Assembly (NCBI RefSeq): GCF_004634425.1
Contig: NZ_SBJL01000003.1
Coordinates: 248,001-312,000 of the forward strand
Origin: Vitreimonas flagellata
Lineage (GTDB): Bacteria; Pseudomonadota; Alphaproteobacteria; Caulobacterales; Aquidulcibacteraceae
Direction of reading: 5' to 3'
DNA length: 64,000 nucleotides
Below, one piece after another: positions 1 to 64,000 of the stretch (its first letter is position 1; each line of letters begins with the position of its first letter). The notes under the pieces are model-generated. The model saw nothing but the letters and a program-made list of their open reading frames with translations. It was not told the DNA's origin and did not search any database. The translations under genes were made by a program, and so were the position numbers.

Positions 1-701
1 CGTGCGCTCGCGCGAAACGCGCGCGGGCGGAAGATCAGCGGCACGCCCGCGTCGTTGAGATAATTCACAGGCGCGGGCGCGGGCCAAAAATTATTCGCGA
101 CGCTTGTCGGGCTCATCGGCGGCGCCAGCCACGGGATCAGCAATCCACAGAAAATATCGCCAAGCACCGGCGTCGCCGAAAGCCGCGCCCACCATGCGTT
201 CTTGCCCGGATAGGGGCAGGCAGCCGGCGCGATCAGCACAAGCCCGCTGACGAGGTGCGGGTGATCGAGCGCCAAGCGCAACGCAACGGCGGAGCCGAGC
301 GAGTGCGCGACGATGATGGCTTTGCCTTCGCCGCTTTGCTCCAGCGCGCGCGCCGCGCAACGCGCCTGAACCTTCAGCGTGTGCGCATCGCGCTTCATGC
401 GCGTGGAATGGCCCATGCCGGGGCGATCATAGGCGATGACGTGATGCAGCGGCGAAAATTCCTCCGCCAACGGCCCCCACAGCTCAAGCAGATTCGAACT
501 CGCGCCGTGGATCAGCAGCATACGCGGCGAACCGGGTAGGCCAGCTTCACGGATGTGCAGCCGCGCGCCTTCGGCGTCGATGAAACGGCCTGTCGGTGGG
601 AATTGGGCTTCGACATTGTGTGTGTAGGCGCGGGCGTGCGCGGCCAACGCAAATGCCGCCAGTGTGAGCGCGACCGCTATGGCCGCGAGCCACAGCATCA
701 T
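1..701 (-). CDS. alpha/beta hydrolase, 3' end cut off by window
   Basis: Alpha/beta-hydrolase-fold protein that probably hydrolyses an ester or amide; the substrate is unknown. About 233 residues are visible and the C-terminus lies beyond base 1. The translation begins with a hydrophobic segment (MLWLAAIAVALTLAAFALA), so it is membrane-anchored or exported. A cap strand ends in LLIHGASSN (oxyanion HG), followed by AYDRPGMGHS and the nucleophile elbow AHSLGS. The Asp and His of the triad would lie partly outside the window. The ATG at 701 overlaps the stop of the upstream TPR lipoprotein gene as ATGA, which suggests translational coupling. It could equally be annotated as a haloperoxidase-like or lipase-like hydrolase; the fold is clear, the reaction is not. 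Confidence 0.8.
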   Translation of the reverse strand, partial: MMLWLAAIAVALTLAAFALAAHARAYTHNVEAQFPPTGRFIDAEGARLHIREAGLPGSPRMLLIHGASSNLLELWGPLAEEFSPLHHVIAYDRPGMGHSTRMKRDAHTLKVQARCAARALEQSGEGKAIIVAHSLGSAVALRLALDHPHLVSGLVLIAPAACPYPGKNAWWARLSATPVLGDIFCGLLIPWLAPPMSPTSVANNFWPAPAPVNYLNDAGVPLIFRPRAFRASA

Positions 702-1258
702 GCGTCGCGGCCGTCCACGCGCGGTTCGAGGCGGCGCACGCCTTGGATCGCCGCTTCGTAATTCGGATGGATCACGAGCGCTGCGCGATAGGCTTCAAGT
801 GCTGCGCGCTCTTGACCGAGTTCTTCGTAGATGATGCCTAAGGCCGCGAGCGCTGCGAAATGGCGCGGCTCGCGCTTCAGCGTTTCCTGAATGGCCGAGA
901 TCGCGGCCGGATAATCCTCGGCTTGGTAAGCGATGCCGGCGCGACGGTTCCAGGTTTCGGCGAAGTTCGGGGCGAGATCGCTGGCTTGGTCGAGGAAGCG
1001 GCCGGCCAGATCGGAATCGCCCGCGTTTTCGGCGGCTGCGGCGCGTTCAAGCAGCACATTCACCGTCGGCGAGCCTGAATCGGCCCAGCGATTCCAGATC
1101 GCTTGCTCGATCGGCTGGGCTGATTGAGCGTCCTCAGCTTGTTCCAATTGCGCAAAGAGCCCGTCGAGTTCGGGATCGACACGCGGCTGGGCGCGTTCAC
1201 TCACGCCGCAGGCGGCGAGCGAAACAAGCATCACAAGGGTCAGAATAATTTGGCGCAT
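698..1258 (-). CDS. TPR-repeat lipoprotein
   Basis: A 186-residue predicted lipoprotein. The N-terminus is a classical type II signal ending in SLAAC, with Cys17 as the lipidated residue. The rest is helical: residues about 65-175 form three tetratricopeptide repeats (for example NFAETWNRRAGIAYQAEDY and HFAALAALGIIYEELGQ). TPR lipoproteins usually scaffold protein contacts in the periplasm. The gene is the first of a leftward pair, overlapping the hydrolase by four bases, so the two products probably act together at the envelope. No specific family name is recognised. The TPR and lipobox calls are strong; the role is not known. Confidence 0.8.
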   Translation of the reverse strand: MRQIILTLVMLVSLAACGVSERAQPRVDPELDGLFAQLEQAEDAQSAQPIEQAIWNRWADSGSPTVNVLLERAAAAENAGDSDLAGRFLDQASDLAPNFAETWNRRAGIAYQAEDYPAAISAIQETLKREPRHFAALAALGIIYEELGQERAALEAYRAALVIHPNYEAAIQGVRRLEPRVDGRDA

Positions 1259-1342
1259 CGCGATTCAATCGCGTCAGTTTATCCAAGTTTCACCATGCCC
1301 GCGAGGGCAGGCGGCGCCTTTGCACTCAGAATTGGGCCTAAT

Positions 1343-1468
1343 TCAGCCCTGTTTCGCCTTATAGCGCGGATCTTCTTTGTTGATCACATAGACCCGGCCC
1401 TTGCGGCGCACGACCCGGCAAGCCCGGTGACGAGCTTTGAGCGACTTGAGCGAAGACTTGACTTTCAT
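1343..1468 (-). CDS. rpmJ: 50S ribosomal protein bL36
   Basis: Small basic protein of 41 residues starting [17 protein letters not shown] and ending with the bL36 signature [18 protein letters not shown]. It binds 23S rRNA in the large subunit. It has only one Cys, so it is the zinc-free (C-) form found in many alphaproteobacteria rather than the four-ligand C+ form. The ATG at 1468 is chosen because it gives the standard length; the open frame extends 21 codons further upstream without family similarity. The gene stands alone on the minus strand, as it often does in this class. Confidence 0.93.
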
Positions 1469-1597
1469 GGCCGAGAATTCCGGGGCGAAAATGGAAGCGG
1501 GGTCTGTAAGGGGCCGCTTGGGGGAAGTCAATTGGGGGCGTTGAAGCGTTTACCGGCGCGCCCTAGAGCCGTGTGGGGCTGGGAGAAGGGGATAATC

Positions 1598-3067
1598 ATG
1601 GCGCGTGCTTTGTTTCTGGCGGCTGCGATCGGCCTGGCGGTAGCCTGTGGGCCGAACACGGTCGTGGCCCAGCCCGCGCCGGAGCCGCCGACTTTCACCT
1701 CATCGGGGAACCGAGCCTTCGATGAATGGCGCGACGATTTCGCCCGCCGGGCCGTGGAGCGGGGCCGGGACCCGGCTGTGCTGGGCCGCCTGCTGAGCGG
1801 GATTGCGCCGGACGATCGGGTGATCGAGCTGGACCAGCGCCAGCCGGAATTCGTGTCGCCGGTTTGGGATTACGTGACCAACCGCGTGACGGAGAACCGC
1901 ATCTCCGGCGGCCGCGCGCTGAAGGCTGAAATTGGCTCAACCCTCGACGCCGTTGAGCAACGCTATGGCGTGCCGAGTGGGATCATTCTCGGCATCTGGG
2001 GGCTGGAGAGCAATTACGGCGAAGCGGCGCTGAATTGGAATGCGCAAACGGCGCTGGCGACGCTCGCTTATGAAGGCCGCCGTCGCCAGCAATTCGAGAC
2101 GTATCTGTTGGCGCTGACCGAAATGGTGGAGCGCGGCCTCGCTGATCAATCGCAAATTCGCTCGTCCTGGGCCGGCGCGCTCGGCCAACCGCAATTCATG
2201 CCGGACGTCTATCTGACGACGGCGGTGGATTGGGACGGCGACGGCCATCGCGACATCTGGACCAATCGCGGCGACGTAGCGGCTTCCATCGCGCACTATC
2301 TGCAAGACCGTGGCTGGCGTCGTGGCGAGCCGGTGTTTGAAGAAGTGCGTCTGCCAAGCGGCTTCGATTACGCGCACGCCGATGGCACGCAACGCACCGT
2401 CGCCGATTGGAACGAACGCGGCGTGCGGCCGATCGAAGGCGGTGAATGGCCGGCGGCGCATCGCGATCTCTCGGCGCAACTCTTCTTGCCGGCGGGCGCG
2501 CAGGGGCCGGCGCTTCTGCTGCACCACAATTTCAGTGTGATCCGCCGCTACAACAATTCGGATCGCTACGCGCTCGTCGTGGCGTTGTTGGCGCGCTCGT
2601 TCGATGGGCGCAGTGGCTTAGTCCAAAGCTGGCCGCGCCAGATCGGCTCGCTCAACCGCGAGCAGACGCTGGAGCTGCAAACGCTCTTGAACGCGATGGG
2701 CTACGAAGCAGGCGCCGTCGACGGCTTGTTCGGCTCTGGCACGCGGCGCGCCGTGCGCGCGTTCCAGACGGCCGAGCAATTGCCGGCGGATGGCTTTCCG
2801 ACTTTGGCGCTGTTGCAGCAAGTGCGTGTGAAAGCCGGCGTCGCCGATGCTGAACCCGCGCGCGAGCCGCGGGGCCTCGATCGCGCAGGTATTCGCCAGC
2901 TGCAGCGCTTGCTCAATCGCTTGGGCTACAGCGCTGGCCGCGCCGACGGCGTGATCGGTTCGCGCACACGCGATGCGATCCGCGAGTTTGAACGCGCGCA
3001 AGGCATGGAAGTGCGCGGCCGTGCGACGGACGTTGTGCTGGAGCGTGCGCGCGAAGCGGCGGGCTAA
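1598..3067 (+). CDS. lytic murein transglycosylase, MltB family, with two peptidoglycan-binding domains
   Basis: A 489-residue exported murein hydrolase that cleaves the MurNAc-GlcNAc bond with formation of the 1,6-anhydro product. An N-terminal signal (residues 1-25) could be cut by signal peptidase I after VVAQ; Cys17 gives a weaker lipobox. The catalytic SLT/MltB domain spans about 35-345, with the catalytic Glu137 in IWGLESNYGE and the family motifs GALGQPQFMP and DIWTNRGDVAASIAHYL. Two PG_binding_1 modules follow at about 365-425 and 435-489 (each LQTLLNAMGY or LQRLLNRLGY, then DGLFGSGT or DGVIGSRT). The open frame runs upstream to 1124, but the family begins at the ATG at 1598. It is convergent with, and overlaps, the MFS gene by four bases. 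Confidence 0.92.
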   Translation: MARALFLAAAIGLAVACGPNTVVAQPAPEPPTFTSSGNRAFDEWRDDFARRAVERGRDPAVLGRLLSGIAPDDRVIELDQRQPEFVSPVWDYVTNRVTENRISGGRALKAEIGSTLDAVEQRYGVPSGIILGIWGLESNYGEAALNWNAQTALATLAYEGRRRQQFETYLLALTEMVERGLADQSQIRSSWAGALGQPQFMPDVYLTTAVDWDGDGHRDIWTNRGDVAASIAHYLQDRGWRRGEPVFEEVRLPSGFDYAHADGTQRTVADWNERGVRPIEGGEWPAAHRDLSAQLFLPAGAQGPALLLHHNFSVIRRYNNSDRYALVVALLARSFDGRSGLVQSWPRQIGSLNREQTLELQTLLNAMGYEAGAVDGLFGSGTRRAVRAFQTAEQLPADGFPTLALLQQVRVKAGVADAEPAREPRGLDRAGIRQLQRLLNRLGYSAGRADGVIGSRTRDAIREFERAQGMEVRGRATDVVLERAREAAG

Positions 3068-4341
3068 GACGGCGTCGTAGGCTCGCTTGGCGGTTGCTCG
3101 ATCACGTTCACGTTGCGGAGGCGGCGGCTGCGGATCGAGAAGAACAGCATGCCGAGCAAGAGCGCGACCGTGATGAAGAGCGGCACGTTCATGCCAAGTG
3201 TTTCGTAAGCGACGCCGCCGACGATGGGCGAAAAAATAAAGCCAGCGCCGTTCACAGAAACGACGAGGCCGGCGGCTGATCCTTGCTCGTCGGGACGCAC
3301 GGCGACGGAAGCGCCGCCGCTGAAGCCTGAACGCGCGAGCCCTGCGCCCAAGCCTTGAATGGCTTGCGACACGAGCAACGCGCCGAGGCTGGGCGCAGCA
3401 ATCTGAATGGCGACGCCTAACGCACAAAGCCCCGCGCCCCACGCCATCAAGCCCCGCGGCGTCAGCTTGATGCGCGGCAGCAGCGCCATTTGCGTCGCGA
3501 GCAGCGCAAGGGCGTTGACCATGAAGCCGGCCGCCGTGAGCTCGGCGCCGTTTTCGCCAGAGACGCCCAAGCGATCCATCGTGAACAAGCCGAACACTTG
3601 CACCGTCACGCCAGCCACGACTGAGAGCCCGAAGCCGTAGATCAGATAAGCTGAAAGACGTGGATCGCGCGCCAACGCCATCTGTTCTCGGAAATCACCA
3701 CGCTTCGGGCGTTCGGTCTTCGGCGGCGTGTTCTCCGGCAGAAAACGCCAAACTGAAAACGCTGCGAGCGCTGCAAGCGCGGCGATGAGCCAGATCGGAA
3801 ACACAAGGCCTACCCACGCCGCGAGCGCTGCACAAATCGCGGGACCAAAGGCTTGGCCCATAGCGAAGGCGGCGGTGAGGCCGGCGAGTTGTTCGGTGCG
3901 CTCCATGCGTGTGGTGCGGTCGGCGATGTAGGCTTGCGATGGCGGCGAGGATGCAGAGCCAAAGGCGCCGAAAATCGCACGCGCCAGCATCAGTGAAATG
4001 AATAGCCCGAGGCCGCTGATGACGTTGTTCAAGCCCAACATCACAACGACGCCGAACGACGCCATCGAGACGCAATACGCTGCAAGCCCGAGCGCGATAA
4101 TCGGCTTGCGGCCGGTGCGGTCGGAGAGGCGTCCCCAATAAGGACTCGTAAACACCCAGAGCAAAGCCGAGAGCGAAAAGATCCAACCGACGCTGGAATC
4201 CGACAGCCCGAGTTGGCGCACCAAAGGCGGCGCCACGGCCAGCAACATGGAATTGCCCGCGCCGATCACGAGCAAACACATGAAGAGGAGAAGGAATTGG
4301 CGCCGGCGCGGCGGCGGCGACGCTAGGGAAGCTTCGGTCAT
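3064..4341 (-). CDS. MFS transporter, drug:H+ antiporter type
   Basis: A 425-residue inner-membrane major facilitator protein with about 12 predicted membrane segments. The loop 2-3 motif A is intact (GRLSDRTGRKP). Motif C-like glycine/proline-rich sequence in helix 5 (AAFAMGQAFGPAICAAL) suggests a proton antiporter of the DHA1/tetracycline-efflux type. A substrate cannot be read from the sequence. It has its own promoter space (125 bp) shared divergently with motA. The stop codon overlaps that of the transglycosylase gene. No regulator gene is adjacent. Confidence 0.85.
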   Translation of the reverse strand: MTEASLASPPPRRRQFLLLFMCLLVIGAGNSMLLAVAPPLVRQLGLSDSSVGWIFSLSALLWVFTSPYWGRLSDRTGRKPIIALGLAAYCVSMASFGVVVMLGLNNVISGLGLFISLMLARAIFGAFGSASSPPSQAYIADRTTRMERTEQLAGLTAAFAMGQAFGPAICAALAAWVGLVFPIWLIAALAALAAFSVWRFLPENTPPKTERPKRGDFREQMALARDPRLSAYLIYGFGLSVVAGVTVQVFGLFTMDRLGVSGENGAELTAAGFMVNALALLATQMALLPRIKLTPRGLMAWGAGLCALGVAIQIAAPSLGALLVSQAIQGLGAGLARSGFSGGASVAVRPDEQGSAAGLVVSVNGAGFIFSPIVGGVAYETLGMNVPLFITVALLLGMLFFSIRSRRLRNVNVIEQPPSEPTTPS

Positions 4342-4466
4342 GGGCTGCAGAAAGACGGATAGACCCGCTCGTTTTGGCTTTCAATCCGTCAACCGAAACG
4401 GCGCGTTAAGCGCGTTCGGGCATAAAGCGGTGTTGGCAGAACGCCATCGGTAAAGACGCGTTAGCT

Positions 4467-5333
4467 ATGTTTCCTATTATCGGCCTCGCAGTGGTGTTCG
4501 GCATGGTGTTCGGCGGCTTTATGCTCGCCGGCGGCCATTTCGAGGTCATCATCGAAGCCGCGCCGATGGAATTCATGATGATCTTTGGCGCCGCGGTGGG
4601 CGCGACGATCATCTCCAACGACATGCACGGCCTGAAAGGCGTGGTTGGCGGCTTCGCCAAAGTCATGTCCGGCCCCAAATGGGGCAAGAAAGATTATAGC
4701 GATCTGCTCGCGCTGCTGTTTCAGCTCACAAAGCTGATGAAGACCAAGGGCGTCGTGGCGCTGGAAGCGCATATCGAGAAGCCCGAAGAGAGCCCGATCT
4801 TCCAGAAATATCCGAAGCTGATGAAGGACCACTTCGTGGTCGATTTCATCTGCGACACGCTGCGCATGATGACCATGAACCTCGACGATCCACATCAGGT
4901 CGAGGACGCGATGGAAAAGCAGCTCGAGAAGCACCACCACGAAGCGATGCACCCCGCGCACGCCCTACAGACGATGGCGGACGGCTTGCCGGCGCTTGGC
5001 ATCGTCGCGGCCGTGCTGGGCATCGTGAAGACGATGGGCGCCATCAACGAGCCGCCGGAAGTGTTGGGCTTGATGATCGGTAAGGCGCTCGTCGGCACGT
5101 TCTTGGGCGTGTTCTTGGCTTACGGCATCGTCGGCCCGATGGCGTCGCGCTTGAACGCGGTGACGGAACAAGACGGGCAATTTTACAAAATCATTCGCGA
5201 TGTGCTCGTGGCGCACTTGCATGGCAATGCGGCGCAGGTTTCTGTGGAGATCGGCCGCGGCTCGGTGCCGTCGGTGATGCAGCCTTCGTTCGCGCAGCTC
5301 GAAGAAGCGCTGACGGCCGCCGCCGAGGCATGA
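4467..5333 (+). CDS. motA: flagellar motor stator protein MotA
   Basis: A 288-residue inner-membrane proton-channel subunit that with MotB forms the flagellar stator. Four membrane segments lie at about 3-22, 33-50, 172-191 and 205-223. The functionally important prolines are present as P175 (GLPALGIVAAVLG) and P224 (GIVGPMASRL), equivalent to P173/P222 of E. coli MotA. The large cytoplasmic loop carries the charged LMKTKGVVALEAHIEKPEESP segment typical of alphaproteobacterial MotA. Length matches the family. motB is not adjacent: the next gene encodes a small lipoprotein. Lone motA loci are known in Caulobacter-like bacteria. The product implies a motile stage. Confidence 0.93.
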   Translation: MFPIIGLAVVFGMVFGGFMLAGGHFEVIIEAAPMEFMMIFGAAVGATIISNDMHGLKGVVGGFAKVMSGPKWGKKDYSDLLALLFQLTKLMKTKGVVALEAHIEKPEESPIFQKYPKLMKDHFVVDFICDTLRMMTMNLDDPHQVEDAMEKQLEKHHHEAMHPAHALQTMADGLPALGIVAAVLGIVKTMGAINEPPEVLGLMIGKALVGTFLGVFLAYGIVGPMASRLNAVTEQDGQFYKIIRDVLVAHLHGNAAQVSVEIGRGSVPSVMQPSFAQLEEALTAAAEA

Positions 5334-5346
5334 TCTCGGCAGCCTG

Positions 5347-5368
5347 CGCTATGCAGAGATGCATAGCG
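5347..5368 (+). other. hairpin in motA 3' region
   Basis: CGCTATGCA and TGCATAGCG form a perfect 9-bp stem around a GAGA tetraloop 14 bases after the motA stop. No U-run follows, so this is not a typical intrinsic terminator. It may instead stabilise the motA mRNA 3' end or work with Rho. A weaker 6-bp stem (CAGGGG/CCCCTG, 5428-5445) precedes the next gene. Confidence 0.4.
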
Positions 5369-5467
5369 TCGCCTGGCGGGCGTGCTTGCCAAGTGGGTTA
5401 ATCCGAGGCACAGAATCCGCTCCTGCTCAGGGGGCTAAACCCCTGCGCGAGACGAGGGGTAGAACCT

Positions 5468-5701
5468 ATGACGAAGTTCAAGTTGGGCATGGCGGCTGCT
5501 GCCGCTGCTGTTCTCGCCTTCGGCGTTGCGGCCTGTGGCCAAACGGCGACGACGACGGAAGAGCCTGCTGCTGTTGAAGAAGCTGCTCCGGCGGCGGAAG
5601 CTCCGGCTGAAGCCCCGGCCGATCCGGCTGCTGCTCCGGCCGACCCGGCCGCCGCTCCGGCTGACCCGGCTGCCGCTCCGGCTCCGGCCACCACGCCATA
5701 A
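5468..5701 (+). CDS. small Ala/Pro-rich repeat lipoprotein
   Basis: A 77-residue protein with a type II signal peptide (GVAAC, lipidated Cys23). A short acidic Ala/Glu stretch is followed by near-perfect PADPAAA heptapeptide repeats (residues about 50-72) ending in APATTP. At the DNA level the repeats are 21-base units, so copy number could vary by slippage. There is no globular domain: the protein is probably an extended, disordered outer-membrane or periplasmic lipoprotein acting as a spacer or wall-associated filler. A good Shine-Dalgarno (GAGGGG) lies upstream and a strong terminator follows, so it is likely a monocistronic and possibly abundant transcript. No family name is recognised. 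Confidence 0.8.
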   Translation: MTKFKLGMAAAAAAVLAFGVAACGQTATTTEEPAAVEEAAPAAEAPAEAPADPAAAPADPAAAPADPAAAPAPATTP

Positions 5702-5730
5702 TTTAACTGCGCAAGCAGTTTTATTCGCGA

Positions 5731-5760
5731 CGAGCCGCCCGAAAGGGCGGCTCGTTTGTT
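5731..5760 (+). terminator. Rho-independent terminator
   Basis: A perfect 10-bp G+C-rich stem (CGAGCCGCCC/GGGCGGCTCG) closed by a GAAA tetraloop and followed by TTTGTT. It lies 30 bases after the lipoprotein stop and 15 bases before the mnmC start, so it separates the two transcripts. The same 10-bp stem plus GAAA architecture recurs at 22068-22098. Confidence 0.88.
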
Positions 5761-5774
5761 ATTGAGCTTCCGTC

Positions 5775-7643
5775 ATGCCGCGCCTGCCGCCATCGCCCGC
5801 ATTGGAATGGAGCGCCGAAGGCGTGCCCCGCGCGCCGGCATTCGACGACGTCTATTTTTCAAAATCGGGTGGCTTGGCCGAGGCTGAAGCCGTGTTTCTG
5901 GCCGGAACTGGATTGCCGGATGCGTGGCGAAATAGGGATCGTTTCGCCCTCTGCGAACTCGGCTTCGGCACGGGTTTGAACATTTTAGCGGCATGGTCTG
6001 CCTGGAAAAAGACACGGCTACCACATGCGATTTTGCATATCTCAAGCATCGAGGCATTCCCGCTCGCAAGGTGCGATGCAGCACGCGCGTTGGCGCAATT
6101 TCCGGAGGTCGGCGATCTGGCGGAGCAATTGCTCGCGCGCTGGCCGGTGCGCGCGTACGGGGCGCAGCGGCTCTGGTTTCCCGATGACGGCTTCTCGCTG
6201 ACGCTTTGGACGGGCGATGCCGAGCGCGTGTTGGGCGGCATGCGCGGCTCGTTCGATGCGTGGTTCTGGGATGGCTTCGCGCCCGCGCGCAATGAGACGA
6301 TGTGGGGCGAGGGCATCGCGCGTGAGATTGCGCGGCTCTCCAAGCCAGGCGCCCGCGTGGCGAGCTTCACCGTGGCTGGCGGCGTGCGGCGTGCGCTGGA
6401 GGCGGCGGGCTTCGGCGTGGAGAAGAAGCCTGGGTTTGGCGCGAAGCGGGAACGGCTGGAGGCGGTGTTTGCGGGCGCTGCTCCGAAGTCTGCTGAAATT
6501 TACCCGTATGTCTCGGCGCGCCCCAAGCGCGTGGCGATCGTCGGCGTTGGCATCGCGGGTGCTGCGGCTGCGCAGTCGTTGATGCGACGTGGCGTCGAGG
6601 TTGTTGTGCTGGATGAAGCGCGCGCGCTGGGCGCTGGCGCGAGCGGCAATCCGGCGGGATTGGTGATGCCGCGATTGGATCGTGGCGACGGGCCGCTGAC
6701 GGAATTTTTCTTGGCGTCGTACCTTGCTGCGGTCGCGGCGTACGAAGAATTGGGCGTGCTCGATGCGTGCGGCGTCGAAGAGCGCGCGGGTGCGCGCGAT
6801 ACCGAGGCTCTCGTTGAATTGTTGAACGATCCACCGTTGCCGGAGGACTGGTTCGCGGCCTTTGGCGAGGGCGCTTTGCATAAGCGTGCGGGCCTCGTGC
6901 GGCCGCGCACGGCGATCGAAGCGATGCTGCGTAGCGCGCATATGATGTTCGAAGCGCAAGTCGGCGCGATTGATCAGGCGGACGACGGCTGGGTGCTGCG
7001 CGCGCCGGATGGGCGCGCGAGGCTCAAGGCGGACGCTGTCGTGCTCGCATGTGGCGCGGCGTTGACGCGATTTGCGCCGGCGCGGTTCATTCCGATTGCG
7101 TTATCGAGCGGGCAGATCGAGTGGGGTGCGGCCGCCGCGCCCGAGCATGCGATCACCAATGGTTCTTACGTCGCGCCGTTTGAGGGCGGCGTGTTGTTCG
7201 GTGCGACGTTCGACAAAGCCGAGCAGGAAGCGCCGGCATCGCCGTCAGCTGAGAGCCGCGCGCAAAACCTCGAGATGCTGCGGGCGATTGCGCCTGAGGT
7301 CGGGGCCAGCATTGACGCCAGTGCGTTGAACTCACGTGTCTCCTATCGCGCGACCACACCTGATCGCGCGCCCGTCGCCGGTGCGCTGCCGGACGCGGAG
7401 GCCTGGCTCGCGCAATATGCGGATCTCGCGCACGGTCGGGCGGTGCAGAGCGACAAGCCGCCGCCGGCGCATCGCGGCGTGTATGTGTTGGGCGGCCTCG
7501 GCGCGCGTGGTCTCACGTCCGGGCCACTACTCGGTGAGCGCCTCGCCTCGGAAATGTTGGGCGAACCTCAAGCGCTCTCGGCGCGCACGCTCGACGCGCT
7601 GCACCCCGCACGCTTCCTACACCGAGCCTTGAAGCGGCGTTAG
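5775..7643 (+). CDS. mnmC: bifunctional tRNA 5-methylaminomethyl-2-thiouridine biosynthesis protein MnmC
   Basis: A 622-residue cytoplasmic enzyme making the last two steps of mnm5s2U at tRNA wobble position 34. The N-terminal domain (about 1-235) is the SAM methyltransferase MnmC2/MnmD: motif ELGFGTGLNIL and the signature WFWDGFAPARNETMW. The C-terminal domain (about 250-622) is the FAD-dependent oxidase MnmC1, which removes the carboxymethyl group: dinucleotide-binding VAIVGVGIAGAAAAQSL and a late GGLGARGLTSGPL. Both halves look intact and the length is normal for the fusion. The start at 5775 directly follows the terminator of the upstream gene. Its stop overlaps the convergent transporter gene. 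Confidence 0.93.
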   Translation: MPRLPPSPALEWSAEGVPRAPAFDDVYFSKSGGLAEAEAVFLAGTGLPDAWRNRDRFALCELGFGTGLNILAAWSAWKKTRLPHAILHISSIEAFPLARCDAARALAQFPEVGDLAEQLLARWPVRAYGAQRLWFPDDGFSLTLWTGDAERVLGGMRGSFDAWFWDGFAPARNETMWGEGIAREIARLSKPGARVASFTVAGGVRRALEAAGFGVEKKPGFGAKRERLEAVFAGAAPKSAEIYPYVSARPKRVAIVGVGIAGAAAAQSLMRRGVEVVVLDEARALGAGASGNPAGLVMPRLDRGDGPLTEFFLASYLAAVAAYEELGVLDACGVEERAGARDTEALVELLNDPPLPEDWFAAFGEGALHKRAGLVRPRTAIEAMLRSAHMMFEAQVGAIDQADDGWVLRAPDGRARLKADAVVLACGAALTRFAPARFIPIALSSGQIEWGAAAAPEHAITNGSYVAPFEGGVLFGATFDKAEQEAPASPSAESRAQNLEMLRAIAPEVGASIDASALNSRVSYRATTPDRAPVAGALPDAEAWLAQYADLAHGRAVQSDKPPPAHRGVYVLGGLGARGLTSGPLLGERLASEMLGEPQALSARTLDALHPARFLHRALKRR

Positions 7644-9037
7644 GTCGTGGTGGGACTAGGGGCGGCGATCGCGCTGGGCTCTTCCTTCACGTCAGCTAAA
7701 GCGGCGTGGCGCGCGGCGATGGCGGCGTGCAACTCAGCCTGCGCCTTTTCATCGAGCGGATATTTTCGCAGCGACAAGGCGGCGAGGGCGTAAAGCACGA
7801 TCGGCACGGCGATGAAGAGGATGCTGAGCGTCAGCAGCGCCTGTTCGGAATTCTCTGTGCCGAGCGCCGGTATAAAGCCCACAGCGCCGAGAATGGCGTA
7901 GGTGATGGGGCCTGCCGCGACACCGAGCTTTGACGTCGTCAGAAGGACGCCAAAGAAGAGGCCGGAGCGGCGCGCGCCGGTGCGCAATTCGTCTTCATCG
8001 ACGACATCGGCCATCAGCGCGCGCGTCAGCAGCACGCCGCCGCCATTGGTGAGGCCAGCCGCCAGCATCGCCGGCGCTGCGAACCAAAACTCATGCGCGG
8101 GTAGAATGACAATGCCCGCTGTGGTGAGCGATGCGAATACGAGCGCGATTTGCAGCGCCACATGCTTGCCGCGCGCGCGTGCGAGCCACCACCAGATCGG
8201 CACGCCGAGAAGCCCGGCCATGAAGTAGATGGCGAGGAGCGTCTGGGCTTCGTTTTCGAAGCCGAGCACGAATTGGAAATAGAAGAGGAAGAGCCCGCCC
8301 GAGACGCCTTGCGCGATGCCGAGCAGGAGGTCCGGCGCGAGCACGCGCAGCGCGAGCTTGTTGCCCGCCAATGTCTTCACCGTCTCGCGAAAGCCTAGGT
8401 GCGGCTGTGGCGGCGTCTGCGGGTCTTTGACGAATGTAATTGCGAGCAATGTCGTCAGCGGGATCAACAGAAAGATTGTCCAACCCATCGCCGAGACGGC
8501 GTCCGCGTTGGCGCCGTGAAACGCTTGCACGACAACGCCGGCGATGATGAGCATCAAGGCTTGGCCAACGGCGCTCGCAAGTTGCACGGCGCCGAGCACT
8601 TGCGTGCGGCCATGATAGGTCGGCTGCAATTCGCCCGCCCAACCCAAGTGCGCGATCATCATGCTAGCGTAGGCGAGATACATCGCGAACACGGCAAGGC
8701 CGGCGAGCCAAGGATCAATGCCGACGGGTAAGCCGAGGAAGACGATCCAAAGCAGGACCATCAGCACAGGCGCGCTGGCGGCGAGCCAAATTTTGCGACG
8801 GCCAAGCGGATGCACCGTGCGATCTTGCATGCCGCCGATCGCGGGATCGATGAGCAGGTCGAACACGCGCGCGCCAAGGAAGATTGCGCTCACCGCCCAC
8901 AATGGCAGGCCAAGGTGCTCGGCGAAGTGCGGCGGCAGGAAGATGATGACAGGAAGGGAGAGCGCCAAAAGCGGCGCTGCGGGCGCGGCGAACGCAATCA
9001 GCTCAAGAGTTGAGACTTTGCCTGTGGGTCGTGTCAC
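7640..9037 (-). CDS. MFS sugar transporter, GPH (glycoside-pentoside-hexuronide:cation symporter) type
   Basis: A 465-residue inner-membrane protein of the MFS_2/GPH family. Early residues show the characteristic DLLIDPAIGGMQDRTVHPLGRRKIW and later ATTYHGRT-like GELQPTYHGRTQVLGAVQL motifs; about 12 helices are predicted. GPH members import sugars or lipid-linked substrates with Na+ or H+. The start is placed at the GTG at 9037, preceded by GGGAGGG, giving TRPTGKVSTLELIAF; the open frame continues ten codons to a TTG at 9067 but without a better ribosome site. No sugar catabolic genes are adjacent, so the substrate is unknown. Confidence 0.82.
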   Translation of the reverse strand: MTRPTGKVSTLELIAFAAPAAPLLALSLPVIIFLPPHFAEHLGLPLWAVSAIFLGARVFDLLIDPAIGGMQDRTVHPLGRRKIWLAASAPVLMVLLWIVFLGLPVGIDPWLAGLAVFAMYLAYASMMIAHLGWAGELQPTYHGRTQVLGAVQLASAVGQALMLIIAGVVVQAFHGANADAVSAMGWTIFLLIPLTTLLAITFVKDPQTPPQPHLGFRETVKTLAGNKLALRVLAPDLLLGIAQGVSGGLFLFYFQFVLGFENEAQTLLAIYFMAGLLGVPIWWWLARARGKHVALQIALVFASLTTAGIVILPAHEFWFAAPAMLAAGLTNGGGVLLTRALMADVVDEDELRTGARRSGLFFGVLLTTSKLGVAAGPITYAILGAVGFIPALGTENSEQALLTLSILFIAVPIVLYALAALSLRKYPLDEKAQAELHAAIAARHAALADVKEEPSAIAAPSPTTT

Positions 9038-9114
9038 GCGCGCTAGCCCTCCCGCCCCGACCTTCAAGGGCGGGTTGTTATTGCGCGCTAGTGTTCACGA
9101 GAGATCGCGCGCGA

Positions 9115-9897
9115 TCAACCGCGCAACGCTTGTTGGAGGTGCGGCAACAAGCGCTCGTTACCGGCGACGACGGCGCCCGTCTTCATGAAATCGTCGCCAT
9201 CTATCTCGGTGACGATGCCGCCCGCTTCGCGCACGATGACAGCGCCGGCGGCGATGTCCCACGCATTGAGGCCGCGTTCCCAATAGCCGTCGTAACGGCC
9301 GGCCGCGACGTAAGCGAGGTCGAGGGCGGCCGCGCCAAAGCGGCGAATGCCAGCGCTGCGTGCGATCACACGCTCGATTTCGCCGAGCGATTTTTGGTGG
9401 CCGGGCTTGCCGTGGAAGGGCGTGCCAGTGGCGAAGACGCATTCGCGCATGTCGGTGCGCGCGGCCACTCTTAGGCGCCTGTCATTCAAGTACGCGCCTG
9501 CGCCTTTCTCAGCCCAGAAGAGCTCGTCGCGGATGACGTTATAGACGACGCCCGCGACCAACACGCCTTCGCGCTCCAAGCCGATCGAGATAGCGAAGTG
9601 CGGGATGCCGTGCAGGAAGTTCGTCGTGCCGTCGAGCGGATCGACCAGCCAGCGGTGCGACTTGTCGGTGCCTTCCACCTCGCCGCGCTCTTCCATCACG
9701 AAGCCATAGCCGGGACGCGCTTTGGAGAGTTCTTCGAACAACGTCTTCTCAGCCTTGAGGTCTGCGGAAGAGACGAAGTCGCTTGGGCCCTTGCGGGAGA
9801 TCTGGAGATTTTCGACCTCGCCGAAGTCGCGCGCTAGCGGCCGCGCGGCTTTGCGGGCGGCGGCAAGCATGACGTTCATCGTGGCGGAGGTTTGCAT
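9115..9897 (-). CDS. suhB: inositol-1-monophosphatase family protein
   Basis: A 260-residue Mg2+-dependent phosphatase of the IMPase/FIG superfamily. Both family signatures are present: DPLDGTTNFLHGIPHFAISI (starting at D86) with the preceding metal ligands E69/E70, and the C-terminal WDIAAGAVIVREAGG. SuhB-type proteins dephosphorylate inositol phosphate and in some bacteria also bind the transcription antitermination complex. The length and motif spacing are those of SuhB rather than CysQ. It is followed downstream only by the MFS gene, with about 80 bases between. Confidence 0.9.
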   Translation of the reverse strand: MQTSATMNVMLAAARKAARPLARDFGEVENLQISRKGPSDFVSSADLKAEKTLFEELSKARPGYGFVMEERGEVEGTDKSHRWLVDPLDGTTNFLHGIPHFAISIGLEREGVLVAGVVYNVIRDELFWAEKGAGAYLNDRRLRVAARTDMRECVFATGTPFHGKPGHQKSLGEIERVIARSAGIRRFGAAALDLAYVAAGRYDGYWERGLNAWDIAAGAVIVREAGGIVTEIDGDDFMKTGAVVAGNERLLPHLQQALRG

Positions 9898-9953
9898 CGC
9901 GGTCCTTGCGGGGAAGGGGCGCTAGCTAGCAGTTGGGGGCCCCTAGCGGCAAG

Positions 9954-9983
9954 GGCGGGCGCTGCCTTGGGGAAGCGCCCGCC
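9954..9983 (-). terminator. possible terminator hairpin after the Atu4866-domain gene
   Basis: GGCGGGCGCT and AGCGCCCGCC form a perfect 10-bp stem with a 10-base loop, lying 12 bases beyond the stop of the leftward gene at 9996. The run of T on either side is poor, so termination strength is uncertain. Confidence 0.5.
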
Positions 9984-9995
9984 TCGCGCGTCTGG

Positions 9996-10280
9996 TTAAT
10001 TGACCTTGTAAAACAGCATGTCGGCTTGGCGCAGGGCGCCGTTTGCAAACACGCCTTCATAGGTGCGGCCTTCATCGCTTTCGTAGGCGATCCGCTCGCC
10101 TTCGACCTGATAGCGGCCGGAGACGGCGGGGCGGCGGCCGCGCTGTTTCACATACCGCCCATCGGGGAGAAGCTCGTGACGGACAAAGCCGCCGGCGCTC
10201 TTCCAGATGCCGACATAGGTTTGGGGCGCTTCTTCGCTCACTTCAGTGAACGTGGGCTTGGTGACGAAGAGGAGGTTCAT
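9996..10280 (-). CDS. Atu4866-domain protein
   Basis: A 94-residue single-domain protein of the Atu4866 family (small beta-barrel, known from an Agrobacterium structure). Family hallmarks are YVGIWKSAGGFVRHELLPDGRYVKQRG, then SGRYQVEGERIAYESDEG and FANGALRQADMLFYKV at the end. The family has no proven biochemical role. It sits 15 bases after the short-chain dehydrogenase gene on the same strand, with a divergently transcribed AraC regulator next. That Atu4866/SDR/AraC grouping implies a stress- or aldehyde-related role under AraC control, by inference only. Confidence 0.82.
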   Translation of the reverse strand: MNLLFVTKPTFTEVSEEAPQTYVGIWKSAGGFVRHELLPDGRYVKQRGRRPAVSGRYQVEGERIAYESDEGRTYEGVFANGALRQADMLFYKVN

Positions 10281-10295
10281 GATCGTAGCTTTCGA

Positions 10296-11024
10296 TTAGT
10301 TGGCGGCGGTCGGACGAACGACGATTTCGTTCACGTCCACGCCGTCGGGTTGTTCGATGGCGAAGGCGACGGCGCGGGCGATGGCGTCGGCCGGGATGAT
10401 GGTCTTGCGATACGCGTCGATGAATTTCGCTGTCGCTTCGTGTGTGATCGTGTGCGCCAGTTCGGATTCCGTCACACCGGGCGAGATGATTGTGGTGCGG
10501 ACGTAATTGTTTTCCTGACGCAGACCTTCGGTGATGAAATTCACCGCGGCCTTGGTGGCGCAATAGACCGCCGCCGTTGGGATCGCATGATAGGCGGCGA
10601 TCGAGGACGTGTTGATCACGTGGCCGTAGCCTTGCTGCGCGAACACCGGGAGGGCGGCGGCGATGCCGTAAAGCACGCCCTTGATGTTCACATCGACCAT
10701 CTGCTCCCATTCATCGACCTTGAGGGCGTCGAGCGGCGAGAGCGGCATCACGCCCGCATTGTTGACGATGACGTCGAGCTTGCCGAAGCGCTCGTGAGCG
10801 AAGCGGACAATGTCGGCGACGCTGTCGCGCTTGGTGACGTCGAGCGCTTGGAATTCGGCCGTGGCGCCTTGGGCGCGCAGTTGAGCGACGAGCTTTTCAA
10901 GCCGATCCGTGCGGCGGGCGCCGAGCACGAGTGTTGCGCCACGGGCGGCGAGTTCGCGGGCGGTGGCTTCGCCGATGCCGCTCGAAGCGCCGGTGACGAT
11001 GACGATTTTGCCTTGGACAGACAT
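10296..11024 (-). CDS. short-chain dehydrogenase/reductase
   Basis: A 242-residue classical SDR that oxidises or reduces an alcohol/carbonyl with NAD(P). The Rossmann motif TGASSGIG begins at T11; NNAG is at 88-91. The catalytic residues are S141, Y154 and K158 (TSSIAAYHAIPTAAVYCATK). ARRTDR after strand 2 favours NADP. The substrate is not readable. The gene is transcribed away from araC-type gene 11216 and followed closely by the Atu4866-domain gene, so it is a likely target of that regulator. Confidence 0.9.
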   Translation of the reverse strand: MSVQGKIVIVTGASSGIGEATARELAARGATLVLGARRTDRLEKLVAQLRAQGATAEFQALDVTKRDSVADIVRFAHERFGKLDVIVNNAGVMPLSPLDALKVDEWEQMVDVNIKGVLYGIAAALPVFAQQGYGHVINTSSIAAYHAIPTAAVYCATKAAVNFITEGLRQENNYVRTTIISPGVTESELAHTITHEATAKFIDAYRKTIIPADAIARAVAFAIEQPDGVDVNEIVVRPTAAN

Positions 11025-11215
11025 TTGGCTTCTCCGGTGATTTTGGGGGCCGGCGCGTGACGTCCGGCGATGAGGAGAAGATGGGGCAAACCTAGGCGCG
11101 GGCGGTAGAACAGGGCTCCGCGATGATTGCCTAAAACTCCAAACCTGACTTGCCGGCGCTTGGAGGCATGCCCAGATGTGCTAGCGATAAAGCGCAGGAT
11201 TGAAGGGCGATCGCC

Positions 11216-12124
11216 ATGCCGCGTCTGTCGGAATTGATTGAATTAATTGAAAAATATACCGGAGGCGTGGACGGCGCGCACGAAACGGCGATCCCGCGCG
11301 TCAAGCTTTTCCGCTTTTCGACGCCGACCGAGCCGCTCCACGCCTTGCACGAACCCTCGATCTGCCTGGTGGTCCAGGGCAAAAAGCGGGTGCTGATCGG
11401 CGACCAGGCTTTGGACTATGACGCCGGGCGCTTTCTGGCCGCTTCCGTGGATGTGCCGGTGGTGGGCCAAGTGATCGAGGCGTCGAAGGAGGCGCCCTAT
11501 CTTTGCTTCAAGCTTGATATTGACCGCAGCATGCTCGCGGCCTTGGCGCTGGAGATGGGGCCGGCTGTTGAGAGCGGCTATGCCTCGCTTGGTATGGCGC
11601 TGAGCGAGACGACGCCGGAATTGCTCGACGCCGCATTGCGCTTGCTGCGCTTGGCGGAGAACCCACGCGACATACCCATGCTCGCGCCGCTGGCGGAGCG
11701 CGAGCTGCTCTATCGTTTGCTCGCGGGTGAATTTGGCGCGCGCCTACGCCACCTCGCTTATGCGGATTCCAAACTCAGCCAAGTCAATCGCGCGATAGAC
11801 TGGATCAAGCGGAATTTCCGCGAGGCGTTCTCGGTTGAAGCGCTGGCGTCCGAAGCGCGCATGAGCACATCCGCGCTGCATCTGCATTTCAAGCAAGTGA
11901 CGTCGCTGTCGCCGCTGCAATATCAAAAGCAGATGCGTCTGCAGGAAGCGCGGCGCTTGATCTTCGCCGAAGCGATGGACGCCGCACGCGCAGCGCATGA
12001 AGTCGGCTACGATAGCCCATCGCAATTCAGCCGCGAATATCGTCGCCTGTTCGGCGCGCCGCCCGTGCAGGACGTGACGCGCTTGCGCGAAGCCGCGCTA
12101 CCGATTGGCGCCGCTGCGCCGTAG
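11216..12124 (+). CDS. AraC-family transcriptional regulator
   Basis: A 302-residue activator. Residues about 20-180 form the AraC_N (PF06719-like) ligand/dimerisation domain (FSTPTEPLHALHEPSICLVVQGKKRVLIGDQ is split across strands). Residues about 195-290 hold the two helix-turn-helix motifs, including FSVEALASEARMSTSALHLHFKQV and the AraC signature AAHEVGYDSPSQFSREYRRLFG. It is divergent from the SDR/Atu4866 genes with a 191-bp shared promoter region, the usual arrangement for an AraC_N regulator and its target. Its 3' end overlaps the flavoprotein gene by 27 bases in convergent orientation. Confidence 0.9.
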   Translation: MPRLSELIELIEKYTGGVDGAHETAIPRVKLFRFSTPTEPLHALHEPSICLVVQGKKRVLIGDQALDYDAGRFLAASVDVPVVGQVIEASKEAPYLCFKLDIDRSMLAALALEMGPAVESGYASLGMALSETTPELLDAALRLLRLAENPRDIPMLAPLAERELLYRLLAGEFGARLRHLAYADSKLSQVNRAIDWIKRNFREAFSVEALASEARMSTSALHLHFKQVTSLSPLQYQKQMRLQEARRLIFAEAMDAARAAHEVGYDSPSQFSREYRRLFGAPPVQDVTRLREAALPIGAAAP

Positions 12125-13291
12125 GATGGCGCGCGCGGCGTGAACGCCCGTGGCGAAGCTGGCTTGCAGGAGATAGCCGCCTGTGGGCGCGTCCCAGTCG
12201 AGCATCTCGCCGGCGACGTACGTGTTCGCCAGCCCTTTCAGTTGGAGGTTTTCGTCCACGGCATCCCACGAGACGCCCCCCGCGCTGGAAATGGCGCGAT
12301 CTAGAGTGCGTGCGGCGATGAGATGGATCGGCACGGCTTTGATGTGCGCTGCGAGCGCGTGCGGTTCGCGTGGCGGGCCGCTTTCGTGCAGCAAGGCGAT
12401 GGCGAGCGGGCTGAGCCCCAGCGTCTTACGCAGGGTCGAAGAGAGCGTGTCGCCCCGTTTGGCGCGTGCAAGCTTTTGGGCGATGTCGTTTTGACTCAGC
12501 GCGGGGCGAAGATCGATGTGGATCGTCGTGGGCGCGGCGGTACGGAGCTCGGATGAGAGGGCGTAGATGGCGCCGCCCTCGACTCCGTATTCCGTGATCA
12601 TGACCTCGCCGCGGACTTCGCGGTCATTATGGCGAAGCGCGATGGTCTTCAATGGCTGACCCGCAAAGCGGTCGCGCAAGAGCGGCGTCCATCCGACGTT
12701 GAAGCCAACATTGGATGGCGTGAACGCGATCACGTCGACGCCGCGCTCCTCGAGTACCGATCGCCACAAGCCATCGGAGCCCAAACGTGGCCAGCTTGCG
12801 CCGCCGAGGGCGAGGAGTGTCGCGGCCGCCCGAAGCGGCGGCTCGCCATTGGCGAAGCGGAGCGCGCCGTCCTCGGTCCAGCCGAGCCAAGTCTGGCCCG
12901 TTCTGATCTCGATGCCCTGCGACGAAAGCCTTCGCAACAATGCGCGGAGCAGCGGCGATGCCTTCATCGCTTTGGGAAAAACGCGACCGCTAGAGCCGAT
13001 GAAGGTGTCTTGGCCGAGGCCGTTCACCCAGGCGATGAGATCGTTCGGCGTGAAGGCTTCGAGAATGGGCTGAAGCTGCGTTTGCGCTTCGTGGTAGCGC
13101 GTCATGAATTGCGCGAACGGTTCCGAATGCGTGAGGTTCAGGCCGCCGCGCCCGGCCATCAGAAATTTGCGGGCGACGCTGGGCATGCGCTCGACCACGA
13201 CGACGCGTTTACCAGCCGCGCTCAGAATGTCGGCGGCAATCAATCCAGCGGGGCCGGCGCCGATGATGGCGATCGGCGCGTCGTCATTCAT
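12098..13291 (-). CDS. FAD-dependent flavoprotein, BaiN/HI0933 (TIGR03862-like) family
   Basis: A 397-residue NAD(P)/FAD-dependent oxidoreductase. The N-terminal dinucleotide fold is IAIIGAGPAGLIAADIL, followed by the family hallmark KFLMAGRGGLNLTHSE and by LALGGASWPRLGSDG. A late GGVSWDAVDENLQLKGLANTYVAGE and the C-terminal TGGYLLQASFATGVHAAR complete the HI0933 pattern. The physiological reaction of this group is not settled. The ATG at 13291 is used because upstream sequence is covered by the VOC gene, which it overlaps by eight bases. It is the last gene of a leftward three-gene run. Confidence 0.87.
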   Translation of the reverse strand: MNDDAPIAIIGAGPAGLIAADILSAAGKRVVVVERMPSVARKFLMAGRGGLNLTHSEPFAQFMTRYHEAQTQLQPILEAFTPNDLIAWVNGLGQDTFIGSSGRVFPKAMKASPLLRALLRRLSSQGIEIRTGQTWLGWTEDGALRFANGEPPLRAAATLLALGGASWPRLGSDGLWRSVLEERGVDVIAFTPSNVGFNVGWTPLLRDRFAGQPLKTIALRHNDREVRGEVMITEYGVEGGAIYALSSELRTAAPTTIHIDLRPALSQNDIAQKLARAKRGDTLSSTLRKTLGLSPLAIALLHESGPPREPHALAAHIKAVPIHLIAARTLDRAISSAGGVSWDAVDENLQLKGLANTYVAGEMLDWDAPTGGYLLQASFATGVHAARAILRRSGANR

Positions 13292-13682
13292 GCGCGTGGC
13301 TGACCGCTTCGATCTTGTTGCCGTCCGGGTCGCGGACGAAGGCGCCGTAATAATCGGGATGATATTCGGTGCGCAGGCCCGGCTTGCCGTCTTCGATGCC
13401 GCCTTGATCGAGGGCGGCGAGATAGAATGCATCAACACCCGCGCGCGTCTCGGAGCGGAAGGCGATGTGCACGCCATTGCCCATCGAGGCTTGCTGGCCG
13501 TTGATCGGCAGCTGAATCCAGAAGCTCGGCTTATTGTCGACGCCGTAGCCAACGCCAACGAGCTGGCCATTGATCTCGACGGGATACACAGGCGTCATGC
13601 CGAGTGGCGCGAGGATGGCGTCATAGAACGCCTTCGCACGCTGCACATTGGTGACGCCGACAGAGACGTGATCAATCGCCAT
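13284..13682 (-). CDS. VOC-family (glyoxalase/dioxygenase fold) protein
   Basis: A 132-residue vicinal-oxygen-chelate protein. Metal-ligand-like His5 (IDHVSVGV) and the C-terminal VRDPDGNKIEAVSH motif frame two beta-alpha-beta-beta-beta units. The family includes glyoxalase I, extradiol dioxygenases and resistance proteins; this subgroup (AKAFYDAILAPLGM) is usually annotated only as glyoxalase-like. It is cotranscribed between a dienelactone hydrolase and a flavoprotein (13-base gap upstream, 8-base overlap downstream), which hints at metabolism of a ring-cleavage or electrophilic compound. Confidence 0.85.
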   Translation of the reverse strand: MAIDHVSVGVTNVQRAKAFYDAILAPLGMTPVYPVEINGQLVGVGYGVDNKPSFWIQLPINGQQASMGNGVHIAFRSETRAGVDAFYLAALDQGGIEDGKPGLRTEYHPDYYGAFVRDPDGNKIEAVSHAHE

Positions 13683-13694
13683 AAGTAATTCCTC

Positions 13695-14357
13695 TCACGG
13701 CCAACGCGCGAACCAATCGAGCGTGCGCGACAACGCGAGATCACGCGCGGCGCCGTCGAAATCGGACGAGCCCTTGCGGCAGAAGCCGTGGCCAGCGTCG
13801 TAGAGATAGAGAGGCGAGTCCGGCGCTGCTAGACGCACCTGCTCGTAATTCTCTGGCGGAATGGACGCGTCTCGCGCGCCGTAGTGGAGCATGGTGGGGA
13901 TCGCGGGCTTTGCCTCCAGCAGGTCAAGGATGAGGCGGCCGTAGAAGCACGACGCGGCGTTCAGGCCTTTGCACTTGGCTGCGGCCATCCAAGTCGCTGC
14001 GCCGCCATAGCAAAAGCCGGTGACGTAAACTGGCGCCGGCAGCGCATCGATCGCGGCTTGGATGTCGGAAATGACTTGCTTCCAGGGCGACGCTTTAACA
14101 GCGGAGATGCCTGCCTTGACGCCCTCCGGATCGTGGCCGGCGTGAAAGCCGCGTTCGATCCGATCGAACAGGCCGGGCGCGATCGTGGCGTATCCCGCAT
14201 CTGCGAAGAACTCGGAGACCTCGCCAATATGCTCGGTGAGTCCAAAAATCTCCTGGATCACCACGACGCCGCCCTTGCTCGCCGCTTTCGGCTGCGCGGA
14301 AAGCGCGCTGAAGGCAAAGCCATCGATGGCGCTGATAAGCTCGATTGTGTCCGTCAT
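13695..14357 (-). CDS. dienelactone hydrolase family protein
   Basis: A 220-residue alpha/beta hydrolase of the carboxymethylenebutenolidase type. The atypical Cys nucleophile sits at C116 (GFCYGGA), with E36 (QEIFG), D163 (ARDAS) and H190 (DAGHGF) completing the DLH catalytic set. Family enzymes hydrolyse dienelactone in chlorocatechol breakdown, but many homologues act on other esters. No ring-cleavage dioxygenase is nearby except the VOC protein just downstream. The ATG at 14357 gives the normal length; the open frame continues upstream but overlaps the divergent protease gene. Confidence 0.88.
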   Translation of the reverse strand: MTDTIELISAIDGFAFSALSAQPKAASKGGVVVIQEIFGLTEHIGEVSEFFADAGYATIAPGLFDRIERGFHAGHDPEGVKAGISAVKASPWKQVISDIQAAIDALPAPVYVTGFCYGGAATWMAAAKCKGLNAASCFYGRLILDLLEAKPAIPTMLHYGARDASIPPENYEQVRLAAPDSPLYLYDAGHGFCRKGSSDFDGAARDLALSRTLDWFARWP

Positions 14358-14453
14358 GCGCTTCCGTCGCATGGAGAGGGCGTTCCGTCGAGTGGCGGGG
14401 CGCTCGCGGGAAGTTGAGCGGCTTGTCACTGGTGCGTTGTGTGAGCCGGGCCC

Positions 14454-15431
14454 ATGCTCGCCGCAATGCAAGTGCTTCGGCTCCTGTTGCTTGGGCTTGC
14501 CGCCGTGCTGTGGGCGGGCACGGCGAGCGCGCGATGTCTCGAGGCGCCGGATCTGGCCGCCTATCAAACAGCCACGCCGGAAGATTTCGCAATGGGTGCG
14601 ACCCGGTCGGATCGCGTCGGGCGCGTAGTCGCCCAGGTCAGCGTCAATGGGCAGGGCCCGTTCCGGTTCATCGTCGACACTGGCGCCAATCGTTCGGTGC
14701 TGTCGCAAGCTCTTGTTGACAGGTTGGGATTGACGCCAACCGGCACTGGCGAAGTCCATTCCGTCCACGGCGTTACGGTGGCGCCCTTGGTACAGGTCAA
14801 TTCGCTGCACTACGGCGACCTCGCGCTCGGCGTTGCAAGCATGCCCGCATTGCAAGGAGGTGTGCTCGCTGGTGAGCAAGGCCTGCTCGGTGTGGATGGC
14901 ATGCGCGGTCGGCGCCTTAGGATGGATTTCGAACGCAATTGCATTGAGATATCGTCGGCGCGCGGATCGTCTCGGCTTAGAGGCTGGTCGCGTGTGCGCG
15001 GCGAGTTGCGGTTTGGACATTTGATTGTCGTGCGCGGGGCTATCAATGGCGTGCGCACAAATTTGTTGATCGACACGGGGTCCGATACCTCGCTCGCGAA
15101 CAATGCGTTGCGAACCGCGCTCGATCTTCGTTTGCAGCGTTCGCGCGAGCTTGGACAGGCGCGCGCCTACACGGCGGGTGAGCCGATCATGCTGACGGAT
15201 TCTGTTTTCATGCCCCGCATGCGCTTCGGCGGTCTCGTCGTACGCAATGTGCGCGCTTACGTCGGCGATTTTCATATCTTTCGGATTTGGGGCATGACCG
15301 AGGAACCGACGCTTCTGGTTGGCATGGACGTGCTGTCGCAATCGCGTGGCATGGCCATCGATTATGCGCGCGGCATCGTTTATTTCGACATTCAGGACGG
15401 GCCGCCGACCGGGTCGCGCCTCGACAATTAG
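14454..15431 (+). CDS. exported two-lobed retropepsin-like aspartyl protease
   Basis: A 325-residue protein with a signal peptide (residues 1-26, ending TASA). Two retroviral-type aspartyl protease lobes are seen: lobe 1 with FIVDTGANRS (D75) and lobe 2 with LLIDTGSDTS (D207). Each is followed by a hydrophobic strand and a flap-like segment, and the C-terminal LLVGMDVLSQSRGMAIDY contains the family's final strand motif. Both DTG triads are intact, so a single chain could form the active dimer-like site, unlike single-lobe bacterial retropepsins that must dimerise. It is probably periplasmic. Either Met1 or Met5 (14466) may be the start. It is divergent from the dienelactone hydrolase gene. 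Confidence 0.83.
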   Translation: MLAAMQVLRLLLLGLAAVLWAGTASARCLEAPDLAAYQTATPEDFAMGATRSDRVGRVVAQVSVNGQGPFRFIVDTGANRSVLSQALVDRLGLTPTGTGEVHSVHGVTVAPLVQVNSLHYGDLALGVASMPALQGGVLAGEQGLLGVDGMRGRRLRMDFERNCIEISSARGSSRLRGWSRVRGELRFGHLIVVRGAINGVRTNLLIDTGSDTSLANNALRTALDLRLQRSRELGQARAYTAGEPIMLTDSVFMPRMRFGGLVVRNVRAYVGDFHIFRIWGMTEEPTLLVGMDVLSQSRGMAIDYARGIVYFDIQDGPPTGSRLDN

Positions 15432-16651
15432 CGGTCGCTGTCTCTGAAGAGGCGCCCGCGTTCCGTGATCAGAACACTCGCGATCATCGCGACGCCTGCG
15501 AGCGCCATGGCGGTCACGAAGGGCGTTGTGGCGCCATCAAACGCGCGCGCGATGATGCCGCCGAGCAATGCGCCGCCGCTTGCGGTCACCGCGCCGAAGA
15601 CGGCCGAAGCCGATCCGGCGACGTGCCCCATGCGCTCCATCGCGAGCGTATTGAAATTGCTCGACATGAGCCCGAATACCCCAAACGAAAGCCCGAGCAG
15701 AACAATAAAGCTCCAGAAGTTCTCAAGCCCCGCCATGGCCACGGCGGCGTGCACGGCGGCGATGCCGGTGAACCAGAACATCGCCACGTGCGAGATGCGG
15801 CGCATGCCTTGGCCGACGACAATGCGTGAATTGAGGAACGTGCCGATCGAAATCGTGATCGCGATGGCCGCGAACGCGATGGGGAAGGCCGGGCCCAGTG
15901 CGAATACATCGACGTAAATCTGTTCGGACGCCGTGATGTAACCGAACAGGCATGCGGTCAGGAACGTACTCGCGATCATATAACCGACGGTCTGGCGGTC
16001 TTTGAATACGGCCGCGTAGCCAGCGGCGATCACCTTCGGCTGCAACGCGCGGCGCATCTCCGGCTTCAGCGTTTCGGGCAGGCGCACCAAAGCCCAGATC
16101 GCCACGAGCAGCGCATAGATGAGCAACGTGCCGAAAATCCAGCGCCATGGCGCCACGAGCAGGATGAGCTGGCCGATGCCGGGCGCCACGATCGGGATGA
16201 TCATGAAGATGGTCATGGCCGTCGACATGATCTGCGCCATGCGCCGGCCTTCGGTGAGATCGCGCACGACGGCGATGGAAATGACACGTGTGGCTGCGGC
16301 GCCCACGCCTTGCAAGGCGCGCGCGGCGAGAAAGAGCTCGAATGTCGGCGCGATGATGCTGAGCAATGTGCCGGCGCTGAAGATCGCCAGCGCCCAGAGC
16401 AGGACGCTGCGTCTGCCAAATCGATCCGCAAGTGGTCCATAGACGAGCTGCGCCACGCCAAACAGCGCGACGTAGGCGACGATGACGAGCTGACGGTCGT
16501 TATCGTTCGCGAGATTGAACGCGCGCCCGATGTCCGGCAATGCCGGCAGCATGATGTCGATGGCGAGCGCGTTCAGCGCCGACAGCGCCGCCGTCATCGC
16601 CACCAATTCCCACGTCGAGAGCGCCGGCCGAGAGGCGGCGGCGTTATGCAT
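15428..16651 (-). CDS. multidrug MFS transporter, Bcr/CflA type
   Basis: A 407-residue, roughly 12-helix proton-linked efflux protein. The Bcr/CflA (DHA1) pattern is clear: helix 1 contains [18 protein letters not shown], and motif A is [16 protein letters not shown] later helix 5 has the [22 protein letters not shown] segment typical of this group. Substrates may include bicyclomycin-like or chloramphenicol-like compounds. Its ATG overlaps the ychF stop by eight bases, so it is the tail of the rplY-pth-ychF transcript. Its stop overlaps the convergent protease gene. Confidence 0.88.
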
Positions 16652-17741
16652 TGAAGCGGAAGTGCATCACGTCGCCCTCTTTGACGACGTAGTCCTTACC
16701 TTCAAGGCGCATCTTGCCGGCTTCCTTGGCGCCGCTCTCGCCGTTGAACTTGACGAAATCCTCGTAGCCAATGGTCTCGGCGCGGATGAAGCCTTTTTCG
16801 AAATCGCCGTGGATGACGCCCGCCGCTTGTGGCGCGGTCCAGCCTTTTTGGATGGTCCAGGCGCGGGCTTCTTTTGGGCCGACAGTGAAATAGGTTTGCA
16901 GGCCGAGTAGATCGTAGCCGGCGTGGATGAGGCGCGTGAGACCCGGTTCCTCGAGGCCAACGGTGGCGAGGAATTCGGCTTGCTCGTCGTCGGAGAGGGC
17001 GGCGATCTCGGCTTCGAGTTGCGCGCAGATGATCACGCAAGCGGCGTGCTCGGCCTTCGCGCGCTCTTCAACGCGTGCGGTGTGCGCGTTGCCTTTGGCG
17101 GCGTCTTCTTCGTTGACGTTGCAGACATAGAGCACCGGTAGCGCGGTCAGGAGCTGCAGCATGCCGAAGGTTTTTTCTTCTTCCGCGGCGCGCTTGGTGA
17201 GACGTGCCGGCTTGCCGTCTTCCAGCAAGGCTTTGGCGCGCAGCACAAGTTCAAGCGTGAGCTTGGCTTCCTTGTCGCCGCCCTTGGCTTTCTTCTCAAG
17301 GTTGTTGACGCGCTTATCGAGACTTTCGAGATCGGCGAGCATCAGTTCGGTTTCGACCGTCTCCAGATCGGCGATCGGATCGATCTTGCCTTCGACGTGG
17401 GTGATGTCGTCATTCTCGAAGCAACGCAGGACGTAGGCGATGGCGTCGCATTCGCGAATGTTGGCGAGGAATTGGTTGCCCAGGCCTTCGCCTTTCGATG
17501 CGCCGCGTACGAGGCCCGCGATGTCGACGAAATTCATTCGCGTCGGGATGATCTCCTTTGAGCCTGCGATTTTCGCGAGCGCGTTGAGGCGCGGCTCCGG
17601 CATCGCCACTTCGCCGACATTCGGCTCGATGGTGCAGAACGGATAATTCGCTGCTTGCGCCGCGGCGGTTTTGGTCAGCGCATTAAAGAGCGTGGACTTG
17701 CCGACATTCGGCAAACCCACGATGCCGCATTTGAAACCCAT
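16644..17741 (-). CDS. ychF: redox-regulated ATPase YchF (OLA1)
   Basis: A 365-residue TRAFAC P-loop protein that binds the ribosome and hydrolyses ATP rather than GTP. The N-terminal P-loop is GLPNVGKST, switch II region [25 protein letters not shown] coiled-coil insertion lies at about 135-205, and the C-terminal TGS domain contains [36 protein letters not shown] in pieces characteristic of YchF. Length is as expected. The gene follows pth and a TPR gene, matching the common alphaproteobacterial rplY-pth-ychF order. Confidence 0.95.
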
Positions 17742-17763
17742 AAGTCTTTCCTCGTTCGATCTA

Positions 17764-18501
17764 TTAGCGCCCGAGCGCTTTGACGGCCATGTCGCGCCAG
17801 ATGCGGGCTTCGCCGCGCAGTTGCGGCGAGATTTTTGAATAGCGGCGTTCGATCTCGGCCATGCCGATCTCAGCGTCTTCGCGGCGGCCCGTCTTGGCCA
17901 TGAAGGCCACATAGCGCGCGCCGGATTCTAAGCCAGGCACGCGGTCAGCGGCGAAGTGATAGGCGTCATCCGCTTCGTTGTTGCGGCCGAGGCCTTCATA
18001 GGCGCGCGCGAACAGCAATGCGACTTGTGGCGTCGCGCCTTCGCTGCCTTGGGCGCGCAGTTTTTCGAGGCGCTTTAACGCATCTTCGTAGCGGTTAAGT
18101 TCGAGCAGCGCTTCGGCATGCCCTTTGAGAACGGCGGGGTCATCGGCCCAGTGGCCGTCTGCGGCGAGCGCCCATTGCGCCTCGGAATCGCTCCAGCGGC
18201 CGAGTGCGGCGGCGGCCTGCGCGACCTTCATGCGATTGCCGACGGTCGGCGTGTCATCGAGCGCGCGCATGGCGTTGCGGAAATCCCGCTCAGGATCGAT
18301 GGCCTGGCGCGCCGCCTTGCCGACATTGCGTGCGGTGCGCCCGCCCATCATCTCGGGTAATAGCACCGCGAAGAAATAGAACGCCGGCGCCAGCATCGGC
18401 GCGATGGCGAAGAGCCAGAGCCAATACATTTCTCGGCCAGTACGCACGACGTGCACGCCGCAAAGCAGTGAGGGCACGTAGGAAAGGATGAGCAGGATCA
18501 C
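17764..18501 (-). CDS. membrane-anchored TPR protein
   Basis: A 245-residue protein with two hydrophobic segments at the N-terminus (about 1-17 and 26-49), then tetratricopeptide-like helices from about 75 to 235. GTG start at 18501 overlaps the pth stop as GTGA. It probably exposes TPRs to the cytoplasm or periplasm as a scaffold; no enzymatic motif is seen. Its position between pth and ychF is an insertion into a normally continuous translation-related string. The family is not otherwise recognised. Confidence 0.75.
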
Positions 18502-19115
18502 GCGCCTTCGCCCCCATTGGCTTGCTGGCGCGGATTGACCTTTTCCGCCGGCGCCAGCCGCATCACTTCGCCCTGATATTTCTCGTCCTCGCCTTTGGCC
18601 AACAATGGCGCGGCTTTGGCGCAGGCGTCGAGCAGCTTTTGCAACCAGTCCGTGTCGGCTTTGTGAAAGTCGCTGAGCACGTGGTGATGCACGAGCTCCT
18701 TCTGGCCGGGATGGCCGACGCCCATGCGCGCGCGCCGAAAGCCTTCGCCCACCGACGAGGCGATCATCGAACGAATGCCGTTGTGACCAGCAGCGCCGCC
18801 GCCGGTCTTCATGCGAAAACGGCCGGGCGCCAGATCGATCTCGTCATAGAAGACGACGATGTCGGTAGCGTTGAGCTTGTGAAAGTTCGCGGCTTCACCG
18901 ACGGAGCGTCCGCTCTCATTCATGAAGGTCTGCGGCTTCAAAAGCAGCGTGCGCACGCCGTCGATGTGACCTTCGGCAAGCTCACCTTGGAACTTCTTCT
19001 TCCACGGCCCGAAGCCATGCGCGCGCGCGATCGCATCTACGGCCATGAAGCCGATGTTGTGTCGATTGCCAGCGTATTTCGGGCCAGGATTGCCGAGGCC
19101 GACAAGGAGCAGCAT
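18498..19115 (-). CDS. pth: peptidyl-tRNA hydrolase
   Basis: A 205-residue essential enzyme that releases tRNA from peptidyl-tRNA dropped by the ribosome. The signature GLGNPGPKYAGNRHNIGF carries the catalytic His19. The second block FYDEIDLAPGRFRMKTGGGAAGHNGIRSM holds the catalytic-site Asp and Asn residues (written here as adjacent short motifs DEIDLAPGRF and GGAAGHNGIRS). The C-terminal tail beyond residue 190 ([16 protein letters not shown]) is a low-complexity extension common in alphaproteobacteria. It follows rplY with a terminator-like hairpin between. Confidence 0.95.
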   Translation of the reverse strand: MLLLVGLGNPGPKYAGNRHNIGFMAVDAIARAHGFGPWKKKFQGELAEGHIDGVRTLLLKPQTFMNESGRSVGEAANFHKLNATDIVVFYDEIDLAPGRFRMKTGGGAAGHNGIRSMIASSVGEGFRRARMGVGHPGQKELVHHHVLSDFHKADTDWLQKLLDACAKAAPLLAKGEDEKYQGEVMRLAPAEKVNPRQQANGGEGA

Positions 19116-19145
19116 GGACGCCTTCTAGTCTTTCCTTGAGCAGGA

Positions 19146-19169
19146 AAGGAAGGCGTGTCTGCCTTCCTT
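19146..19169 (-). terminator. hairpin at the rplY stop, likely terminator or attenuator
   Basis: AAGGAAGGC and GCCTTCCTT form a perfect 9-bp stem with a six-base loop. It overlaps the rplY stop codon and on the minus strand is followed by TTTCC. It could partly terminate rplY transcription and set a lower level for pth downstream. Confidence 0.55.
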
Positions 19170-19821
19170 ACTTCTTGTCTGTCGCCGCTGGCTTCTTGTC
19201 CGCAGCGGCGGCGGCCGGAGCAGCTTCCGCGGTCGCTTCCGTGGTCTCTTCCTTGTCCGCCTTGCGGCCCGTGATGGTCGCGATCGTGAAGTCGCGATCA
19301 GTGATCACCGGGCGTGCGCCAGCCGGCAGCGTGATCGACGAAATGTGGATCGAGTCGCCGATGTCTTTGCCGGTGAGGTCGACCACGATCTCTTCCGGGA
19401 TCGCGTTGGCCTTGACCTTCATCTTGATGGTGTGACGCACGATGTTGAGCGCGCCGCCGCGCTTCAGGCCTGGCGAGGCTTCGTGATTCTTGAAGTGCAC
19501 GACGACGTCGATCGTGATCACCGAGTTTTCTTCAACGCGGTAGAGGTCGACGTGGATCGGTTGATCCGAAACCGGGTGCAGCTGAATCGCGCGCGGGATC
19601 ACCGGCTGACGCTCGCCTTTATGGTTGAGCTCAACCATGTGCGAGATGAATTTGCCCGAACGGAGCGCCATTTCGACGTCCTTGGCGTTGATTTCGATTG
19701 AGACAGCGCCGCGGTCGCCGCCGTAAAGCACGCCAGGGATAAGGCCGGCCTTGCGGGTAGCGCGCGCGCCGCCCGTGCCGATGCGCTCGCGCTGTTCAAC
19801 GTTCAATACAATGCCGGCCAT
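19168..19821 (-). CDS. rplY: 50S ribosomal protein bL25/general stress protein Ctc
   Basis: A 217-residue 5S rRNA-binding protein of the long CTC form. The N-terminal L25 domain (1-95) shows RKAGLIPGVLYGG and LHPVSDQPIHVDLYRV. The C-terminal TL5-like beta domain (about 100-190) contains GGALNIVRHTIKMK, IPEEIVVDLTGKDIGDSIHIS and FTIATITGRK. The last 30 residues are Ala/Lys/Glu-rich and disordered. It heads the leftward rplY-pth-TPR-ychF-MFS run. Confidence 0.95.
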   Translation of the reverse strand: MAGIVLNVEQRERIGTGGARATRKAGLIPGVLYGGDRGAVSIEINAKDVEMALRSGKFISHMVELNHKGERQPVIPRAIQLHPVSDQPIHVDLYRVEENSVITIDVVVHFKNHEASPGLKRGGALNIVRHTIKMKVKANAIPEEIVVDLTGKDIGDSIHISSITLPAGARPVITDRDFTIATITGRKADKEETTEATAEAAPAAAAADKKPAATDKK

Positions 19822-19891
19822 GGGCCCGTGCCCCTTCGAAATCCGCTATCGTCGGAAAAATGGAAGCGGGGCTTCTAGCGGATGGCGGCGC

Positions 19892-20794
19892 TCACTGCAA
19901 GGTAGGTCCGCCAGCCGGATCAGGGTCATTTACCGAGGTCGGCGGGGCGGCCGTGTCGCGACCCTCGGCTTCCGAAATCGCCTGCTCGAACGCGGACAAC
20001 AGCGCTGAGACGCAGCAGGCGTTCAGAAAATGGTCTCCGCCAGGAACGGTAACCAGGGAACGCCCATATTCGGCGGCGATGCGCTGGTCGGCCGCCAGCG
20101 GCACGAACGTGTCGGCATCGCCATGCACGAAGACGACGGGCTGGCCCAAGCCCTGAAATGCGGTCCAAACAGACGGCAATTGATCGGTCTGCGCGGTAAG
20201 CTCGGAGATCGAATTGCGCAGATCGCGCGGCAAGACGCCGTGCACGATTTGACCCGCCCCAATCATCCGGCGTGCTGTAGGGCCGCGGTCGCCGAAATAG
20301 GCTGAAACAAGCACCAAAGCGTCCACGCGGTCGGGGTGGCGGGCCGCCATCAGTGTTGCGACGGGCGCGCCAAAGCTTTGACCGACAAGGAGAATACGCT
20401 GCCCTTCGCGGGCTTCCAGCATGGGGGCCAGCGCGTCGGCTTGCTTGGCTAGGTCACGGACGGCGTCTTCCGGCTCGGAGGTGCGGAAGCCGGGGCGGTC
20501 GGCGACGATCACTTCGCGGGTTTCAGGCAGAGCCGCGATGGTGGGCGCCCAATACTCACTCCACGAGGGGGTGCCGGTGATGATGACGATCTTCCAGGAG
20601 GCGTCCGGCCGTGGCGGCGTTTGCAACGCGGAGATCCGCCAACCTTCGGGGACGCCGGCCGTAAACGTCGTCCGCTCCATCGTGCCGGCGGGATAGGAGC
20701 TGGAGGTTGGGAAGCGATCGTTGTCGTCGGCCGCCGTGCCGATCGAGCACGCCGCCAAGGCCAGAGCCGCGAATACCGCAAACATCACACGCAT
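19892..20794 (-). CDS. alpha/beta hydrolase lipoprotein
   Basis: A 300-residue predicted lipoprotein hydrolase. The signal peptide ends ALAAC with Cys16 as lipid attachment. The fold shows VADRPGFRTSEP, then the nucleophile elbow LVGQSFGAPVA, the acidic strand VVFVHGDADTFVP and the final His in VPGGDHFLN. The triad therefore appears complete. The C-terminal tail (after about 275) is Pro/Asp-rich and probably unstructured. The substrate is unknown. It is divergent from the diiron protein gene, and the FNR-type box at 20835 lies 41-54 bases upstream of its start, so it might share that control. Confidence 0.83.
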   Translation of the reverse strand: MRVMFAVFAALALAACSIGTAADDNDRFPTSSSYPAGTMERTTFTAGVPEGWRISALQTPPRPDASWKIVIITGTPSWSEYWAPTIAALPETREVIVADRPGFRTSEPEDAVRDLAKQADALAPMLEAREGQRILLVGQSFGAPVATLMAARHPDRVDALVLVSAYFGDRGPTARRMIGAGQIVHGVLPRDLRNSISELTAQTDQLPSVWTAFQGLGQPVVFVHGDADTFVPLAADQRIAAEYGRSLVTVPGGDHFLNACCVSALLSAFEQAISEAEGRDTAAPPTSVNDPDPAGGPTLQ

Positions 20795-20834
20795 GGCGCA
20801 AATCTAAGGGCGCCGGACCAAAGCCGCGAGGGGA

Positions 20835-20848
20835 TTGATCGAAATCAA
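20835..20848. promoter_or_regulatory. perfect FNR/FixK-type box
   Basis: TTGATCGAAATCAA fits the palindromic consensus TTGAT-N4-ATCAA exactly. Its centre is about 76 bases upstream of the ATG at 20918. A transcription start near 20883 would place it at -41.5, the usual activating position. It also lies upstream of the divergent hydrolase gene. It implies oxygen-dependent control of one or both genes. Confidence 0.65.
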
Positions 20849-20882
20849 TGCCAGCTTCGTCGCGTGGGGTTTCTCTCAAAAA

Positions 20883-20896
20883 TGACGCATGCGTCA
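20883..20896. promoter_or_regulatory. 14-bp palindromic operator-like site
   Basis: TGACGCATGCGTCA is a perfect palindrome flanked by A-runs on the left and T-runs on the right, 22 bases before the diiron gene start. It resembles a dimeric repressor operator and, in its TGACG/CGTCA half-sites and A/T flanks, the site upstream of the TetR gene at 42369-42381. The spacing differs by one base. Confidence 0.55.
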
Positions 20897-20917
20897 ATTT
20901 TATAGGGAGATCAAGAA

Positions 20918-22039
20918 ATGCGCGTCACCATCGTCGACAAGCCCCCGCAAGAGGTCCGCACGTTCGAGAATGACGATCTGGCCGACAAGCTGTCGATGGA
21001 GGACGTGGAGACGATCCGCGAAATCTTCCACACGCCGCTGACCGGCTCCTTCAACTGGGACTACGACAGCGCCAACGCGAAAATTCGCCGGCTCTATGAA
21101 CTCGGCAAGAAGTTCAATTGGAATCCGACCGACGACATCGTCTGGGACGCACCGTGCAACATGGACGATTATCCGTCCGAGCCGTCGCTGAGCGCGCTCA
21201 ACGGCTATCCCGAATACGAAGCGTTGAGCGAGCAGGAAAAGATCGAATTCTCATGGAAGGCGCATGCGCAAACCATGAGCCAGTTCCTGCATGGCGAGCA
21301 GGGAGCGCTGCTGGTGGCGTCGCAACTCGTGTCGTGCGCGCCGACGGCGGACGCGAAACTTTACGCCGCTTCGCAGACGTTTGACGAAGCGCGCCACGTT
21401 GAAGTGTTCAATCATTATCTGCGTCAGCGTTGCGGCCGCATCTATCCGATCAACAACAACCTCAAAGCGTTGATCGACAAGGTTCTCGCCGACGAGCGCT
21501 GGGATCTGAAATTCATCGGCATGCAGCTGATCATCGAGGGGCTGGCGCTAGCCGCCTTCGGCACCACCGTGCGCACGACGCGCGACCCGGTGCTGAAGCA
21601 AGTCGTCGAGCTCGTGATGCGTGACGAAGGCCGCCATGTGGCGTTCGGCGTGAATTATCTCGAAGATTGGATCAAAGCGCTGCCGGAGCAGGAGATCGAA
21701 GATCGCGCGGAATTTGCCTATCAGGCTTGCGCGATCATGCGCGATCGCTTGTTTGGCATGGACGTGATGCGCGAGTACGGCTTCAATGAAGAGGCCGCCA
21801 AGAAGCACATCATGGACTCGATGGTGATCGGTCTGTTTCGCGAGCTTCTGTTCGAACGCATCATGCCGAACCTAAAGCGCGTTGGCCTGCTCACCGACAA
21901 GGTGCGCGAGAAATACGAAGCGCTCGGCGCGCTGAAATACGAAGACCTCGCTGGCGACGTCCTGATCGATTGGGCGCAACTGGAAAAGCCGCTGCCGACG
22001 AAAGAGAACCTGGCCGCTGCGAAGATCGCGGCTGAATAA
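20918..22039 (+). CDS. ferritin-like diiron-carboxylate protein
   Basis: A 373-residue protein with the ribonucleotide-reductase-R2/ferritin-like four-helix diiron site. Ligands can be read directly: E127 (FLHGEQGA), E157 and H160 (FDEARHVEVF), E207 (IIEGLAL), E237 and H240 (RDEGRHVAFG). That is the complete E, ExxH, E, ExxH set, so it should bind two irons and activate O2 or act as an oxygenase/oxidase. There is no signal peptide. It is not class I NrdB by sequence, and no nrdA is adjacent; related proteins are annotated only as ferritin-like. It stands alone, with an FNR-type box and a palindrome upstream and a strong terminator downstream. That arrangement suggests a separately controlled oxygen-related function; the substrate is unknown. 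Confidence 0.82.
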   Translation: MRVTIVDKPPQEVRTFENDDLADKLSMEDVETIREIFHTPLTGSFNWDYDSANAKIRRLYELGKKFNWNPTDDIVWDAPCNMDDYPSEPSLSALNGYPEYEALSEQEKIEFSWKAHAQTMSQFLHGEQGALLVASQLVSCAPTADAKLYAASQTFDEARHVEVFNHYLRQRCGRIYPINNNLKALIDKVLADERWDLKFIGMQLIIEGLALAAFGTTVRTTRDPVLKQVVELVMRDEGRHVAFGVNYLEDWIKALPEQEIEDRAEFAYQACAIMRDRLFGMDVMREYGFNEEAAKKHIMDSMVIGLFRELLFERIMPNLKRVGLLTDKVREKYEALGALKYEDLAGDVLIDWAQLEKPLPTKENLAAAKIAAE

Positions 22040-22067
22040 TCCTCCCCTAAGCTCGGTGTTAGAGCTC

Positions 22068-22096
22068 CGGCGACGCGGAAACGCGTCGCCGTTTCT

Positions 22097-22098
<2 letters not shown>
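22068..22098 (+). terminator. Rho-independent terminator of the diiron gene
   Basis: A perfect 10-bp stem CGGCGACGCG/CGCGTCGCCG with a GAAA loop, followed by TTTCTTT. It lies 28 bases after the diiron gene stop and just touches the stop codon of the convergent kinase gene. Confidence 0.9.
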
Positions 22099-23737
<1,639 letters not shown>

Positions 23738-23804
23738 TCACGATAGCTCATAGGCTTTGCCGAAGCGTTGCGCGGGGCGCGCAGTTACAGTGAACGAAGT
23801 GTTG

Positions 23805-24338
23805 CTAAACCAGCGGCTTGGCCAGCACGACGAACACGAGATCACGTGTTTTTGGCAGACCGAAGCGTTCGTCGTCGAGCGGGAAAGGCTCTTCGCGGCC
23901 AGTGTCGGCGTAGCCGCGGCGGACGTACCAATCGATGAGTTCGCGGCGTTGCTTGATCACGGTCATTTCCATCACGTGTGCGCCGAACGTACGAGCGTAG
24001 CTCTCGGCGGCGGCAATGAGTTGGCGGCCTAGGCCGCCATTTTGCAGCGTGGGGCTAACCGTCAGCATGCCGAGATACGCAACGCGGCCCCCGTCACGTT
24101 CGCCTTCATCCGCAATCAGCACGCAGCCGAGCAGCGCGCCATCGTCGGCTTCAGCCAGCAGAATGGTCTGATCCGGATCGCCGATCACCTCGCCGAGGGC
24201 GGCCGCATCGGTGCGCTGGCCCCCGAGCAAATCCGCCTCATGCGTCCAGCCCTGCTTGGCGCTGTCGCCGCGATAGCCGGCCTCCACCAAAGCGTGGAGC
24301 GCGGGGATGTCGTTGGGGGTAGCGGGCCGCAAATTCAT
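23805..24338 (-). CDS. GNAT-family N-acetyltransferase
   Basis: A 177-residue acetyl-CoA-dependent acyltransferase. The GNAT core is complete: strand 4 YLGMLTVSPTLQNGGLGRQLI contains the acetyl-CoA-binding Q/RxxGxG/A element, followed by the TVIKQRRELIDWYVRRGYADTG segment of motif B. The substrate is not predictable. It sits 25 bases after the prs gene on the same strand, so it is probably the last cistron of the lgt-midA-pgeF-vanX-prs run. Confidence 0.85.
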   Translation of the reverse strand: MNLRPATPNDIPALHALVEAGYRGDSAKQGWTHEADLLGGQRTDAAALGEVIGDPDQTILLAEADDGALLGCVLIADEGERDGGRVAYLGMLTVSPTLQNGGLGRQLIAAAESYARTFGAHVMEMTVIKQRRELIDWYVRRGYADTGREEPFPLDDERFGLPKTRDLVFVVLAKPLV

Positions 24339-24363
24339 GCGCGCCAGTATAGCGGCGCGCTGA

Positions 24364-25299
24364 TTATTCGAACAGCGAGCTGACGCTTTGTTCGTTGGCG
24401 ATGCGTGAGATCGCGTCGCCCATCAAAGCAGCCACCGAAACCACGCGGAGCTTTTTGCAATTTTCCACGCGCGTCGCGGAATCGATCGAATTGGTGACGA
24501 CCATTTCCTTGAGCTTCGACTCATCGACGCGCTTGGCGGCGCCATTCGAGAGCACGCCGTGTGTGATATAGGCCGAAACGGAGGTCGCGCCTTTTTCGAT
24601 CAAGGCTTCGGCGGCGTTGCAGAGCGTGCCGCCGCTATCGACGATATCGTCAATCAGGATGCAGTCGCGGCCTTCAACGTCGCCGATAATGTGCATAACT
24701 TCGGAGACGCCTGCTTTCTCTCGACGTTTGTCGACGATGGCGAGATCGGCGCCGAGCTTGTTGGCCAGCGCGCGAGCGCGCACGACGCCGCCGACGTCCG
24801 GCGAGACGATCATGAGCTTGGTCGTGTCTTTGCAATGCTCTCGGATGTCCTTCTCCAGCACCGGCGTGGAGAAGAGGTTGTCCGTCGGGATGTCGAAGAA
24901 GCCTTGGATTTGGCCGGCGTGCAGTTCGAGCGTCAGCACGCGATTGGCGCCGGCCATCGTCACGAGGTTGGCCACCAGCTTCGCCGAGATCGGCGTGCGA
25001 CCGCCAACTTTGCGGTCCTGCCGGCCATAGCCGTAATAGGGGATCACCGCCGTGATGCGCCGGGCCGAGGCGCGACGCAGCGCATCGATGCCGATCAGCA
25101 ATTCCATCAAATGGTCGTTGGCCGGGTACGATGTCGATTGGATGATGAAGACATCCTCGCCGCGGACGTTCTCTTTGATCTCGACGAAGATCTCATTGTC
25201 CTTGAAGCGACGAAACTCAGCTTCCGCGAGCGGTAGGTCGAGGTGCTCAGCGATGGCTTTCGCCAGTGTTTGGTTGGCGTTGCCGGAGATCAGTTTCAT
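24364..25299 (-). CDS. prs: ribose-phosphate pyrophosphokinase
   Basis: A 311-residue class I PRPP synthetase making PRPP from ribose 5-phosphate and ATP for nucleotide, His and Trp synthesis. Motifs include the N-terminal [19 protein letters not shown], the nucleotide-binding [24 protein letters not shown], and the PRPP-binding loop [10 protein letters not shown]. The length is standard. It is preceded by a D-Ala-D-Ala dipeptidase gene and 105 bp of non-coding DNA, so it may have its own promoter. Confidence 0.95.
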
Positions 25300-25404
25300 C
25301 GGATGCGAGCCCTCACGCGATTGGGGGCTCTTACTCTTCGACTCGGGCGCAAGGAAAGCGTTTGATGCATTTTCGTGACATGAGCGAACGCCGTTGCATT
25401 CACA

Positions 25405-26187
25405 TCACGACTCAGGCGTCGGCCTTTCGGCATAGGCGGCGCCCGCATAGAACGCTTCCGGCTTGCCCAAGAGTTGCGCCCACATCTGGTCGCCATAGGA
25501 AAAATGCCACCATTCAGTGGGATTTGAGGCAAAGCCGGCCTCGACCATGAGCCAATAGAGCAAGCGCCGGTTGGCGCGGGCTTCGTCGTCGGAAAAGCTA
25601 AACTCAGCCACGTGCGTCTCGAAGCGCGGCGTATGCGCGAGCGGCGAAGCGTCGTCGAACAGCGAGCCCATCCAGAGTTGATCGCCGTTTCGCCAGCGGA
25701 TCGTCAGATCGATGGCGCCGCCCGTGGCGTGCGGCGAGGGGCCGTTGGCGTCGATGGTCGGCGCGGACCAATAGGTCTCGACTTCGGCGATAAGATCCGC
25801 GTCGCTGATGCCTGGTTTGCGGCGCTTGATCTCCGCCGGGAGCCAGACGTCATGGAAATAGATTTGTACCGCTTGCGGGCGCCAGCCGTCGAACAGGAAG
25901 AGTTCGAGATCGGCTTTCTCAAGCTTTGAATTGATGGCGACAAGTTTCATCGCGACGCCCTCGCGCATGACGATGTCGTCGAGTGCGCCGGGAACGGCGC
26001 CGTAATAGGGCGGATTGCGCGATGAGGCGTAGTAATTGCGTCCAGCAAGGCCGTAATCGACGGCGCGCACCAGTGGCTCGGAATTGCGTGGCCCGTCGAA
26101 CAGAATTGGCAGCGCGCGATAGCCGCGCGCGCTGGCCGGCGTCGGGATCGGTTTTTCGCGATACGGCGTGAGCGAGGCGAACGGCAT
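25405..26187 (-). CDS. D-alanyl-D-alanine dipeptidase, VanX/DdpX family
   Basis: A 260-residue zinc dipeptidase. The M15D signature is complete: R103 in DGWRP, H153 and D160 in SPHATGGAIDL, and E225/H228 in EWWHFSYGD, matching R71, H116, D123, E181 and H184 of VanX. The enzyme splits D-Ala-D-Ala. No van ligase, dehydrogenase or sensor genes surround it, so it more likely recycles peptidoglycan peptides than confers glycopeptide resistance. There is no obvious signal peptide, suggesting a cytoplasmic or unconventional location. It sits between pgeF and prs. Confidence 0.9.
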   Translation of the reverse strand: MPFASLTPYREKPIPTPASARGYRALPILFDGPRNSEPLVRAVDYGLAGRNYYASSRNPPYYGAVPGALDDIVMREGVAMKLVAINSKLEKADLELFLFDGWRPQAVQIYFHDVWLPAEIKRRKPGISDADLIAEVETYWSAPTIDANGPSPHATGGAIDLTIRWRNGDQLWMGSLFDDASPLAHTPRFETHVAEFSFSDDEARANRRLLYWLMVEAGFASNPTEWWHFSYGDQMWAQLLGKPEAFYAGAAYAERPTPES

Positions 26188-26220
26188 ACGGTTCCTTCAA
26201 CGCGCTGACGCGCTGCTGGT

Positions 26221-27021
26221 TCAGCCTAGGCATATAGCAGCGCAATTGCGCCCGTAATCGGGTGCGGCTTCGCGCATCGAGCGGCGATGGCTGAAATATG
26301 TCTCATCGCGGAAGGTGTCGATATCGATGATCTCAACGTCGCCCACGCCAAGCAAGGCGAGCTGATGTGCGCAAAACGCGGGCAGATCGAAATGCGGCCT
26401 GGGGCCGAACTCGTCGCTGAAGAAGCGCGCGTTGGCGGAATCGGCGCTGAGGAAAGTGCCGCGAAAATCGGCGCCGACTTCGTAGGAGGGCTGCTGGATG
26501 CAGGGGCCGATGGCGGCGCATATGCGGTCCGCGCGCGCGCCGTGCTCGATCATGAGCTTCATTGTGGACGCCAACACGCCCCCAAATGCGCCGCGCCAGC
26601 CGGCGTGTGCGGCGGCGATCACGCCGGCGTCCTTGTCGGCCAACAATACCGGGCCGCAATCGGCGGTGAGCACAGAAAGGACGAGCTTGGGATTGGTGGT
26701 GACCAGCGCATCCGCATGCGGGCGTTCGCGGCTCCACGGCGCATCGATGAACACGGCGTCTGGTGAATGCACTTGATGCACGCCGACAAGCATGTGCGGC
26801 TCAACCCCAAAGCTTGCCGCGATGCGGCCACGGTTTTCGCGCACGGCATCCGCATCGTCCTTAGAGCCCACGCCGGCGTTGAGGCTGGCATAAATCCCCT
26901 CCGACACGCCGCCGCGCCGGCCGAAGAAGCCGTGGCGCACATGCGCGAGCGCATCGGCGCGCGCCGCGGCCGGTTCGTTCAAAATCCGGCCGGGGGCGGG
27001 AGGTTGGGGCTGGACAGGCAT
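26221..27021 (-). CDS. pgeF: peptidoglycan editing factor PgeF / laccase-domain protein
   Basis: A 266-residue member of the YfiH/LACC1 family. Conserved blocks are GVHQVHS, LTADCGPVLL, AAAHAGWRGAFGGV and AAIGPCIQQPSYEVG, which supply the His/Cys zinc ligands. Members have purine-nucleoside phosphorylase-like activity and, as PgeF, prevent L-Ser misincorporation in muropeptides. The ATG at 27021 overlaps the end of the midA gene by 43 bases; residues 1-28 are Pro/Ala-rich and less conserved, so a later non-ATG start is possible. It is adjacent to the D-Ala-D-Ala dipeptidase gene, consistent with a cell-wall link. Confidence 0.9.
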   Translation of the reverse strand: MPVQPQPPAPGRILNEPAAARADALAHVRHGFFGRRGGVSEGIYASLNAGVGSKDDADAVRENRGRIAASFGVEPHMLVGVHQVHSPDAVFIDAPWSRERPHADALVTTNPKLVLSVLTADCGPVLLADKDAGVIAAAHAGWRGAFGGVLASTMKLMIEHGARADRICAAIGPCIQQPSYEVGADFRGTFLSADSANARFFSDEFGPRPHFDLPAFCAHQLALLGVGDVEIIDIDTFRDETYFSHRRSMREAAPDYGRNCAAICLG

Positions 27022-28022
27022 ATCACTTTGAACAACGCGCCCATTTGATCAGCGTCTGTGAGGCGCTTCAACTCACGTGTGAGACGCGCGGCGTGTTGCG
27101 GATTGGCGTTCGACAAAGTTTCGGCGCGCACCTCGATACCGAGATTGCGCAAAAATTGGCCCTGTGTGATCGGCCCATGCACCTGCAGATCAGCGTTCAG
27201 CGCAAGCATGGCGACGCGAGCGAAATCGACGTGAGCCGTGAGATCGGCTTCGCCCGGCGCTTCGATCGGATCGACCTTTTTGTGGTTCTTCAGCGCTTGT
27301 AGCGTGTCCGCGCCTTCGGGGCGGACGTACCCGTAATCGATCAGCAGCACGCGCGCGGGCGCGTCGTGCAGACGGCGCTCGATTTCGTACATGAAGCTTT
27401 CCAGGCCAGGCGCGATCTCGCGCACAGTACCAGGCTCGTCGTCGGTCTCGGGACCCGGGATGGCGGCGCTCAGGCCGAATACGAGTTGCTCCGCTTCGTT
27501 CAGACCGACGAGTTTTTCGTGCCAGCCATCCTCGCCGCGCACGAATTGGCGGATTGGCATACAGTCCAGAAACTCATTGCCGATGATCAGCGACGGGCCG
27601 GGTGGCGCATCTTCCAAACGCAACGCCCATTCCGGCTCGTCGATACGCTCCGCTTGTTCGTCGCGCAGGGGCGCGCTGGTTTCGATCAGTACGATGTTGC
27701 AGGCTTCGCGGAAGCCGGGCAGTCGCTGCGTGGCGCGAAGCGCGTCCTGCATGAGCACGCCGCGACCGGGGCCGAGCTCGATCAGATTGAACGCGGGTTT
27801 GCCTAGCGCGTCCCATTCATGCGCGCACCATAGCCCGATCAGCTCGCCAAACATTTGGCTCGCTTCCGGCGCCGTCAGAAAGTCCGCGCTGGCGCCGCCA
27901 ATGGCGGGGCGCGTCGCGTAATAGCCGTCGTCCGGATCGTAGAGGCAGGCGCCCATATATTCCGCGACCGTCATCGGGCCGTTGTCGCGAATATAATCGA
28001 TCAGTTTCTCTTTGAGACTCAC
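26979..28022 (-). CDS. midA: MidA/NDUFAF7-type SAM-dependent methyltransferase
   Basis: A 347-residue class I methyltransferase of DUF185. In mitochondria the homologue NDUFAF7 methylates an Arg of a complex I subunit. Motifs are the N-terminal NGPMTVAEYMGACLYDPDDGYY, then LIELGPGRGVLMQD (SAM-binding), GNEFLDCMPIRQF and LLIDYGYVRPE. Start is a GTG at 28022 overlapping the lgt stop as GTGA. The lgt-midA-pgeF order is a known alphaproteobacterial arrangement. Confidence 0.87.
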   Translation of the reverse strand: MSLKEKLIDYIRDNGPMTVAEYMGACLYDPDDGYYATRPAIGGASADFLTAPEASQMFGELIGLWCAHEWDALGKPAFNLIELGPGRGVLMQDALRATQRLPGFREACNIVLIETSAPLRDEQAERIDEPEWALRLEDAPPGPSLIIGNEFLDCMPIRQFVRGEDGWHEKLVGLNEAEQLVFGLSAAIPGPETDDEPGTVREIAPGLESFMYEIERRLHDAPARVLLIDYGYVRPEGADTLQALKNHKKVDPIEAPGEADLTAHVDFARVAMLALNADLQVHGPITQGQFLRNLGIEVRAETLSNANPQHAARLTRELKRLTDADQMGALFKVICLSSPNLPPPAGF

Positions 28023-29071
28023 GCGGACGCCAGTTTGGGTTGTTTGAATGCGCGATTGATCAGCCACATGCCCGCGAGGATCATGGGGATCGAGAGCAGC
28101 ATGCCCATGGTGACAATGCCGCGCAGTTCTTCCGGCATGTGCGCATCCGGCTCGCGTACGGTTTCCAGGATCGCGCGGAAGAGGCCGTAGCAAACGAGGA
28201 AGATGCCGACGTTGAGGCCGGGGCGGCGCAAGCTGTCGAACTTCAGCGTGGCGATGTTGACGATCGCGAACAATGCCAAGCCTTCGAGACCCGCTTCATA
28301 GAGCTGGCTCGGGTGACGCGGATCGAGACCGGCCGGGCAATAGCCGCCATTTTGCGCCATTAGGCGTTCGTTGCAGAAGATTACGCCGAACGGGCCGTCG
28401 GTGACACGGCCCCAGAGCTCGCCATTGATGAAATTGGCGATGCGGCCAAAGAAGAGTCCGATCGGTGCGGCCGCAGCGGCGACATCGCCCAGGCGGAGCA
28501 GATCGATCTTGTCCGTCTTCGATTTTTCGCGCGCGGCTTCGACGTCGTTTTTCTTCACCCAGCCGAGTTCGCCGAGGCGCGCATAATCATTGCGCTGTCC
28601 GGCAGGCGGTTCGGCAACGGCGTGCTTCCTCGCGAGCGATGCGAAATGCTCTTCGTTCACGTGGGTTTGCCTGGTGAACCAGATCGCGGCGAGGGCGACG
28701 CCAATTAGGCCGCCGTGAAAGCTCATCCCGCCTTGCCAGATTTGCAGGATCTCGGCAGGCGACGTCCAGATCATGTCCGGTTTGTAGAAGAGCACATAGC
28801 CGAGCCGGCCGCCGAGGATGACGCCGAGCGTCGCCCAGAAGAGAAAGTCATCGGCTTGCGGCACGGACATCGCGGGCTTGCCCGGCGCCCAGAGCTTGTC
28901 GCGGCGGATGAGCCAAACCATCCAGCGCCAGCCCAGCACCAGGCCGACGATATAGGCGAGCGCGTACCAGCGCAGCGGGAAGGGCCCGAGTTGCGTTCCG
29001 AACAGCTCGAAACCGGGCAAGGTGATCGCCGCGGGGTCGATATTGGGGAATTGGATTGCCTCTAAAATCAC
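28019..29071 (-). CDS. lgt: prolipoprotein diacylglyceryl transferase with extra cytoplasm-side loop
   Basis: A 350-residue inner-membrane enzyme that adds diacylglycerol to the lipobox Cys of prolipoproteins. Key elements are GGMSFHGGLIG (catalytic His region, about H119) and the Lgt signature GRIANFINGELWGR (about 209-222), plus HPSQLYEAGLEG. Between these two blocks, residues about 136-190 form a charged insertion of roughly 45 residues (SLARKHAVAEPPAGQRNDYA onward) absent from E. coli Lgt, explaining the extra length. Start is GTG at 29071 (VILEAIQFPNIDP); the open frame runs to 29167 but enters the divergent ubiK gene. Lipoproteins at 698, 5468 and 19892 are likely substrates. Confidence 0.9.
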   Translation of the reverse strand: MILEAIQFPNIDPAAITLPGFELFGTQLGPFPLRWYALAYIVGLVLGWRWMVWLIRRDKLWAPGKPAMSVPQADDFLFWATLGVILGGRLGYVLFYKPDMIWTSPAEILQIWQGGMSFHGGLIGVALAAIWFTRQTHVNEEHFASLARKHAVAEPPAGQRNDYARLGELGWVKKNDVEAAREKSKTDKIDLLRLGDVAAAAAPIGLFFGRIANFINGELWGRVTDGPFGVIFCNERLMAQNGGYCPAGLDPRHPSQLYEAGLEGLALFAIVNIATLKFDSLRRPGLNVGIFLVCYGLFRAILETVREPDAHMPEELRGIVTMGMLLSIPMILAGMWLINRAFKQPKLASA

Positions 29072-29154
29072 CCGCTGGCGCCCTTCGTTTAGCTGTTTGG
29101 CCGCATTGCCCGGTCCGGTCCGGGTTTCTAAGTAGGCCGAAAGGATCGGTCCAC

Positions 29155-29412
29155 ATGCAAACGACAAGCTCGGTGTTCGATGATCTGGCCCGTTTGATGA
29201 CGGGGGCCATGGGCGTGGCCCAAGGGGCGAGCCTGGAAGCCAAAAGCTTCATGCGCGCCCAGGCCGATCGCTTCGTTGCCGAAATGGACCTTGTGAGCCG
29301 GGACGAGTTCGAGGCGGTAAAGCAGATGGCCGCCGACGCCCGCGCCGAAGCCGACGAATTGCGCGTCCGGATCGCGGCGCTCGAAGCGCTGCTCAAAGAC
29401 CGGGCGTCATAA
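29155..29412 (+). CDS. ubiK: ubiquinone biosynthesis accessory factor UbiK (BMFP domain)
   Basis: An 85-residue protein: an amphipathic N-terminal helix (FDDLARLMTGAMGVAQG) and a C-terminal coiled coil (SRDEFEAVKQMAADARAEAD and LRVRIAALEALLK), the BMFP/YqiC pattern. UbiK assists the aerobic coenzyme Q biosynthetic complex. ATG at 29155 is chosen over upstream codons because it gives the family N-terminus. It is divergent from lgt, with 83 bases between. Confidence 0.85.
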   Translation: MQTTSSVFDDLARLMTGAMGVAQGASLEAKSFMRAQADRFVAEMDLVSRDEFEAVKQMAADARAEADELRVRIAALEALLKDRAS

Positions 29413-29588
29413 ACACTTCACGGCGCGCGGCGGTCATAAAGCCGTCCCGGTAAGTTCTGGGTAACCTCCAGAGCGCTTAGCTTGTTGTACGGGGCTCGAT
29501 TCGACGCGTCCGCTTAAGACGCGCATCCAGGGCGAAGAGATCATTTTGGGCCGCCGGGGGCGGCTCTGAGCTCGCGAAGGGGACGCTC

Positions 29589-30095
29589 ATGGATCTCTAT
29601 CTCGACGACGAAGTCGTAAGCACCGGCGATCCGTTGGAAACGGTGGAAGCGGTTATTGGCTGTGACGAGCGCTTCTCTAGCGAGCGCGCTGAGGATGGCG
29701 ACGTCCACTTCTCCTTCAAATGCTCCTCGGGCGAGACGGTCGGCTATTTCAGCATGCGCCACGAGCTTCCGGCGCTGCTCTTCACCTTGGGCTTCGACAT
29801 CCAGGCGCCGATCTCGCGCCGGGCTGAAGCGGTGCGGCTCGCTGGCCTGATCAACGAAAACCTCTGGCTCGGCCACTTCGACGTCTGGTCCGACGACGGC
29901 ACGATCATCTTCCGGCACGCCATGCCGATGATCGGTCGGGAGGAAATTTCGGTCGGCGAAGTGCAGGCCATGCTGGCTGCGGCGATGGATGCGGCCGAGC
30001 GTTTCCAACCCGCATTCCATTTCTTGATCATGGGCGGTATGTCCGCCGAAGACGCATCTGCGGCGTCGCTGTTTGAGACTCTAGGAGAAGCGTGA
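29589..30095 (+). CDS. YbjN-domain protein
   Basis: A 168-residue cytoplasmic protein of the YbjN (PF10722) type III secretion-chaperone-like fold. Typical segments are the acidic N-terminus with PLETVEAVIGCD, the central ALLFTLGFDIQ, then INENLWLGHFDVWSDDGTIIFRHAM and the C-terminal helix AMLAAAMDAAERFQPAFHFLI. YbjN homologues influence stress and motility phenotypes, but no biochemical role is fixed. It overlaps proC as GTGA, so it is the first gene of a four-gene rightward operon. The 176 bp before it contain small G+C-rich inverted repeats but no recognised RNA gene. Confidence 0.85.
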   Translation: MDLYLDDEVVSTGDPLETVEAVIGCDERFSSERAEDGDVHFSFKCSSGETVGYFSMRHELPALLFTLGFDIQAPISRRAEAVRLAGLINENLWLGHFDVWSDDGTIIFRHAMPMIGREEISVGEVQAMLAAAMDAAERFQPAFHFLIMGGMSAEDASAASLFETLGEA

Positions 30096-30913
30096 GCGGA
30101 CTCGAAGCCCCGTCCATTGCCCTTGTTGGCGCAGGCGCCATGGGCGGCGCTTTGGTGCGGGGCTGGATCGAGGCCGTGCGGAAGGGCGGTGGGCTTTCGC
30201 TCACCGTCGTGGAGCCAAATTTCGATGCCGCGCTTGAGAGCGAACTCGAAACCGTTGGCGGCGTGGTCAATCCGAGTGGCGGCGGGCCAGTCGATGTGCT
30301 GGTGCTGGCGGTCAAGCCGCAGGCGTTCGTGGCGGTGGCGGCTGAAGCCAAGCGCTTTGTGGGCGAGAACACGCGCATCCTCTCCGTTATGGCTGGTGTT
30401 CCGATGGAAGCGCTCGCGCGTGAATTGGGCGGCCAGCGCGTCATCCGGGCCATGCCGAACATGCCGGCAAAGATCGGGCGGGGCGTCACCGCTTATGTGG
30501 CGTCGCCCGCGTGCACGGCGCAAGACCGCGAACTCGTCGAACAATTGCTGGAACCGTTGGGAACGGTCGAACCCATCGCGGCCGAGCGGTTGATGGATGT
30601 CGTCACCGCCGTTTCAGGTTCAGGGCCGGCCTACGTGTTCCTTCTGGCCGAGGTGCTGGCGGCCGCCGCCGAAACAGAAGGTCTCGATCGCGAAACCGCG
30701 ATGCGGCTCGCGAGCGCTACGGTCGCGGGCGCTGGCGCATTGATGCTGGAAACCGGCGAGGCGCCAGGCGCGCTTCGCAAGCAGGTGACCTCGCCCGGCG
30801 GCACCACCGAAGCCGCGCTCGATGTGCTGGGCGCCGGCGACGGCCTTGGTCCGCTGCTGCGCAAAGCGGTGAGCGCCGCGGCGCAAAGGTCGCGGGATCT
30901 GGGCAAGCGCTAA
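30092..30913 (+). CDS. proC: pyrroline-5-carboxylate reductase
   Basis: A 273-residue NAD(P)H-dependent enzyme for the last step of proline synthesis. The Rossmann motif is ALVGAGAMGGALVRGW; GGQRVIRAMPNMPAKIGRG and the C-terminal DVVTAVSGSGPAYVFLLAE plus LRKQVTSPGGTTEAAL are the P5CR signatures. GTG start at 30092 overlaps the ybjN stop, indicating coupling. The length is normal. Confidence 0.95.
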   Translation: MSGLEAPSIALVGAGAMGGALVRGWIEAVRKGGGLSLTVVEPNFDAALESELETVGGVVNPSGGGPVDVLVLAVKPQAFVAVAAEAKRFVGENTRILSVMAGVPMEALARELGGQRVIRAMPNMPAKIGRGVTAYVASPACTAQDRELVEQLLEPLGTVEPIAAERLMDVVTAVSGSGPAYVFLLAEVLAAAAETEGLDRETAMRLASATVAGAGALMLETGEAPGALRKQVTSPGGTTEAALDVLGAGDGLGPLLRKAVSAAAQRSRDLGKR

Positions 30914-30986
30914 ACGCGCAAACGCCTTGACGGCGCCACATGCGCTCGCCTTGATCGCAGGCGTACGTGGAACTTTGCGAGCATTC

Positions 30987-31595
30987 ATGGCGCATCTCGA
31001 TTCATCCATCCGCCGGGACTTGGCGCGGGCGGCTTTGTCGCTGGCGGGCAGCACGCCTTGGCGCGAGGTGACGCTGATCCGCTTGGCGGACGCAGCGGCG
31101 CGGCCGGTGTCGGACTTTTACGGCGCGACCTTGGGCGAGGCGGTCGATTGCGTGGAGGAGGCGTTCGACCGCGCCATCGCCGACGCAACCGACGAACTCG
31201 ATCCGAAGCAGACGGTCCGTGACCGTTTGTTTGAACTGATCATGCGCCGCTTCGAGGCGATGGAGCCGCACCGCGAGGCGGTGTTGGGCATGGAACACGG
31301 GCTCGACCGCGACCCGACCTTAATGGCGGCGGCGCACCAGCGTCATGTGCGTTGCGCGCGCTGGGTATTGGCGATCGCGGGCATGGAGGCGGACGGCATG
31401 ACCGGCCAAGCGCGAGCGCAAGGGCTCGGCGTGATCATTGGCCAAGCGCGCGCTGCCTGGCGCGGCGACAGCGCCGGCGATTTCGCCAAGACCATGGCCT
31501 CGCTCGACAAGAACCTCCGCCGCGCCGAAGAAATGTTCGGCCGCTACGCTGGGTTTGAAGCCAGGCCCAAGACGGATGACGCGGCGAGCGCATGA
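30987..31595 (+). CDS. TetR-like/COQ9-like helical protein
   Basis: A 202-residue all-helical protein. The N-terminal 55 residues resemble a TetR helix-turn-helix (RRDLARAALSLAGSTPWREV and LIRLADAAARPVSDFYGATL). In a true TetR the motif would be AxxxGVSxxxxYxxF, so DNA binding is uncertain. The C-terminal part (LFELIMRRFEAMEPHREAVLG) resembles the COQ9/TetR_C group of alphaproteobacteria. It follows ybjN-proC and overlaps the cupin gene as ATGA. It could be a lipid-binding COQ9-type protein or a degenerate regulator. The ATG at 30987 is preferred to the TTG at 30927. Confidence 0.7.
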   Translation: MAHLDSSIRRDLARAALSLAGSTPWREVTLIRLADAAARPVSDFYGATLGEAVDCVEEAFDRAIADATDELDPKQTVRDRLFELIMRRFEAMEPHREAVLGMEHGLDRDPTLMAAAHQRHVRCARWVLAIAGMEADGMTGQARAQGLGVIIGQARAAWRGDSAGDFAKTMASLDKNLRRAEEMFGRYAGFEARPKTDDAASA

Positions 31596-31933
31596 GCGTG
31601 CTGAAGCTCGGTGGCGCGGCAAGCGAAAGTAATCCGATCGCCGCTGATCGCCTGATTGAAGGCGCGCCGATCGAGACGACGGTGCTTGAGTATGAGCGCG
31701 ACGGCAAAACTTTCGTGGGTGAATGGAGCGCTACGATAGGTGCGTGGCGTGTGCGCTACGACGAGTGGGAATTCTGCCATATGCTGGAAGGCATATGCGA
31801 ACTCACATCGGATGAGAGCGGTGAGACGACACGCTTTGGCGCGGGCGAGTCCTTCGTCATTGAGCCGGGCTTCGTTGGTGTTTGGCGTGTGATCGCGCCG
31901 ATGAAAAAGCGCTTCGTCATTCGCTACGATTGA
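31592..31933 (+). CDS. cupin-domain protein
   Basis: A 113-residue single cupin of the Cupin_3/DUF861 type (related to EutQ and (S)-ureidoglycine aminohydrolase). The barrel strands include WRVRYDEWEFCHMLEGICELT and FGAGESFVIEPGFVGVWRV. The first cupin metal motif GX5HXHX3,4EX6G is largely missing its His residues, so metal binding is doubtful. It is the last gene of the ybjN-proC-tetR-like run. The ligand is unknown. Confidence 0.83.
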   Translation: MSVLKLGGAASESNPIAADRLIEGAPIETTVLEYERDGKTFVGEWSATIGAWRVRYDEWEFCHMLEGICELTSDESGETTRFGAGESFVIEPGFVGVWRVIAPMKKRFVIRYD

Positions 31934-31962
31934 ACTGCTTTTCATCTGCAGTTCCTGCTCGC

Positions 31963-31990
31963 GTAAACCTTTTGGCAAGCGCTTGTTTAC
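31963..31990. repeat. nested inverted repeats upstream of a small membrane protein gene
   Basis: GTAAAC (31963-31968) and GTTTAC (31985-31990) are inverted around a 16-base interval that ends in the perfect palindrome CAAGCGCTTG (31976-31985). They lie 49 bases before the ATG at 32039 and could be an operator or the terminator of the cupin operon. No T-run follows. Confidence 0.4.
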
Positions 31991-32038
31991 TGTTCGGGCG
32001 TCATGATTGACGAACGTTAAACACAACGAGCGCCGACC

Positions 32039-32257
32039 ATGATTGCTCATCTGTTCGATACGACCGAGCTGAAGCAAAATCTTCGCAGCGCCTTCGACAG
32101 GCAATGGCGCATGTGCGCTGGCCTCGTGTTCATGGCGCTGGCGATCTTTGCGATCCAGTACGACGAAGTGATCGCGCCGGAGGTCAATCGCCTCTCGGAC
32201 AATTGGTCCACGGTCGCGACCGACTTTTCCCGTAAGCTCGCGAGCTTCACGCTCTAA
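32039..32257 (+). CDS. small single-pass membrane protein
   Basis: A 72-residue hypothetical. A basic N-terminal stretch (LKQNLRSAFDRQWRM) precedes one hydrophobic segment at about 25-41 (MCAGLVFMALAIFAIQY), then an acidic and polar tail. The Shine-Dalgarno is weak (AACGAG). Codon use agrees with neighbouring genes and it fills an otherwise empty gap. No family is recognised. A type B repeat begins three bases after its stop. Confidence 0.6.
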   Translation: MIAHLFDTTELKQNLRSAFDRQWRMCAGLVFMALAIFAIQYDEVIAPEVNRLSDNWSTVATDFSRKLASFTL

Positions 32258-32259
32258 TC

Positions 32260-32326
32260 GGACCGTACGTCGTCAGACGCGCTTCTGTCGGTTGGGGTTG
32301 ACGCGGGTCTGAAGACCCGCGCTCCG
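32260..32326. repeat. type B palindromic repeat, copy 1
   Basis: About 67 bp. A left arm containing CGTCGTCAGACGCGC and a right arm ACGCGGGTCTGAAGACCCG followed by CGCTCCG are inverted relative to each other around a 20-base spacer. Each arm is itself palindromic (GGGTCT-GA-AGACCC). It lies between the small membrane protein gene and the Old Yellow Enzyme gene. Copies 2 and 3 are at 45472 and 52820. Confidence 0.8.
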
Positions 32327-32385
32327 GACTATATGTCCTAGCGGCGCCTTGGCGAATGGCGGGACGCATGTCTAAGTTTTGCCTC

Positions 32386-33474
32386 ATGGCCAATCTCTTC
32401 GAACCGCTCACCCTGAAATCCGGCGCCACGCTGAAGAACCGCTTCATGCTCGCGCCGCTCACCAATCTGCAAAGCGGCGCCGACGGCGTTCTGAGTGATG
32501 ACGAGTATAAGTGGCTCACCAAACGCGCCGAGGGCGGGTTTGGCCTTACCATGACGTGCGCGGCCTCGATCCTGCCGAGCGGCCTGGGCTTTCCCGGCCA
32601 ATTGGGCGCGCACGACGACAAGCACATCCCGGGGCTCACGCGCTTGGCGGCGGGACTCAAGGCGCATGGCGCGCACGCAGTGGTGCAGCTCCAGCACTCG
32701 GGTATGCGGGCGATGGCGAATGTCATCGGCCACGCGCCGCTTTGCCCGTCCGACAACGCGGAATTCAAAGCGCGCGCGATGACGCTCGATGAAGTGTACG
32801 AGGCGCGCGACGCGTTCATCGCGGCGGCCAAGCGTTCGGAGCAGGCGGGTTTCGATGGCGTCGAGCTACACGGCGCGCACGGCTATCTGATCTGCCAATT
32901 CCTGAGCGCCGGCATTAACAAACGTACCGACCAATATGGCGGCTCGGCCGAAAACCGCGCGCGCTTCCTGAACGAATTGGTGGACGGCGTGCGTGCCGTG
33001 ACCAAGCCGGGCTTTTCGCTCGGCGTCCGGCTCTCGCCGGAGCGCTTCGATATGGACATCGTCGAGATTCGCGATCTGGCGCAGAAACTGCTGCGCGAAG
33101 AGAAGATCGATTACCTCGATATGTCGCTCTGGGACGTCTTCAAGGAGCCACTCGACGAGCGCTTCAAAGGGCAAACGCTGCTGCAAGTGTTCGCGAGCCT
33201 GGAGCGCAAGAATGTACGCCTCGGTGCGGCCGGCAAGATCATGACTGGCGAACAATGCGCGCGCTGCTTGGACGAAGGTTTGGATTACGTCGTGATCGGC
33301 CGCGGCGCGATCCTGCACCATGACTATCCGAAGCGCGTCGCCGCTGATCCAAACTTCACGCCAGTGCCGACGCCGGTCACGGCAGACTACCTGCGCCAAG
33401 AAGCGCTCGGCGAAGTGTTTGTGAATTACATGCGCACGTGGAAGGGCTTCGTCGCCGAGGACGCCGCCGCTTAA
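32386..33474 (+). CDS. NADH:flavin oxidoreductase, Old Yellow Enzyme family
   Basis: A 362-residue FMN-dependent ene-reductase-like TIM barrel. It begins with LFEPLTLKSGATLKNRFMLAPL in pieces typical of OYEs; HGAHGYLICQFLSAGINKRTD and YGGSAENRARFL carry the active-site and FMN-binding residues. A late GKIMTGEQCARCLDEGLDYVVIGRGAI is the phosphate-binding end. The ATG at 32386 matches the family N-terminus; in-frame ATGs also occur at 32356 and 32368. The substrate may be an alpha,beta-unsaturated carbonyl. Its stop overlaps the convergent Hsp70-like gene. Confidence 0.9.
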   Translation: MANLFEPLTLKSGATLKNRFMLAPLTNLQSGADGVLSDDEYKWLTKRAEGGFGLTMTCAASILPSGLGFPGQLGAHDDKHIPGLTRLAAGLKAHGAHAVVQLQHSGMRAMANVIGHAPLCPSDNAEFKARAMTLDEVYEARDAFIAAAKRSEQAGFDGVELHGAHGYLICQFLSAGINKRTDQYGGSAENRARFLNELVDGVRAVTKPGFSLGVRLSPERFDMDIVEIRDLAQKLLREEKIDYLDMSLWDVFKEPLDERFKGQTLLQVFASLERKNVRLGAAGKIMTGEQCARCLDEGLDYVVIGRGAILHHDYPKRVAADPNFTPVPTPVTADYLRQEALGEVFVNYMRTWKGFVAEDAAA

Positions 33475-34835
33475 CGCGCCGGCATCATCTCGACGAGCGC
33501 GCCGCCGACAGACATCGCAATCTGCGGGAAGATATCGCGCAGTGATGGATCGACGCTGTTGTAGAGCGGGTTGGCCGGCGAGAGCGGGCCGTAGCGCAGC
33601 GTGATGTTGTGCTGGCGCACTTGGCCAGCACTCTTCACCAAGTCCGGCATGAACGGCAGATTCGAGCCGCCGCCCGCGAGCACGATATCGACTGCATTGG
33701 CGCCAACGGCTTCCGCGCGCTGCAGCACGATATTCAGACTCGCCGCCATCGTGTTTCGCAATGCCGTGAGATAGGTGCGGAAATTCTGATCTTCCATCAA
33801 CTCGCTGAGGCGGATGGTGGTCGCCATCCAGCCACTGGTTTTCAGTGATGTCTTGCCGGTGCTGAAGAGCTCCTTCTTCATGTCGCGCGCCGAGAGGCGA
33901 GCGGTGCGCAGCAATTTCAGCTCGTCTTCGCGGCTTTTCTCGCCGCCACGCTTGCGCAGATAGAGTTCGATCAGGATGCGGTCGATCTCGTCGCCTGCGA
34001 GCGCACTGCACTGGCGCGCTTCCTTGATCTCTGTGAGCGCCGGCGGCTCTGTGCTTTCATCAAACTCGAATGCCGCGAAATCGACCGTTCCGGCGCCCAT
34101 GTCGAACACGAGCACGAAACGCGTGGGCATGCTGGTGAACGCGAGCGCCGTGGCTGCGGCCGCGTGCGGCTCGAAAATGCCGGTCTCTAGCAGGCCGGCG
34201 CCCGGTTGCGCGCGCGCTTTATCGAGCGCGTCCTTGCATTGCGCGATCGAGATGCCTTCGCCTTGCAAGAAGAGCTTGCCCAGCTTCTGCGATACGGCGG
34301 CGGCTTCATCGAAGATCGCCTCAAACGTCTTGTCGTCGCCGCTGCCGGGTTTCCAGACCGGGCTGGTGTAACGACGCTTGGCGTTGACCACGGCGTTGGG
34401 CATGTTCGGCGCCAATTCGATCGCTTCGCGGATCAATTGGTCAAGATAGGCGAGATAGAGCACGAGCGCATCGCGGTTGATGAACGTGCCGGTCGGGTCC
34501 ATTGAAGGGCGGAGTTTCTGCGCCAAAGCTTGCGGCACGTTGCTCGCGCCGAGCACGGTTTTGAACGAGAGCAGCGGGTCGCGCTGGCTCTCGACGCCGC
34601 GGCGTGCGTGATCCATCGCGGCCGGGCCGAAATACAAACGCCCGCCATCGACATAGAGTACAGATGGCGTGAGCAGCGGATGTTCGCCGCGCGCGATGGC
34701 GCCGATCGGCAGCGGCTTTACGCCCACTTCAAGCGGCAGCATTGGATCAAGGCAGATCGACGCCTTCGACAGGGCGGTGCCGAAGTCGATGCAAATGCGG
34801 GCCCGCTCGTAACGGGCGCTTTCGCCTTCATCCAT
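33471..34835 (-). CDS. Hsp70-like ATPase lacking a substrate-binding domain
   Basis: A 454-residue actin-fold ATPase. Phosphate loop 1 is ICIDFGTALSKASI (about 14-27), phosphate loop 2 is VLVFDMGAGTVDFAAFEF, and the adenosine motif is IVLAGGGSNLPFMPDLV near residue 385. Length and order match the Hsp70 nucleotide-binding domain, but the protein ends about 60 residues later, with no beta-sandwich substrate domain or lid. It therefore cannot be a standard DnaK; HscC/YegD-like or MreB-like roles are possible. No dnaJ or grpE is nearby. The ATG at 34835 is preferred to the TTG at 34850. Confidence 0.8.
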   Translation of the reverse strand: MDEGESARYERARICIDFGTALSKASICLDPMLPLEVGVKPLPIGAIARGEHPLLTPSVLYVDGGRLYFGPAAMDHARRGVESQRDPLLSFKTVLGASNVPQALAQKLRPSMDPTGTFINRDALVLYLAYLDQLIREAIELAPNMPNAVVNAKRRYTSPVWKPGSGDDKTFEAIFDEAAAVSQKLGKLFLQGEGISIAQCKDALDKARAQPGAGLLETGIFEPHAAAATALAFTSMPTRFVLVFDMGAGTVDFAAFEFDESTEPPALTEIKEARQCSALAGDEIDRILIELYLRKRGGEKSREDELKLLRTARLSARDMKKELFSTGKTSLKTSGWMATTIRLSELMEDQNFRTYLTALRNTMAASLNIVLQRAEAVGANAVDIVLAGGGSNLPFMPDLVKSAGQVRQHNITLRYGPLSPANPLYNSVDPSLRDIFPQIAMSVGGALVEMMPAR

Positions 34836-34958
34836 GGTTTCGCAGCTCAAACGTGATGCGCGGGAATGCCCCGGCCCAGCGCGCGGAGTTTATTAGATCG
34901 TGGAGACTTTGGAAGCGCCGCGACGCAGGGCAGGCGCCGCGCTGTGAATAGTCACACC

Positions 34959-34967
34959 TTATCCACA
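34959..34967. promoter_or_regulatory. single perfect DnaA box
   Basis: TTATCCACA matches the high-affinity DnaA 9-mer exactly. It lies in the 134-bp gap between the Hsp70-like gene and the histidine kinase stop. It is isolated, so it is not an origin; it may be chance or a DnaA-responsive promoter element for the Hsp70-like gene. Confidence 0.4.
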
Positions 34968-34969
34968 GC

Positions 34970-36313
34970 TTAGGCAGGTCGAGGCAGACGCAACGTGGCG
35001 CGCAGGCCGCCGAGCGCGCTGCGGCTCAGCAGGATGTCTCCGCCGTGTGCGCGCGCGACGTCACGCGCGATGGCGAGGCCGAGGCCGACGCCTTTTTGGT
35101 TGCGCGAGCGTGTTTCATCGAGGCGCGAGAAAGGGCGGAAGGCTTCGTCGTAAAGCTCCTCGGGGATGCCGGGGCCGTTGTCTTCGATGGAGGCCGTGAC
35201 GAAATTCTCTTCGCCTTTGATGTGCACTTGCACCTTGTCGCCGTGCGCTGCCGCATTGTCGATCAGATTGGCGAGGCAGCGTTTGAGCGCACGGGCGCGG
35301 CCCGCTGTCTCCACAGCGCCGTTGGTTTCGATGGTCACGTCCGCGCCGCCGCGCCGGGCGTCGACGGCGATCTCGTTGGCGATGGTGGCGAGATTGACCT
35401 GTTCGGGCGCCTCCTCGGCGAGGCCCTTTGCGAAGGTGAGATATTCGTCGAGCGTCTGTTCCATCTCCGCCAGATCGCGTTTGGCGTCCTCAATCTCCGT
35501 CGAAGGCGGCATGAGGGCGAGTTGGAGTTTGAGGCGCGTCAGCGGCGTACGTAGATCGTGGCTGACGCCGGCCAGCAATTGCGAGCGCTGCTCGATGTGT
35601 TTTCGGATGCGTTGGCGCATGTCGAAGAAGGCGTGCGTGGCGCCGCGCACTTCACGCGCACCGCGCACGCGGAAATGCCCAGTATCTTCGCCGCGTCCGA
35701 ATTGCTCCATCGCCGCTGCGAGTTGTTCGATCGGGCGCACTTGGTTGCGGATGAAAATCACCGACACCACGATCAGGAAAATCGTCGCGCCGGATATCCA
35801 CGTTACAAATAGCGGTCCGGAGCGCGCCTGCACGCGGTCACGGAAGGCGCGCAATTGCAGCACGCCGCCCTCCGTTGGCACGCGGATAATCACCTGATTG
35901 CCGGGGCAGGTTGAATCGTACCAGACGTTGCGCCCGATTGAGCCTTCAAGATCGCGCGTCAAATAGCGATCGAGCGACGAGCCGCTGCGATTGCAACGCG
36001 CGATATCGACGGGGGCGTCGGGCAGGAATTCGATGTCTAGCCGCAGCGGCCTACGCGCGAGCTGCTGGAGGTCGGCGAAGTTCTCCGGCGTTGGATTGCG
36101 TTCGTAGAGTTGAATCATCAACGCGATATCTGCGGCGACGCCTTGGCTCATGCGCTTTGACGTGGCCTGCCAATGGTCATCGAGGAAGACGAGGGTGATG
36201 ATGAGCTGCAGCAACGCCGCGGGCGCGACGATGATCAGCAGTGTCCGCCAATACAGGCCCTTCGGCAGAATGTCGCGAAAGCGGAAGCGGGGTGGCGGCG
36301 CGGGCGCGTTCAT
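34970..36313 (-). CDS. EnvZ-type sensor histidine kinase
   Basis: A 447-residue membrane kinase. Membrane helices at about 22-44 and 169-188 bracket a periplasmic sensor domain of about 120 residues containing two Cys (C107, C136). A HAMP domain (about 190-240) is followed by HisKA with the phospho-His252 in GVSHDLRTPLTR and by HATPase_c (NLIDNAAAHG, DNGPGIPEE, KGVGLGLAI). The ATG at 36313 overlaps the response-regulator stop by one base (TGATG). It acts with the OmpR-type regulator directly upstream. The signal is unknown. Confidence 0.92.
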   Translation of the reverse strand: MNAPAPPPRFRFRDILPKGLYWRTLLIIVAPAALLQLIITLVFLDDHWQATSKRMSQGVAADIALMIQLYERNPTPENFADLQQLARRPLRLDIEFLPDAPVDIARCNRSGSSLDRYLTRDLEGSIGRNVWYDSTCPGNQVIIRVPTEGGVLQLRAFRDRVQARSGPLFVTWISGATIFLIVVSVIFIRNQVRPIEQLAAAMEQFGRGEDTGHFRVRGAREVRGATHAFFDMRQRIRKHIEQRSQLLAGVSHDLRTPLTRLKLQLALMPPSTEIEDAKRDLAEMEQTLDEYLTFAKGLAEEAPEQVNLATIANEIAVDARRGGADVTIETNGAVETAGRARALKRCLANLIDNAAAHGDKVQVHIKGEENFVTASIEDNGPGIPEELYDEAFRPFSRLDETRSRNQKGVGLGLAIARDVARAHGGDILLSRSALGGLRATLRLPRPA

Positions 36314-37020
36314 CAATCGACCGCCAAGCGATAACCAACGCCGCGCACTGTCTGCAGATAGACCGGCGCGCGCGGATCGGTTTCCGTTTTGCGACGCAGG
36401 CGTGTGATCTGCACATCGACCGAGCGCTCGAGCCCTTGCCCTGTACGCTTGGCCAAATCCTCGCGCGTGACCACCTCGCCGGGGCGCGCGGCGAGCACAC
36501 GCAGCATCGCAACCTCAGCTTCCGTGAGCCGCACCGTCGCGCCTTCGCGCTGCAGCTCGCCGCGGCTGGAATTGAAGCTAAACGGCCCGAAGGTGACGAG
36601 CTCCCGCGTTTCGCCGCGCTGCGTCACCGTGCGGCGCAGGATGGCGTTGATGCGGAGCGTAAGCTCAGCTGGTTCGAAGGGCTTGGGCACATAATCATCG
36701 GCGCCGATGGAGAGGCCGCGGATACGGTCTTCAGCGAGGCCGCGCGCCGTCAGCAGGATGATCGGCACTTTCGAATTCTTGCGCACGCTCTCGGCGAGCG
36801 AGAAGCCGTCCTCGATCGGCATCATGACGTCGAGGATGAGTAGGTCGAAATCCATCGACGAGAGAAGACGACGGGCGCTAGCTGCGTCAGCAGCGGCGGA
36901 GACGCGCGCGCCAGCCTGGGTTAGAAAACGCTTGAGCAGATCGCGAATACGGTCGTCGTCATCCACCAACAGAAGGTGTGGCGGACGGTCGAGTGCGTCG
37001 AAAACGGGGGCGGCGCTCAT
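36313..37020 (-). CDS. OmpR-family response regulator
   Basis: A 235-residue DNA-binding response regulator. The receiver domain has the acidic pair D20/D21, the phospho-acceptor D64 (LLILDVMMPIEDG), T91-region LLTARG and K113-region PKPFEP. The C-terminal winged helix (about 140-232) ends RSVDVQITRLRRKTE and VYLQTVRGVGYRL. The start is the ATG at 37020, giving the normal length. It is cotranscribed with the EnvZ-type kinase and divergent from the aminotransferase gene, with 177 bp between. Confidence 0.93.
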   Translation of the reverse strand: MSAAPVFDALDRPPHLLLVDDDDRIRDLLKRFLTQAGARVSAAADAASARRLLSSMDFDLLILDVMMPIEDGFSLAESVRKNSKVPIILLTARGLAEDRIRGLSIGADDYVPKPFEPAELTLRINAILRRTVTQRGETRELVTFGPFSFNSSRGELQREGATVRLTEAEVAMLRVLAARPGEVVTREDLAKRTGQGLERSVDVQITRLRRKTETDPRAPVYLQTVRGVGYRLAVD

Positions 37021-37104
37021 GGGCGTTGCGCCAGCTTTGGGGGCATATATTGGCCGTTTTTGGTCCGTGAATGGGTGATTTTTTGCATGTTTGCTTGCCG
37101 GTTG

Positions 37105-37134
37105 TTGACAGGCATATCGTGGATCACCCAATAG
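37105..37134 (+). promoter_or_regulatory. candidate promoter region of the aminotransferase gene
   Basis: TTGACA at 37105-37110 is followed after 18 bases by CAATAG. GGGTGAT (37072-37078) and ATCACCC (37123-37129) form an inverted repeat around the -35, which could be an operator. Two short hairpins (CCCC-ATTTC-GGGG; CGGCG-N7-CGCCG) lie in the presumed leader. The assignment is tentative. Confidence 0.35.
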
Positions 37135-37197
37135 AGAGAAAACCATCCCCATTTCGGGGCGGCGTTTTTAGCGCCGAGTATAGCAGAGGAAAAGATC

Positions 37198-38073
37198 ATG
37201 GCCGCAGCGCCTTTCCACGACCGCGACGGTTGGGTGTGGATGGACGGGGAATACGTGCCCCAGCGCGAGGCCAAGGTCCACGTACTCACGCACGCTTTGC
37301 ACTACGCCTCATGCGTATTCGAGGGCGAGCGCGCCTATGACGGCGTGATCTTCAAAAGCCGCGAGCACAGCGAACGCCTGCACCGCTCGGCCCGCATCCT
37401 GGGCTACCAAGTGCCGTATTCGGTCGAGGAGATCGATCGGGTGAAGCACGAACTGGTCGCCAAGATGGGCTTCGGCGACGCGTATGTGCGTGCGCTGGCC
37501 TGGCGGGGCTCGGAGCAGCTTGGCGTCTCGGCCAAGAGCAACACGATCCATGTCGCCGTCGCCAGCTGGCAATGGGGCGATTATTTCGCCGACAAGATGG
37601 CCGGCATCCGCTTGATGATCGCGCCGTGGCGTCGCCCTGCGCCGGACACCGCGCCGTGCAATTCGAAAGCGGCCGGCCTCTACATGATCTGCACGCTTTC
37701 CAAGCACGCTGCTGAGGATTGCGGTTTCAACGACGCACTGATGTTCGATTGGCGCGGCCAGATCGCTGAAGCCACGGGCGCCAACATCTTCTTCGTGCGC
37801 GATGGCGTCATCCACACGCCGACGCCGGATTGCTTCTTGAACGGCCTCACCCGTCAGACCGTGATCAAGCTTGCGCGTGAGAAGGGTATGGACGTTGTTG
37901 AGCGCGCGATCTTCCCGAACGAATTGGCGACGTTCCAAGAAGCCTTCCTCACCGGTTCCGCGGCCGAGGTGACGCCGATTAAGGAAATCGCCGGCATCCA
38001 ATACAAGCCTGCGGCTGTGTGCGAAGCGCTTGTGCATGGCTATTCGGCGCTGGTTCGGCGCAAGAACGCTTAA
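37198..38073 (+). CDS. ilvE: branched-chain amino acid aminotransferase (class IV)
   Basis: A 291-residue PLP enzyme that interconverts Leu/Ile/Val and their keto acids. The catalytic Lys157 is in CNSKAAGLYM. Other fold type IV features are HALHYASCVFEGERAYDG, the substrate-loop FDWRGQIAEATGANIFFV and LTGSAAEVTPI. The length is that of short IlvE. A D-amino acid aminotransferase cannot be fully excluded, but the N-terminal YASCVFEGERAY favours IlvE. The ribosome site is AGAGGAAAAG. A type A repeat follows 15 bases after the stop. Confidence 0.9.
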   Translation: MAAAPFHDRDGWVWMDGEYVPQREAKVHVLTHALHYASCVFEGERAYDGVIFKSREHSERLHRSARILGYQVPYSVEEIDRVKHELVAKMGFGDAYVRALAWRGSEQLGVSAKSNTIHVAVASWQWGDYFADKMAGIRLMIAPWRRPAPDTAPCNSKAAGLYMICTLSKHAAEDCGFNDALMFDWRGQIAEATGANIFFVRDGVIHTPTPDCFLNGLTRQTVIKLAREKGMDVVERAIFPNELATFQEAFLTGSAAEVTPIKEIAGIQYKPAAVCEALVHGYSALVRRKNA

Positions 38074-38088
38074 AGTCCTTCCTTTATG

Positions 38089-38209
38089 CTCCCCCGCGTG
38101 CGGGGGAGCTGTCGCGCAGCGACTGAGGGGGCGAGAAGCGCGCACATCACTGGCGGACTTTCCCCCTCCGGCTCGCCCCGCTCACCACCTCCCCCGTAAA
38201 CGGGGGAGG
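38089..38209 (+). repeat. type A multi-hairpin repeat, copy 1
   Basis: About 121 bp. An outer hairpin CTCCCCCG-CGTG-CGGGGGAG starts it and CCTCCCCCG-TAAA-CGGGGGAGG ends it. Between them are a short stem GTCGC-GCA-GCGAC and a longer stem pairing GAGGGGG with CCCCCTC. Four further copies occur at 41712 and 48004 (reverse orientation) and 55144 and 63295 (same orientation). Confidence 0.88.
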
Positions 38210-38215
38210 AGTGTC

Positions 38216-38241
38216 GGAACTAAATCTCCGCGCCTCACGTT
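38216..38241 (+). promoter_or_regulatory. EcfG-type general-stress promoter
   Basis: GGAAC, 17 bases, CGTT: an exact match to the alphaproteobacterial sigma-EcfG consensus. It lies 34 bases before the ATG at 38275, with GGAGGGA as ribosome site, so the leader is about 25-30 bases. It begins six bases after the type A repeat ends. Confidence 0.75.
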
Positions 38242-38274
38242 ACGGGTCGAGCAATTTCGACCGGAGGGACGTCC

Positions 38275-38925
38275 ATGGTCGCGTACCGATTTGACCCTGA
38301 CTACACAATTGCGGGACGCCACTACGCGCATCCGCTCATTCAATGGCCGACAATCATCGCGGGCGCTGTTGCGGCGATCGCGATCGGCTTTCTGCTGAAC
38401 GTGCTTGGGCTCGCCATCGGCGCGTCCGCGTTCAATCCGTACGAGATCAATGCGCAAGACGAGACGATTTCGATCGGCGGCGGGTTGTATGTGATGTTTG
38501 CGCAGCTCGTTGCGTTCCAAGTCGGCGCGTATATCGCCGCGCGCGGTTCTCGCTATCCTGATCATTTCGGCGGCCTGCTCACCGGCTTCATGGTGTGGGC
38601 ATTCGCTGTTGCTATCGCCGTTTCGCTCGCGACGTTTGCTGCTGGCCAGGCCGTGGGTGGCGATGCGCTGCCATCCGGCGTTGCCGAAACCATCGGCGAA
38701 CTGAGCGATGCGACTGACGGCCAAAGCGCCAACGCAAGCGATCTTGCAACAGCTGAAGACGCCGCCGACGCGCTCGCCGCACTTTCGTGGTGGACCTTCG
38801 GTGCGCTCTCGCTTGGCCTTGCGGGTTCGATCGCTGGCGGCTGGCTCGGCTCGCATCATCCGAAATGGGAAACGCGTCCGCGCCTGGACGATTCTGTCGC
38901 CTATCGCACCGCGCCGAAAATTTAA
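38275..38925 (+). CDS. PhnA-like/YrzE-type multi-pass membrane protein
   Basis: A 216-residue inner-membrane protein with four predicted helices (about 24-46, 68-92, 100-124 and 166-190). Similar proteins are annotated as PhnA-like, but there is no evidence of a phosphonate role. The central hydrophilic loop (DATDGQSANASDLATAEDAAD) is acidic. It ends 12 bases before a 30-codon hydrophobic gene, and an EcfG promoter lies upstream. The pair is therefore probably a general-stress-induced membrane module; its biochemical function is unknown. Confidence 0.72.
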   Translation: MVAYRFDPDYTIAGRHYAHPLIQWPTIIAGAVAAIAIGFLLNVLGLAIGASAFNPYEINAQDETISIGGGLYVMFAQLVAFQVGAYIAARGSRYPDHFGGLLTGFMVWAFAVAIAVSLATFAAGQAVGGDALPSGVAETIGELSDATDGQSANASDLATAEDAADALAALSWWTFGALSLGLAGSIAGGWLGSHHPKWETRPRLDDSVAYRTAPKI

Positions 38926-38937
38926 GGAGAGCCAATC

Positions 38938-39030
38938 ATGGAAGAACTTGGCAAGGGTTGTCTCCTTTGGGTGATCGGCATCCCGTTCCCCATCATCATT
39001 TTGCTCTTCTTGTTCGGCGTACTGAACTAA
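38938..39030 (+). CDS. 30-residue hydrophobic mini-protein
   Basis: MEELGKGCLLWVIGIPFPII followed by ILLFLFGVLN: a single membrane helix preceded by a short acidic and basic head. AAGGAGA lies 8 bases before the ATG, which is strong support for translation. It follows the PhnA-like membrane protein in the EcfG-promoted unit. Similar tiny proteins with IPIPIIILL motifs accompany stress genes in other alphaproteobacteria. Its last four bases overlap the convergent desaturase gene. Confidence 0.75.
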   Translation: MEELGKGCLLWVIGIPFPIIILLFLFGVLN

Positions 39031-40505
39031 GCGGCGGCCATGATTTTCTCGGCGGCGATGCGGCTGCTTAGCAAGCACGCAACGCTGCCGAGACCCGGCC
39101 ACGTGTAATCGCCCGCCACGTACACGCCGCCGCCTAAATCACACGGCATCGCGAACTGATTTGAGTTGCGCATATTGATGCGCACGCCGCCCACCGCGCC
39201 ATGCGGGCGCCGCGCAAAGCGTGCATAGGCGTTGGGCGTGCCTATCTCCAACACACGCGCGTTGTCGCCCAAGCGTGGATAGACGCGCCGCGCATAGCGC
39301 AATAGCTGCGCACCGATCTCCGCTTTTGCTGCTACCGCTTGTGCGTGATCGTAATCGCGCCAACGCGAAAGTTCAGTATGCGTCGAAACCATCACGGCGC
39401 GATGGCCCGCAGGCGCGCACAGCTCGTCGCCCGCTGCTGAGATCGAGATGAACATGTTGTTGCCGTCGCCGAGCGGCGCTTCGTAATCCTGCAACAGCTG
39501 GTGATGGCGATGGTCGTGGTCGACAACCTCGCTTTGCGGCACGCCAAGGCACACCACGATGCCAGCGCCATACGACTCGGCATCGCGGCGCAGGAAGGGC
39601 GCCATGCGCGCGCGTGCGTCGGCCGGCGCCATAGCTGCGAAGTTTGGCGCCGGGATGGTGTTGACGATTGCGCGTGCTTGAAACACCCCGCGCAATGTCT
39701 CAACCCGCAATGAGGGCGCTACGCCTTCGACTTTCGTCACTTTCGTCTTCAGCCGCAGATCGCCGCCGAGGTCGCGATAGCGGCGCGCGAGTGCTGTCCA
39801 AAAGCCTTTGAAACCGCCGACTGGACGCGCAATGCGGCCGCGTATACTTGTGCCGAGGGCTGCGTTGATCAGCGGCGCATCCTCGATGCAGCGTGCGTGC
39901 AGCGTGTCTTCGCACAGCATCGAGAGCAGACCGCGTAAAGGCTTGCTCTCTGCAAGTCCGCTGCTGCGCACCAATTGGCCGAGGCTCGTGAGCAAATGAC
40001 GGGCGTGGCGCCAATGCGCGGGCGAAAGCGTTGTCAGCGCGCGTGTCACGTCCCCCGCATCGCGGATCGGCAGGCGCAGGCCTTTGGCCGCGCCGGGCCA
40101 AAACACCGCCGCCAATTCATCCATCACGCGCCAGAAGCGCCGCGTCTCTGGCGTATCGCCAAATGCACGCAAGCGCTCGGCGCGCCAGTGTTCGGGGCAG
40201 CGGTGCAATGTGATGGTTTGATCAGGCAGCCACGCTTGATAGCCGGGTAGATGTTCGAGCGCGAGATCGGTGAGGCCGATCTCCTTCAAAAACTCGCCGC
40301 CCACGCCGCCCTCATCGAAATCGACAAGCGTCGTTGCGCCGATGTCGAACGAAAAGCCGTCGCGCTCATAATAGCCGGCGCAGCCGCCAAGCTTGTCGTG
40401 AATTTCGACGACGAGCGTCGAGAAGCCATTGGCCTGCAGCCGACACGCCGCCGCCATGCCTGCCAAACCCGCACCCAACACGACGACATCGAAGCTATCG
40501 CGCAT
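39027..40505 (-). CDS. carotenoid desaturase/isomerase-like FAD oxidoreductase
   Basis: A 492-residue FAD-dependent enzyme of the CrtI/CrtISO (COG1233) group. The N-terminal dinucleotide fold VVVLGAGLAGMAAACRLQ is followed by VVEIHDKLGGCAGYYERDGFSFDIGAT, broken here into GGCAGY and FDIGATTL. The C-terminal FAD motif is GGVYVAGDYTWPGLGSVACLLSSRIAAE. The substrate could be a carotenoid or another polyene or retinol-type molecule; no crtB, crtE or crtY is in the window. It is followed leftward at 40582 by a DUF4336 gene, which lies upstream in transcription. Confidence 0.8.
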   Translation of the reverse strand: MRDSFDVVVLGAGLAGMAAACRLQANGFSTLVVEIHDKLGGCAGYYERDGFSFDIGATTLVDFDEGGVGGEFLKEIGLTDLALEHLPGYQAWLPDQTITLHRCPEHWRAERLRAFGDTPETRRFWRVMDELAAVFWPGAAKGLRLPIRDAGDVTRALTTLSPAHWRHARHLLTSLGQLVRSSGLAESKPLRGLLSMLCEDTLHARCIEDAPLINAALGTSIRGRIARPVGGFKGFWTALARRYRDLGGDLRLKTKVTKVEGVAPSLRVETLRGVFQARAIVNTIPAPNFAAMAPADARARMAPFLRRDAESYGAGIVVCLGVPQSEVVDHDHRHHQLLQDYEAPLGDGNNMFISISAAGDELCAPAGHRAVMVSTHTELSRWRDYDHAQAVAAKAEIGAQLLRYARRVYPRLGDNARVLEIGTPNAYARFARRPHGAVGGVRINMRNSNQFAMPCDLGGGVYVAGDYTWPGLGSVACLLSSRIAAEKIMAAA

Positions 40506-40581
40506 CGTTCTCTCCGTGTGAGAGCAGACGCGATGAAGCGGTAACCGGCAATGCGCCGAAATGTCCTGTGCGCAAGCGTCG

Positions 40582-41271
40582 CTAGAGCCACGCGAACGCG
40601 CGCGTGAGGAAGGCTGCGCCGTTCCCGGTGATAGGCGCGCCGTGTGCCATGAGCACTTTTTCGACGGGCCAAGCGTGGATGCGGGCCAAGCTTTCGCGCG
40701 CGGCCTTGCGATCGCTGAAGGCGATGCGGAACTTTCGCGGCGCTTGCGGTTCGGCGCCGATCATGCGGTCCATGCGCGCAACGAGCTTGCGCCAGCCCTC
40801 GAACCAATCGGGCGGAAAATTCTGCAACAGATCCGCGAACAGCGCCGTGCCGCTGGCGCGATGGAAAAACACGGCTTCCGTCGCGATCAGATTGCCACGC
40901 ATCAAGACTTGATCGATCTGGCCCGCCCATGCTGTGGGCGCGTCGTCAATGAGGTCTGCGTCGAAGGCGATGTCCTTGCGCCGATCGCGCGAGCCGGGTG
41001 CTGCATAGAGCAGTGCGTTCGGATACGCCGTGCGCCATTCCGGCAGCGCCACGTGATGCATGCAGGTTGGCGTCACGATGAAGCGCACCGCGCCAAGTGC
41101 ATCGATCGCGGTGCGTAGTGTGGACGTCAACGCGACTGGCGACCAAACGAACAGCGCGCCATCATCAAGGCGCATGATCGCCATGCGCGTCGGATACGCA
41201 AAGCCCGCGCTTTCAACGATCGGGCCGTCCACGATCCAGATGTTTGGTCCGAACGGCTGAAGTAGACTCAC
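40582..41271 (-). CDS. DUF4336 domain protein
   Basis: A 229-residue protein of the DUF4336 family, which resembles a metallo-beta-lactamase fold. It keeps the general order (IMRLDDGALFVWSPVAL, VRFIVTPTCMHHVALPEW, LFADLLQNFPPDWF, VLMAHGAPITG), but the canonical HxHxDH zinc motif is reduced to THCMHH-like TPTCMHH. The activity is unknown. GTG start at 41271 overlaps the thioesterase stop as GTGA. The gene lies 77 bases before the carotenoid-desaturase-like gene and may form one unit with it and the upstream thioesterase. Confidence 0.8.
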   Translation of the reverse strand: MSLLQPFGPNIWIVDGPIVESAGFAYPTRMAIMRLDDGALFVWSPVALTSTLRTAIDALGAVRFIVTPTCMHHVALPEWRTAYPNALLYAAPGSRDRRKDIAFDADLIDDAPTAWAGQIDQVLMRGNLIATEAVFFHRASGTALFADLLQNFPPDWFEGWRKLVARMDRMIGAEPQAPRKFRIAFSDRKAARESLARIHAWPVEKVLMAHGAPITGNGAAFLTRAFAWL

Positions 41272-41696
41272 GCGCCCGCCTCATCCGTCTCTGGCGTCAT
41301 GAAGTGGCCGTGCAGGGTGGCGATCGGTTGGCTGCGTTCGTTTTGCCAGGCTTCGGCTTGCACATTGGCGATACGGCGGCCGATCTTGACGACGCGGGCG
41401 CGCGCGTAAGTGTCGACGGGTTTGCCGGAGCGCAGGTATTCGATGTTGATGTCGATGGTCTTGGCGAATTTCTCACTCTTGGCCGTGATCGAAAGCTGCG
41501 TCAGCGCCGTCACTTCCATCAGCGCGCCAACGACGCCGCCATGCAAAGCCGGCAGCATCGGATTGCCGACGAGATGCGGCGCGAACGGCATGATGAGCGT
41601 CAGCTCATCGCCTTTGAGCTCAGCGCGCAGGCCAAGAAATTTCGCATACGGCACACGCGCGATCGCGTCCGCCACACGGCTCTGCGGCGTGCTCAT
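41268..41696 (-). CDS. PaaI-type hotdog thioesterase
   Basis: A 142-residue hotdog-fold protein of the PaaI/YdiI type that hydrolyses acyl-CoA thioesters. The core helix and loop are FAPHLVGNPMLPALHGGVVGALMEVTA, where HGGVVGALME is the active-site segment. IDINIEYLRSGKP and ARVVKIGRRIANVQAEAW are the following strands. It overlaps DUF4336. Its upstream edge is a type A repeat ending 16 bases before the ATG, with GGAG as the ribosome site in between. A second thioesterase gene lies just beyond the repeat. Confidence 0.87.
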   Translation of the reverse strand: MSTPQSRVADAIARVPYAKFLGLRAELKGDELTLIMPFAPHLVGNPMLPALHGGVVGALMEVTALTQLSITAKSEKFAKTIDINIEYLRSGKPVDTYARARVVKIGRRIANVQAEAWQNERSQPIATLHGHFMTPETDEAGA

Positions 41697-41711
41697 GTTG
41701 TGCGCTCCAAT

Positions 41712-41818
41712 CTTGCCCCGCTTGCGGGGGAAGTGGATCGCGCGCAGCGCAAGACGTAGGGGGCGGTGGCGCGCTCCTCAGTCAGCTTCGCTGACAGCTC
41801 CCCCATGAATGGGGGAGC
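41712..41818 (-). repeat. type A multi-hairpin repeat, copy 2
   Basis: About 107 bp in reverse orientation. Ends are CTTGCCCCG-CTTG-CGGGGGAAG and GCTCCCCC-ATGAAT-GGGGGAGC. The inner short stem reads (reverse strand) GTCAGC-GAA-GCTGAC, a different sequence with the same pairing as GTCGC/GCGAC in copy 1. It separates two leftward hotdog thioesterase genes. Confidence 0.85.
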
Positions 41819-41835
41819 ATTAAGTGAGGGCGCGC

Positions 41836-42321
41836 TCATGGCTTCGGCTTCCGCAAATTTGAGCCCATCCTTCGGCGGCCGTTGGAATTGATCATGAAGG
41901 CCGCCGACGCTTGCGCCACCGGATCGTCCGGCGTTTCATCGTACGCAATGGCGCGCACGAAGGCGACGTTGCGGCCAAGCTTGTAGCAATGCGCTTCGGC
42001 CAGCACGTCCTTATGCGGGGTCGCCGCGCGCATGTAATCGATGCGCAGGTCGATGGTGGCGACGGAGCTGGCTTCTTTCAGCGAGGAGAACACCGCAGCG
42101 CCCGAGATGTGATCGAGAAACGTCGTGATGACGCCGCCGGCGATCACGCCGGTCTCAGGATCGCCGACCAAATCTTCGCGGTACGGCGTGCGGCCCCACA
42201 CGCGCGGCGGCTCCATGCGTGTGATGTCAGCGCCGATGGCTTTCGCTTGCGGCGTGTGCGCCAGCATGGCCCTGAGCATCTCTAAAGGGTTCTCGCCGGG
42301 GGAGGGATTGTCATCGGACAT
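41836..42321 (-). CDS. PaaI-type hotdog thioesterase, second copy
   Basis: A 161-residue hotdog protein similar in layout to its neighbour: GDPETGVIAGGVITTFLDHISGAAVFSSL carries the active-site helix with Asp in place of Glu (TTFLDH), then IDLRIDYMRAATP and AEAHCYKLGRNVAFVRAIAYD. The C-terminal RRRMGSNLRKPKP tail is basic. The two genes are diverged rather than a recent duplication. It is divergent from the tetR gene at 42432. Confidence 0.87.
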   Translation of the reverse strand: MSDDNPSPGENPLEMLRAMLAHTPQAKAIGADITRMEPPRVWGRTPYREDLVGDPETGVIAGGVITTFLDHISGAAVFSSLKEASSVATIDLRIDYMRAATPHKDVLAEAHCYKLGRNVAFVRAIAYDETPDDPVAQASAAFMINSNGRRRMGSNLRKPKP

Positions 42322-42368
42322 GGCCTCCGTGCTAGCAGTGGTGCGCTCGGTTCGCCAATGTATGAAAT

Positions 42369-42381
42369 TGACGACACGTCA
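42369..42381. promoter_or_regulatory. TetR-type operator-like palindrome
   Basis: TGACG-ACA-CGTCA, with flanking A and T runs, lies in the 110-bp region between the divergent thioesterase and tetR genes, 51 bases before the tetR ATG. It is a probable autoregulatory operator of that regulator. Confidence 0.6.
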
Positions 42382-42431
42382 TTTTTGTGGCCCCATGCCG
42401 CGCTAAGGGCAAAGCCCAGCTGGGAGCAGAC

Positions 42432-43049
42432 ATGAGCGAGACGGCGTCCATAGAGCCGATCGGCAAGCGAGAGAAAACCAAGGTCGCCAACCGCCAGGCT
42501 ATTCTGGTGGCGGCGCGGCGTGTGTTTGCGGAGCTTGGCTACGAAGCCGCGACCGTGCGCGACATCATTCGCGGCACCGATCTCGCGTCAGGCACCTTCT
42601 ACAATTACTTCCGCTCGAAAGAAGAAGTGTTCGAAGCGTTGGCCGACGACGGCGCGCGCCGCTTCCGCCCGATCCTGCGTTTGGCGCGCGAGCACGCGAA
42701 GAGCTTCGAAGATTATCTGCGCAGTGCGTTCGTCGCGTACTTCCGCTTTGTCGCCGAAGAGAACAGCGAAGCTGGCCGGCCCGCCGACGAGCGCCGCCCG
42801 CATGTGCGCACCGATACGCCGGAGATGATGGCGGTTTATCAAGAGGTGCGTCAAAGCCTCGAAGATGCGATTGCACATGGCGATCTGCCGCACGTCGATG
42901 CCGATTATTTGGCGCATTCTTGTATTGGCATAGCGCAAGAGCTTGGCCCGGCCATGATGCGGCGTTCGCCGCCGGATATTCAGGGCGCCGCTGCGTTTGC
43001 GACTGGACTTATTTTGAAGGGCCTCGAAGGCGCCCCGCGTAAACAATAA
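42432..43049 (+). CDS. TetR/AcrR-family transcriptional regulator
   Basis: A 205-residue repressor. The helix-turn-helix at about 18-64 is textbook: ILVAARRVFAELGYEAATVRDII and LASGTFYNYFRSKEEVFEAL. The C-terminal ligand domain is about 80-200. The ATG at 42432 gives this N-terminus. It heads a rightward operon with an esterase and a UMF1 transporter, and is divergent from two thioesterase genes. A palindrome lies in the shared promoter region. Such regulators often respond to acyl-CoA, esters or hydrophobic compounds. Confidence 0.92.
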   Translation: MSETASIEPIGKREKTKVANRQAILVAARRVFAELGYEAATVRDIIRGTDLASGTFYNYFRSKEEVFEALADDGARRFRPILRLAREHAKSFEDYLRSAFVAYFRFVAEENSEAGRPADERRPHVRTDTPEMMAVYQEVRQSLEDAIAHGDLPHVDADYLAHSCIGIAQELGPAMMRRSPPDIQGAAAFATGLILKGLEGAPRKQ

Positions 43050-43074
43050 CAAGAACACCAAGGGAGAGCAGGAT

Positions 43075-44109
43075 TTGTCCTGGCTGCGCAAAGCGCTCGT
43101 TCATCTGGCCTTGTCGCGTTCCGACGCGGCTCTGATCAAAGCTTCCGGCGGCGAGCCGCGGACTGTGCGCGGCATGACGCTCGATCCGCGGATTCAGTTT
43201 CTTGAATACCAAACGCGGCTGAAGCCGGTGGATTGGTCGACGATGACCGTGAAGGCGTTGCGCGACAACACGGATGCGGGTGCTGAGCTCTTTGGCGGCT
43301 CAAGCGTTGGCGGCGTGCGCACGGAGAAAGTGTATATCACCGGCCGCTCGCACTCGGTGCCAGCGCGGCTTTACCTGCCGACGGTGCGCGATAATTCCGC
43401 GGCGATGATGGTGTATTTCCATTTTGGCGGCGGCGTCATTGGTTCGCTGGAGAGCTGCCATCGCTTGTGCGGGCTGATCGCGAAGGAAGCTGGCGCGCCG
43501 GTGCTCTCGGTCGATTATCGCTTGGCGCCGGAATTCAAATTTCCGGTTGGCCTTGAGGATTGCCAGGCGGCGTATCTCTGGGCCGTGGACAATGCGGCGC
43601 GTTACGGCGCGCCAGTTGGCAAGGCGGCTGTCGGCGGCGACAGCATGGGCGGGCATTTCTCCGCGATCATCGCGCAGGAATATCGCAAGACGAAGCCGCC
43701 GGTGTTGCAGCTTCTGATCTACCCGGCCGTGGACTTCCTCAGCGACACGCCGTCGATGCATGATTTCGCCGATGCGTGGCCGCTGACGGCGGAGACGATC
43801 GATTTTTTCATGAAGCAATATCTGCCGGAGAATGTCGATCCGAGCGACCCGCGCATCTCGCCGATCCGCACCGAAGATTTGCGTGGCCTCGCGCCGGCGC
43901 TGATCTACACGGCGGGCTTCGACATGCTGCTCGATCAAGGCGCGCAATATGCGGAGCGCCTGCGCGATGCTGGTGTCAAGGTGAGCTACGAGTGCTTTGA
44001 ATCGCTGCCGCACGGTTTCGTCGCTTTTGGCGCCGCGACCCGCGCGGCTGAGCAAGCTAACCGCAAAATCGCGCGCGAAACGGCAGCCGCGCTCAAAGGG
44101 CAGCGCTAA
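43075..44109 (+). CDS. alpha/beta hydrolase, hormone-sensitive-lipase (type IV) family
   Basis: A 344-residue esterase. The nucleophile is S190 in GGDSMGG; the acid is in the AGFDMLLDQG block and the His in LPHGFVAFG. The oxyanion motif reads H116-F-G-G-G rather than the classical HGGG. SVDYRLAPEFKFPVGLEDC is the usual HSL core. A TTG start at 43075 follows GGGAGAG, with no in-frame ATG nearby upstream. It lies 25 bases after the tetR gene and immediately before a UMF1 transporter (TAATTG junction), so the three form an operon. Confidence 0.86.
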   Translation: MSWLRKALVHLALSRSDAALIKASGGEPRTVRGMTLDPRIQFLEYQTRLKPVDWSTMTVKALRDNTDAGAELFGGSSVGGVRTEKVYITGRSHSVPARLYLPTVRDNSAAMMVYFHFGGGVIGSLESCHRLCGLIAKEAGAPVLSVDYRLAPEFKFPVGLEDCQAAYLWAVDNAARYGAPVGKAAVGGDSMGGHFSAIIAQEYRKTKPPVLQLLIYPAVDFLSDTPSMHDFADAWPLTAETIDFFMKQYLPENVDPSDPRISPIRTEDLRGLAPALIYTAGFDMLLDQGAQYAERLRDAGVKVSYECFESLPHGFVAFGAATRAAEQANRKIARETAAALKGQR

Positions 44110-45507
44110 TTGGCCGCCTCCCAGATCGACCGCGGCGCGTGGTCGTGGGCGCTCTATGAAGCGGCGCGCAATCCGTATGTGTTGCTCTGCACCATCTATG
44201 TGATGGCGCCCTACATCGCCACCACCGTGATCGGTGATCCGGTGCAAGGGCAGGCGACCATATCGAGCTGGCATAAGACGGCCGGCCTGATCGTAGCGGT
44301 CAGTGCGCCGTTCATTGGCGCCGCGATGGATCGGATGGGGCGGCGTAAGCCCATCCTCGGAGTTGTCACTGCCGGCATGGTCATTGCGTTCTTCGCGCAA
44401 TGGTGGGCGATGCCGGGCGGCGAAGGCCTGCCACTTTGGGCCTTGGGCGCCGTCACCGTGCTCGCCGGCGTGATGTTCTCGTGGTCCGAGGTGGCTCACA
44501 ATTCGATGCTGACGACTGCGGCAAAGCCTGACGTGGTTGGCCATGTGTCGGGGCTCGGTCTTGCGCTGGGCAATGCGGCTTCCGTGTTGCTGCTGGTGTT
44601 CGTGCTGTTCGCGTTTGCGTTGCCCGGCGTGTTTCAATTGCCGTTCGTACCGGAAGCGCCGCTCTTCGGGCTTGATCCGGCGGCGTATGAGCCAAACCGC
44701 ATCGTTGGGCCGCTTTGTGCCTTGTGGCTCGCCATCTTTGCGCTGCCGCTCTTCTTTTATTCGCGCGATCTCGACACGACAGGGGAGAAATTCGGTGACG
44801 CCATGCGCCATGGCATTGGCAAGGTGGTCGGCACCATCGGAAAGCTACGCGATCACCGCAACGTCGCGCTCTTTCTCGTGGCGCGCATGCTCTACGCGGA
44901 CGGCAAGACGGCGATCCTGATCTTCAGCGGTGTTTATGCGGCCGGCGTGATGGGCTGGGATTTACTGGAAATGCTGACGCTCGGCGTGGTGACGACAGCG
45001 TTCGGCGTGATCGGCGGCCTTTCCGGCGGACATCTCGATTCATGGCTTGGTCCAAAGCGCGCTGTCGCGATCGAGATTGGCGTGACCTTCGTGTGCTTGC
45101 TCATCATGGTGTCGATGACGCCGACAAGCATGTTCTTCGTTGTGCCTGTCGCGGAAGGCGCGGTGGCGTGGAACGGGCCGTTGTTCCAATCGCCGCCGGA
45201 ATTGGCGTATCTGCTGACAACCTGCGTGATCGCGATTTCGATCTCGGCCGCTTATGCCTCGAGCCGCACGTTGATGGCGCGGTTGTCGCCTGTCGGCATG
45301 GAGGGCGAGCTCTTCGGCCTCTATGCGCTCTCGGGCGCGGCGACCGTGTGGCTTGGGCCGCTGCTCGTTGAGCATTTCACCGAGACGTACCAGAGCCAGC
45401 GCGCGGGCTTCGCCGCGATCTCGATCCTGCTGATCGTGGGTTTTGTGTTGTTGCTGTTCGTGAAACCGCCGGCGCGTGCGTCTTCAGACGCGCAGCCTTT
45501 GCACTAG
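44110..45507 (+). CDS. MFS transporter, UMF1 (Atg22-like) family
   Basis: A 465-residue, about 12-helix permease. The N-terminal SWALYEAARNPYVLLCTIYV and APYIATTVIGDPVQGQ are diagnostic of UMF1. Motif A is MDRMGRRKPIL. It starts with TTG immediately after the esterase TAA. The last about 11 residues (ARASSDAQPLH) and the stop codon are encoded by a type B repeat, so the native C-terminus was probably altered by that insertion. The cargo may be the product or substrate of the neighbouring esterase. Confidence 0.85.
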   Translation: MAASQIDRGAWSWALYEAARNPYVLLCTIYVMAPYIATTVIGDPVQGQATISSWHKTAGLIVAVSAPFIGAAMDRMGRRKPILGVVTAGMVIAFFAQWWAMPGGEGLPLWALGAVTVLAGVMFSWSEVAHNSMLTTAAKPDVVGHVSGLGLALGNAASVLLLVFVLFAFALPGVFQLPFVPEAPLFGLDPAAYEPNRIVGPLCALWLAIFALPLFFYSRDLDTTGEKFGDAMRHGIGKVVGTIGKLRDHRNVALFLVARMLYADGKTAILIFSGVYAAGVMGWDLLEMLTLGVVTTAFGVIGGLSGGHLDSWLGPKRAVAIEIGVTFVCLLIMVSMTPTSMFFVVPVAEGAVAWNGPLFQSPPELAYLLTTCVIAISISAAYASSRTLMARLSPVGMEGELFGLYALSGAATVWLGPLLVEHFTETYQSQRAGFAAISILLIVGFVLLLFVKPPARASSDAQPLH

Positions 45508-45538
45508 CACAACGCGGGTCTGAAGACCCCGCGCTCCG
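45472..45538. repeat. type B palindromic repeat, copy 2
   Basis: About 67 bp. The left arm has CGTCTTCAGACGCGC and the right arm AACGCGGGTCTGAAGACC plus CCGCGCTCCG. It covers the last codons and the stop of the UMF1 transporter and ends one base before the stop of the convergent receiver gene. It could work as a bidirectional terminator. Confidence 0.8.
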
Positions 45539-46444
45539 TCAGCTCATGCCGTAGCCGGCCTGGCGAAGTTTCTTATCGACCATGCGCTTCAGGCTGAGCG
45601 CAACGCGCTGGCGTTCCTGGCCCAAGGCCGTCGGCAAGTGCACGAGCTGGTGCAGCGCCGCGACGTGCGTGCGCACGACCTCCGCATCGATCCGGTCGGT
45701 TGCGCCGTGCGCTTGGAAATAGCGCGCCATTTCCTTGGCGCCGAGATCGAGGCTGGTGTCGCCAATCTGCTTGGCCACCTCTATCAATTCCTGCACCGCC
45801 TTGAACACATCGCGAACCGAGCGCGGATTGGCGGGATCGAGCGTGCGCACCGTCGTCTCCAGCGCCGCAACACGCGCGCGTGCGATTTCAGCGTGAATGT
45901 CGGCCTCCGACGCCGGCTCATCGACGGAAACCTCCGCCGGTAGCGTATCGTTGAGCCGCCGCCAGGGTCCGGCGTACTGAGGGTCTTTTCTGCGCCGGCG
46001 ACAGGGGCCCACATAGGTCGCCGTGACAATAAAGGGCTGCGGATGCGTCAGCACACGGCGTACGCGCTTTTGCAGCGCCAATCCCGAGATCGGTTTGCGC
46101 AAGAAGCCGTCGGCGCCCGCCTTACGCGCAAGTTCGACGTCATGTTTCGAACCGCGCGACGTCAGCATGAACATGTTCACGGCGCGGTTGGGCGAATCTT
46201 CATTGAGCCGAATGCGGCGCACAAAGTCGAGCCCATCGGTCAGACCTTCGATCCATTCGAGCAGGATCACGTCGGGATTGGTGCGGATCACCAAGTCCCA
46301 GGCTTCCATTGTGTTGGACGCGCCGAGCACGCGGCCAAAGCCGATGGCGCGCAATTGGTCTAAGGATATTCCGCGCGCGAAATGATTTTCATCAATGACG
46401 AGCGCTGTGAGATCGGACGGGTCGAATTCGTCGCCGCTGATCAA
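45539..46444 (-). CDS. receiver-domain protein with Glu at the phosphoacceptor position
   Basis: A 301-residue cytoplasmic protein. Residues about 10-135 form a CheY-like receiver: acidic pair at D18/E19 (VIDEN), T95 in MLTSRG and K117 in FLRKPI are kept, but the phospho-acceptor strand reads DVILLEW, with E63 where Asp should be. Glu often mimics the phosphorylated state, so it may signal constitutively. After it come the basic motif YVGPCRRRRKDPQYAGPWRR and a helical C-terminal domain (about 180-300) without DNA-binding or enzymatic motifs. A TTG at 46444 is the likely start, preceded by GGGGAG. It is convergent with the UMF1 gene; an unknown membrane protein gene precedes it. Confidence 0.8.
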   Translation of the reverse strand: MISGDEFDPSDLTALVIDENHFARGISLDQLRAIGFGRVLGASNTMEAWDLVIRTNPDVILLEWIEGLTDGLDFVRRIRLNEDSPNRAVNMFMLTSRGSKHDVELARKAGADGFLRKPISGLALQKRVRRVLTHPQPFIVTATYVGPCRRRRKDPQYAGPWRRLNDTLPAEVSVDEPASEADIHAEIARARVAALETTVRTLDPANPRSVRDVFKAVQELIEVAKQIGDTSLDLGAKEMARYFQAHGATDRIDAEVVRTHVAALHQLVHLPTALGQERQRVALSLKRMVDKKLRQAGYGMS

Positions 46445-46570
46445 GACACAATCGCTCCCCAGACGATCGCTCAGTTTGCATGGGATGTCTGAGTAATCGT
46501 TGAAGCTGGGGCGGTTTCGGAGCGGTTAATATCGGGCCCGGCGCCGGTATTTGATGCAGTAGAGCGCCGA

Positions 46571-47281
46571 TTAAGGGGCGCGATCTTCCAGCACGCCGAT
46601 CAACGTGATCTTTTGCCAAATCTTGCGGCCAAGCCCTGTCGTCAGCGTTTCCATGTCGTTGACCGCTTCGATCACGACGCCGTCGCGCATGCGCTCGGCA
46701 TAGAGCGCCGAAAGCTTGCCGATCAGCGCCAGCATCTCGGAGCAATAATCGAGATACCGCGTCAGCTCGAAATGGCTCATCGTCCGTTCGGGCGAGGCGG
46801 GCGTTTTCTGCGCGTCGAGCACGATCGTAGGGTCCTTGGTGAGCTGATGCATGTCCACGATGTGCGCCATCGAGCGAAGCCGATGCAGTGCGTCGAGCAC
46901 GCGTTGACGCTTGATGCGTTCCTCCAGCGTCAGCACGAACCAGACAGCCGAGCCGAACAGAATGAGCAGGCTCACCGCAGCTTCCAGCCCTTGCAGCAAT
47001 TCCGGCGCCGAGCCTTCGATGCGTTCGAGGTGTAGGAATCGGAAGGCTGCGACCTGGGCGATCAATCCGGCAACCACGAGCGCACACGCCGCGCCGCGCC
47101 AAAGATAATCCGGTCGCGCCAGCTCGGCGGCCTCATTGACGCTGGCGCGCCCAACTTCGATCAATTCAGCGCAAACTCGGCCCAAGCCCGCATCTGGAAA
47201 CCGCGCCACCATGCGCGCGTGGAGCTTTTCCAGCGTCGCGATGATGTGGTCGGCGCTGAGCTGTTGGTAGCGTCCTGGCAT
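46571..47281 (-). CDS. two-helix membrane protein of unknown function
   Basis: A 236-residue protein with membrane segments at about 61-80 and 101-119, flanked by helical cytoplasmic parts. The C-terminal half (RSMAHIVDMHQLTKDPTIVL and MSHFELTRYLDYCSEMLALI) is strongly helical and may oligomerise. There is no known enzymatic motif. It is transcribed in the same direction as the receiver protein, 126 bases upstream of it, and divergent from the helicase gene. Functional linkage to the receiver gene is only suggested by proximity. Confidence 0.72.
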   Translation of the reverse strand: MPGRYQQLSADHIIATLEKLHARMVARFPDAGLGRVCAELIEVGRASVNEAAELARPDYLWRGAACALVVAGLIAQVAAFRFLHLERIEGSAPELLQGLEAAVSLLILFGSAVWFVLTLEERIKRQRVLDALHRLRSMAHIVDMHQLTKDPTIVLDAQKTPASPERTMSHFELTRYLDYCSEMLALIGKLSALYAERMRDGVVIEAVNDMETLTTGLGRKIWQKITLIGVLEDRAP

Positions 47282-47370
47282 GGCGGAAGCATGCCGCGTC
47301 TCGTCATCCGCTTCAATCGCAGGTGAAGGGGCTTCGGGCGGGGTTCGCTTGCGCTAGAGTGCGCCCGCTC

Positions 47371-49986
47371 ATGGACGCCCGCACGCCCTCCCTGCCGTCG
47401 CCGTTCGCGGATTGGTTCGCCGCGCGCGGCTGGAGCCCGCGTCCGCATCAATTGGAATTGGTGCGCCGGGCTGAGGCAGGGTTATCGACGTTGCTGATTG
47501 CGCCCACGGGTGCAGGCAAGACGTTGGCCGGCTTTCTGCCGAGCTTAATTGAGCTTGCGCCGCGCGCCGAGGATGGGCTGCGGCGGCCACATCGTTTGCA
47601 CACGCTCTATGTGTCGCCGCTGAAGGCGCTGACGACGGACGTGGCGCGCAATCTCGATACGCCTGCGAGCGAGATGAAACTTAATCTGCGGATCGAGTCA
47701 CGCACTGGCGATACGCCGCCGCACAAGCGCCAGCGCCAGCGCGCGCATCCGCCCGACATTCTGCTGACGACGCCGGAGCAATTGTGCCTGCTGATCGCGT
47801 CCGAGCACGCGCGCGTGTTTTTCGAAGATTTGCAGGCGGTCGTGATCGACGAAATCCACGCGCTCGCGCCGACAAAGCGCGGCGATCTGCTGGCGCTGGC
47901 GATGGCGCGGTTGCAGCGTTGGGCGCCCGGACATCGGCGCGTGGGCTTGAGCGCCACGGTCGCGGATGAGGAAGGGCTGGCAAGGTATTTGTTGGGTTCC
48001 AATCCTCCCCCGCACGCGGGGGAGGTGCTGAGCGCAGCGAAGCGGAGGGGGAAGGCGGGCACGCCCCCCTCAGTCTCGCGCGATACGCCCGACAGCTCCC
48101 CCGTGAACGGGGGAGCGTTACAAAGCGTTGTCGTCAAAGCGCCGCCCGGGGCGCAGCCAGTGGTGGATGTTTTGGATTCCGATGCGCGAATTCCCTGGGC
48201 GGGGCATACGGCGCGGCATGCGTTGCCGGAAGTGTATGCGGCGATCAAAGCGGCAAAGCTGGCTTTGGTGTTCGTGAATACGCGTGCGCAGGCGGAAATG
48301 ACGTTTCAGGAGTTGTGGCGCATCAATGATGATGCGTTGCCGATCGCACTGCATCACGGCTCGCTCGACGTGGCGCAGCGGCGCAAGGTTGAAGCGGCGA
48401 TGGCGCGCGGGGATTTGCGCGCTGTGGTGTGCACCTCCACGCTCGATCTCGGCATCGATTGGGGCGACGTCGATCTGGTGATCCAGATGGGTGCGCCAAA
48501 GGGCGCCGCGCGTTTGGTGCAACGCATCGGCCGGGCCAATCACAGATTGGACGAACCATCACGCGCGCTGCTGGCGCCGAGCAATCGCTTTGAAGTGTTG
48601 GAGTGCCGCGCCGCGCAAGAAGCGGTGAAGGAGGGCGCGATGGATGGCGCCGAGCCGCGCGTTGGCGGGCTGGATTGCTTGGCGCAACATATAATGGGTT
48701 GTGCCTGCGGTGAGCCATTTGATGCGGATGAGCTTTATGCAGAGGTCGTTTCGACCGAGCCGTATGCGGCCCTACCACGCCCGCAATTCGACCGCGTCCT
48801 CGATTTCGTGGCGACGGGCGGGTACGCGCTGCGCTCCTACGACCGCTACAAGCGGATCGTGCAGGATCTGGCTACGGGCCGTTGGCGTGCGCGCAATGCT
48901 ACGATTGCGCAGCAACATCGGATGAATGTTGGCGCGATCGTTGAGTCCGAGATGCTCGATGTACGCTTGGCGAACCGGGTTCAGGCGTCACGACCAGGCA
49001 CGCCGGCGAGTGAAGGCCCACGCCCGCTGATGCCGGGACGGCGACTGGGACAGATCGAAGAATACTTCATCGAAGGCTTAGCGCCCGGCGACACGTTCTT
49101 GTTCGCCGGCGAGGTGCTGCGTTTCTTGAGCGTGCGCGATACGGATGCGTTGGTGGTGCGCGCGCCAGGTGCGGAGAACCCGAGCATTCCGTCCTACGCC
49201 GGCGGCAAATTTCCACTCTCGACGTTCCTTGCCGATCGCGTGCGGCGCATGCTCGATGAGCCGAAGCGCCAAAAGCTTCTGCCGCAACAGGTGCGCGATT
49301 GGATCAGGATGCAGAAGAAGCGCTCTGTGGTGCCCGCGCCTGAGGAAATGCTGGTCGAGACGTTCCCGCGCGCCGCGAAGCATTATCTCGTCTGCTACCC
49401 CTTCGAAGGCAGGCTATCGCACCAGACATTGGGGGTGCTGGTTACGCGCCGACTGGAGCGCGCCGGCAAGAAGCCGATGGGCTTTCTCGCCAGCGAATAT
49501 GCGATGGCGGTGTGGGCGCTGGAGCCGATGGACGATGTTGATCTCGAAGTCTTGTTCGATGAGGACATGCTGGGCGACGATCTGGAAGCCTGGCTCGCGG
49601 AATCGACTTTGATGAAGGCGACGTTCTCAAAGTGCGCCGTGATCGCCGGCATGATCGAGCGGAAATTGCCGGGTGCGGCGCGCAAGACGGGCCGGCAAGT
49701 CACGTTCTCGACCGACCTGATCTATGACGTGCTGAAGCAATATGAGCCCGATCATATCTTGCTCCAGGCGGCGTTCGCGGATGCGGGCGAGGGCTATCTC
49801 GATATCAAGCGCGTGGGCGCGCTTTTGCGGCGCGTGAAGGGGCGGCTCGTGCACCGCGCATTGCCGCACGTGTCGCCGTTTGCCGCACCGGTGATGCTCG
49901 AAGTGGGTCGGGTCGGAGTACAGGGCGGCGCGGACGAGGCCGTGCTGGAGGATGCCGCGTCGCTGATTGCCGAAGCGATGAGCTGA
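47371..49986 (+). CDS. ligase-associated DNA damage response DEXH-box helicase (Lhr-like)
   Basis: An 871-residue superfamily 2 helicase of the TIGR04121/Lhr group. Motif I is APTGAGKT, motif II VVIDEIHAL, motif III LSATVAD; motifs V-VI are LDLGIDWGDVDLVIQMGAPKG and VQRIGRANH. A long C-terminal region (about 470-871) is typical of Lhr core proteins. Residues about 212-249, just after motif III, are encoded by a type A palindromic repeat and have no match to the helicase fold; the frame stays open. The gene lies upstream of an alkylsulfatase gene and pdeM, its usual partner. The ATG at 47371 is the best start. Confidence 0.92.
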   Translation: MDARTPSLPSPFADWFAARGWSPRPHQLELVRRAEAGLSTLLIAPTGAGKTLAGFLPSLIELAPRAEDGLRRPHRLHTLYVSPLKALTTDVARNLDTPASEMKLNLRIESRTGDTPPHKRQRQRAHPPDILLTTPEQLCLLIASEHARVFFEDLQAVVIDEIHALAPTKRGDLLALAMARLQRWAPGHRRVGLSATVADEEGLARYLLGSNPPPHAGEVLSAAKRRGKAGTPPSVSRDTPDSSPVNGGALQSVVVKAPPGAQPVVDVLDSDARIPWAGHTARHALPEVYAAIKAAKLALVFVNTRAQAEMTFQELWRINDDALPIALHHGSLDVAQRRKVEAAMARGDLRAVVCTSTLDLGIDWGDVDLVIQMGAPKGAARLVQRIGRANHRLDEPSRALLAPSNRFEVLECRAAQEAVKEGAMDGAEPRVGGLDCLAQHIMGCACGEPFDADELYAEVVSTEPYAALPRPQFDRVLDFVATGGYALRSYDRYKRIVQDLATGRWRARNATIAQQHRMNVGAIVESEMLDVRLANRVQASRPGTPASEGPRPLMPGRRLGQIEEYFIEGLAPGDTFLFAGEVLRFLSVRDTDALVVRAPGAENPSIPSYAGGKFPLSTFLADRVRRMLDEPKRQKLLPQQVRDWIRMQKKRSVVPAPEEMLVETFPRAAKHYLVCYPFEGRLSHQTLGVLVTRRLERAGKKPMGFLASEYAMAVWALEPMDDVDLEVLFDEDMLGDDLEAWLAESTLMKATFSKCAVIAGMIERKLPGAARKTGRQVTFSTDLIYDVLKQYEPDHILLQAAFADAGEGYLDIKRVGALLRRVKGRLVHRALPHVSPFAAPVMLEVGRVGVQGGADEAVLEDAASLIAEAMS
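48004..48116 (-). repeat. type A multi-hairpin repeat, copy 3, inside the helicase gene
   Basis: About 113 bp in reverse orientation. Ends are CCTCCCCCG-CACG-CGGGGGAGG (48004-48025) and GCTCCCCCG-TGAA-CGGGGGAGC (48095-48116). It is wholly inside a coding sequence and read through as PPPHAGEVLSAAKRRGKAG followed by a Pro/Ser-rich stretch to VNGGAL. The inner short stem is partly degraded compared with the intergenic copies. Confidence 0.88.
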
Positions 49987-50056
49987 TTTTCGCTGCGTCA
50001 TTTGCGAGCGCGCGGTGGCGGGTGCATAGTCCGGCAAAACACGACAGGGGGGAACG

Positions 50057-51985
50057 ATGCGGTGGATGGCGGCTCTGGCTTTGAGCTTGACGCTGGGCGG
50101 TGTAGCGCACGCGGAGGTCACGGAGACAACGCGCGCGGCGAACGCGGCTATGGCGGAGACGTTGCCTTGGGCCGATCGGGAAGATGAGGATTTCGCGACG
50201 CGCGGTTTCATCTCCGCCTGGGATCAACCGCAAATTCGCGCCGATGACGGGCGCGTCGTGTGGGATTTCAGCGTCTATAATTTCCTCGGCGGGCAAACGC
50301 CTGAGACGGTGAACCCGAGCCTCTGGCGGCACGCGCAATTGCTGGCGCGCGCGGGGCTCTTCCAAGTGCGCGAGCGCGTCTATCAGGTGCGCGGCTTCGA
50401 TGTGTCGAACATGACGATCATTGTCGGCGACACCGGGCTCATCATCATCGATCCGTTGACCAGCCGCGAAGTGGCGAGCGCCGCACTTGCATTGGCGCGG
50501 CGCACGATCGGCGATCTGCCGGTGCGCGCGGTGATCTATACGCACAGCCACGCGGACCATTTCGGCGGCGTTCGTGGTGTGGTCGATCCCGCGGACGTAG
50601 CAGCAGGGCGCGTCGCGATTATCGCCCCGGATGGCTTCATGGAGCACGCGGTGACGGAGAACGTCATCGCCGGCAACGCGATGGGCAGGCGTGCGACCTA
50701 TCAGTTTGGCGCGGGGCTGACGCCTGGCCCCGAAGGGCAGATGACGTCCGGTATCGGGCTCGCGATCTCGGCGGGCACGTTCACGCTCATTCCCCCGACG
50801 CGCACCATTGCGCGCACAGGCGAAACGCTGACCATTGATGGCGTGCGTATCGAGTTTCAGGTGACGCCGGAGACCGAAGCGCCGGCGGAGATGAATTTCT
50901 TCTTCCCGGATTTGGGTGTGTTGTGCTTGGCCGAAAACGCCAACGCCTCGATGCACAATATCCTGACGCCGCGTGGCGCTCTGGTGCGCGATTCAAAAGC
51001 GTGGGCTGATTATTTGACGGAAGCGCTCCGTCTCTATGGGCCGCGCACCGAGATCATGGTGACGAGCCACGCCTGGCCGCGCTTTGGCGGCGAGCGTGTG
51101 CGCGATTTCATCGCCAGCCATCGCGACGCATATAAGTATCTGCACGATCAGAGCGTGCGGCTGATGAATGCGGGCTACACCGATCGCGAGATCGCCGAGG
51201 CGGTGCGCCTGCCGGCTTCGCTCTCGGCGCGGTGGTTCAATCACGGCTATTACGGCACGATGATGCACAATTCGCGCGCCGTGTATCAGCGCTACATGGG
51301 CTGGTACGACGCCAATCCGGCGAACCTCAATCCGTTGCCGCCTGTTGAAGAAGCGGCGCGCTACGTGCGCGCGATGGGCGGGTCGGCTGCGGTGTTGGCG
51401 GAAGGCCAGCGCGCGTTTGACGAAGGCGATTATCGCTGGGGCGCGCGGGTGCTCAATCATTTGGTGTTCGCGGAGCCGAACAACCAAGCGGCGCGCGCGC
51501 TGTTGGCGCGGACGCATCGGCAGATGGCGTGGCAGGCCGAGAGCGCGATCTGGCGCAATATGTATCTGGTTGCGGCGGAAGAACTGGAAAACGGTGTGAC
51601 GCCGCGTGCATCGGGCGTGCAGAGTGCCGATCTCGTGGTTGCGACGCCGACGAGCTACATTCTCGATCTCTTGTCCGTGCGGCTCAATCCTGAGCGCTTG
51701 GGCGAGCGGCGCTATGCGTTCAATCTGGTTTTCCCGGAGCGCAACGAGCGCTTTGCGGTGAGCATCGCCAATGGCGTGCTGGTGCATGAACGCGATGTCA
51801 CCATTGCGGACGCGCCGACCATCACCTCGCCCCGCGGCGTGTTCCTGCAAGCGATGGCGACGCAGAGCATGGCCCGCGCTGTGCTCACGCGGCAAATCCG
51901 GATCGAAGGCAATCGGCGCTCGCTGGAGGGGCTTGGCGATGTCTTCGACAACCCCGATCTGAACTTCGCCATCGTCACGCCGTGA
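50057..51985 (+). CDS. alkyl/aryl-sulfatase, metallo-beta-lactamase fold (SdsA-like)
   Basis: A 642-residue exported zinc sulfatase. The signal peptide covers residues 1-19 (VAHA cleavage). The zinc motif HSHADH starts at H163; further ligands are the E-rich AENANASMHN and HAWPRFGG segments. A dimerisation helix region and a C-terminal SCP2-like domain (about 535-642, RLNPERLGERRYAFNLVF) complete the SdsA1/BDS1 architecture. It hydrolyses primary alkyl sulfates such as SDS, releasing an alcohol. It lies between the helicase and pdeM in place of the usual exonuclease/ligase genes. Confidence 0.9.
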   Translation: MRWMAALALSLTLGGVAHAEVTETTRAANAAMAETLPWADREDEDFATRGFISAWDQPQIRADDGRVVWDFSVYNFLGGQTPETVNPSLWRHAQLLARAGLFQVRERVYQVRGFDVSNMTIIVGDTGLIIIDPLTSREVASAALALARRTIGDLPVRAVIYTHSHADHFGGVRGVVDPADVAAGRVAIIAPDGFMEHAVTENVIAGNAMGRRATYQFGAGLTPGPEGQMTSGIGLAISAGTFTLIPPTRTIARTGETLTIDGVRIEFQVTPETEAPAEMNFFFPDLGVLCLAENANASMHNILTPRGALVRDSKAWADYLTEALRLYGPRTEIMVTSHAWPRFGGERVRDFIASHRDAYKYLHDQSVRLMNAGYTDREIAEAVRLPASLSARWFNHGYYGTMMHNSRAVYQRYMGWYDANPANLNPLPPVEEAARYVRAMGGSAAVLAEGQRAFDEGDYRWGARVLNHLVFAEPNNQAARALLARTHRQMAWQAESAIWRNMYLVAAEELENGVTPRASGVQSADLVVATPTSYILDLLSVRLNPERLGERRYAFNLVFPERNERFAVSIANGVLVHERDVTIADAPTITSPRGVFLQAMATQSMARAVLTRQIRIEGNRRSLEGLGDVFDNPDLNFAIVTP

Positions 51986-52007
51986 CGAGTCTGCTTTAGA
52001 TCGGGCG

Positions 52008-52772
52008 ATGCCGATGCTTTCCCGACCTGCGCCCAAGGCCCAGCGCCCGCCCAAGCGGACGGTGCGGGCTTTGCCGCCTTTGGCGATCGTGGGGCCGCAT
52101 GTCGAGGCGCGCATTGGCGACACGCTGGTGACGGCGTTGCCGGACGGCGCGTTGTGGATCGGCGAGGCGAAGACGCTGATCGTCTCCGATTTGCATTTGG
52201 AGAAGGGTTCGGCCTTTGCGCTGCGCGGGCAGATGCTGCCGCCCTACGACACGCACGCGGCGTTGGTGAAGCTCGGCAAGCTGATCGACGCGATGGCGCC
52301 AGATATTGTGGTCTCTCTGGGCGATAGTTTTCATGATGGCGGCGGCGTCGCGCGGATGGCGGCGAGCGATCGCGATTTGCTGCAAAGCATGATCGGTCGC
52401 TGCGATTGGATTTGGGTGGAGGGCAATCACGACGGGCGCGCGCCGGAAGTGCTGGGCGGCGTCGTGCGTGACGTGCTGCACCTGGGCTCGCTTGTGTTAC
52501 GGCATGAGCCGACGGAAGACGCGGCGCCCGGCGAGATCGCGGGCCATTTGCATCCGTGCGCAAAAGTGAGTGGCCGCGGGCGTTCCGTGCGGCGGCGGTG
52601 CTTTGCAACTGATGGCGCGCGCTTGGTGATGCCGGCGTTCGGCGCGTTCACCGGCGGGCTCAATGTGTGCGACGACGCGTATGCTGAGATTTTTCCCGAC
52701 GGCGTGACGGCTCTGGTGCTCGGCAAGGATCGCGTGCTGCCTGCGCCAATGGAGCGGCTGCTCAGCGATTAA
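52008..52772 (+). CDS. pdeM: ligase-associated DNA damage response endonuclease PdeM
   Basis: A 254-residue calcineurin-like metallophosphoesterase of the TIGR04123 type. Motifs are SDLHLEKGS (D61, H63), VSLGDSFHDGG, VEGNHDGR and IAGHLHPCAK, the complete dimetal set. PdeM acts with a DNA ligase, exonuclease and Lhr-like helicase in a repair system; the helicase gene is here, two genes upstream. The last codons (MERLLSD and stop) lie in the first unit of a 23-bp tandem triplication, so the C-terminus may vary between strains. The ATG at 52008 is used; a second ATG is two codons later. Confidence 0.9.
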   Translation: MPMLSRPAPKAQRPPKRTVRALPPLAIVGPHVEARIGDTLVTALPDGALWIGEAKTLIVSDLHLEKGSAFALRGQMLPPYDTHAALVKLGKLIDAMAPDIVVSLGDSFHDGGGVARMAASDRDLLQSMIGRCDWIWVEGNHDGRAPEVLGGVVRDVLHLGSLVLRHEPTEDAAPGEIAGHLHPCAKVSGRGRSVRRRCFATDGARLVMPAFGAFTGGLNVCDDAYAEIFPDGVTALVLGKDRVLPAPMERLLSD

Positions 52773-52825
52773 TGGAGCGGCTGCTCAGCGATTAATGGAG
52801 CGGCTGCTCAGCGATTAATGGAGCG
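52749..52825 (+). repeat. 23-bp tandem repeat, three units plus part
   Basis: Three identical 23-base units start at 52749, 52772 and 52795, each beginning ATGGAGCGGCTGCTCAGCG; a partial unit (ATGGAGCG) follows at 52818. The first holds the last seven codons of pdeM and most of its stop codon. 23 is not a multiple of 3, so later units are not read in the same frame. The partial unit merges with the left end of type B copy 3. Confidence 0.95.
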
Positions 52826-52890
52826 CGCGTCGTCAGACCCGCGAAGCCGCAAGCGCCGGTGTCCAACGCGGGTCTGAAGACCCGCGCTCC
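52820..52890. repeat. type B palindromic repeat, copy 3 (most complete)
   Basis: About 71 bp. The left arm GGAGCGCGCGTCGTCAGACC continues CGCG; the right arm, read on the other strand, is GGAGCGCGGGTCTTCAGACC continuing CGCG. The 24-base arms match at all but two positions, around a 23-base spacer. It sits between convergent pdeM and the DUF3429 gene. Confidence 0.85.
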
Positions 52891-52892
52891 GA

Positions 52893-53363
52893 CTAGAGAT
52901 GGTGCATCAAGGTCGCGAGCGGGATCAGCAAGCAGATCAGCATTGCGCCGCCGGTGAGCACTTGGCGCAGCACGGGATACCAAGCGGGCGCGGCCGCGTC
53001 GCGGGCGCTGCGATAATCCCAGGCGCCTTGCGCTGCGAACAATCCAGCAAACGCGGCGGATGCGCCGAGGGCGGGCGTCACGAACACAACGAGCACTGCA
53101 AGCACCCATCCCGCCAAGCCAGGCAAAGCGCTGAAGAGCAAGCGCGTGGCGTTCGGGCTTTGCGGATCGCGCATGATTTCGACGCCGCAACGCACGCCGC
53201 CAAGAAACGAGAGCAACACAGCCGCGTAAAGTGAAAAAGCAATCGCGCCGAGCCGCGCGGTGCTTGTGTGCGCCGAGAGCGTGATGAGCGCGCTGATGGC
53301 GAGCGGCGCAAGGCCCAGAAAGCCTAGGCGCAACGCGGCGCGTGGAAGAAAGGGCGGGCTCAC
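52893..53363 (-). CDS. DUF3429 membrane protein
   Basis: A 156-residue inner-membrane protein with five hydrophobic segments. The family pattern is LGFLGLAPLAISALI, FSLYAAVLLSFLGGVRCGVEI and WVLAVLVVFVTPALG. Homologues include small fungal mitochondrial proteins of unknown role. GTG start at 53363 overlaps the upstream stop as GTGA, so it is the third gene of a TauE > TIGR02186 > DUF3429 unit. Function is unknown. Confidence 0.83.
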   Translation of the reverse strand: MSPPFLPRAALRLGFLGLAPLAISALITLSAHTSTARLGAIAFSLYAAVLLSFLGGVRCGVEIMRDPQSPNATRLLFSALPGLAGWVLAVLVVFVTPALGASAAFAGLFAAQGAWDYRSARDAAAPAWYPVLRQVLTGGAMLICLLIPLATLMHHL

Positions 53364-54142
53364 GTACGGCGGAACAGACTGGCGGCGACCCAGCCCGCGG
53401 CCAGCGCGAGCAGAACGGTCAGGACGCCGTACAGCAGCGACCAATTCGTGGCGAGATCATGGATGCGGCGTTCAATGCCGACGCGCGCGATCGAGATCGG
53501 CACACGTTGCGCTGAGATCAATCGCCCATCGCGGAAGAGATAGGTGTCGGCGTGATATTGCGCGATGGGCGCGTTGGCCGGCAGACGCACGACGGCGCGG
53601 AAGAGGCCGCCTTGATACATGGTGAGGCCGCCGCGTTGCTCTGGCGTCGCCGCGCGACCTGAATATTCCTGATAGAGCCCTTGCTCGCGGCGCAAGCGCA
53701 CCAAGGCTGCGCGATAGGCGGAGGGATCGCTATCCGGCACGGCGCTCGCGAGTTGCGCGGATGCGGCTGGATCGAGCTGGTAGCGCCAGATGGATTCAGG
53801 GCTGGCGATCTGGCGCAACGGGCGATTGGAGAGCACCGCGAAGAAGCTCGGCGCTTCGCTGAAGCGCACGGCCTCGCCGTTCACCCAAAGCCCAAACACC
53901 TGGCGCTTGCGCATCACGCTCGCGGACTCATTCGGCCCGCGCACCACGACGACGATATCGCCGCGGCCGCGCCGGTCTGGATTGACGCCGAACACGGTGA
54001 CGTAAGAGCCGCGATAATCGGAGCTGACCGTGATCTGCTCTTCGGCGACCGCCGCCGGCAGATCATTGCCCACGTCAGGCTGCTGTGCGCGCGCGGGTGT
54101 CACGCAAAGCAGCAGCGCGAGCACGAGGAAAAGCCGCCTCAT
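53360..54142 (-). CDS. TIGR02186-family alphaproteobacterial membrane protein
   Basis: A 260-residue protein with an N-terminal signal peptide (1-19, ARAQ) and a C-terminal membrane helix (about 233-254). The periplasmic body begins EQITVSSDYRGSYVTVFGVN and contains DIVVVVRGPNESASVMRKR, the TIGR02186/PF09608 hallmarks. The family is restricted to alphaproteobacteria and is nearly always beside a TauE/SafE exporter, as here (four-base overlap). A role as its periplasmic partner is inferred. Confidence 0.88.
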   Translation of the reverse strand: MRRLFLVLALLLCVTPARAQQPDVGNDLPAAVAEEQITVSSDYRGSYVTVFGVNPDRRGRGDIVVVVRGPNESASVMRKRQVFGLWVNGEAVRFSEAPSFFAVLSNRPLRQIASPESIWRYQLDPAASAQLASAVPDSDPSAYRAALVRLRREQGLYQEYSGRAATPEQRGGLTMYQGGLFRAVVRLPANAPIAQYHADTYLFRDGRLISAQRVPISIARVGIERRIHDLATNWSLLYGVLTVLLALAAGWVAASLFRRT

Positions 54143-55053
54143 ATCAGCCCTCCACCGAGCACGAAGGGCTCCGCAGGCGGGACCACGATATCAAGCAAGA
54201 ATTTGAGGCTCGCCGCCAGCAACAATGCGCCCAGCAGCGCGCGCAAATGTTCGCTCTTCAAGCCTGCGCCCAGCCGCGAGCCAAGCTGTGCGCCAATCAC
54301 GCCGCCCAGCATGAGCAGCGCTGCGAGCACAAGGTCCACCGTCTGCGTCGCTTGCGCCTGCATGATCACGATCAGCGACGCCACGATCAGAACTTGGAAG
54401 AGCGAGGTGCCGATGACGACATTTGTCGGCATGCGCAGCAGATAGATCATCGCTGGGATCAGGATGAAGCCGCCGCCAATGCCCATGATTGCCGCGAGCG
54501 CGCCAATGCCGAAGCCCAGCACCAACGGTGGGATCACGCTGATGTAAAGACCCGAGCGCGGGAAGCGCATGCGGAAGGGCAAAGTGTGCGCGATCGTACG
54601 CGCGGGCCGGCGCAGTATCGTGACGCTATGGCCAACGCGGCCGCGCATCACCGACAAACCCTCATTCAGCATCAGCCAGCCCACGGCGGCGAGCAGGAAG
54701 AGGTAGAGGATGGAGATGATGAGATCGAGTTGGCCTAGGCGCAGCAGACGCTCGAACAACCAAACGCCCGTCGCGCTGCCGACGATGCCGCCGATCGAGA
54801 GCAGCATGCCCATTCGCCAATCGACGGCTTTGCGCCGCGTTTGTGAAAGCACGCCGGAGAAAGAGGTGGCGGCAATCTGGCTCGCGCCCGTGGCCACGGC
54901 GACAGGCGCAGGCACGCCGAGGAACATCAGAGCCGGCGTCATGATGAAGCCGCCGCCGACGCCGACGAGGCCAGACACAAAGCCGACGGCGCCGCTGACC
55001 AAAAGGACGAGCAGCACGTTCACCGGCATTTCGGCGATCGGCAGGTAGATCAA
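54139..55053 (-). CDS. TauE/SafE-family sulfite/organosulfur exporter
   Basis: A 304-residue membrane protein with about 8 helices. The duplicated family motif is seen as GFVSGLVGVGGGFIMTPALM near the N-terminus and GALAAIMGIGGGFILIPAMIYL in the second half. It exports sulfite, sulfoacetate or similar anions. TTG at 55053 fits the family N-terminus (IYLPIAEMPVNV); ATG at 55029 is the alternative. It is the first gene of the operon with TIGR02186 and DUF3429. The nearby alkylsulfatase would release sulfate rather than sulfite, so no direct link is claimed. Confidence 0.88.
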   Translation of the reverse strand: MIYLPIAEMPVNVLLVLLVSGAVGFVSGLVGVGGGFIMTPALMFLGVPAPVAVATGASQIAATSFSGVLSQTRRKAVDWRMGMLLSIGGIVGSATGVWLFERLLRLGQLDLIISILYLFLLAAVGWLMLNEGLSVMRGRVGHSVTILRRPARTIAHTLPFRMRFPRSGLYISVIPPLVLGFGIGALAAIMGIGGGFILIPAMIYLLRMPTNVVIGTSLFQVLIVASLIVIMQAQATQTVDLVLAALLMLGGVIGAQLGSRLGAGLKSEHLRALLGALLLAASLKFLLDIVVPPAEPFVLGGGLI

Positions 55054-55143
55054 TTCTGTTGCTCTGAACTCAGCGCGGATGCGCCCATGCCCAGGCTCTT
55101 ATGGGCGCCGCCGCCGAGAGAGGCAACGCCGTTTGCTTGTTGT

Positions 55144-55242
55144 GCTCCCCCGTTTACGGGGGAGCTGTCGCGTTAGCGACTGAGGGGGCGAGGGGCTTGC
55201 CAATTTGCGGCGGGAATTACCCCCTCCCGCAAGCGGGGGAGG
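55144..55242 (+). repeat. type A multi-hairpin repeat, copy 4
   Basis: About 99 bp. Ends are GCTCCCCCG-TTTA-CGGGGGAGC and CCTCCCGC-AA-GCGGGGGAGG. The inner stem is GTCGC-GTTA-GCGAC. It lies in the 198-bp gap after the PodJ-like gene and before tauE; the rest of that gap shows nothing else. Confidence 0.87.
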
Positions 55243-55251
55243 ATGATGTTC

Positions 55252-58200
55252 TTAAGTCCGCGCGCCGGTTGCCCAGGGGCGGGCGCCGAATTCGCCGTTG
55301 GCGACGGCGCTGGCTGCACGAGGGCGGAACGCCTGTGCGCGTGCGCGGGCCTGATCGACCTGCGCTTGCGGCAATTGCGTCTCCAGTGCGGTGGCGCGCG
55401 CGCCGGCGTCTTGATCGCCTTGGCGGGCGGCGACCATGAACCAGAACAACGCTTCCGACGGCGCGGCGTTCACGCCACGGCCCTGCTGGTAGAGAACGCC
55501 CAGATTGTACTGGCTATCGGCCACACCGAGTTCAGCCGCTTGGCGGAACCAACGAAACGCTGCCGCCTCATCCAAGGGCGCGCCTTCGCCGCGCGCGAAA
55601 TAGACGCCGAGATCGTGCATGGCGCGGCGATTGCCCGACGCTGCTGCCCGTTCCGTCCATTGGCGCGCGACCGCGAGATCGCGCTGCACGCCTTCGCCGC
55701 GCTCATAGAGCTTGGCTAGACGGTATTGCGCCATCGCAAAGCCGCGATCGGCGGCGCGACGGAGCATCGTCACGCCTTCCTGCGTACGGCCGGCGGCGAC
55801 GCGTTGCAGCGCAAGTTCGTATTGCGCCGTGAGGTCGCCGCTTTGCGCGGCTTGTTCCAAAGAGACGTTGCGCGGCGCGAGCGGGCCCGCGACGACGGGC
55901 TGGGTGCTGGCGCCGTTCGCCGCCATCGGCGTGCCGGCTGCCGCCGGTGCTGCGCCCTCAGCGGGCGCGGGGCCTTCGCCAGGTGCGGCGAACGGATCGA
56001 CCGGCATGCCTTCAGCTGTCGGATCAAGCGTTTCAGCTTCCGGCGGCGTCAGCGCGTCGGCGGGCGGCTGCGCGGCTTCGGATTCAGGCGGCGTCGGGGT
56101 AGGCGCAGGGCCTGCCGCGTTCTGTTGCTGCAGATAATAGGCGCCGCCCGCAGCTGCCAGCGCCGCAACAGCGACGCCCCAGAGCACGACACGGCTCGAC
56201 CCACGCAAGCTGAGCTTCGGCGTTTCCGATGGCTCAGCGCGCGGCTGCTTCTCTTTCTTTGCGGGCTTCGCGGGCTTTGCCGTTTGCGATTGCGCTTGAG
56301 CCTGCGCGGCACGGCGCGCAGCGGCGAGATAATCGTTCTTGCCTGGCGCGGCTTGTGGTTCGTCAAGCGACAACGGCGCTTCCGGCGCGAGCAGGTCGAG
56401 CGGCTCTTCCTCTTCGTCCGCAAACTCGATCATCGGCTCGTCGTTACGGATCTCACCGAACGGCGGATGCTCTTCTTCCGGCGCCCAGAACGGATCTTCG
56501 TCTTCCGGCGGCGGCGCGACAGCGGCTTGCGGTTCTTCTTCGACAATATCGTCGATCAGCAGATCGTCGTCCGGCGACACTTCGATCGACTTGTATTCCG
56601 GCACATAGACATCTTCTTCGACCGCCGGCTTCTCTTCGGAGAGCAGGTCGTCGATGTCTTCGGCGAAATAGATGTCACTGTCGTTCGGCGCTTCCGCGAC
56701 GGGCGCAGGCGTTTCTGCACGCGGGAGCGGCGGCAGCGGAGCCGCACGCACGGGCGCTGCGGCTCCGCGCGGCGAAACGTACTCTTCCGGATCGAAACTG
56801 GTGAAGTGCGAGAAATCCTCCTGACGCCGCTGCGGCGTGGGGATCGCAAATTTCACATCGTCATCGCTCTTGTCGTGCGCGCTTTCGTAGCGCTCCAGCT
56901 TGGAGGCGACGCTCGATACGGCCTTTTGCACGGGCGCGATCGCTTCGGCTGACTGAGCCTCAACTTCCGCGAGGCGCTGCATGATCGAGCTGATCGCTTC
57001 GGCAACGCGCTGACCGGCGCGCTCCTCGCTGTCGATCATGCGCTCGCCCAATTCGCGCGAGAGCATTTCGTGACGCTGATTGAAGCGCTCGGCCATGCGC
57101 GCGACTTGCTCGCCCACATGCTCGATCGCTTGCGCGCTGCGGTTTTCCACGGCGCCGACGCGATCTTCGAGGCGTTCCGAAAGGCGACCAACTTCGAGGC
57201 CCATGCGGTCGAATGCAGCGGCTTCGCGGCGCTCGATCTCGTCGAAGCGCTTCTCTAGCGTCTCGCTCATGCGCGAGAGCTCTTCGCGCACAGCCGACGC
57301 TGCGGCGTCGTCATTCCGTGCTTCGACAGCGCGCAGGCGCTTGTCGACCGATTCCGACATGCGGCGGATTTCGAGCGAGATCGCTTCCACCGTTTGCGCT
57401 TGGCGGCGCTCGGCGGCGCTGAGGCGTTTGGTGAGTTCCGTGAGTGCGCCCTCGAGTTCGGGGCTCGCCGATCCTTGCAGCGCAGCCTGCAATTGCTCCT
57501 GCAATTCGCTGCGGGCTTCGCCGACCATTTGCGAAACCGATTGCTGCATCGTGTCGAGACGCTGCTCGAGCATCGCGCGTACGGCCTCGGTTTCTTGCGC
57601 GGCGTTAGCGTTTTCTACGCGGGCGCTGAGCGAGGAGACGGTTTCTTCCAGCGTGCGGATCGCCGTTGTCGCCGTGGATTCCGTTTCCGCGATGCGCGCG
57701 GCGAGGCGTTGCAGCGATTGATCGACCTCCTCAATCTTCGCATCGCTGCCGCCGCCAGCTTCAACGCTGGCGAGGCGCGCTTCGAACGAGGCAAGGGCCG
57801 CGTTCAGCGGGCTCGTATCTGCTTTGGTCTCGAGCGCAGCGAGTCGTTCAGCGATGTCGGCCTGCGCATGGCGCAGATCGGTGAGATCGACGGGGGCCGA
57901 ACCGCCAGCGCTATCTTCGACTTGCTTGACGCGTGCAGCGAGCGTGAGTTGCGCGTTGCGCAGGTCGGCGATCGCAGCGCCCGCGGCTTGGCGGAGGCCG
58001 GCCGTGGATTCACGTGCGCCGCTTTCCGCGCGCTCGATGCGCGCGATGAGTGCTGCTTGTTCGCCTTGCAGCTGATCGACAATTCCGACGCGCTTGGCGA
58101 TTTCGCTTTCGAGCCGCACCACTTCTTCCAGCAACGCTTCGCGCGTGCTGCGGGTTTCATTGACGCTCTCGCTGCGCACTTCTTCGATCGCTGTCGCAAT

Positions 58201-58998
58201 GGTGCGGCGCGTGGAGCTTTCAGCGTCGGCCAGACGCTCGCTCATTTCTTCCTGCAGGCGGCGCAATTCAGCAACCGCGTCAGCGGAAGCTTCCGACGCT
58301 TGGCGTGCTGCTTCTTCTGCTACAGCGCGCGCTTCTGCGAGCGTGCGCGCGACGGCCGCGTCGCGATTTTCCATCTCCGTCGTCAGGAACGAGGCGGCGG
58401 CTTCGGCGCGGCGCGCGATCTCGGATGCGGTCGTGACTTGATGCTCAAGCCGCGTGCGCACGTCGTCCATGTCGGCGCGGGCATCGTCGAGCAGGTGGCG
58501 ACTATCCTTTGCCTCTTGTTCCGCTTGTTCGAGCTTGCCGCTCAGCGTCTCACCGGCGAGGCGGAATTGATCGAGCGCATCGCTGATGCGCGTCGCAGCG
58601 TCGGCGGAGACATTCTCGATGTCTTCAAGGCGCGCCGCGAGGCCCAGCACAGAGCGATCGATGGTAGAGACGGCGCGATCAAGACCAGTGAAAGCAAGTT
58701 GCGTGCGGCGTTCGATCGATTCAACGCGTTGGGCCAGGCGCGAAGGATCGGCGATGCGCGGATCGGCGACATCCCAATCATCACCTTCGTTATCGAAATC
58801 CGTTGGCGGCGGCGCGATGCGTGAGCGCGCGCGCGATGGCGAAGACGATGTGCCCCCACCGCCTGGACCGCCGCTCTGTGCGAGCGCGAGATTGAGGTAT
58901 TCGCCAAGGCTCATGCCTTGGCGCGCAGCGGCCTCGCGTGCGGCTTCCCGCACTTTGGGGTCGATGCCCTTTACGCTCCAGCTTTGCGCGCCACTCAT
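55252..58998 (-). CDS. podJ: PodJ-like polar organising protein: coiled coil, one membrane helix, SEL1 repeats
   Basis: A 1248-residue protein. The N-terminus SWSVKGIDPKVREAAREAA is the conserved start of alphaproteobacterial PodJ. Residues about 70-740 are a long Ala/Glu/Arg-rich coiled coil with regular repeats (LEDRVGAVENRSAQAIEHVG). An acidic Pro-rich stretch (about 760-900) contains repeated EEEP and DDLL segments. A single membrane helix (about 937-955, VVLWGVAVAALAAAGGAYYL) places the C-terminus in the periplasm, where three SEL1-like repeats lie at about 1065-1180. Caulobacter PodJ adds a peptidoglycan-binding domain at its end; none is visible here. PodJ organises the new pole and pili or stalk machinery. 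Confidence 0.82.
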   Translation of the reverse strand: MSGAQSWSVKGIDPKVREAAREAAARQGMSLGEYLNLALAQSGGPGGGGTSSSPSRARSRIAPPPTDFDNEGDDWDVADPRIADPSRLAQRVESIERRTQLAFTGLDRAVSTIDRSVLGLAARLEDIENVSADAATRISDALDQFRLAGETLSGKLEQAEQEAKDSRHLLDDARADMDDVRTRLEHQVTTASEIARRAEAAASFLTTEMENRDAAVARTLAEARAVAEEAARQASEASADAVAELRRLQEEMSERLADAESSTRRTIATAIEEVRSESVNETRSTREALLEEVVRLESEIAKRVGIVDQLQGEQAALIARIERAESGARESTAGLRQAAGAAIADLRNAQLTLAARVKQVEDSAGGSAPVDLTDLRHAQADIAERLAALETKADTSPLNAALASFEARLASVEAGGGSDAKIEEVDQSLQRLAARIAETESTATTAIRTLEETVSSLSARVENANAAQETEAVRAMLEQRLDTMQQSVSQMVGEARSELQEQLQAALQGSASPELEGALTELTKRLSAAERRQAQTVEAISLEIRRMSESVDKRLRAVEARNDDAAASAVREELSRMSETLEKRFDEIERREAAAFDRMGLEVGRLSERLEDRVGAVENRSAQAIEHVGEQVARMAERFNQRHEMLSRELGERMIDSEERAGQRVAEAISSIMQRLAEVEAQSAEAIAPVQKAVSSVASKLERYESAHDKSDDDVKFAIPTPQRRQEDFSHFTSFDPEEYVSPRGAAAPVRAAPLPPLPRAETPAPVAEAPNDSDIYFAEDIDDLLSEEKPAVEEDVYVPEYKSIEVSPDDDLLIDDIVEEEPQAAVAPPPEDEDPFWAPEEEHPPFGEIRNDEPMIEFADEEEEPLDLLAPEAPLSLDEPQAAPGKNDYLAAARRAAQAQAQSQTAKPAKPAKKEKQPRAEPSETPKLSLRGSSRVVLWGVAVAALAAAGGAYYLQQQNAAGPAPTPTPPESEAAQPPADALTPPEAETLDPTAEGMPVDPFAAPGEGPAPAEGAAPAAAGTPMAANGASTQPVVAGPLAPRNVSLEQAAQSGDLTAQYELALQRVAAGRTQEGVTMLRRAADRGFAMAQYRLAKLYERGEGVQRDLAVARQWTERAAASGNRRAMHDLGVYFARGEGAPLDEAAAFRWFRQAAELGVADSQYNLGVLYQQGRGVNAAPSEALFWFMVAARQGDQDAGARATALETQLPQAQVDQARARAQAFRPRAASAVANGEFGARPWATGART

Positions 58999-59118
58999 AA
59001 TGCCCTCGCCGCGATTTCACCGCGCTTCCACGCGGCTCACGCCCAACCCCGAATGGCGAACCTAGAAAGATTCGAGAATCGCCACGAGTTTGCAGTGTCG
59101 ATCAAAGTCGTTGGCATG

Positions 59119-59133
59119 TTAATGCCGAGTAAA
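59119..59133. promoter_or_regulatory. imperfect CtrA-like site
   Basis: TTAA-TGCCGAG-TAAA approximates the CtrA consensus TTAA-N7-TTAA (one mismatch) in the 154-bp gap between divergent podJ-like and hydroxy-acid oxidase genes. It overlaps a small inverted repeat GGCAT-GTTA-ATGCC. Weak evidence. Confidence 0.25.
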
Positions 59134-59152
59134 ATGGTAAACGGGGATTAGC

Positions 59153-60334
59153 ATGTCAGACACACCACGCCATTTCGGACCCGAAATTCAGGGCGGCGTC
59201 TATTTGCGTGGTCTTGGCGGCGCGAAGCCCGAGATACCCACAAGCTTTCCTGGTCTCGAAGCTGCGGCGAAAGCGAAGATGTCACCGGAGGCGTGGGCGT
59301 ACACGGCTGGCGCCGCCGGTTTGGAATCTTCGATGGACGCAAACCGCGCCGCGTTCGCGCGCTACCCGATTGCGCCGCGCATGTTGGGCGGCGCAGGTCA
59401 GCGTGATTTGAGTTGCGAAATGTTCGGCGTGAAAGCCGCCGCGCCGCTCTTCTCGTCACCCATCGGCGTGCTGGAGATGATGCATCCTGAAGCGGACCTC
59501 GCTGTCGCGCGCGCTATGGCTGCGCTCAACATGCCGATGATGATCTCCAGTCAAGCGTCGACGCCGATGGAGAAAATCGCGGAAGCCAACGGAAGCGGCC
59601 CGCGTTTCTTTCAATTGTACTGGGGCAAGTCCGACGCGATCGCCGAGAGCTTCGTGAAGCGTGCTGAAGCTATTGGTTGCAAAGCCATCTTCATCACGCT
59701 CGACACCACGGTGCTCGGCTGGCGCCCGCGCGACATGGATCTGGGCTTCCTACCATTCCTGAGAGCACAGGGGATCGCGCAATACACATCCGATCCGGTG
59801 TTCCGCGCCATGCTGCCGGCGCCGCCCGAGGAAAACCCGATGGCCGCGGCGGTGGCCTTCACGCAGGTCTTCTCCGATCCGGGCCTCGATTGGGCGCGCA
59901 TCGCCAAGATCAGATCGTGGACGAAACTGCCCGTGGTTCTGAAAGGCATCATGCGCGGCGACGACGCCGCGCGCGCCGTGGCCGAGGGCTATGACGGCGT
60001 GATGGTCTCCAACCACGGAGGCCGCCAGGTGGATGGTGGGATCGGGGCGCTTGACGCGCTTTCTGAAGTCGTACCTGCCGTTAACGGCAAGGCGCCTGTC
60101 TATTTCGATAGTGGAATCCGTTGCGGGGCCGATGCATTTAAAGCGCTGGCGCTCGGCGCACACGCCGTCGGCATCGGCCGGCCATATGCTTATGGTCTTG
60201 CTATTGCGGGAGAAAATGGCGTCAAAACGGTTATGGAATACCTGGCTGCCGAGCTCGATCTGACGATGGCGCTGATGGGAACCCGTACACCCGCCGATAT
60301 TCATCGCGACAGCCTCCGCCTGAACGCAGATTAA
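59153..60334 (+). CDS. FMN-dependent alpha-hydroxy-acid oxidase (lactate 2-monooxygenase-like)
   Basis: A 393-residue TIM-barrel flavoenzyme of the glycolate oxidase/lactate dehydrogenase group. The active-site signature is SNHGGRQVDG (catalytic His), preceded by the Lys in VVLKGIMRGDDA. AYTAGAAGLESSMDANRAAF at the N-terminus and LFSSPIGVLEMMHPEADLAVARAM (shortened here to SSPIGVLEMMHPEAD) fit lactate 2-monooxygenase. It oxidises a 2-hydroxy acid with O2. It stands alone, divergent from podJ, and its stop abuts the palindrome cluster of the merR promoter. Confidence 0.88.
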   Translation: MSDTPRHFGPEIQGGVYLRGLGGAKPEIPTSFPGLEAAAKAKMSPEAWAYTAGAAGLESSMDANRAAFARYPIAPRMLGGAGQRDLSCEMFGVKAAAPLFSSPIGVLEMMHPEADLAVARAMAALNMPMMISSQASTPMEKIAEANGSGPRFFQLYWGKSDAIAESFVKRAEAIGCKAIFITLDTTVLGWRPRDMDLGFLPFLRAQGIAQYTSDPVFRAMLPAPPEENPMAAAVAFTQVFSDPGLDWARIAKIRSWTKLPVVLKGIMRGDDAARAVAEGYDGVMVSNHGGRQVDGGIGALDALSEVVPAVNGKAPVYFDSGIRCGADAFKALALGAHAVGIGRPYAYGLAIAGENGVKTVMEYLAAELDLTMALMGTRTPADIHRDSLRLNAD

Positions 60335-60374
60335 TGACGAGGTCGTCAACTTCGTAGTTGACGCGCGCGTTAAC
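60335..60374 (+). promoter_or_regulatory. cluster of three overlapping palindromes; merR-operon promoter
   Basis: TGACGA-GG-TCGTCA (60335-60348), GTCAACT-TCGT-AGTTGAC (60345-60362) and GTTGACGCGCGCGTTAAC (60357-60374, one mismatched pair) overlap in 40 bases. TTGACG at 60358 can act as -35 with TAGCTT near 60382 as -10, so the third palindrome lies at the -35 and spacer, where MerR-family regulators bind. It is a likely autoregulatory and operon operator, similar in kind to LiuR sites. Confidence 0.6.
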
Positions 60375-60422
60375 GGCACTTAGCTTTTCCGCAAAACGAA
60401 ATAATCGAGCGGAGGAAGAGCC

Positions 60423-60872
60423 ATGACCAAGACTGAGCGCACCTACACGATTTCCCAGCTGGCCCGAGAGTTCGAGGTCACGCCGCGCGCGCTGCGCTTT
60501 TATGAGGATAAAGGCCTGCTTACCCCGCGCCGCGATGGTCTCAACCGCGTCTATTCACACCGCGACCGCGCCAAGCTGCAGCTCATCCTGCGCGGCAAGC
60601 GCGTCGGCCTCTCGCTGATCGAGATCAAAGAGATCCTCGATCTCTATAAGATCGACCAACGCGCGCAGGCGCAGACGGCGCTGAAGAAGTACAAGGCCCG
60701 CATCGTCGCCCTCGAAGCGCAGCGCGAAGATATCGATTCCGCGATCGAAACGCTGGCCGGCGCGATCACGGCGATGGAAAAGTTCCTGGCCAAGCCCGCG
60801 GCGCCCGCAGCCCTTGGCGCGGCACGCGCGTTCGAAGCCGAAGCCAAGAAGCGCCTCGAAGAAGCGCACTAA
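60423..60872 (+). CDS. MerR-family regulator of fatty-acid/branched-chain catabolism
   Basis: A 149-residue dimeric regulator. The N-terminal winged helix-turn-helix reads YTISQLAREFEVTPRALRFYEDKGLLTP, in the family order (TISQLAREF, RALRFYEDKGL), followed by the dimerisation coiled coil KKYKARIVALEAQREDIDSA. No metal-binding Cys are present. It precedes acyl-CoA dehydrogenase, OsmC and thiolase genes, the context of LiuR-type MerR proteins that repress fatty- and branched-chain acid oxidation and respond to acyl-CoA. The ribosome site is GGAGGAAG. The C-terminus is Ala-rich. Confidence 0.88.
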   Translation: MTKTERTYTISQLAREFEVTPRALRFYEDKGLLTPRRDGLNRVYSHRDRAKLQLILRGKRVGLSLIEIKEILDLYKIDQRAQAQTALKKYKARIVALEAQREDIDSAIETLAGAITAMEKFLAKPAAPAALGAARAFEAEAKKRLEEAH

Positions 60873-60944
60873 AACGCGTAGGACAGAGCGAAAATCGGGT
60901 GGAGCTGCGCTCCATTCGCACGCCGCCTATCGCTGGAGCCATTT

Positions 60945-62738
60945 ATGCCGACTTACAAAGCGCCCCTGCGCGAATTTCGCTTCCTCCTGAACGACGTGCT
61001 GGACATCCAGCGCTATTCGAACCTGCCTGGGTTCGCGGACGCGCCGATGGACCTGATCGATCAGGTGCTCGAAGAGGGCGCGAAATTCTGCGAGGGCGTG
61101 TTGGCGCCGCTCAACAAGGTCGGCGACGAGCACGGCTGCGTGCGCAATGACGATGGCTCGGTGACGACGCCGCCGGGCTTTAAGGACGCGTACAAGCAAT
61201 TGGTCGATGCCGGTTGGCCGGCGCTGTCCAGCGATCCTGCCTATGGCGGCCAAGGCATGCCGCACATTGTCGGCCTTGCGTGGAACGAGATGGTGTCTTC
61301 GTCGAACATGGCGTTCGGCATGTATCCGGGCCTCAGCCACGGCGCGTACGAAGCGATCCATCAGCATGGCAGCGACGCGCAGAAGCAAACCTATCTGCCG
61401 AAGCTCGTGACCGGCGAATGGACCGGCACCATGAATCTGACGGAGCCGCATTGCGGCACCGATCTCGGCATGTTGCGGACCAAGGCGATCCCGCAAGCGG
61501 ATGGCTCGTATCGCATCACCGGCCAGAAGATTTTCATCTCCGCCGGTGAGCATGATCTCGCATCCAACATCATCCATTTGGTGATCGCGCGCATCGAAGG
61601 CGCGCCGCAGGGCACGAAGGGCATCTCACTCTTCATCGTGCCGAAATTCATCCTCGATGCCGACGGCAATCCCGGCAAACGCAATGGCGTGGTCTGCGGC
61701 AAGATCGAAGAGAAGATGGGCATTCACGGCAATGCGACGTGCGTGCTGAATTACGACGACGCTGTCGGCTATCTGGTCGGCCAGGAAAACAAAGGCCTCA
61801 ACGCTATGTTCGTGATGATGAACGTGGCGCGCTTGGGCGTGGGCCTGCAGGGCCTGGCGCAATCGGAAGTCGCCTATCAAAACGGCGTCGCCTACGCGAA
61901 GGATCGCCTGCAAGGCCGCTCGATCACCGGCGCGAAGAATCCAGACGGCCCGGCCGACCCGATCATCGTGCACCCCGATATTCGCCGTATGCTGATGGAC
62001 GCGAAGGCATTCAACGAAGGCGCGCGCGCCTTTACGTTCTGGACCGCGCTCTATGGCGATCTCATGCATGCGTCGCCGGACGAGAAGGTGCGTGAGAAGG
62101 CCGGCGATTATATGGGCCTGATGACGCCGGTGCTGAAAAGCTATCTGACCGACAAGGGCTACGCGAACGCCACCAATTGCCAGCAAATCTTCGGCGGCCA
62201 CGGCTATATCGAAGAATGGGGCATGAGCCAGTTCGTGCGCGATGCGCGCATTGCGATGATTTATGAAGGCGCCAACGGCATTCAGGCGCTTGATCTTGTC
62301 GGTCGCAAGCTGGGCGCCAATGGCGGCCGCGCGATCTTCTCGTTCTTCAACGAGATCGACGATTTCGTGCACAACCACGAAGACGACGCGGAGCTGAAGC
62401 CGTTCACCGATGCGCTCGCGTCGAGCAAGGCGCAGCTGCAAGACGGCGCCATGTGGCTCATGCAAAACGGCATGACGAATTTCGACAATGCCGGCGCAGC
62501 GAGCCACGATTTCCTCAACCTCTTCGGCATCACCGCGCTCACCTATATGTGGACGCTGCAGGCCAAGGCTGCGTTTGCGGCCAAGAAGAATGGCGGCGCG
62601 TCCGATCCGTATTTCGATACGAAGATCGCGACGGGTCGTTATTTCATCGCCCGTGTCGTGCCGGATGCGGCGGCGCATTTGGCGAAGATGAAGACGGGCG
62701 CCGATCCTGTGATGGCGCTGGCGGCGGACGCGTTCTGA
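60945..62738 (+). CDS. acyl-CoA dehydrogenase, long form with C-terminal extension
   Basis: A 597-residue FAD enzyme introducing the trans-2 double bond in acyl-CoA. The N-terminal helical region is followed by the FAD-binding MNLTEPHCGTDLGMLRTKA and ITGQKIFISAGEHDL (first signature). The catalytic Glu441 lies in AMIYEGANGIQALDLVGRK, and QIFGGHGYIEEWGMSQ precedes it. The extra C-terminal about 130 residues are the Acyl-CoA_dh_C/DmdC-type extension. The substrate range may be medium or long acyl chains or methylmercaptopropionyl-CoA; the neighbouring thiolase favours beta-oxidation. Its stop overlaps the osmC-like ATG (TGATG). Confidence 0.93.
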   Translation: MPTYKAPLREFRFLLNDVLDIQRYSNLPGFADAPMDLIDQVLEEGAKFCEGVLAPLNKVGDEHGCVRNDDGSVTTPPGFKDAYKQLVDAGWPALSSDPAYGGQGMPHIVGLAWNEMVSSSNMAFGMYPGLSHGAYEAIHQHGSDAQKQTYLPKLVTGEWTGTMNLTEPHCGTDLGMLRTKAIPQADGSYRITGQKIFISAGEHDLASNIIHLVIARIEGAPQGTKGISLFIVPKFILDADGNPGKRNGVVCGKIEEKMGIHGNATCVLNYDDAVGYLVGQENKGLNAMFVMMNVARLGVGLQGLAQSEVAYQNGVAYAKDRLQGRSITGAKNPDGPADPIIVHPDIRRMLMDAKAFNEGARAFTFWTALYGDLMHASPDEKVREKAGDYMGLMTPVLKSYLTDKGYANATNCQQIFGGHGYIEEWGMSQFVRDARIAMIYEGANGIQALDLVGRKLGANGGRAIFSFFNEIDDFVHNHEDDAELKPFTDALASSKAQLQDGAMWLMQNGMTNFDNAGAASHDFLNLFGITALTYMWTLQAKAAFAAKKNGGASDPYFDTKIATGRYFIARVVPDAAAHLAKMKTGADPVMALAADAF

Positions 62739-63196
62739 TGAGCGCGCACGTCGCCACCATCTCGTGGAAGCGGGGCGAGCAGGCATTTGCCGACGGCAAA
62801 TATTCGCGCGCGCACCTGATTTCGTTTGACGGCGGCGTGTCGATTGCAGGCTCTTCCTCGCCGAGCGTGGTGAAGCTGCCGCTCTCGAAGGAAGACGCGG
62901 CGGACCCGGAAGAGCTGCTGATCGCGGCGCTTTCGTCGTGCCACATGCTGACGTTCTTGGATCTCGCGCGCCGCGCGGGCTTTGTGATCGACAGCTACGA
63001 TGACACCGCTGAAGGCAAGATGGGCAAGAACGCCAAAGGCGCGATCGCGGTCACGCGTGTCGTGCTGAAGCCGAAGATTGTTTGGATCGGCGAGAAAACG
63101 CCGACCGCCGAAGAACTTCACGATCTGCATCACCGGTCACATGAGCTGTGCTTCATCGCCAATTCGTTCGCCGGTGAGGTGGTGGTCGAAGAATAG
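62738..63196 (+). CDS. OsmC/Ohr-family protein
   Basis: A 152-residue OsmC-like protein. DPEELLIAALSSCHMLTFLDLARRAGF contains the conserved Cys (SSCHML), and the second region is HHRSHELCFIANSFAGEV with a Cys, so two redox Cys of the peroxide-reducing type are present. OsmC proteins detoxify organic (fatty-acid) hydroperoxides. Its start overlaps the acyl-CoA dehydrogenase stop by one base, so the three genes form an operon; removal of lipid peroxides produced during acyl oxidation is a reasonable inference. Confidence 0.87.
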   Translation: MSAHVATISWKRGEQAFADGKYSRAHLISFDGGVSIAGSSSPSVVKLPLSKEDAADPEELLIAALSSCHMLTFLDLARRAGFVIDSYDDTAEGKMGKNAKGAIAVTRVVLKPKIVWIGEKTPTAEELHDLHHRSHELCFIANSFAGEVVVEE

Positions 63197-63241
63197 ATTT
63201 GCCGCGCTTTCGCCGGCCCGGCGGAAGCGGTCAGCGGAGTA

Positions 63242-63259
63242 GGCGCGAAGCTTCGCGCC
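63242..63259. repeat. 18-bp perfect palindrome
   Basis: GGCGCGAAGCTTCGCGCC, 45 bases after the osmC-like stop and 36 bases before a type A repeat. It could form a 9-bp loopless stem or bind a dimer. No T-run follows. Confidence 0.5.
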
Positions 63260-63294
63260 ACGGGACGACTCCGGTCCTATGGAGGGCTCAAACT

Positions 63295-63410
63295 GCTCAC
63301 CCGTTTACGGGGGAGCTGTCAGCGCGCGCAGCGCGATGACGGAGGGGGTGTTTCTGGAGTTTCCCCCTCCGTCTCGCTTCGCTCGCCACCTCCCCCGCAC
63401 GCGGGGGAGG
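63295..63410 (+). repeat. type A multi-hairpin repeat, copy 5
   Basis: About 116 bp. Ends are GCTCACCCG-TTTA-CGGGGGAGC (one mismatch) and CCTCCCCCG-CACG-CGGGGGAGG. The inner stem is longer and more irregular (GTCA to TGAC). It ends 18 bases before the thiolase ATG; its GGGGGAGGAG edge could serve as, or add to, the ribosome-binding region. Confidence 0.86.
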
Positions 63411-63428
63411 AGTTAGAAGGGTAAGAAA

Positions 63429-64000
63429 ATGGCTGAGGCCTATATCTATGACGCGGTGCGTACGCCGCGTGGCAAAGGCAAGAACACCGGCTCACTGCAC
63501 GAAGTGACCTCGCTGTCGCTGGCGACGCAGGCGCTGCAGGCGATCCGTGATCGCAACAATCTCGACACCTCGAAGGTCGATGACGTTTACCTCGGCTGCG
63601 TCACGCCGATCGGCGAGCAAGGCTCGGACATCGCGCGCATTGCGGTGCTCAACGCCAATTACGCGGAAACTGTCGCGGGCGTGCAGATCGATCGCTTCTG
63701 CGCTTCGGGCCTCGAAGCGGTGAACATCGCCGCGGCGAAGGTGAAGTCCGGCGAAGCGCATCTGGCGATCGGCGGCGGTGTCGAGGCCATGAGCCGCGTG
63801 CCGATGGGCGCCAATGGCGGCTCGTGGGCGTCCGATCCCTCGATCGCGATGAAAACGTATTTCGTGCCGCAAGGCATTGGCGCGGACACGATCGCGACCA
63901 AGTACGGTTTCTCGCGCGACGACGTGGACGGCTACGCGATCCAATCGCAGCAGCGCGCGGCGAAGGCCTGGAAGGAAGGCCGCTTCAAGAAGTCGATCGT
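63429..64000 (+). CDS. acetyl-CoA acyltransferase (thiolase), 3' end cut off by window
   Basis: The first about 190 residues of a thiolase. The N-terminus is YIYDAVRTPRGKGKNTGSLHE, here AYIYDAVRTPRGKG. The acyl-accepting Cys91 lies in IDRFCASGLEAVN, and LAIGGGVEAMSRVPM follows. The C-terminal His and second Cys are outside the window. It cleaves 3-ketoacyl-CoA in beta-oxidation. It is separated from the acyl-CoA dehydrogenase/OsmC genes by a type A repeat, which may reduce or terminate read-through from the upstream genes. Confidence 0.9.
   Translation, partial: MAEAYIYDAVRTPRGKGKNTGSLHEVTSLSLATQALQAIRDRNNLDTSKVDDVYLGCVTPIGEQGSDIARIAVLNANYAETVAGVQIDRFCASGLEAVNIAAAKVKSGEAHLAIGGGVEAMSRVPMGANGGSWASDPSIAMKTYFVPQGIGADTIATKYGFSRDDVDGYAIQSQQRAAKAWKEGRFKKSI

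Follow-up and report, generated by a model that had tools for sequence, protein, structure and literature searches.

The window (the whole stretch of 64,000 nucleotides analysed here, G000:C3:248001-312000 of the 3.9 Mb genome G000) carries a gene for a ligase-associated DEXH helicase of the Lhr-Core type. The gene occupies 47371..49986 on the forward strand and encodes 871 amino acids from the ATG at 47371, with an alternative upstream GTG start at 47323. The protein scores 1062.5 bits against TIGR04121 (ligase-associated DEXH helicase; curated cut-off 850), contains the Pfam domains DEAD, Helicase_C, WH_Lhr and DEAD_assoc, and has as its best solved relative, by sequence as well as by fold, the Lhr of Mycobacterium smegmatis (5v9x).

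A type A palindromic repeat of 113 nt lies within this gene at 48004..48116 (+). Codon 212 begins at 48004, position 48116 falls within codon 249, and the reading frame is open across the whole block, which corresponds in frame to residues 212-249 (PPPHAGEVLSAAKRRGKAGTPPSVSRDTPDSSPVNGGA); DEAD (24-198) precedes the block and Helicase_C (292-389) follows it. The first-pass annotation of this DNA had described a repeat with both outer hairpins intact, read through an open frame as about 38 residues directly after helicase motif III. Its boundaries, stems and frame proved exact, while the position relative to the motif needs correction: the block is indeed downstream, but LSATV occupies 193-197 and the repeat begins 15 residues later, after helix 200-208. 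In the AlphaFold2 model the block sits between this helix and strand 253-256, and residues 211-250 have a pLDDT of 31-35 against a model mean of 78.6. The loop carrying the repeat is thus predicted to be floppy, and probably disordered.

Structure and dispersal of the type A repeat

Both outer hairpins of the helicase copy, namely CCTCCCCCG-CACG-CGGGGGAGG at 48004..48025 and GCTCCCCCG-TGAA-CGGGGGAGC at 48095..48116, consist of a perfect 9-bp stem and a 4-nt loop on the forward strand. They belong to the consensus structure together with the inner stem, whose arms GAGGGGG (48045..48051, +) and CCCCCTC (48065..48071, +) are intact, and a small third hairpin at 48073..48093 (+) is degraded in this copy (-5.8 kcal/mol). 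Folded as RNA, the block reaches -75.3 kcal/mol (z -5.5 against 200 shuffles), with a long stem joining the two outer hairpins. A partly decayed inner stem had been reported earlier and read as a hint of relaxed selection on RNA structure once the repeat is coding. The decay concerns the third hairpin and not the inner stem, and it falls within the range of copies not known to be coding (-1.7 to -13.8 kcal/mol). Relaxed selection does not find support either: the mean energy of the third hairpin is -7.7 kcal/mol for 4 coding copies and -9.0 for 18 others, and the two ranges overlap. The remaining 2 of the 24 copies, including the coding copy in UvrC, were unparsed.

A BLASTN search of the genome with a 123-nt query of the block returned 65 pieces at E<=10, which count the block itself and opposite-strand pieces of the same copies, and 31 pieces at E<=2.8e-6. 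The best other copies, some of them intergenic, share 76-82% DNA identity with the block over 113-134 nt. Alignment of 22 near-complete copies (104-135 nt) gave a consensus with the ends AACTCCTCCCCCG...CGGGGGAGCAGTT, and hairpin 1, the inner stem and hairpin 2 are common to all of them. The outermost AACT/AGTT is absent from many copies, including the one in the helicase. The third hairpin is variable, being visible in the sequences and not predicted by RNAalifold, and the covariation term of 0.06 lends the structure no backing from covariation. Matches at E<=1e-5 were found in 33 of 61 genomes, with at most 14 candidates scored per genome. The window holds four more copies, at 38086..38213 (-; G000:C3:286086-286213), 41708..41822 (+), 55143..55230 (-; partial) and 63291..63415 (-), all of which lie outside the genes predicted by a simple codon score, in agreement with their earlier description as intergenic. 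No Rfam family reached its gathering score in window positions 37000-64000. Taken together, type A is probably a short, non-autonomous mobile palindromic element of about 104-135 nt.

Examination of 30 type A loci of G000 (L001-L030), a search that the first-pass annotation had proposed, added four proteins to the helicase, so that five loci are in frame within proteins with recognisable domains: Lhr, PdhC, a second E2 acyltransferase, MutL and UvrC (the names PdhC, MutL and UvrC were assigned from Pfam domains). The repeat occupies residues 131-169 of PdhC, between Biotin_lipoyl (45-119) and E3_binding (175-210), and residues 114-155 of the second E2 acyltransferase, between Biotin_lipoyl (37-107) and E3_binding (231-265). 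In MutL it is located downstream of DNA_mis_repair, which ends at 341, and upstream of MutL_C, which starts at 445. In UvrC it lies inside the span of UvrC_RNaseH_dom (405-635), where 159 profile positions are matched over 231 residues, and thus the profile seems to bridge an insert. All five copies have the same orientation relative to their gene. Open frames with type A near the N-terminus were also seen at L012 and L020, which may be intergenic, and some other open frames spanning type A in G000 have a base composition that is not coding-like.

Disorder-promoting residues make up 79% of type A open frames on average and 87% of the block, compared with 65% of the rest of the helicase. Adaptation of type A to be coding was rejected, since across 23 copies 42% of forward and 36% of reverse frames are open, against 50% and 49%, respectively, in dinucleotide shuffles. 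As the repeat is not specially open, tolerance rather than design is the simplest account.

Occupancy of the linkers in related genomes

The Lhr linker was defined as the stretch between the anchors LSAT[VIL] and [IV]PWxGH. It comprises 38-41 residues in G002, G004, G008, G019, G021, G026 and G027 and 51-89 in the remaining 19 readable congeners. The orthologue comparison called for by the first-pass annotation showed the block to be absent from several congeners, including G004, G019, G021, G026 and G027, which have 40-41 amino acids between the anchors, as opposed to 76 in G000. Its proposal that a mobile hairpin can be tolerated as protein-coding sequence, like the Rickettsia palindromic elements (RPEs), is therefore upheld by dispersal, by absence in congeners and by the in-frame copies in four more proteins, with mobility itself putative.

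Occupancy was scored by two criteria, a hairpin with a stem of at least 8 and a C4/G4 run, or a match of the linker to a repeat, either in the linker of a different gene or among the genomic set of type A copies (cross-gene criterion). Among the 26 readable congeners, 17 have a C4/G4 hairpin in the Lhr linker, and these are also the ones whose linker matches repeats in other genes, giving 17 of 27 readable genomes by the cross-gene criterion (26 of the genus plus G036; the linkers of G012, G015, G016 and G028 were unreadable). By the same criterion 20 of 26 readable genomes have an occupied UvrC linker (19/25 of the genus, plus G036; G001, G012, G015, G026 and G028 unreadable). The corresponding figures are 11/22 for PdhC, 10 of them by both criteria (G003, G008, G012, G013, G016, G024, G026 and G028 unreadable), and 4/29 for MutL (4/28 of the genus; G015 and G028 unreadable). 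Some cross-gene matches are short, e.g., 25 nt for UvrC of G010. The near-constant linker length in MutL and PdhC makes their occupants look like replacements, not plain insertions.

The four linkers contain 85 hairpins in 16,323 bp (5.2 per kb), as against 7 in 87,890 bp (0.08 per kb) for the 450-bp flanks next to them, i.e., the linkers are 65 times denser. Occupancy is ascertainment-biased, since the four genes were picked because G000 has repeats in them. When G000, G005 and G023 are left out, the hairpin criterion gives 14/23 for Lhr, 16/22 for UvrC, 9/19 for PdhC and 1/25 for MutL, counts that include at least two doubtful hairpins (UvrC of G025 and PdhC of G010).

The contents of the Lhr linker vary, with sequences of the types NPPPHAGEV..., EPSPPSRGRGQGEGG..., PPPLEGRGLGGG... 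and STLSLAERV.... What the first-pass annotation had missed is that, judged by sequence, different repeat families occupy the Lhr site in different species. This extends beyond the genus. A survey of helicases from named genomes covered the best 80 of at least 594 candidates, and is thus biased toward close relatives; among the 77 with readable anchors, 16 linkers have at least 55 residues and 61 have 39-53, and a C4/G4 hairpin is present in 12 of the 16 long and in none of the 61 short ones. The long-linker records among these best 80 include Brevundimonas, Phenylobacterium, Hyphomonas, Mesorhizobium and Pseudaminobacter, and the blocks in these five are of other kinds. Dispersal was checked for two blocks from outside the genus and was found for both. 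The block of Mesorhizobium sp. LHD-90 (L126), from another order, has 97 matching pieces in its own genome and 3-19 in five other genomes tried. The latter include L092 and L094 with 9 matches each, whose Lhr linkers are short, so that possessing a family does not equal a filled site. The Hyphomonas element (L116) has 7 matches in its own genome and 5 in the genome of L107, helicase copies counted, and none in two Caulobacteraceae-type genomes.

A helicase tree was built from 106 loci, of which 102 have a readable linker state and 36 are expanded; four of the 80 named loci (L061, L062, L064 and L140) were excluded, as they look like genomes of the first set. Fitch parsimony requires 13 changes of the expanded state compared with 29.8 in shuffles (s.d. 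2.2), which indicates that the state is inherited in part and has changed many times.

G000 and its near sisters G005 and G023 were compared more closely. Outside the linkers, identity among the three is 94-98% for Lhr, MutL and UvrC and 91-95% for PdhC. The Lhr linker holds type A in G000 and G023 and another type in G005; the UvrC linker, type A in G000 and G023 and family B in G005. The PdhC linker is empty in G023 and holds type A in G000 and family B in G005, while that of MutL is empty in G023 and holds type A in both G000 and G005. At E<=1e-5 family B matches G005 15 times and neither G000 nor G023 at all, up to 14 candidates being scored for each genome. An approximate family B query, for which every candidate of G000 and G023 was scored, produced 2 weak matches in the former and no match in the latter. 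G000 and G005 are joined by the concatenated tree (0.945) and those of PdhC (0.992) and UvrC (0.737), whereas G000 and G023 are joined by Lhr (0.876; 0.952 in the large Lhr tree) and MutL (0.676). At PdhC, by sequence comparison, two families are found at one site in a pair joined by that gene's own tree. The concatenated tree suggested that another family had displaced type A in Lhr of G005, a reading that gains no support from the Lhr gene tree; since the latter joins G000 and G023, such a replacement is only possible, and the type A copy may be shared inheritance.

Regarding traces of replacement, the Lhr locus of L107 contains roughly the initial 43-53 nt of type A, after which comes an element of the L116 type (83% over 125 nt), and BLAST matches revealed no type A 3' half after this second element, as if the locus had been caught in mid-replacement. 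The short Lhr linker of G008 retains CCGCAAGGTGGCGGGGG, which resembles the 3' end of family B and looks like the scar of a family B-like repeat. Differences within the close pair L075 (short linker) and L054 (type A) are not confined to the repeat but extend into its flanks, which fits allele exchange better than clean insertion. Comparison of filled with short linkers in five groups, whose flanks have diverged, brought up no obvious target-site duplication.

The position of repeats relative to genes was assessed in 579 kb (212 kb of G000, 167 kb of G005 and 200 kb of G023), in which a simple codon score predicts 182, 152 and 187 genes, respectively, with 84-87% coding. Copies of families A-D number 10, 8 and 5, of which 2, 1 and 0 lie wholly within a predicted gene (in G000 the copies of Lhr and MutL, in G005 that of Lhr). 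A further copy per genome overlaps a gene end; in G023 it is the Lhr copy, scored so because of its stops. Repeats are thus depleted from genes in these 579 kb, with 3 of 23 wholly inside against 85.6% coding (binomial 2e-14), a figure for regions chosen around Lhr (that of G000 reaching MutL) rather than an estimate of a genome-wide rate.

Interpretation and alternatives

The presence of different families at the Lhr site in different species speaks for a recurrent landing site and not for one lucky insertion, and the Lhr loop looks like a place where repeat DNA is repeatedly read as protein. We consider it likely that mobile palindromes land widely, that selection spares the copies in disordered linkers, and that few linkers are reused as families turn over. 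Under this scheme most type A copies landing in genes would be purged by selection, and the survivors would be those in frame in loops or linkers between domains, which in Lhr means the passage from the last helix of the first RecA-like domain to the next strand. Such copies would be translated and close to neutral, presumably tolerated because palindromes with C/G runs mostly translate into disorder-prone peptides rich in Pro, Gly, Ser, Glu and Arg. As new families expand within a lineage, they would settle again in a small set of permissive linkers, namely those of Lhr, UvrC and PdhC and less often MutL, with the old repeat replaced by, invaded by or deleted ahead of the new one.

A narrower version of the same account, to which we give slightly less than an even chance, holds that all genes are bombarded at random and that loops simply survive, with no site preference. 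The five in-frame copies of G000, which lie between or inside domain boundaries as drawn by Pfam, the depletion from genes and the predicted disorder of the block all agree with it. Yet among the 182 genes predicted in 212 kb only Lhr and MutL hold a whole copy, and still Lhr of G005 has another family, which may reflect a preference. A single ancestral insertion per linker, later homogenised by gene conversion with the dominant repeat family, would do without repeated landing; the constant site, the clustering of the state on the tree (13 Fitch changes against 29.8) and the C-run/G-run hairpin arms common to the families, which could seed recombination, are in its favor. We nevertheless regard it as quite improbable, given the short linkers of 39-53 amino acids in 61 of the 77 readable named loci (best 80 of at least 594), the empty, A and B states of PdhC in G023, G000 and G005, and the different repeat families seen at the Lhr position in further taxonomic families and in a second order.

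Two further possibilities deserve little weight. A pseudogene, or a gene split at the repeat, is suggested by the two in-frame stops in the orthologous block of G023, whose Lhr gene has either been disrupted or been misread in sequencing (G023 consists of one contig and is 92% complete, and its indels in C/G runs may be sequencing errors). It is very hard to reconcile with the open frame and conserved C-terminal domains of G000 and with the 15 other congeners that have a repeat there by the hairpin criterion, stops being flagged only in G023 among readable linkers. We give practically no credence to the idea that the block is an ordinary low-complexity linker merely resembling the repeat: its peptide is rich in Pro, Ser and Gly and other linkers of these proteins are low-complexity too, but the identity to other copies at the DNA level, the two perfect hairpins and the 65-fold hairpin density over the flanks refute it.

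Returning to reuse of permissive linkers, a stronger form of it, which we hold to be rather unlikely, treats the Lhr, UvrC, PdhC and MutL linkers as true sockets, in which an incoming family preferentially replaces the resident coding palindrome; in a bolder form the occupants would be kept since the mRNA hairpin, placed at a domain boundary, or the added tail tunes folding or repair activity. If sockets were true, the linker of a repair protein would be rewritten wholesale with each new repeat's spread. In any case, about 25 readable congeners and further lineages provide a natural series in which repeat DNA is repeatedly coding at the same position. It allows us to ask what share of a bacterial protein linker is repeat-derived, at what rate the linker turns over, and if the prominence of repair genes among published intragenic repeats reflects tolerance or benefit.

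Relation to known palindromic elements

Several families of short palindromic repeats have been described in bacteria. Caulobacter CIR elements (Chen and Shapiro, 2003) are summarized in PMC2229807 as sequences of about 110 bp with two hairpin arms and a linker, which carry GANTC and, according to that source, were not found inside genes. Type A resembles this outline in its size, its alphaproteobacterial host and its paired hairpin arms; however, GANTC was found in 0 of 23 type A copies and several copies lie inside genes, and type A was not assigned to CIR. Bacterial MITEs such as ERIC, NEMIS and RUP are outlined as short, dispersed elements with inverted ends (PMC2229807; PMC10969869). Type A shares with this outline its shortness, its dispersal and its terminal inverted repeats (the consensus ends of 22 copies), whereas no target-site duplication was obvious, the flanks having diverged, and a PF01797 (Y1_Tnp) profile search revealed no partner transposase for it. 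That search gave 0 matches in G000, 0 in G023 and 2 in G005, and mobilization of type A by a RAYT in G000 is therefore not supported.

According to PMC3733652 (2013), many intragenic GTAG/CGTC REPs lie in genes for DNA replication or repair (those of excinuclease ABC proteins, recBCD, ligase), linkers or loops are suggested as tolerant of them, and two Xanthomonas carry different REPs at nearly the same position of recB. The likeness to that account lies in palindromes within genes, repair genes among them. A search of the 8 nt next to each of 33 hairpins, which came from 20 of the 23 copies (the other 3 being without a pattern-matched hairpin), found none of GTAG, CTAC, CGTC and GACG, and membership among the GTAG/CGTC REPs was rejected for lack of a tag beside the checkable hairpins. 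Compared with the REPs so described, type A is a larger composite and is without the tag, and its sites hold different families in many congeners and in several genes. With neither this tag nor GANTC, type A was not filed under REP or CIR; it is MITE-like by its ends, with putative mobility.

Within the terms searched, the open-access literature yielded the RPE, MITE and REP precedents, no recognized paper on the present elements, and no account of different families filling one and the same set of linkers in numerous congeners. RPEs are outlined as palindromes of about 105-150 nt located between genes as well as in frame in conserved protein genes (Ogata 2000, 2002, cited after PMC2229807 and PMC10969869), and type A matches this outline in size and in its in-frame location in protein genes. 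By analogy, type A seems to act like RPEs and intragenic REPs, the latter being already noted in repair genes. The resemblance to RPEs is one of description. The elements here are GC-rich, and their host G000, as judged by the nearest named helicases among the best 80 of at least 594, is related to Hyphomonadaceae. In contrast to the RPEs as outlined in those sources, most copies in the stretches scanned here lie outside genes, and one site holds different families in different species.

Type A matches in other proteins

A second lipoyl-domain protein encoded near pdhC, perhaps PdhB, was found to contain matches to the palindromic type A repeat in V. flagellata (G000:C1:580453-580791; E 0.009), and the equivalent position within this protein likewise matches type A in the congener genomes G005, G006, G009 and G022. 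The linker of this protein may therefore be an additional occupied site. An in-frame type A repeat is also present in G022 (L274, G022:C2:53304-53420) within an open frame of 1863 residues, whose sequence suggests the glutamate synthase large subunit.

Compensated frame shifts and Lhr linkers

The orthologous type A block of the near-sister genome G023 (L032) carries two in-frame stops because of single-base differences in C/G runs, and such differences bring the frame back at the end of the block. Comparable compensated shifts, without stops, occur in UvrC of the same genome. Judged by eye, the Lhr helicase linker of the congener G001 (L040) appears to hold a longer inverted repeat of a different kind (CCGCGGGTATTCAGACACGCA...TGCGTGCCTGAAGGCCCGCGG), while that of its close relative G011 has half a C-run repeat.

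Family B, Y1_Tnp and a tandem unit

Among the near-sister genomes G000, G005 and G023, matches to the RAYT-type transposase profile Y1_Tnp (PF01797) were found only in G005, where there are two (L258 and L259). Repeat family B, too, occurs in number in G005 alone of this trio. Finally, a 23-nt unit, AATGGAGCGGCTGCTCAGCGATT, is repeated head-to-tail in at least three copies at 52748-52825 of the window.
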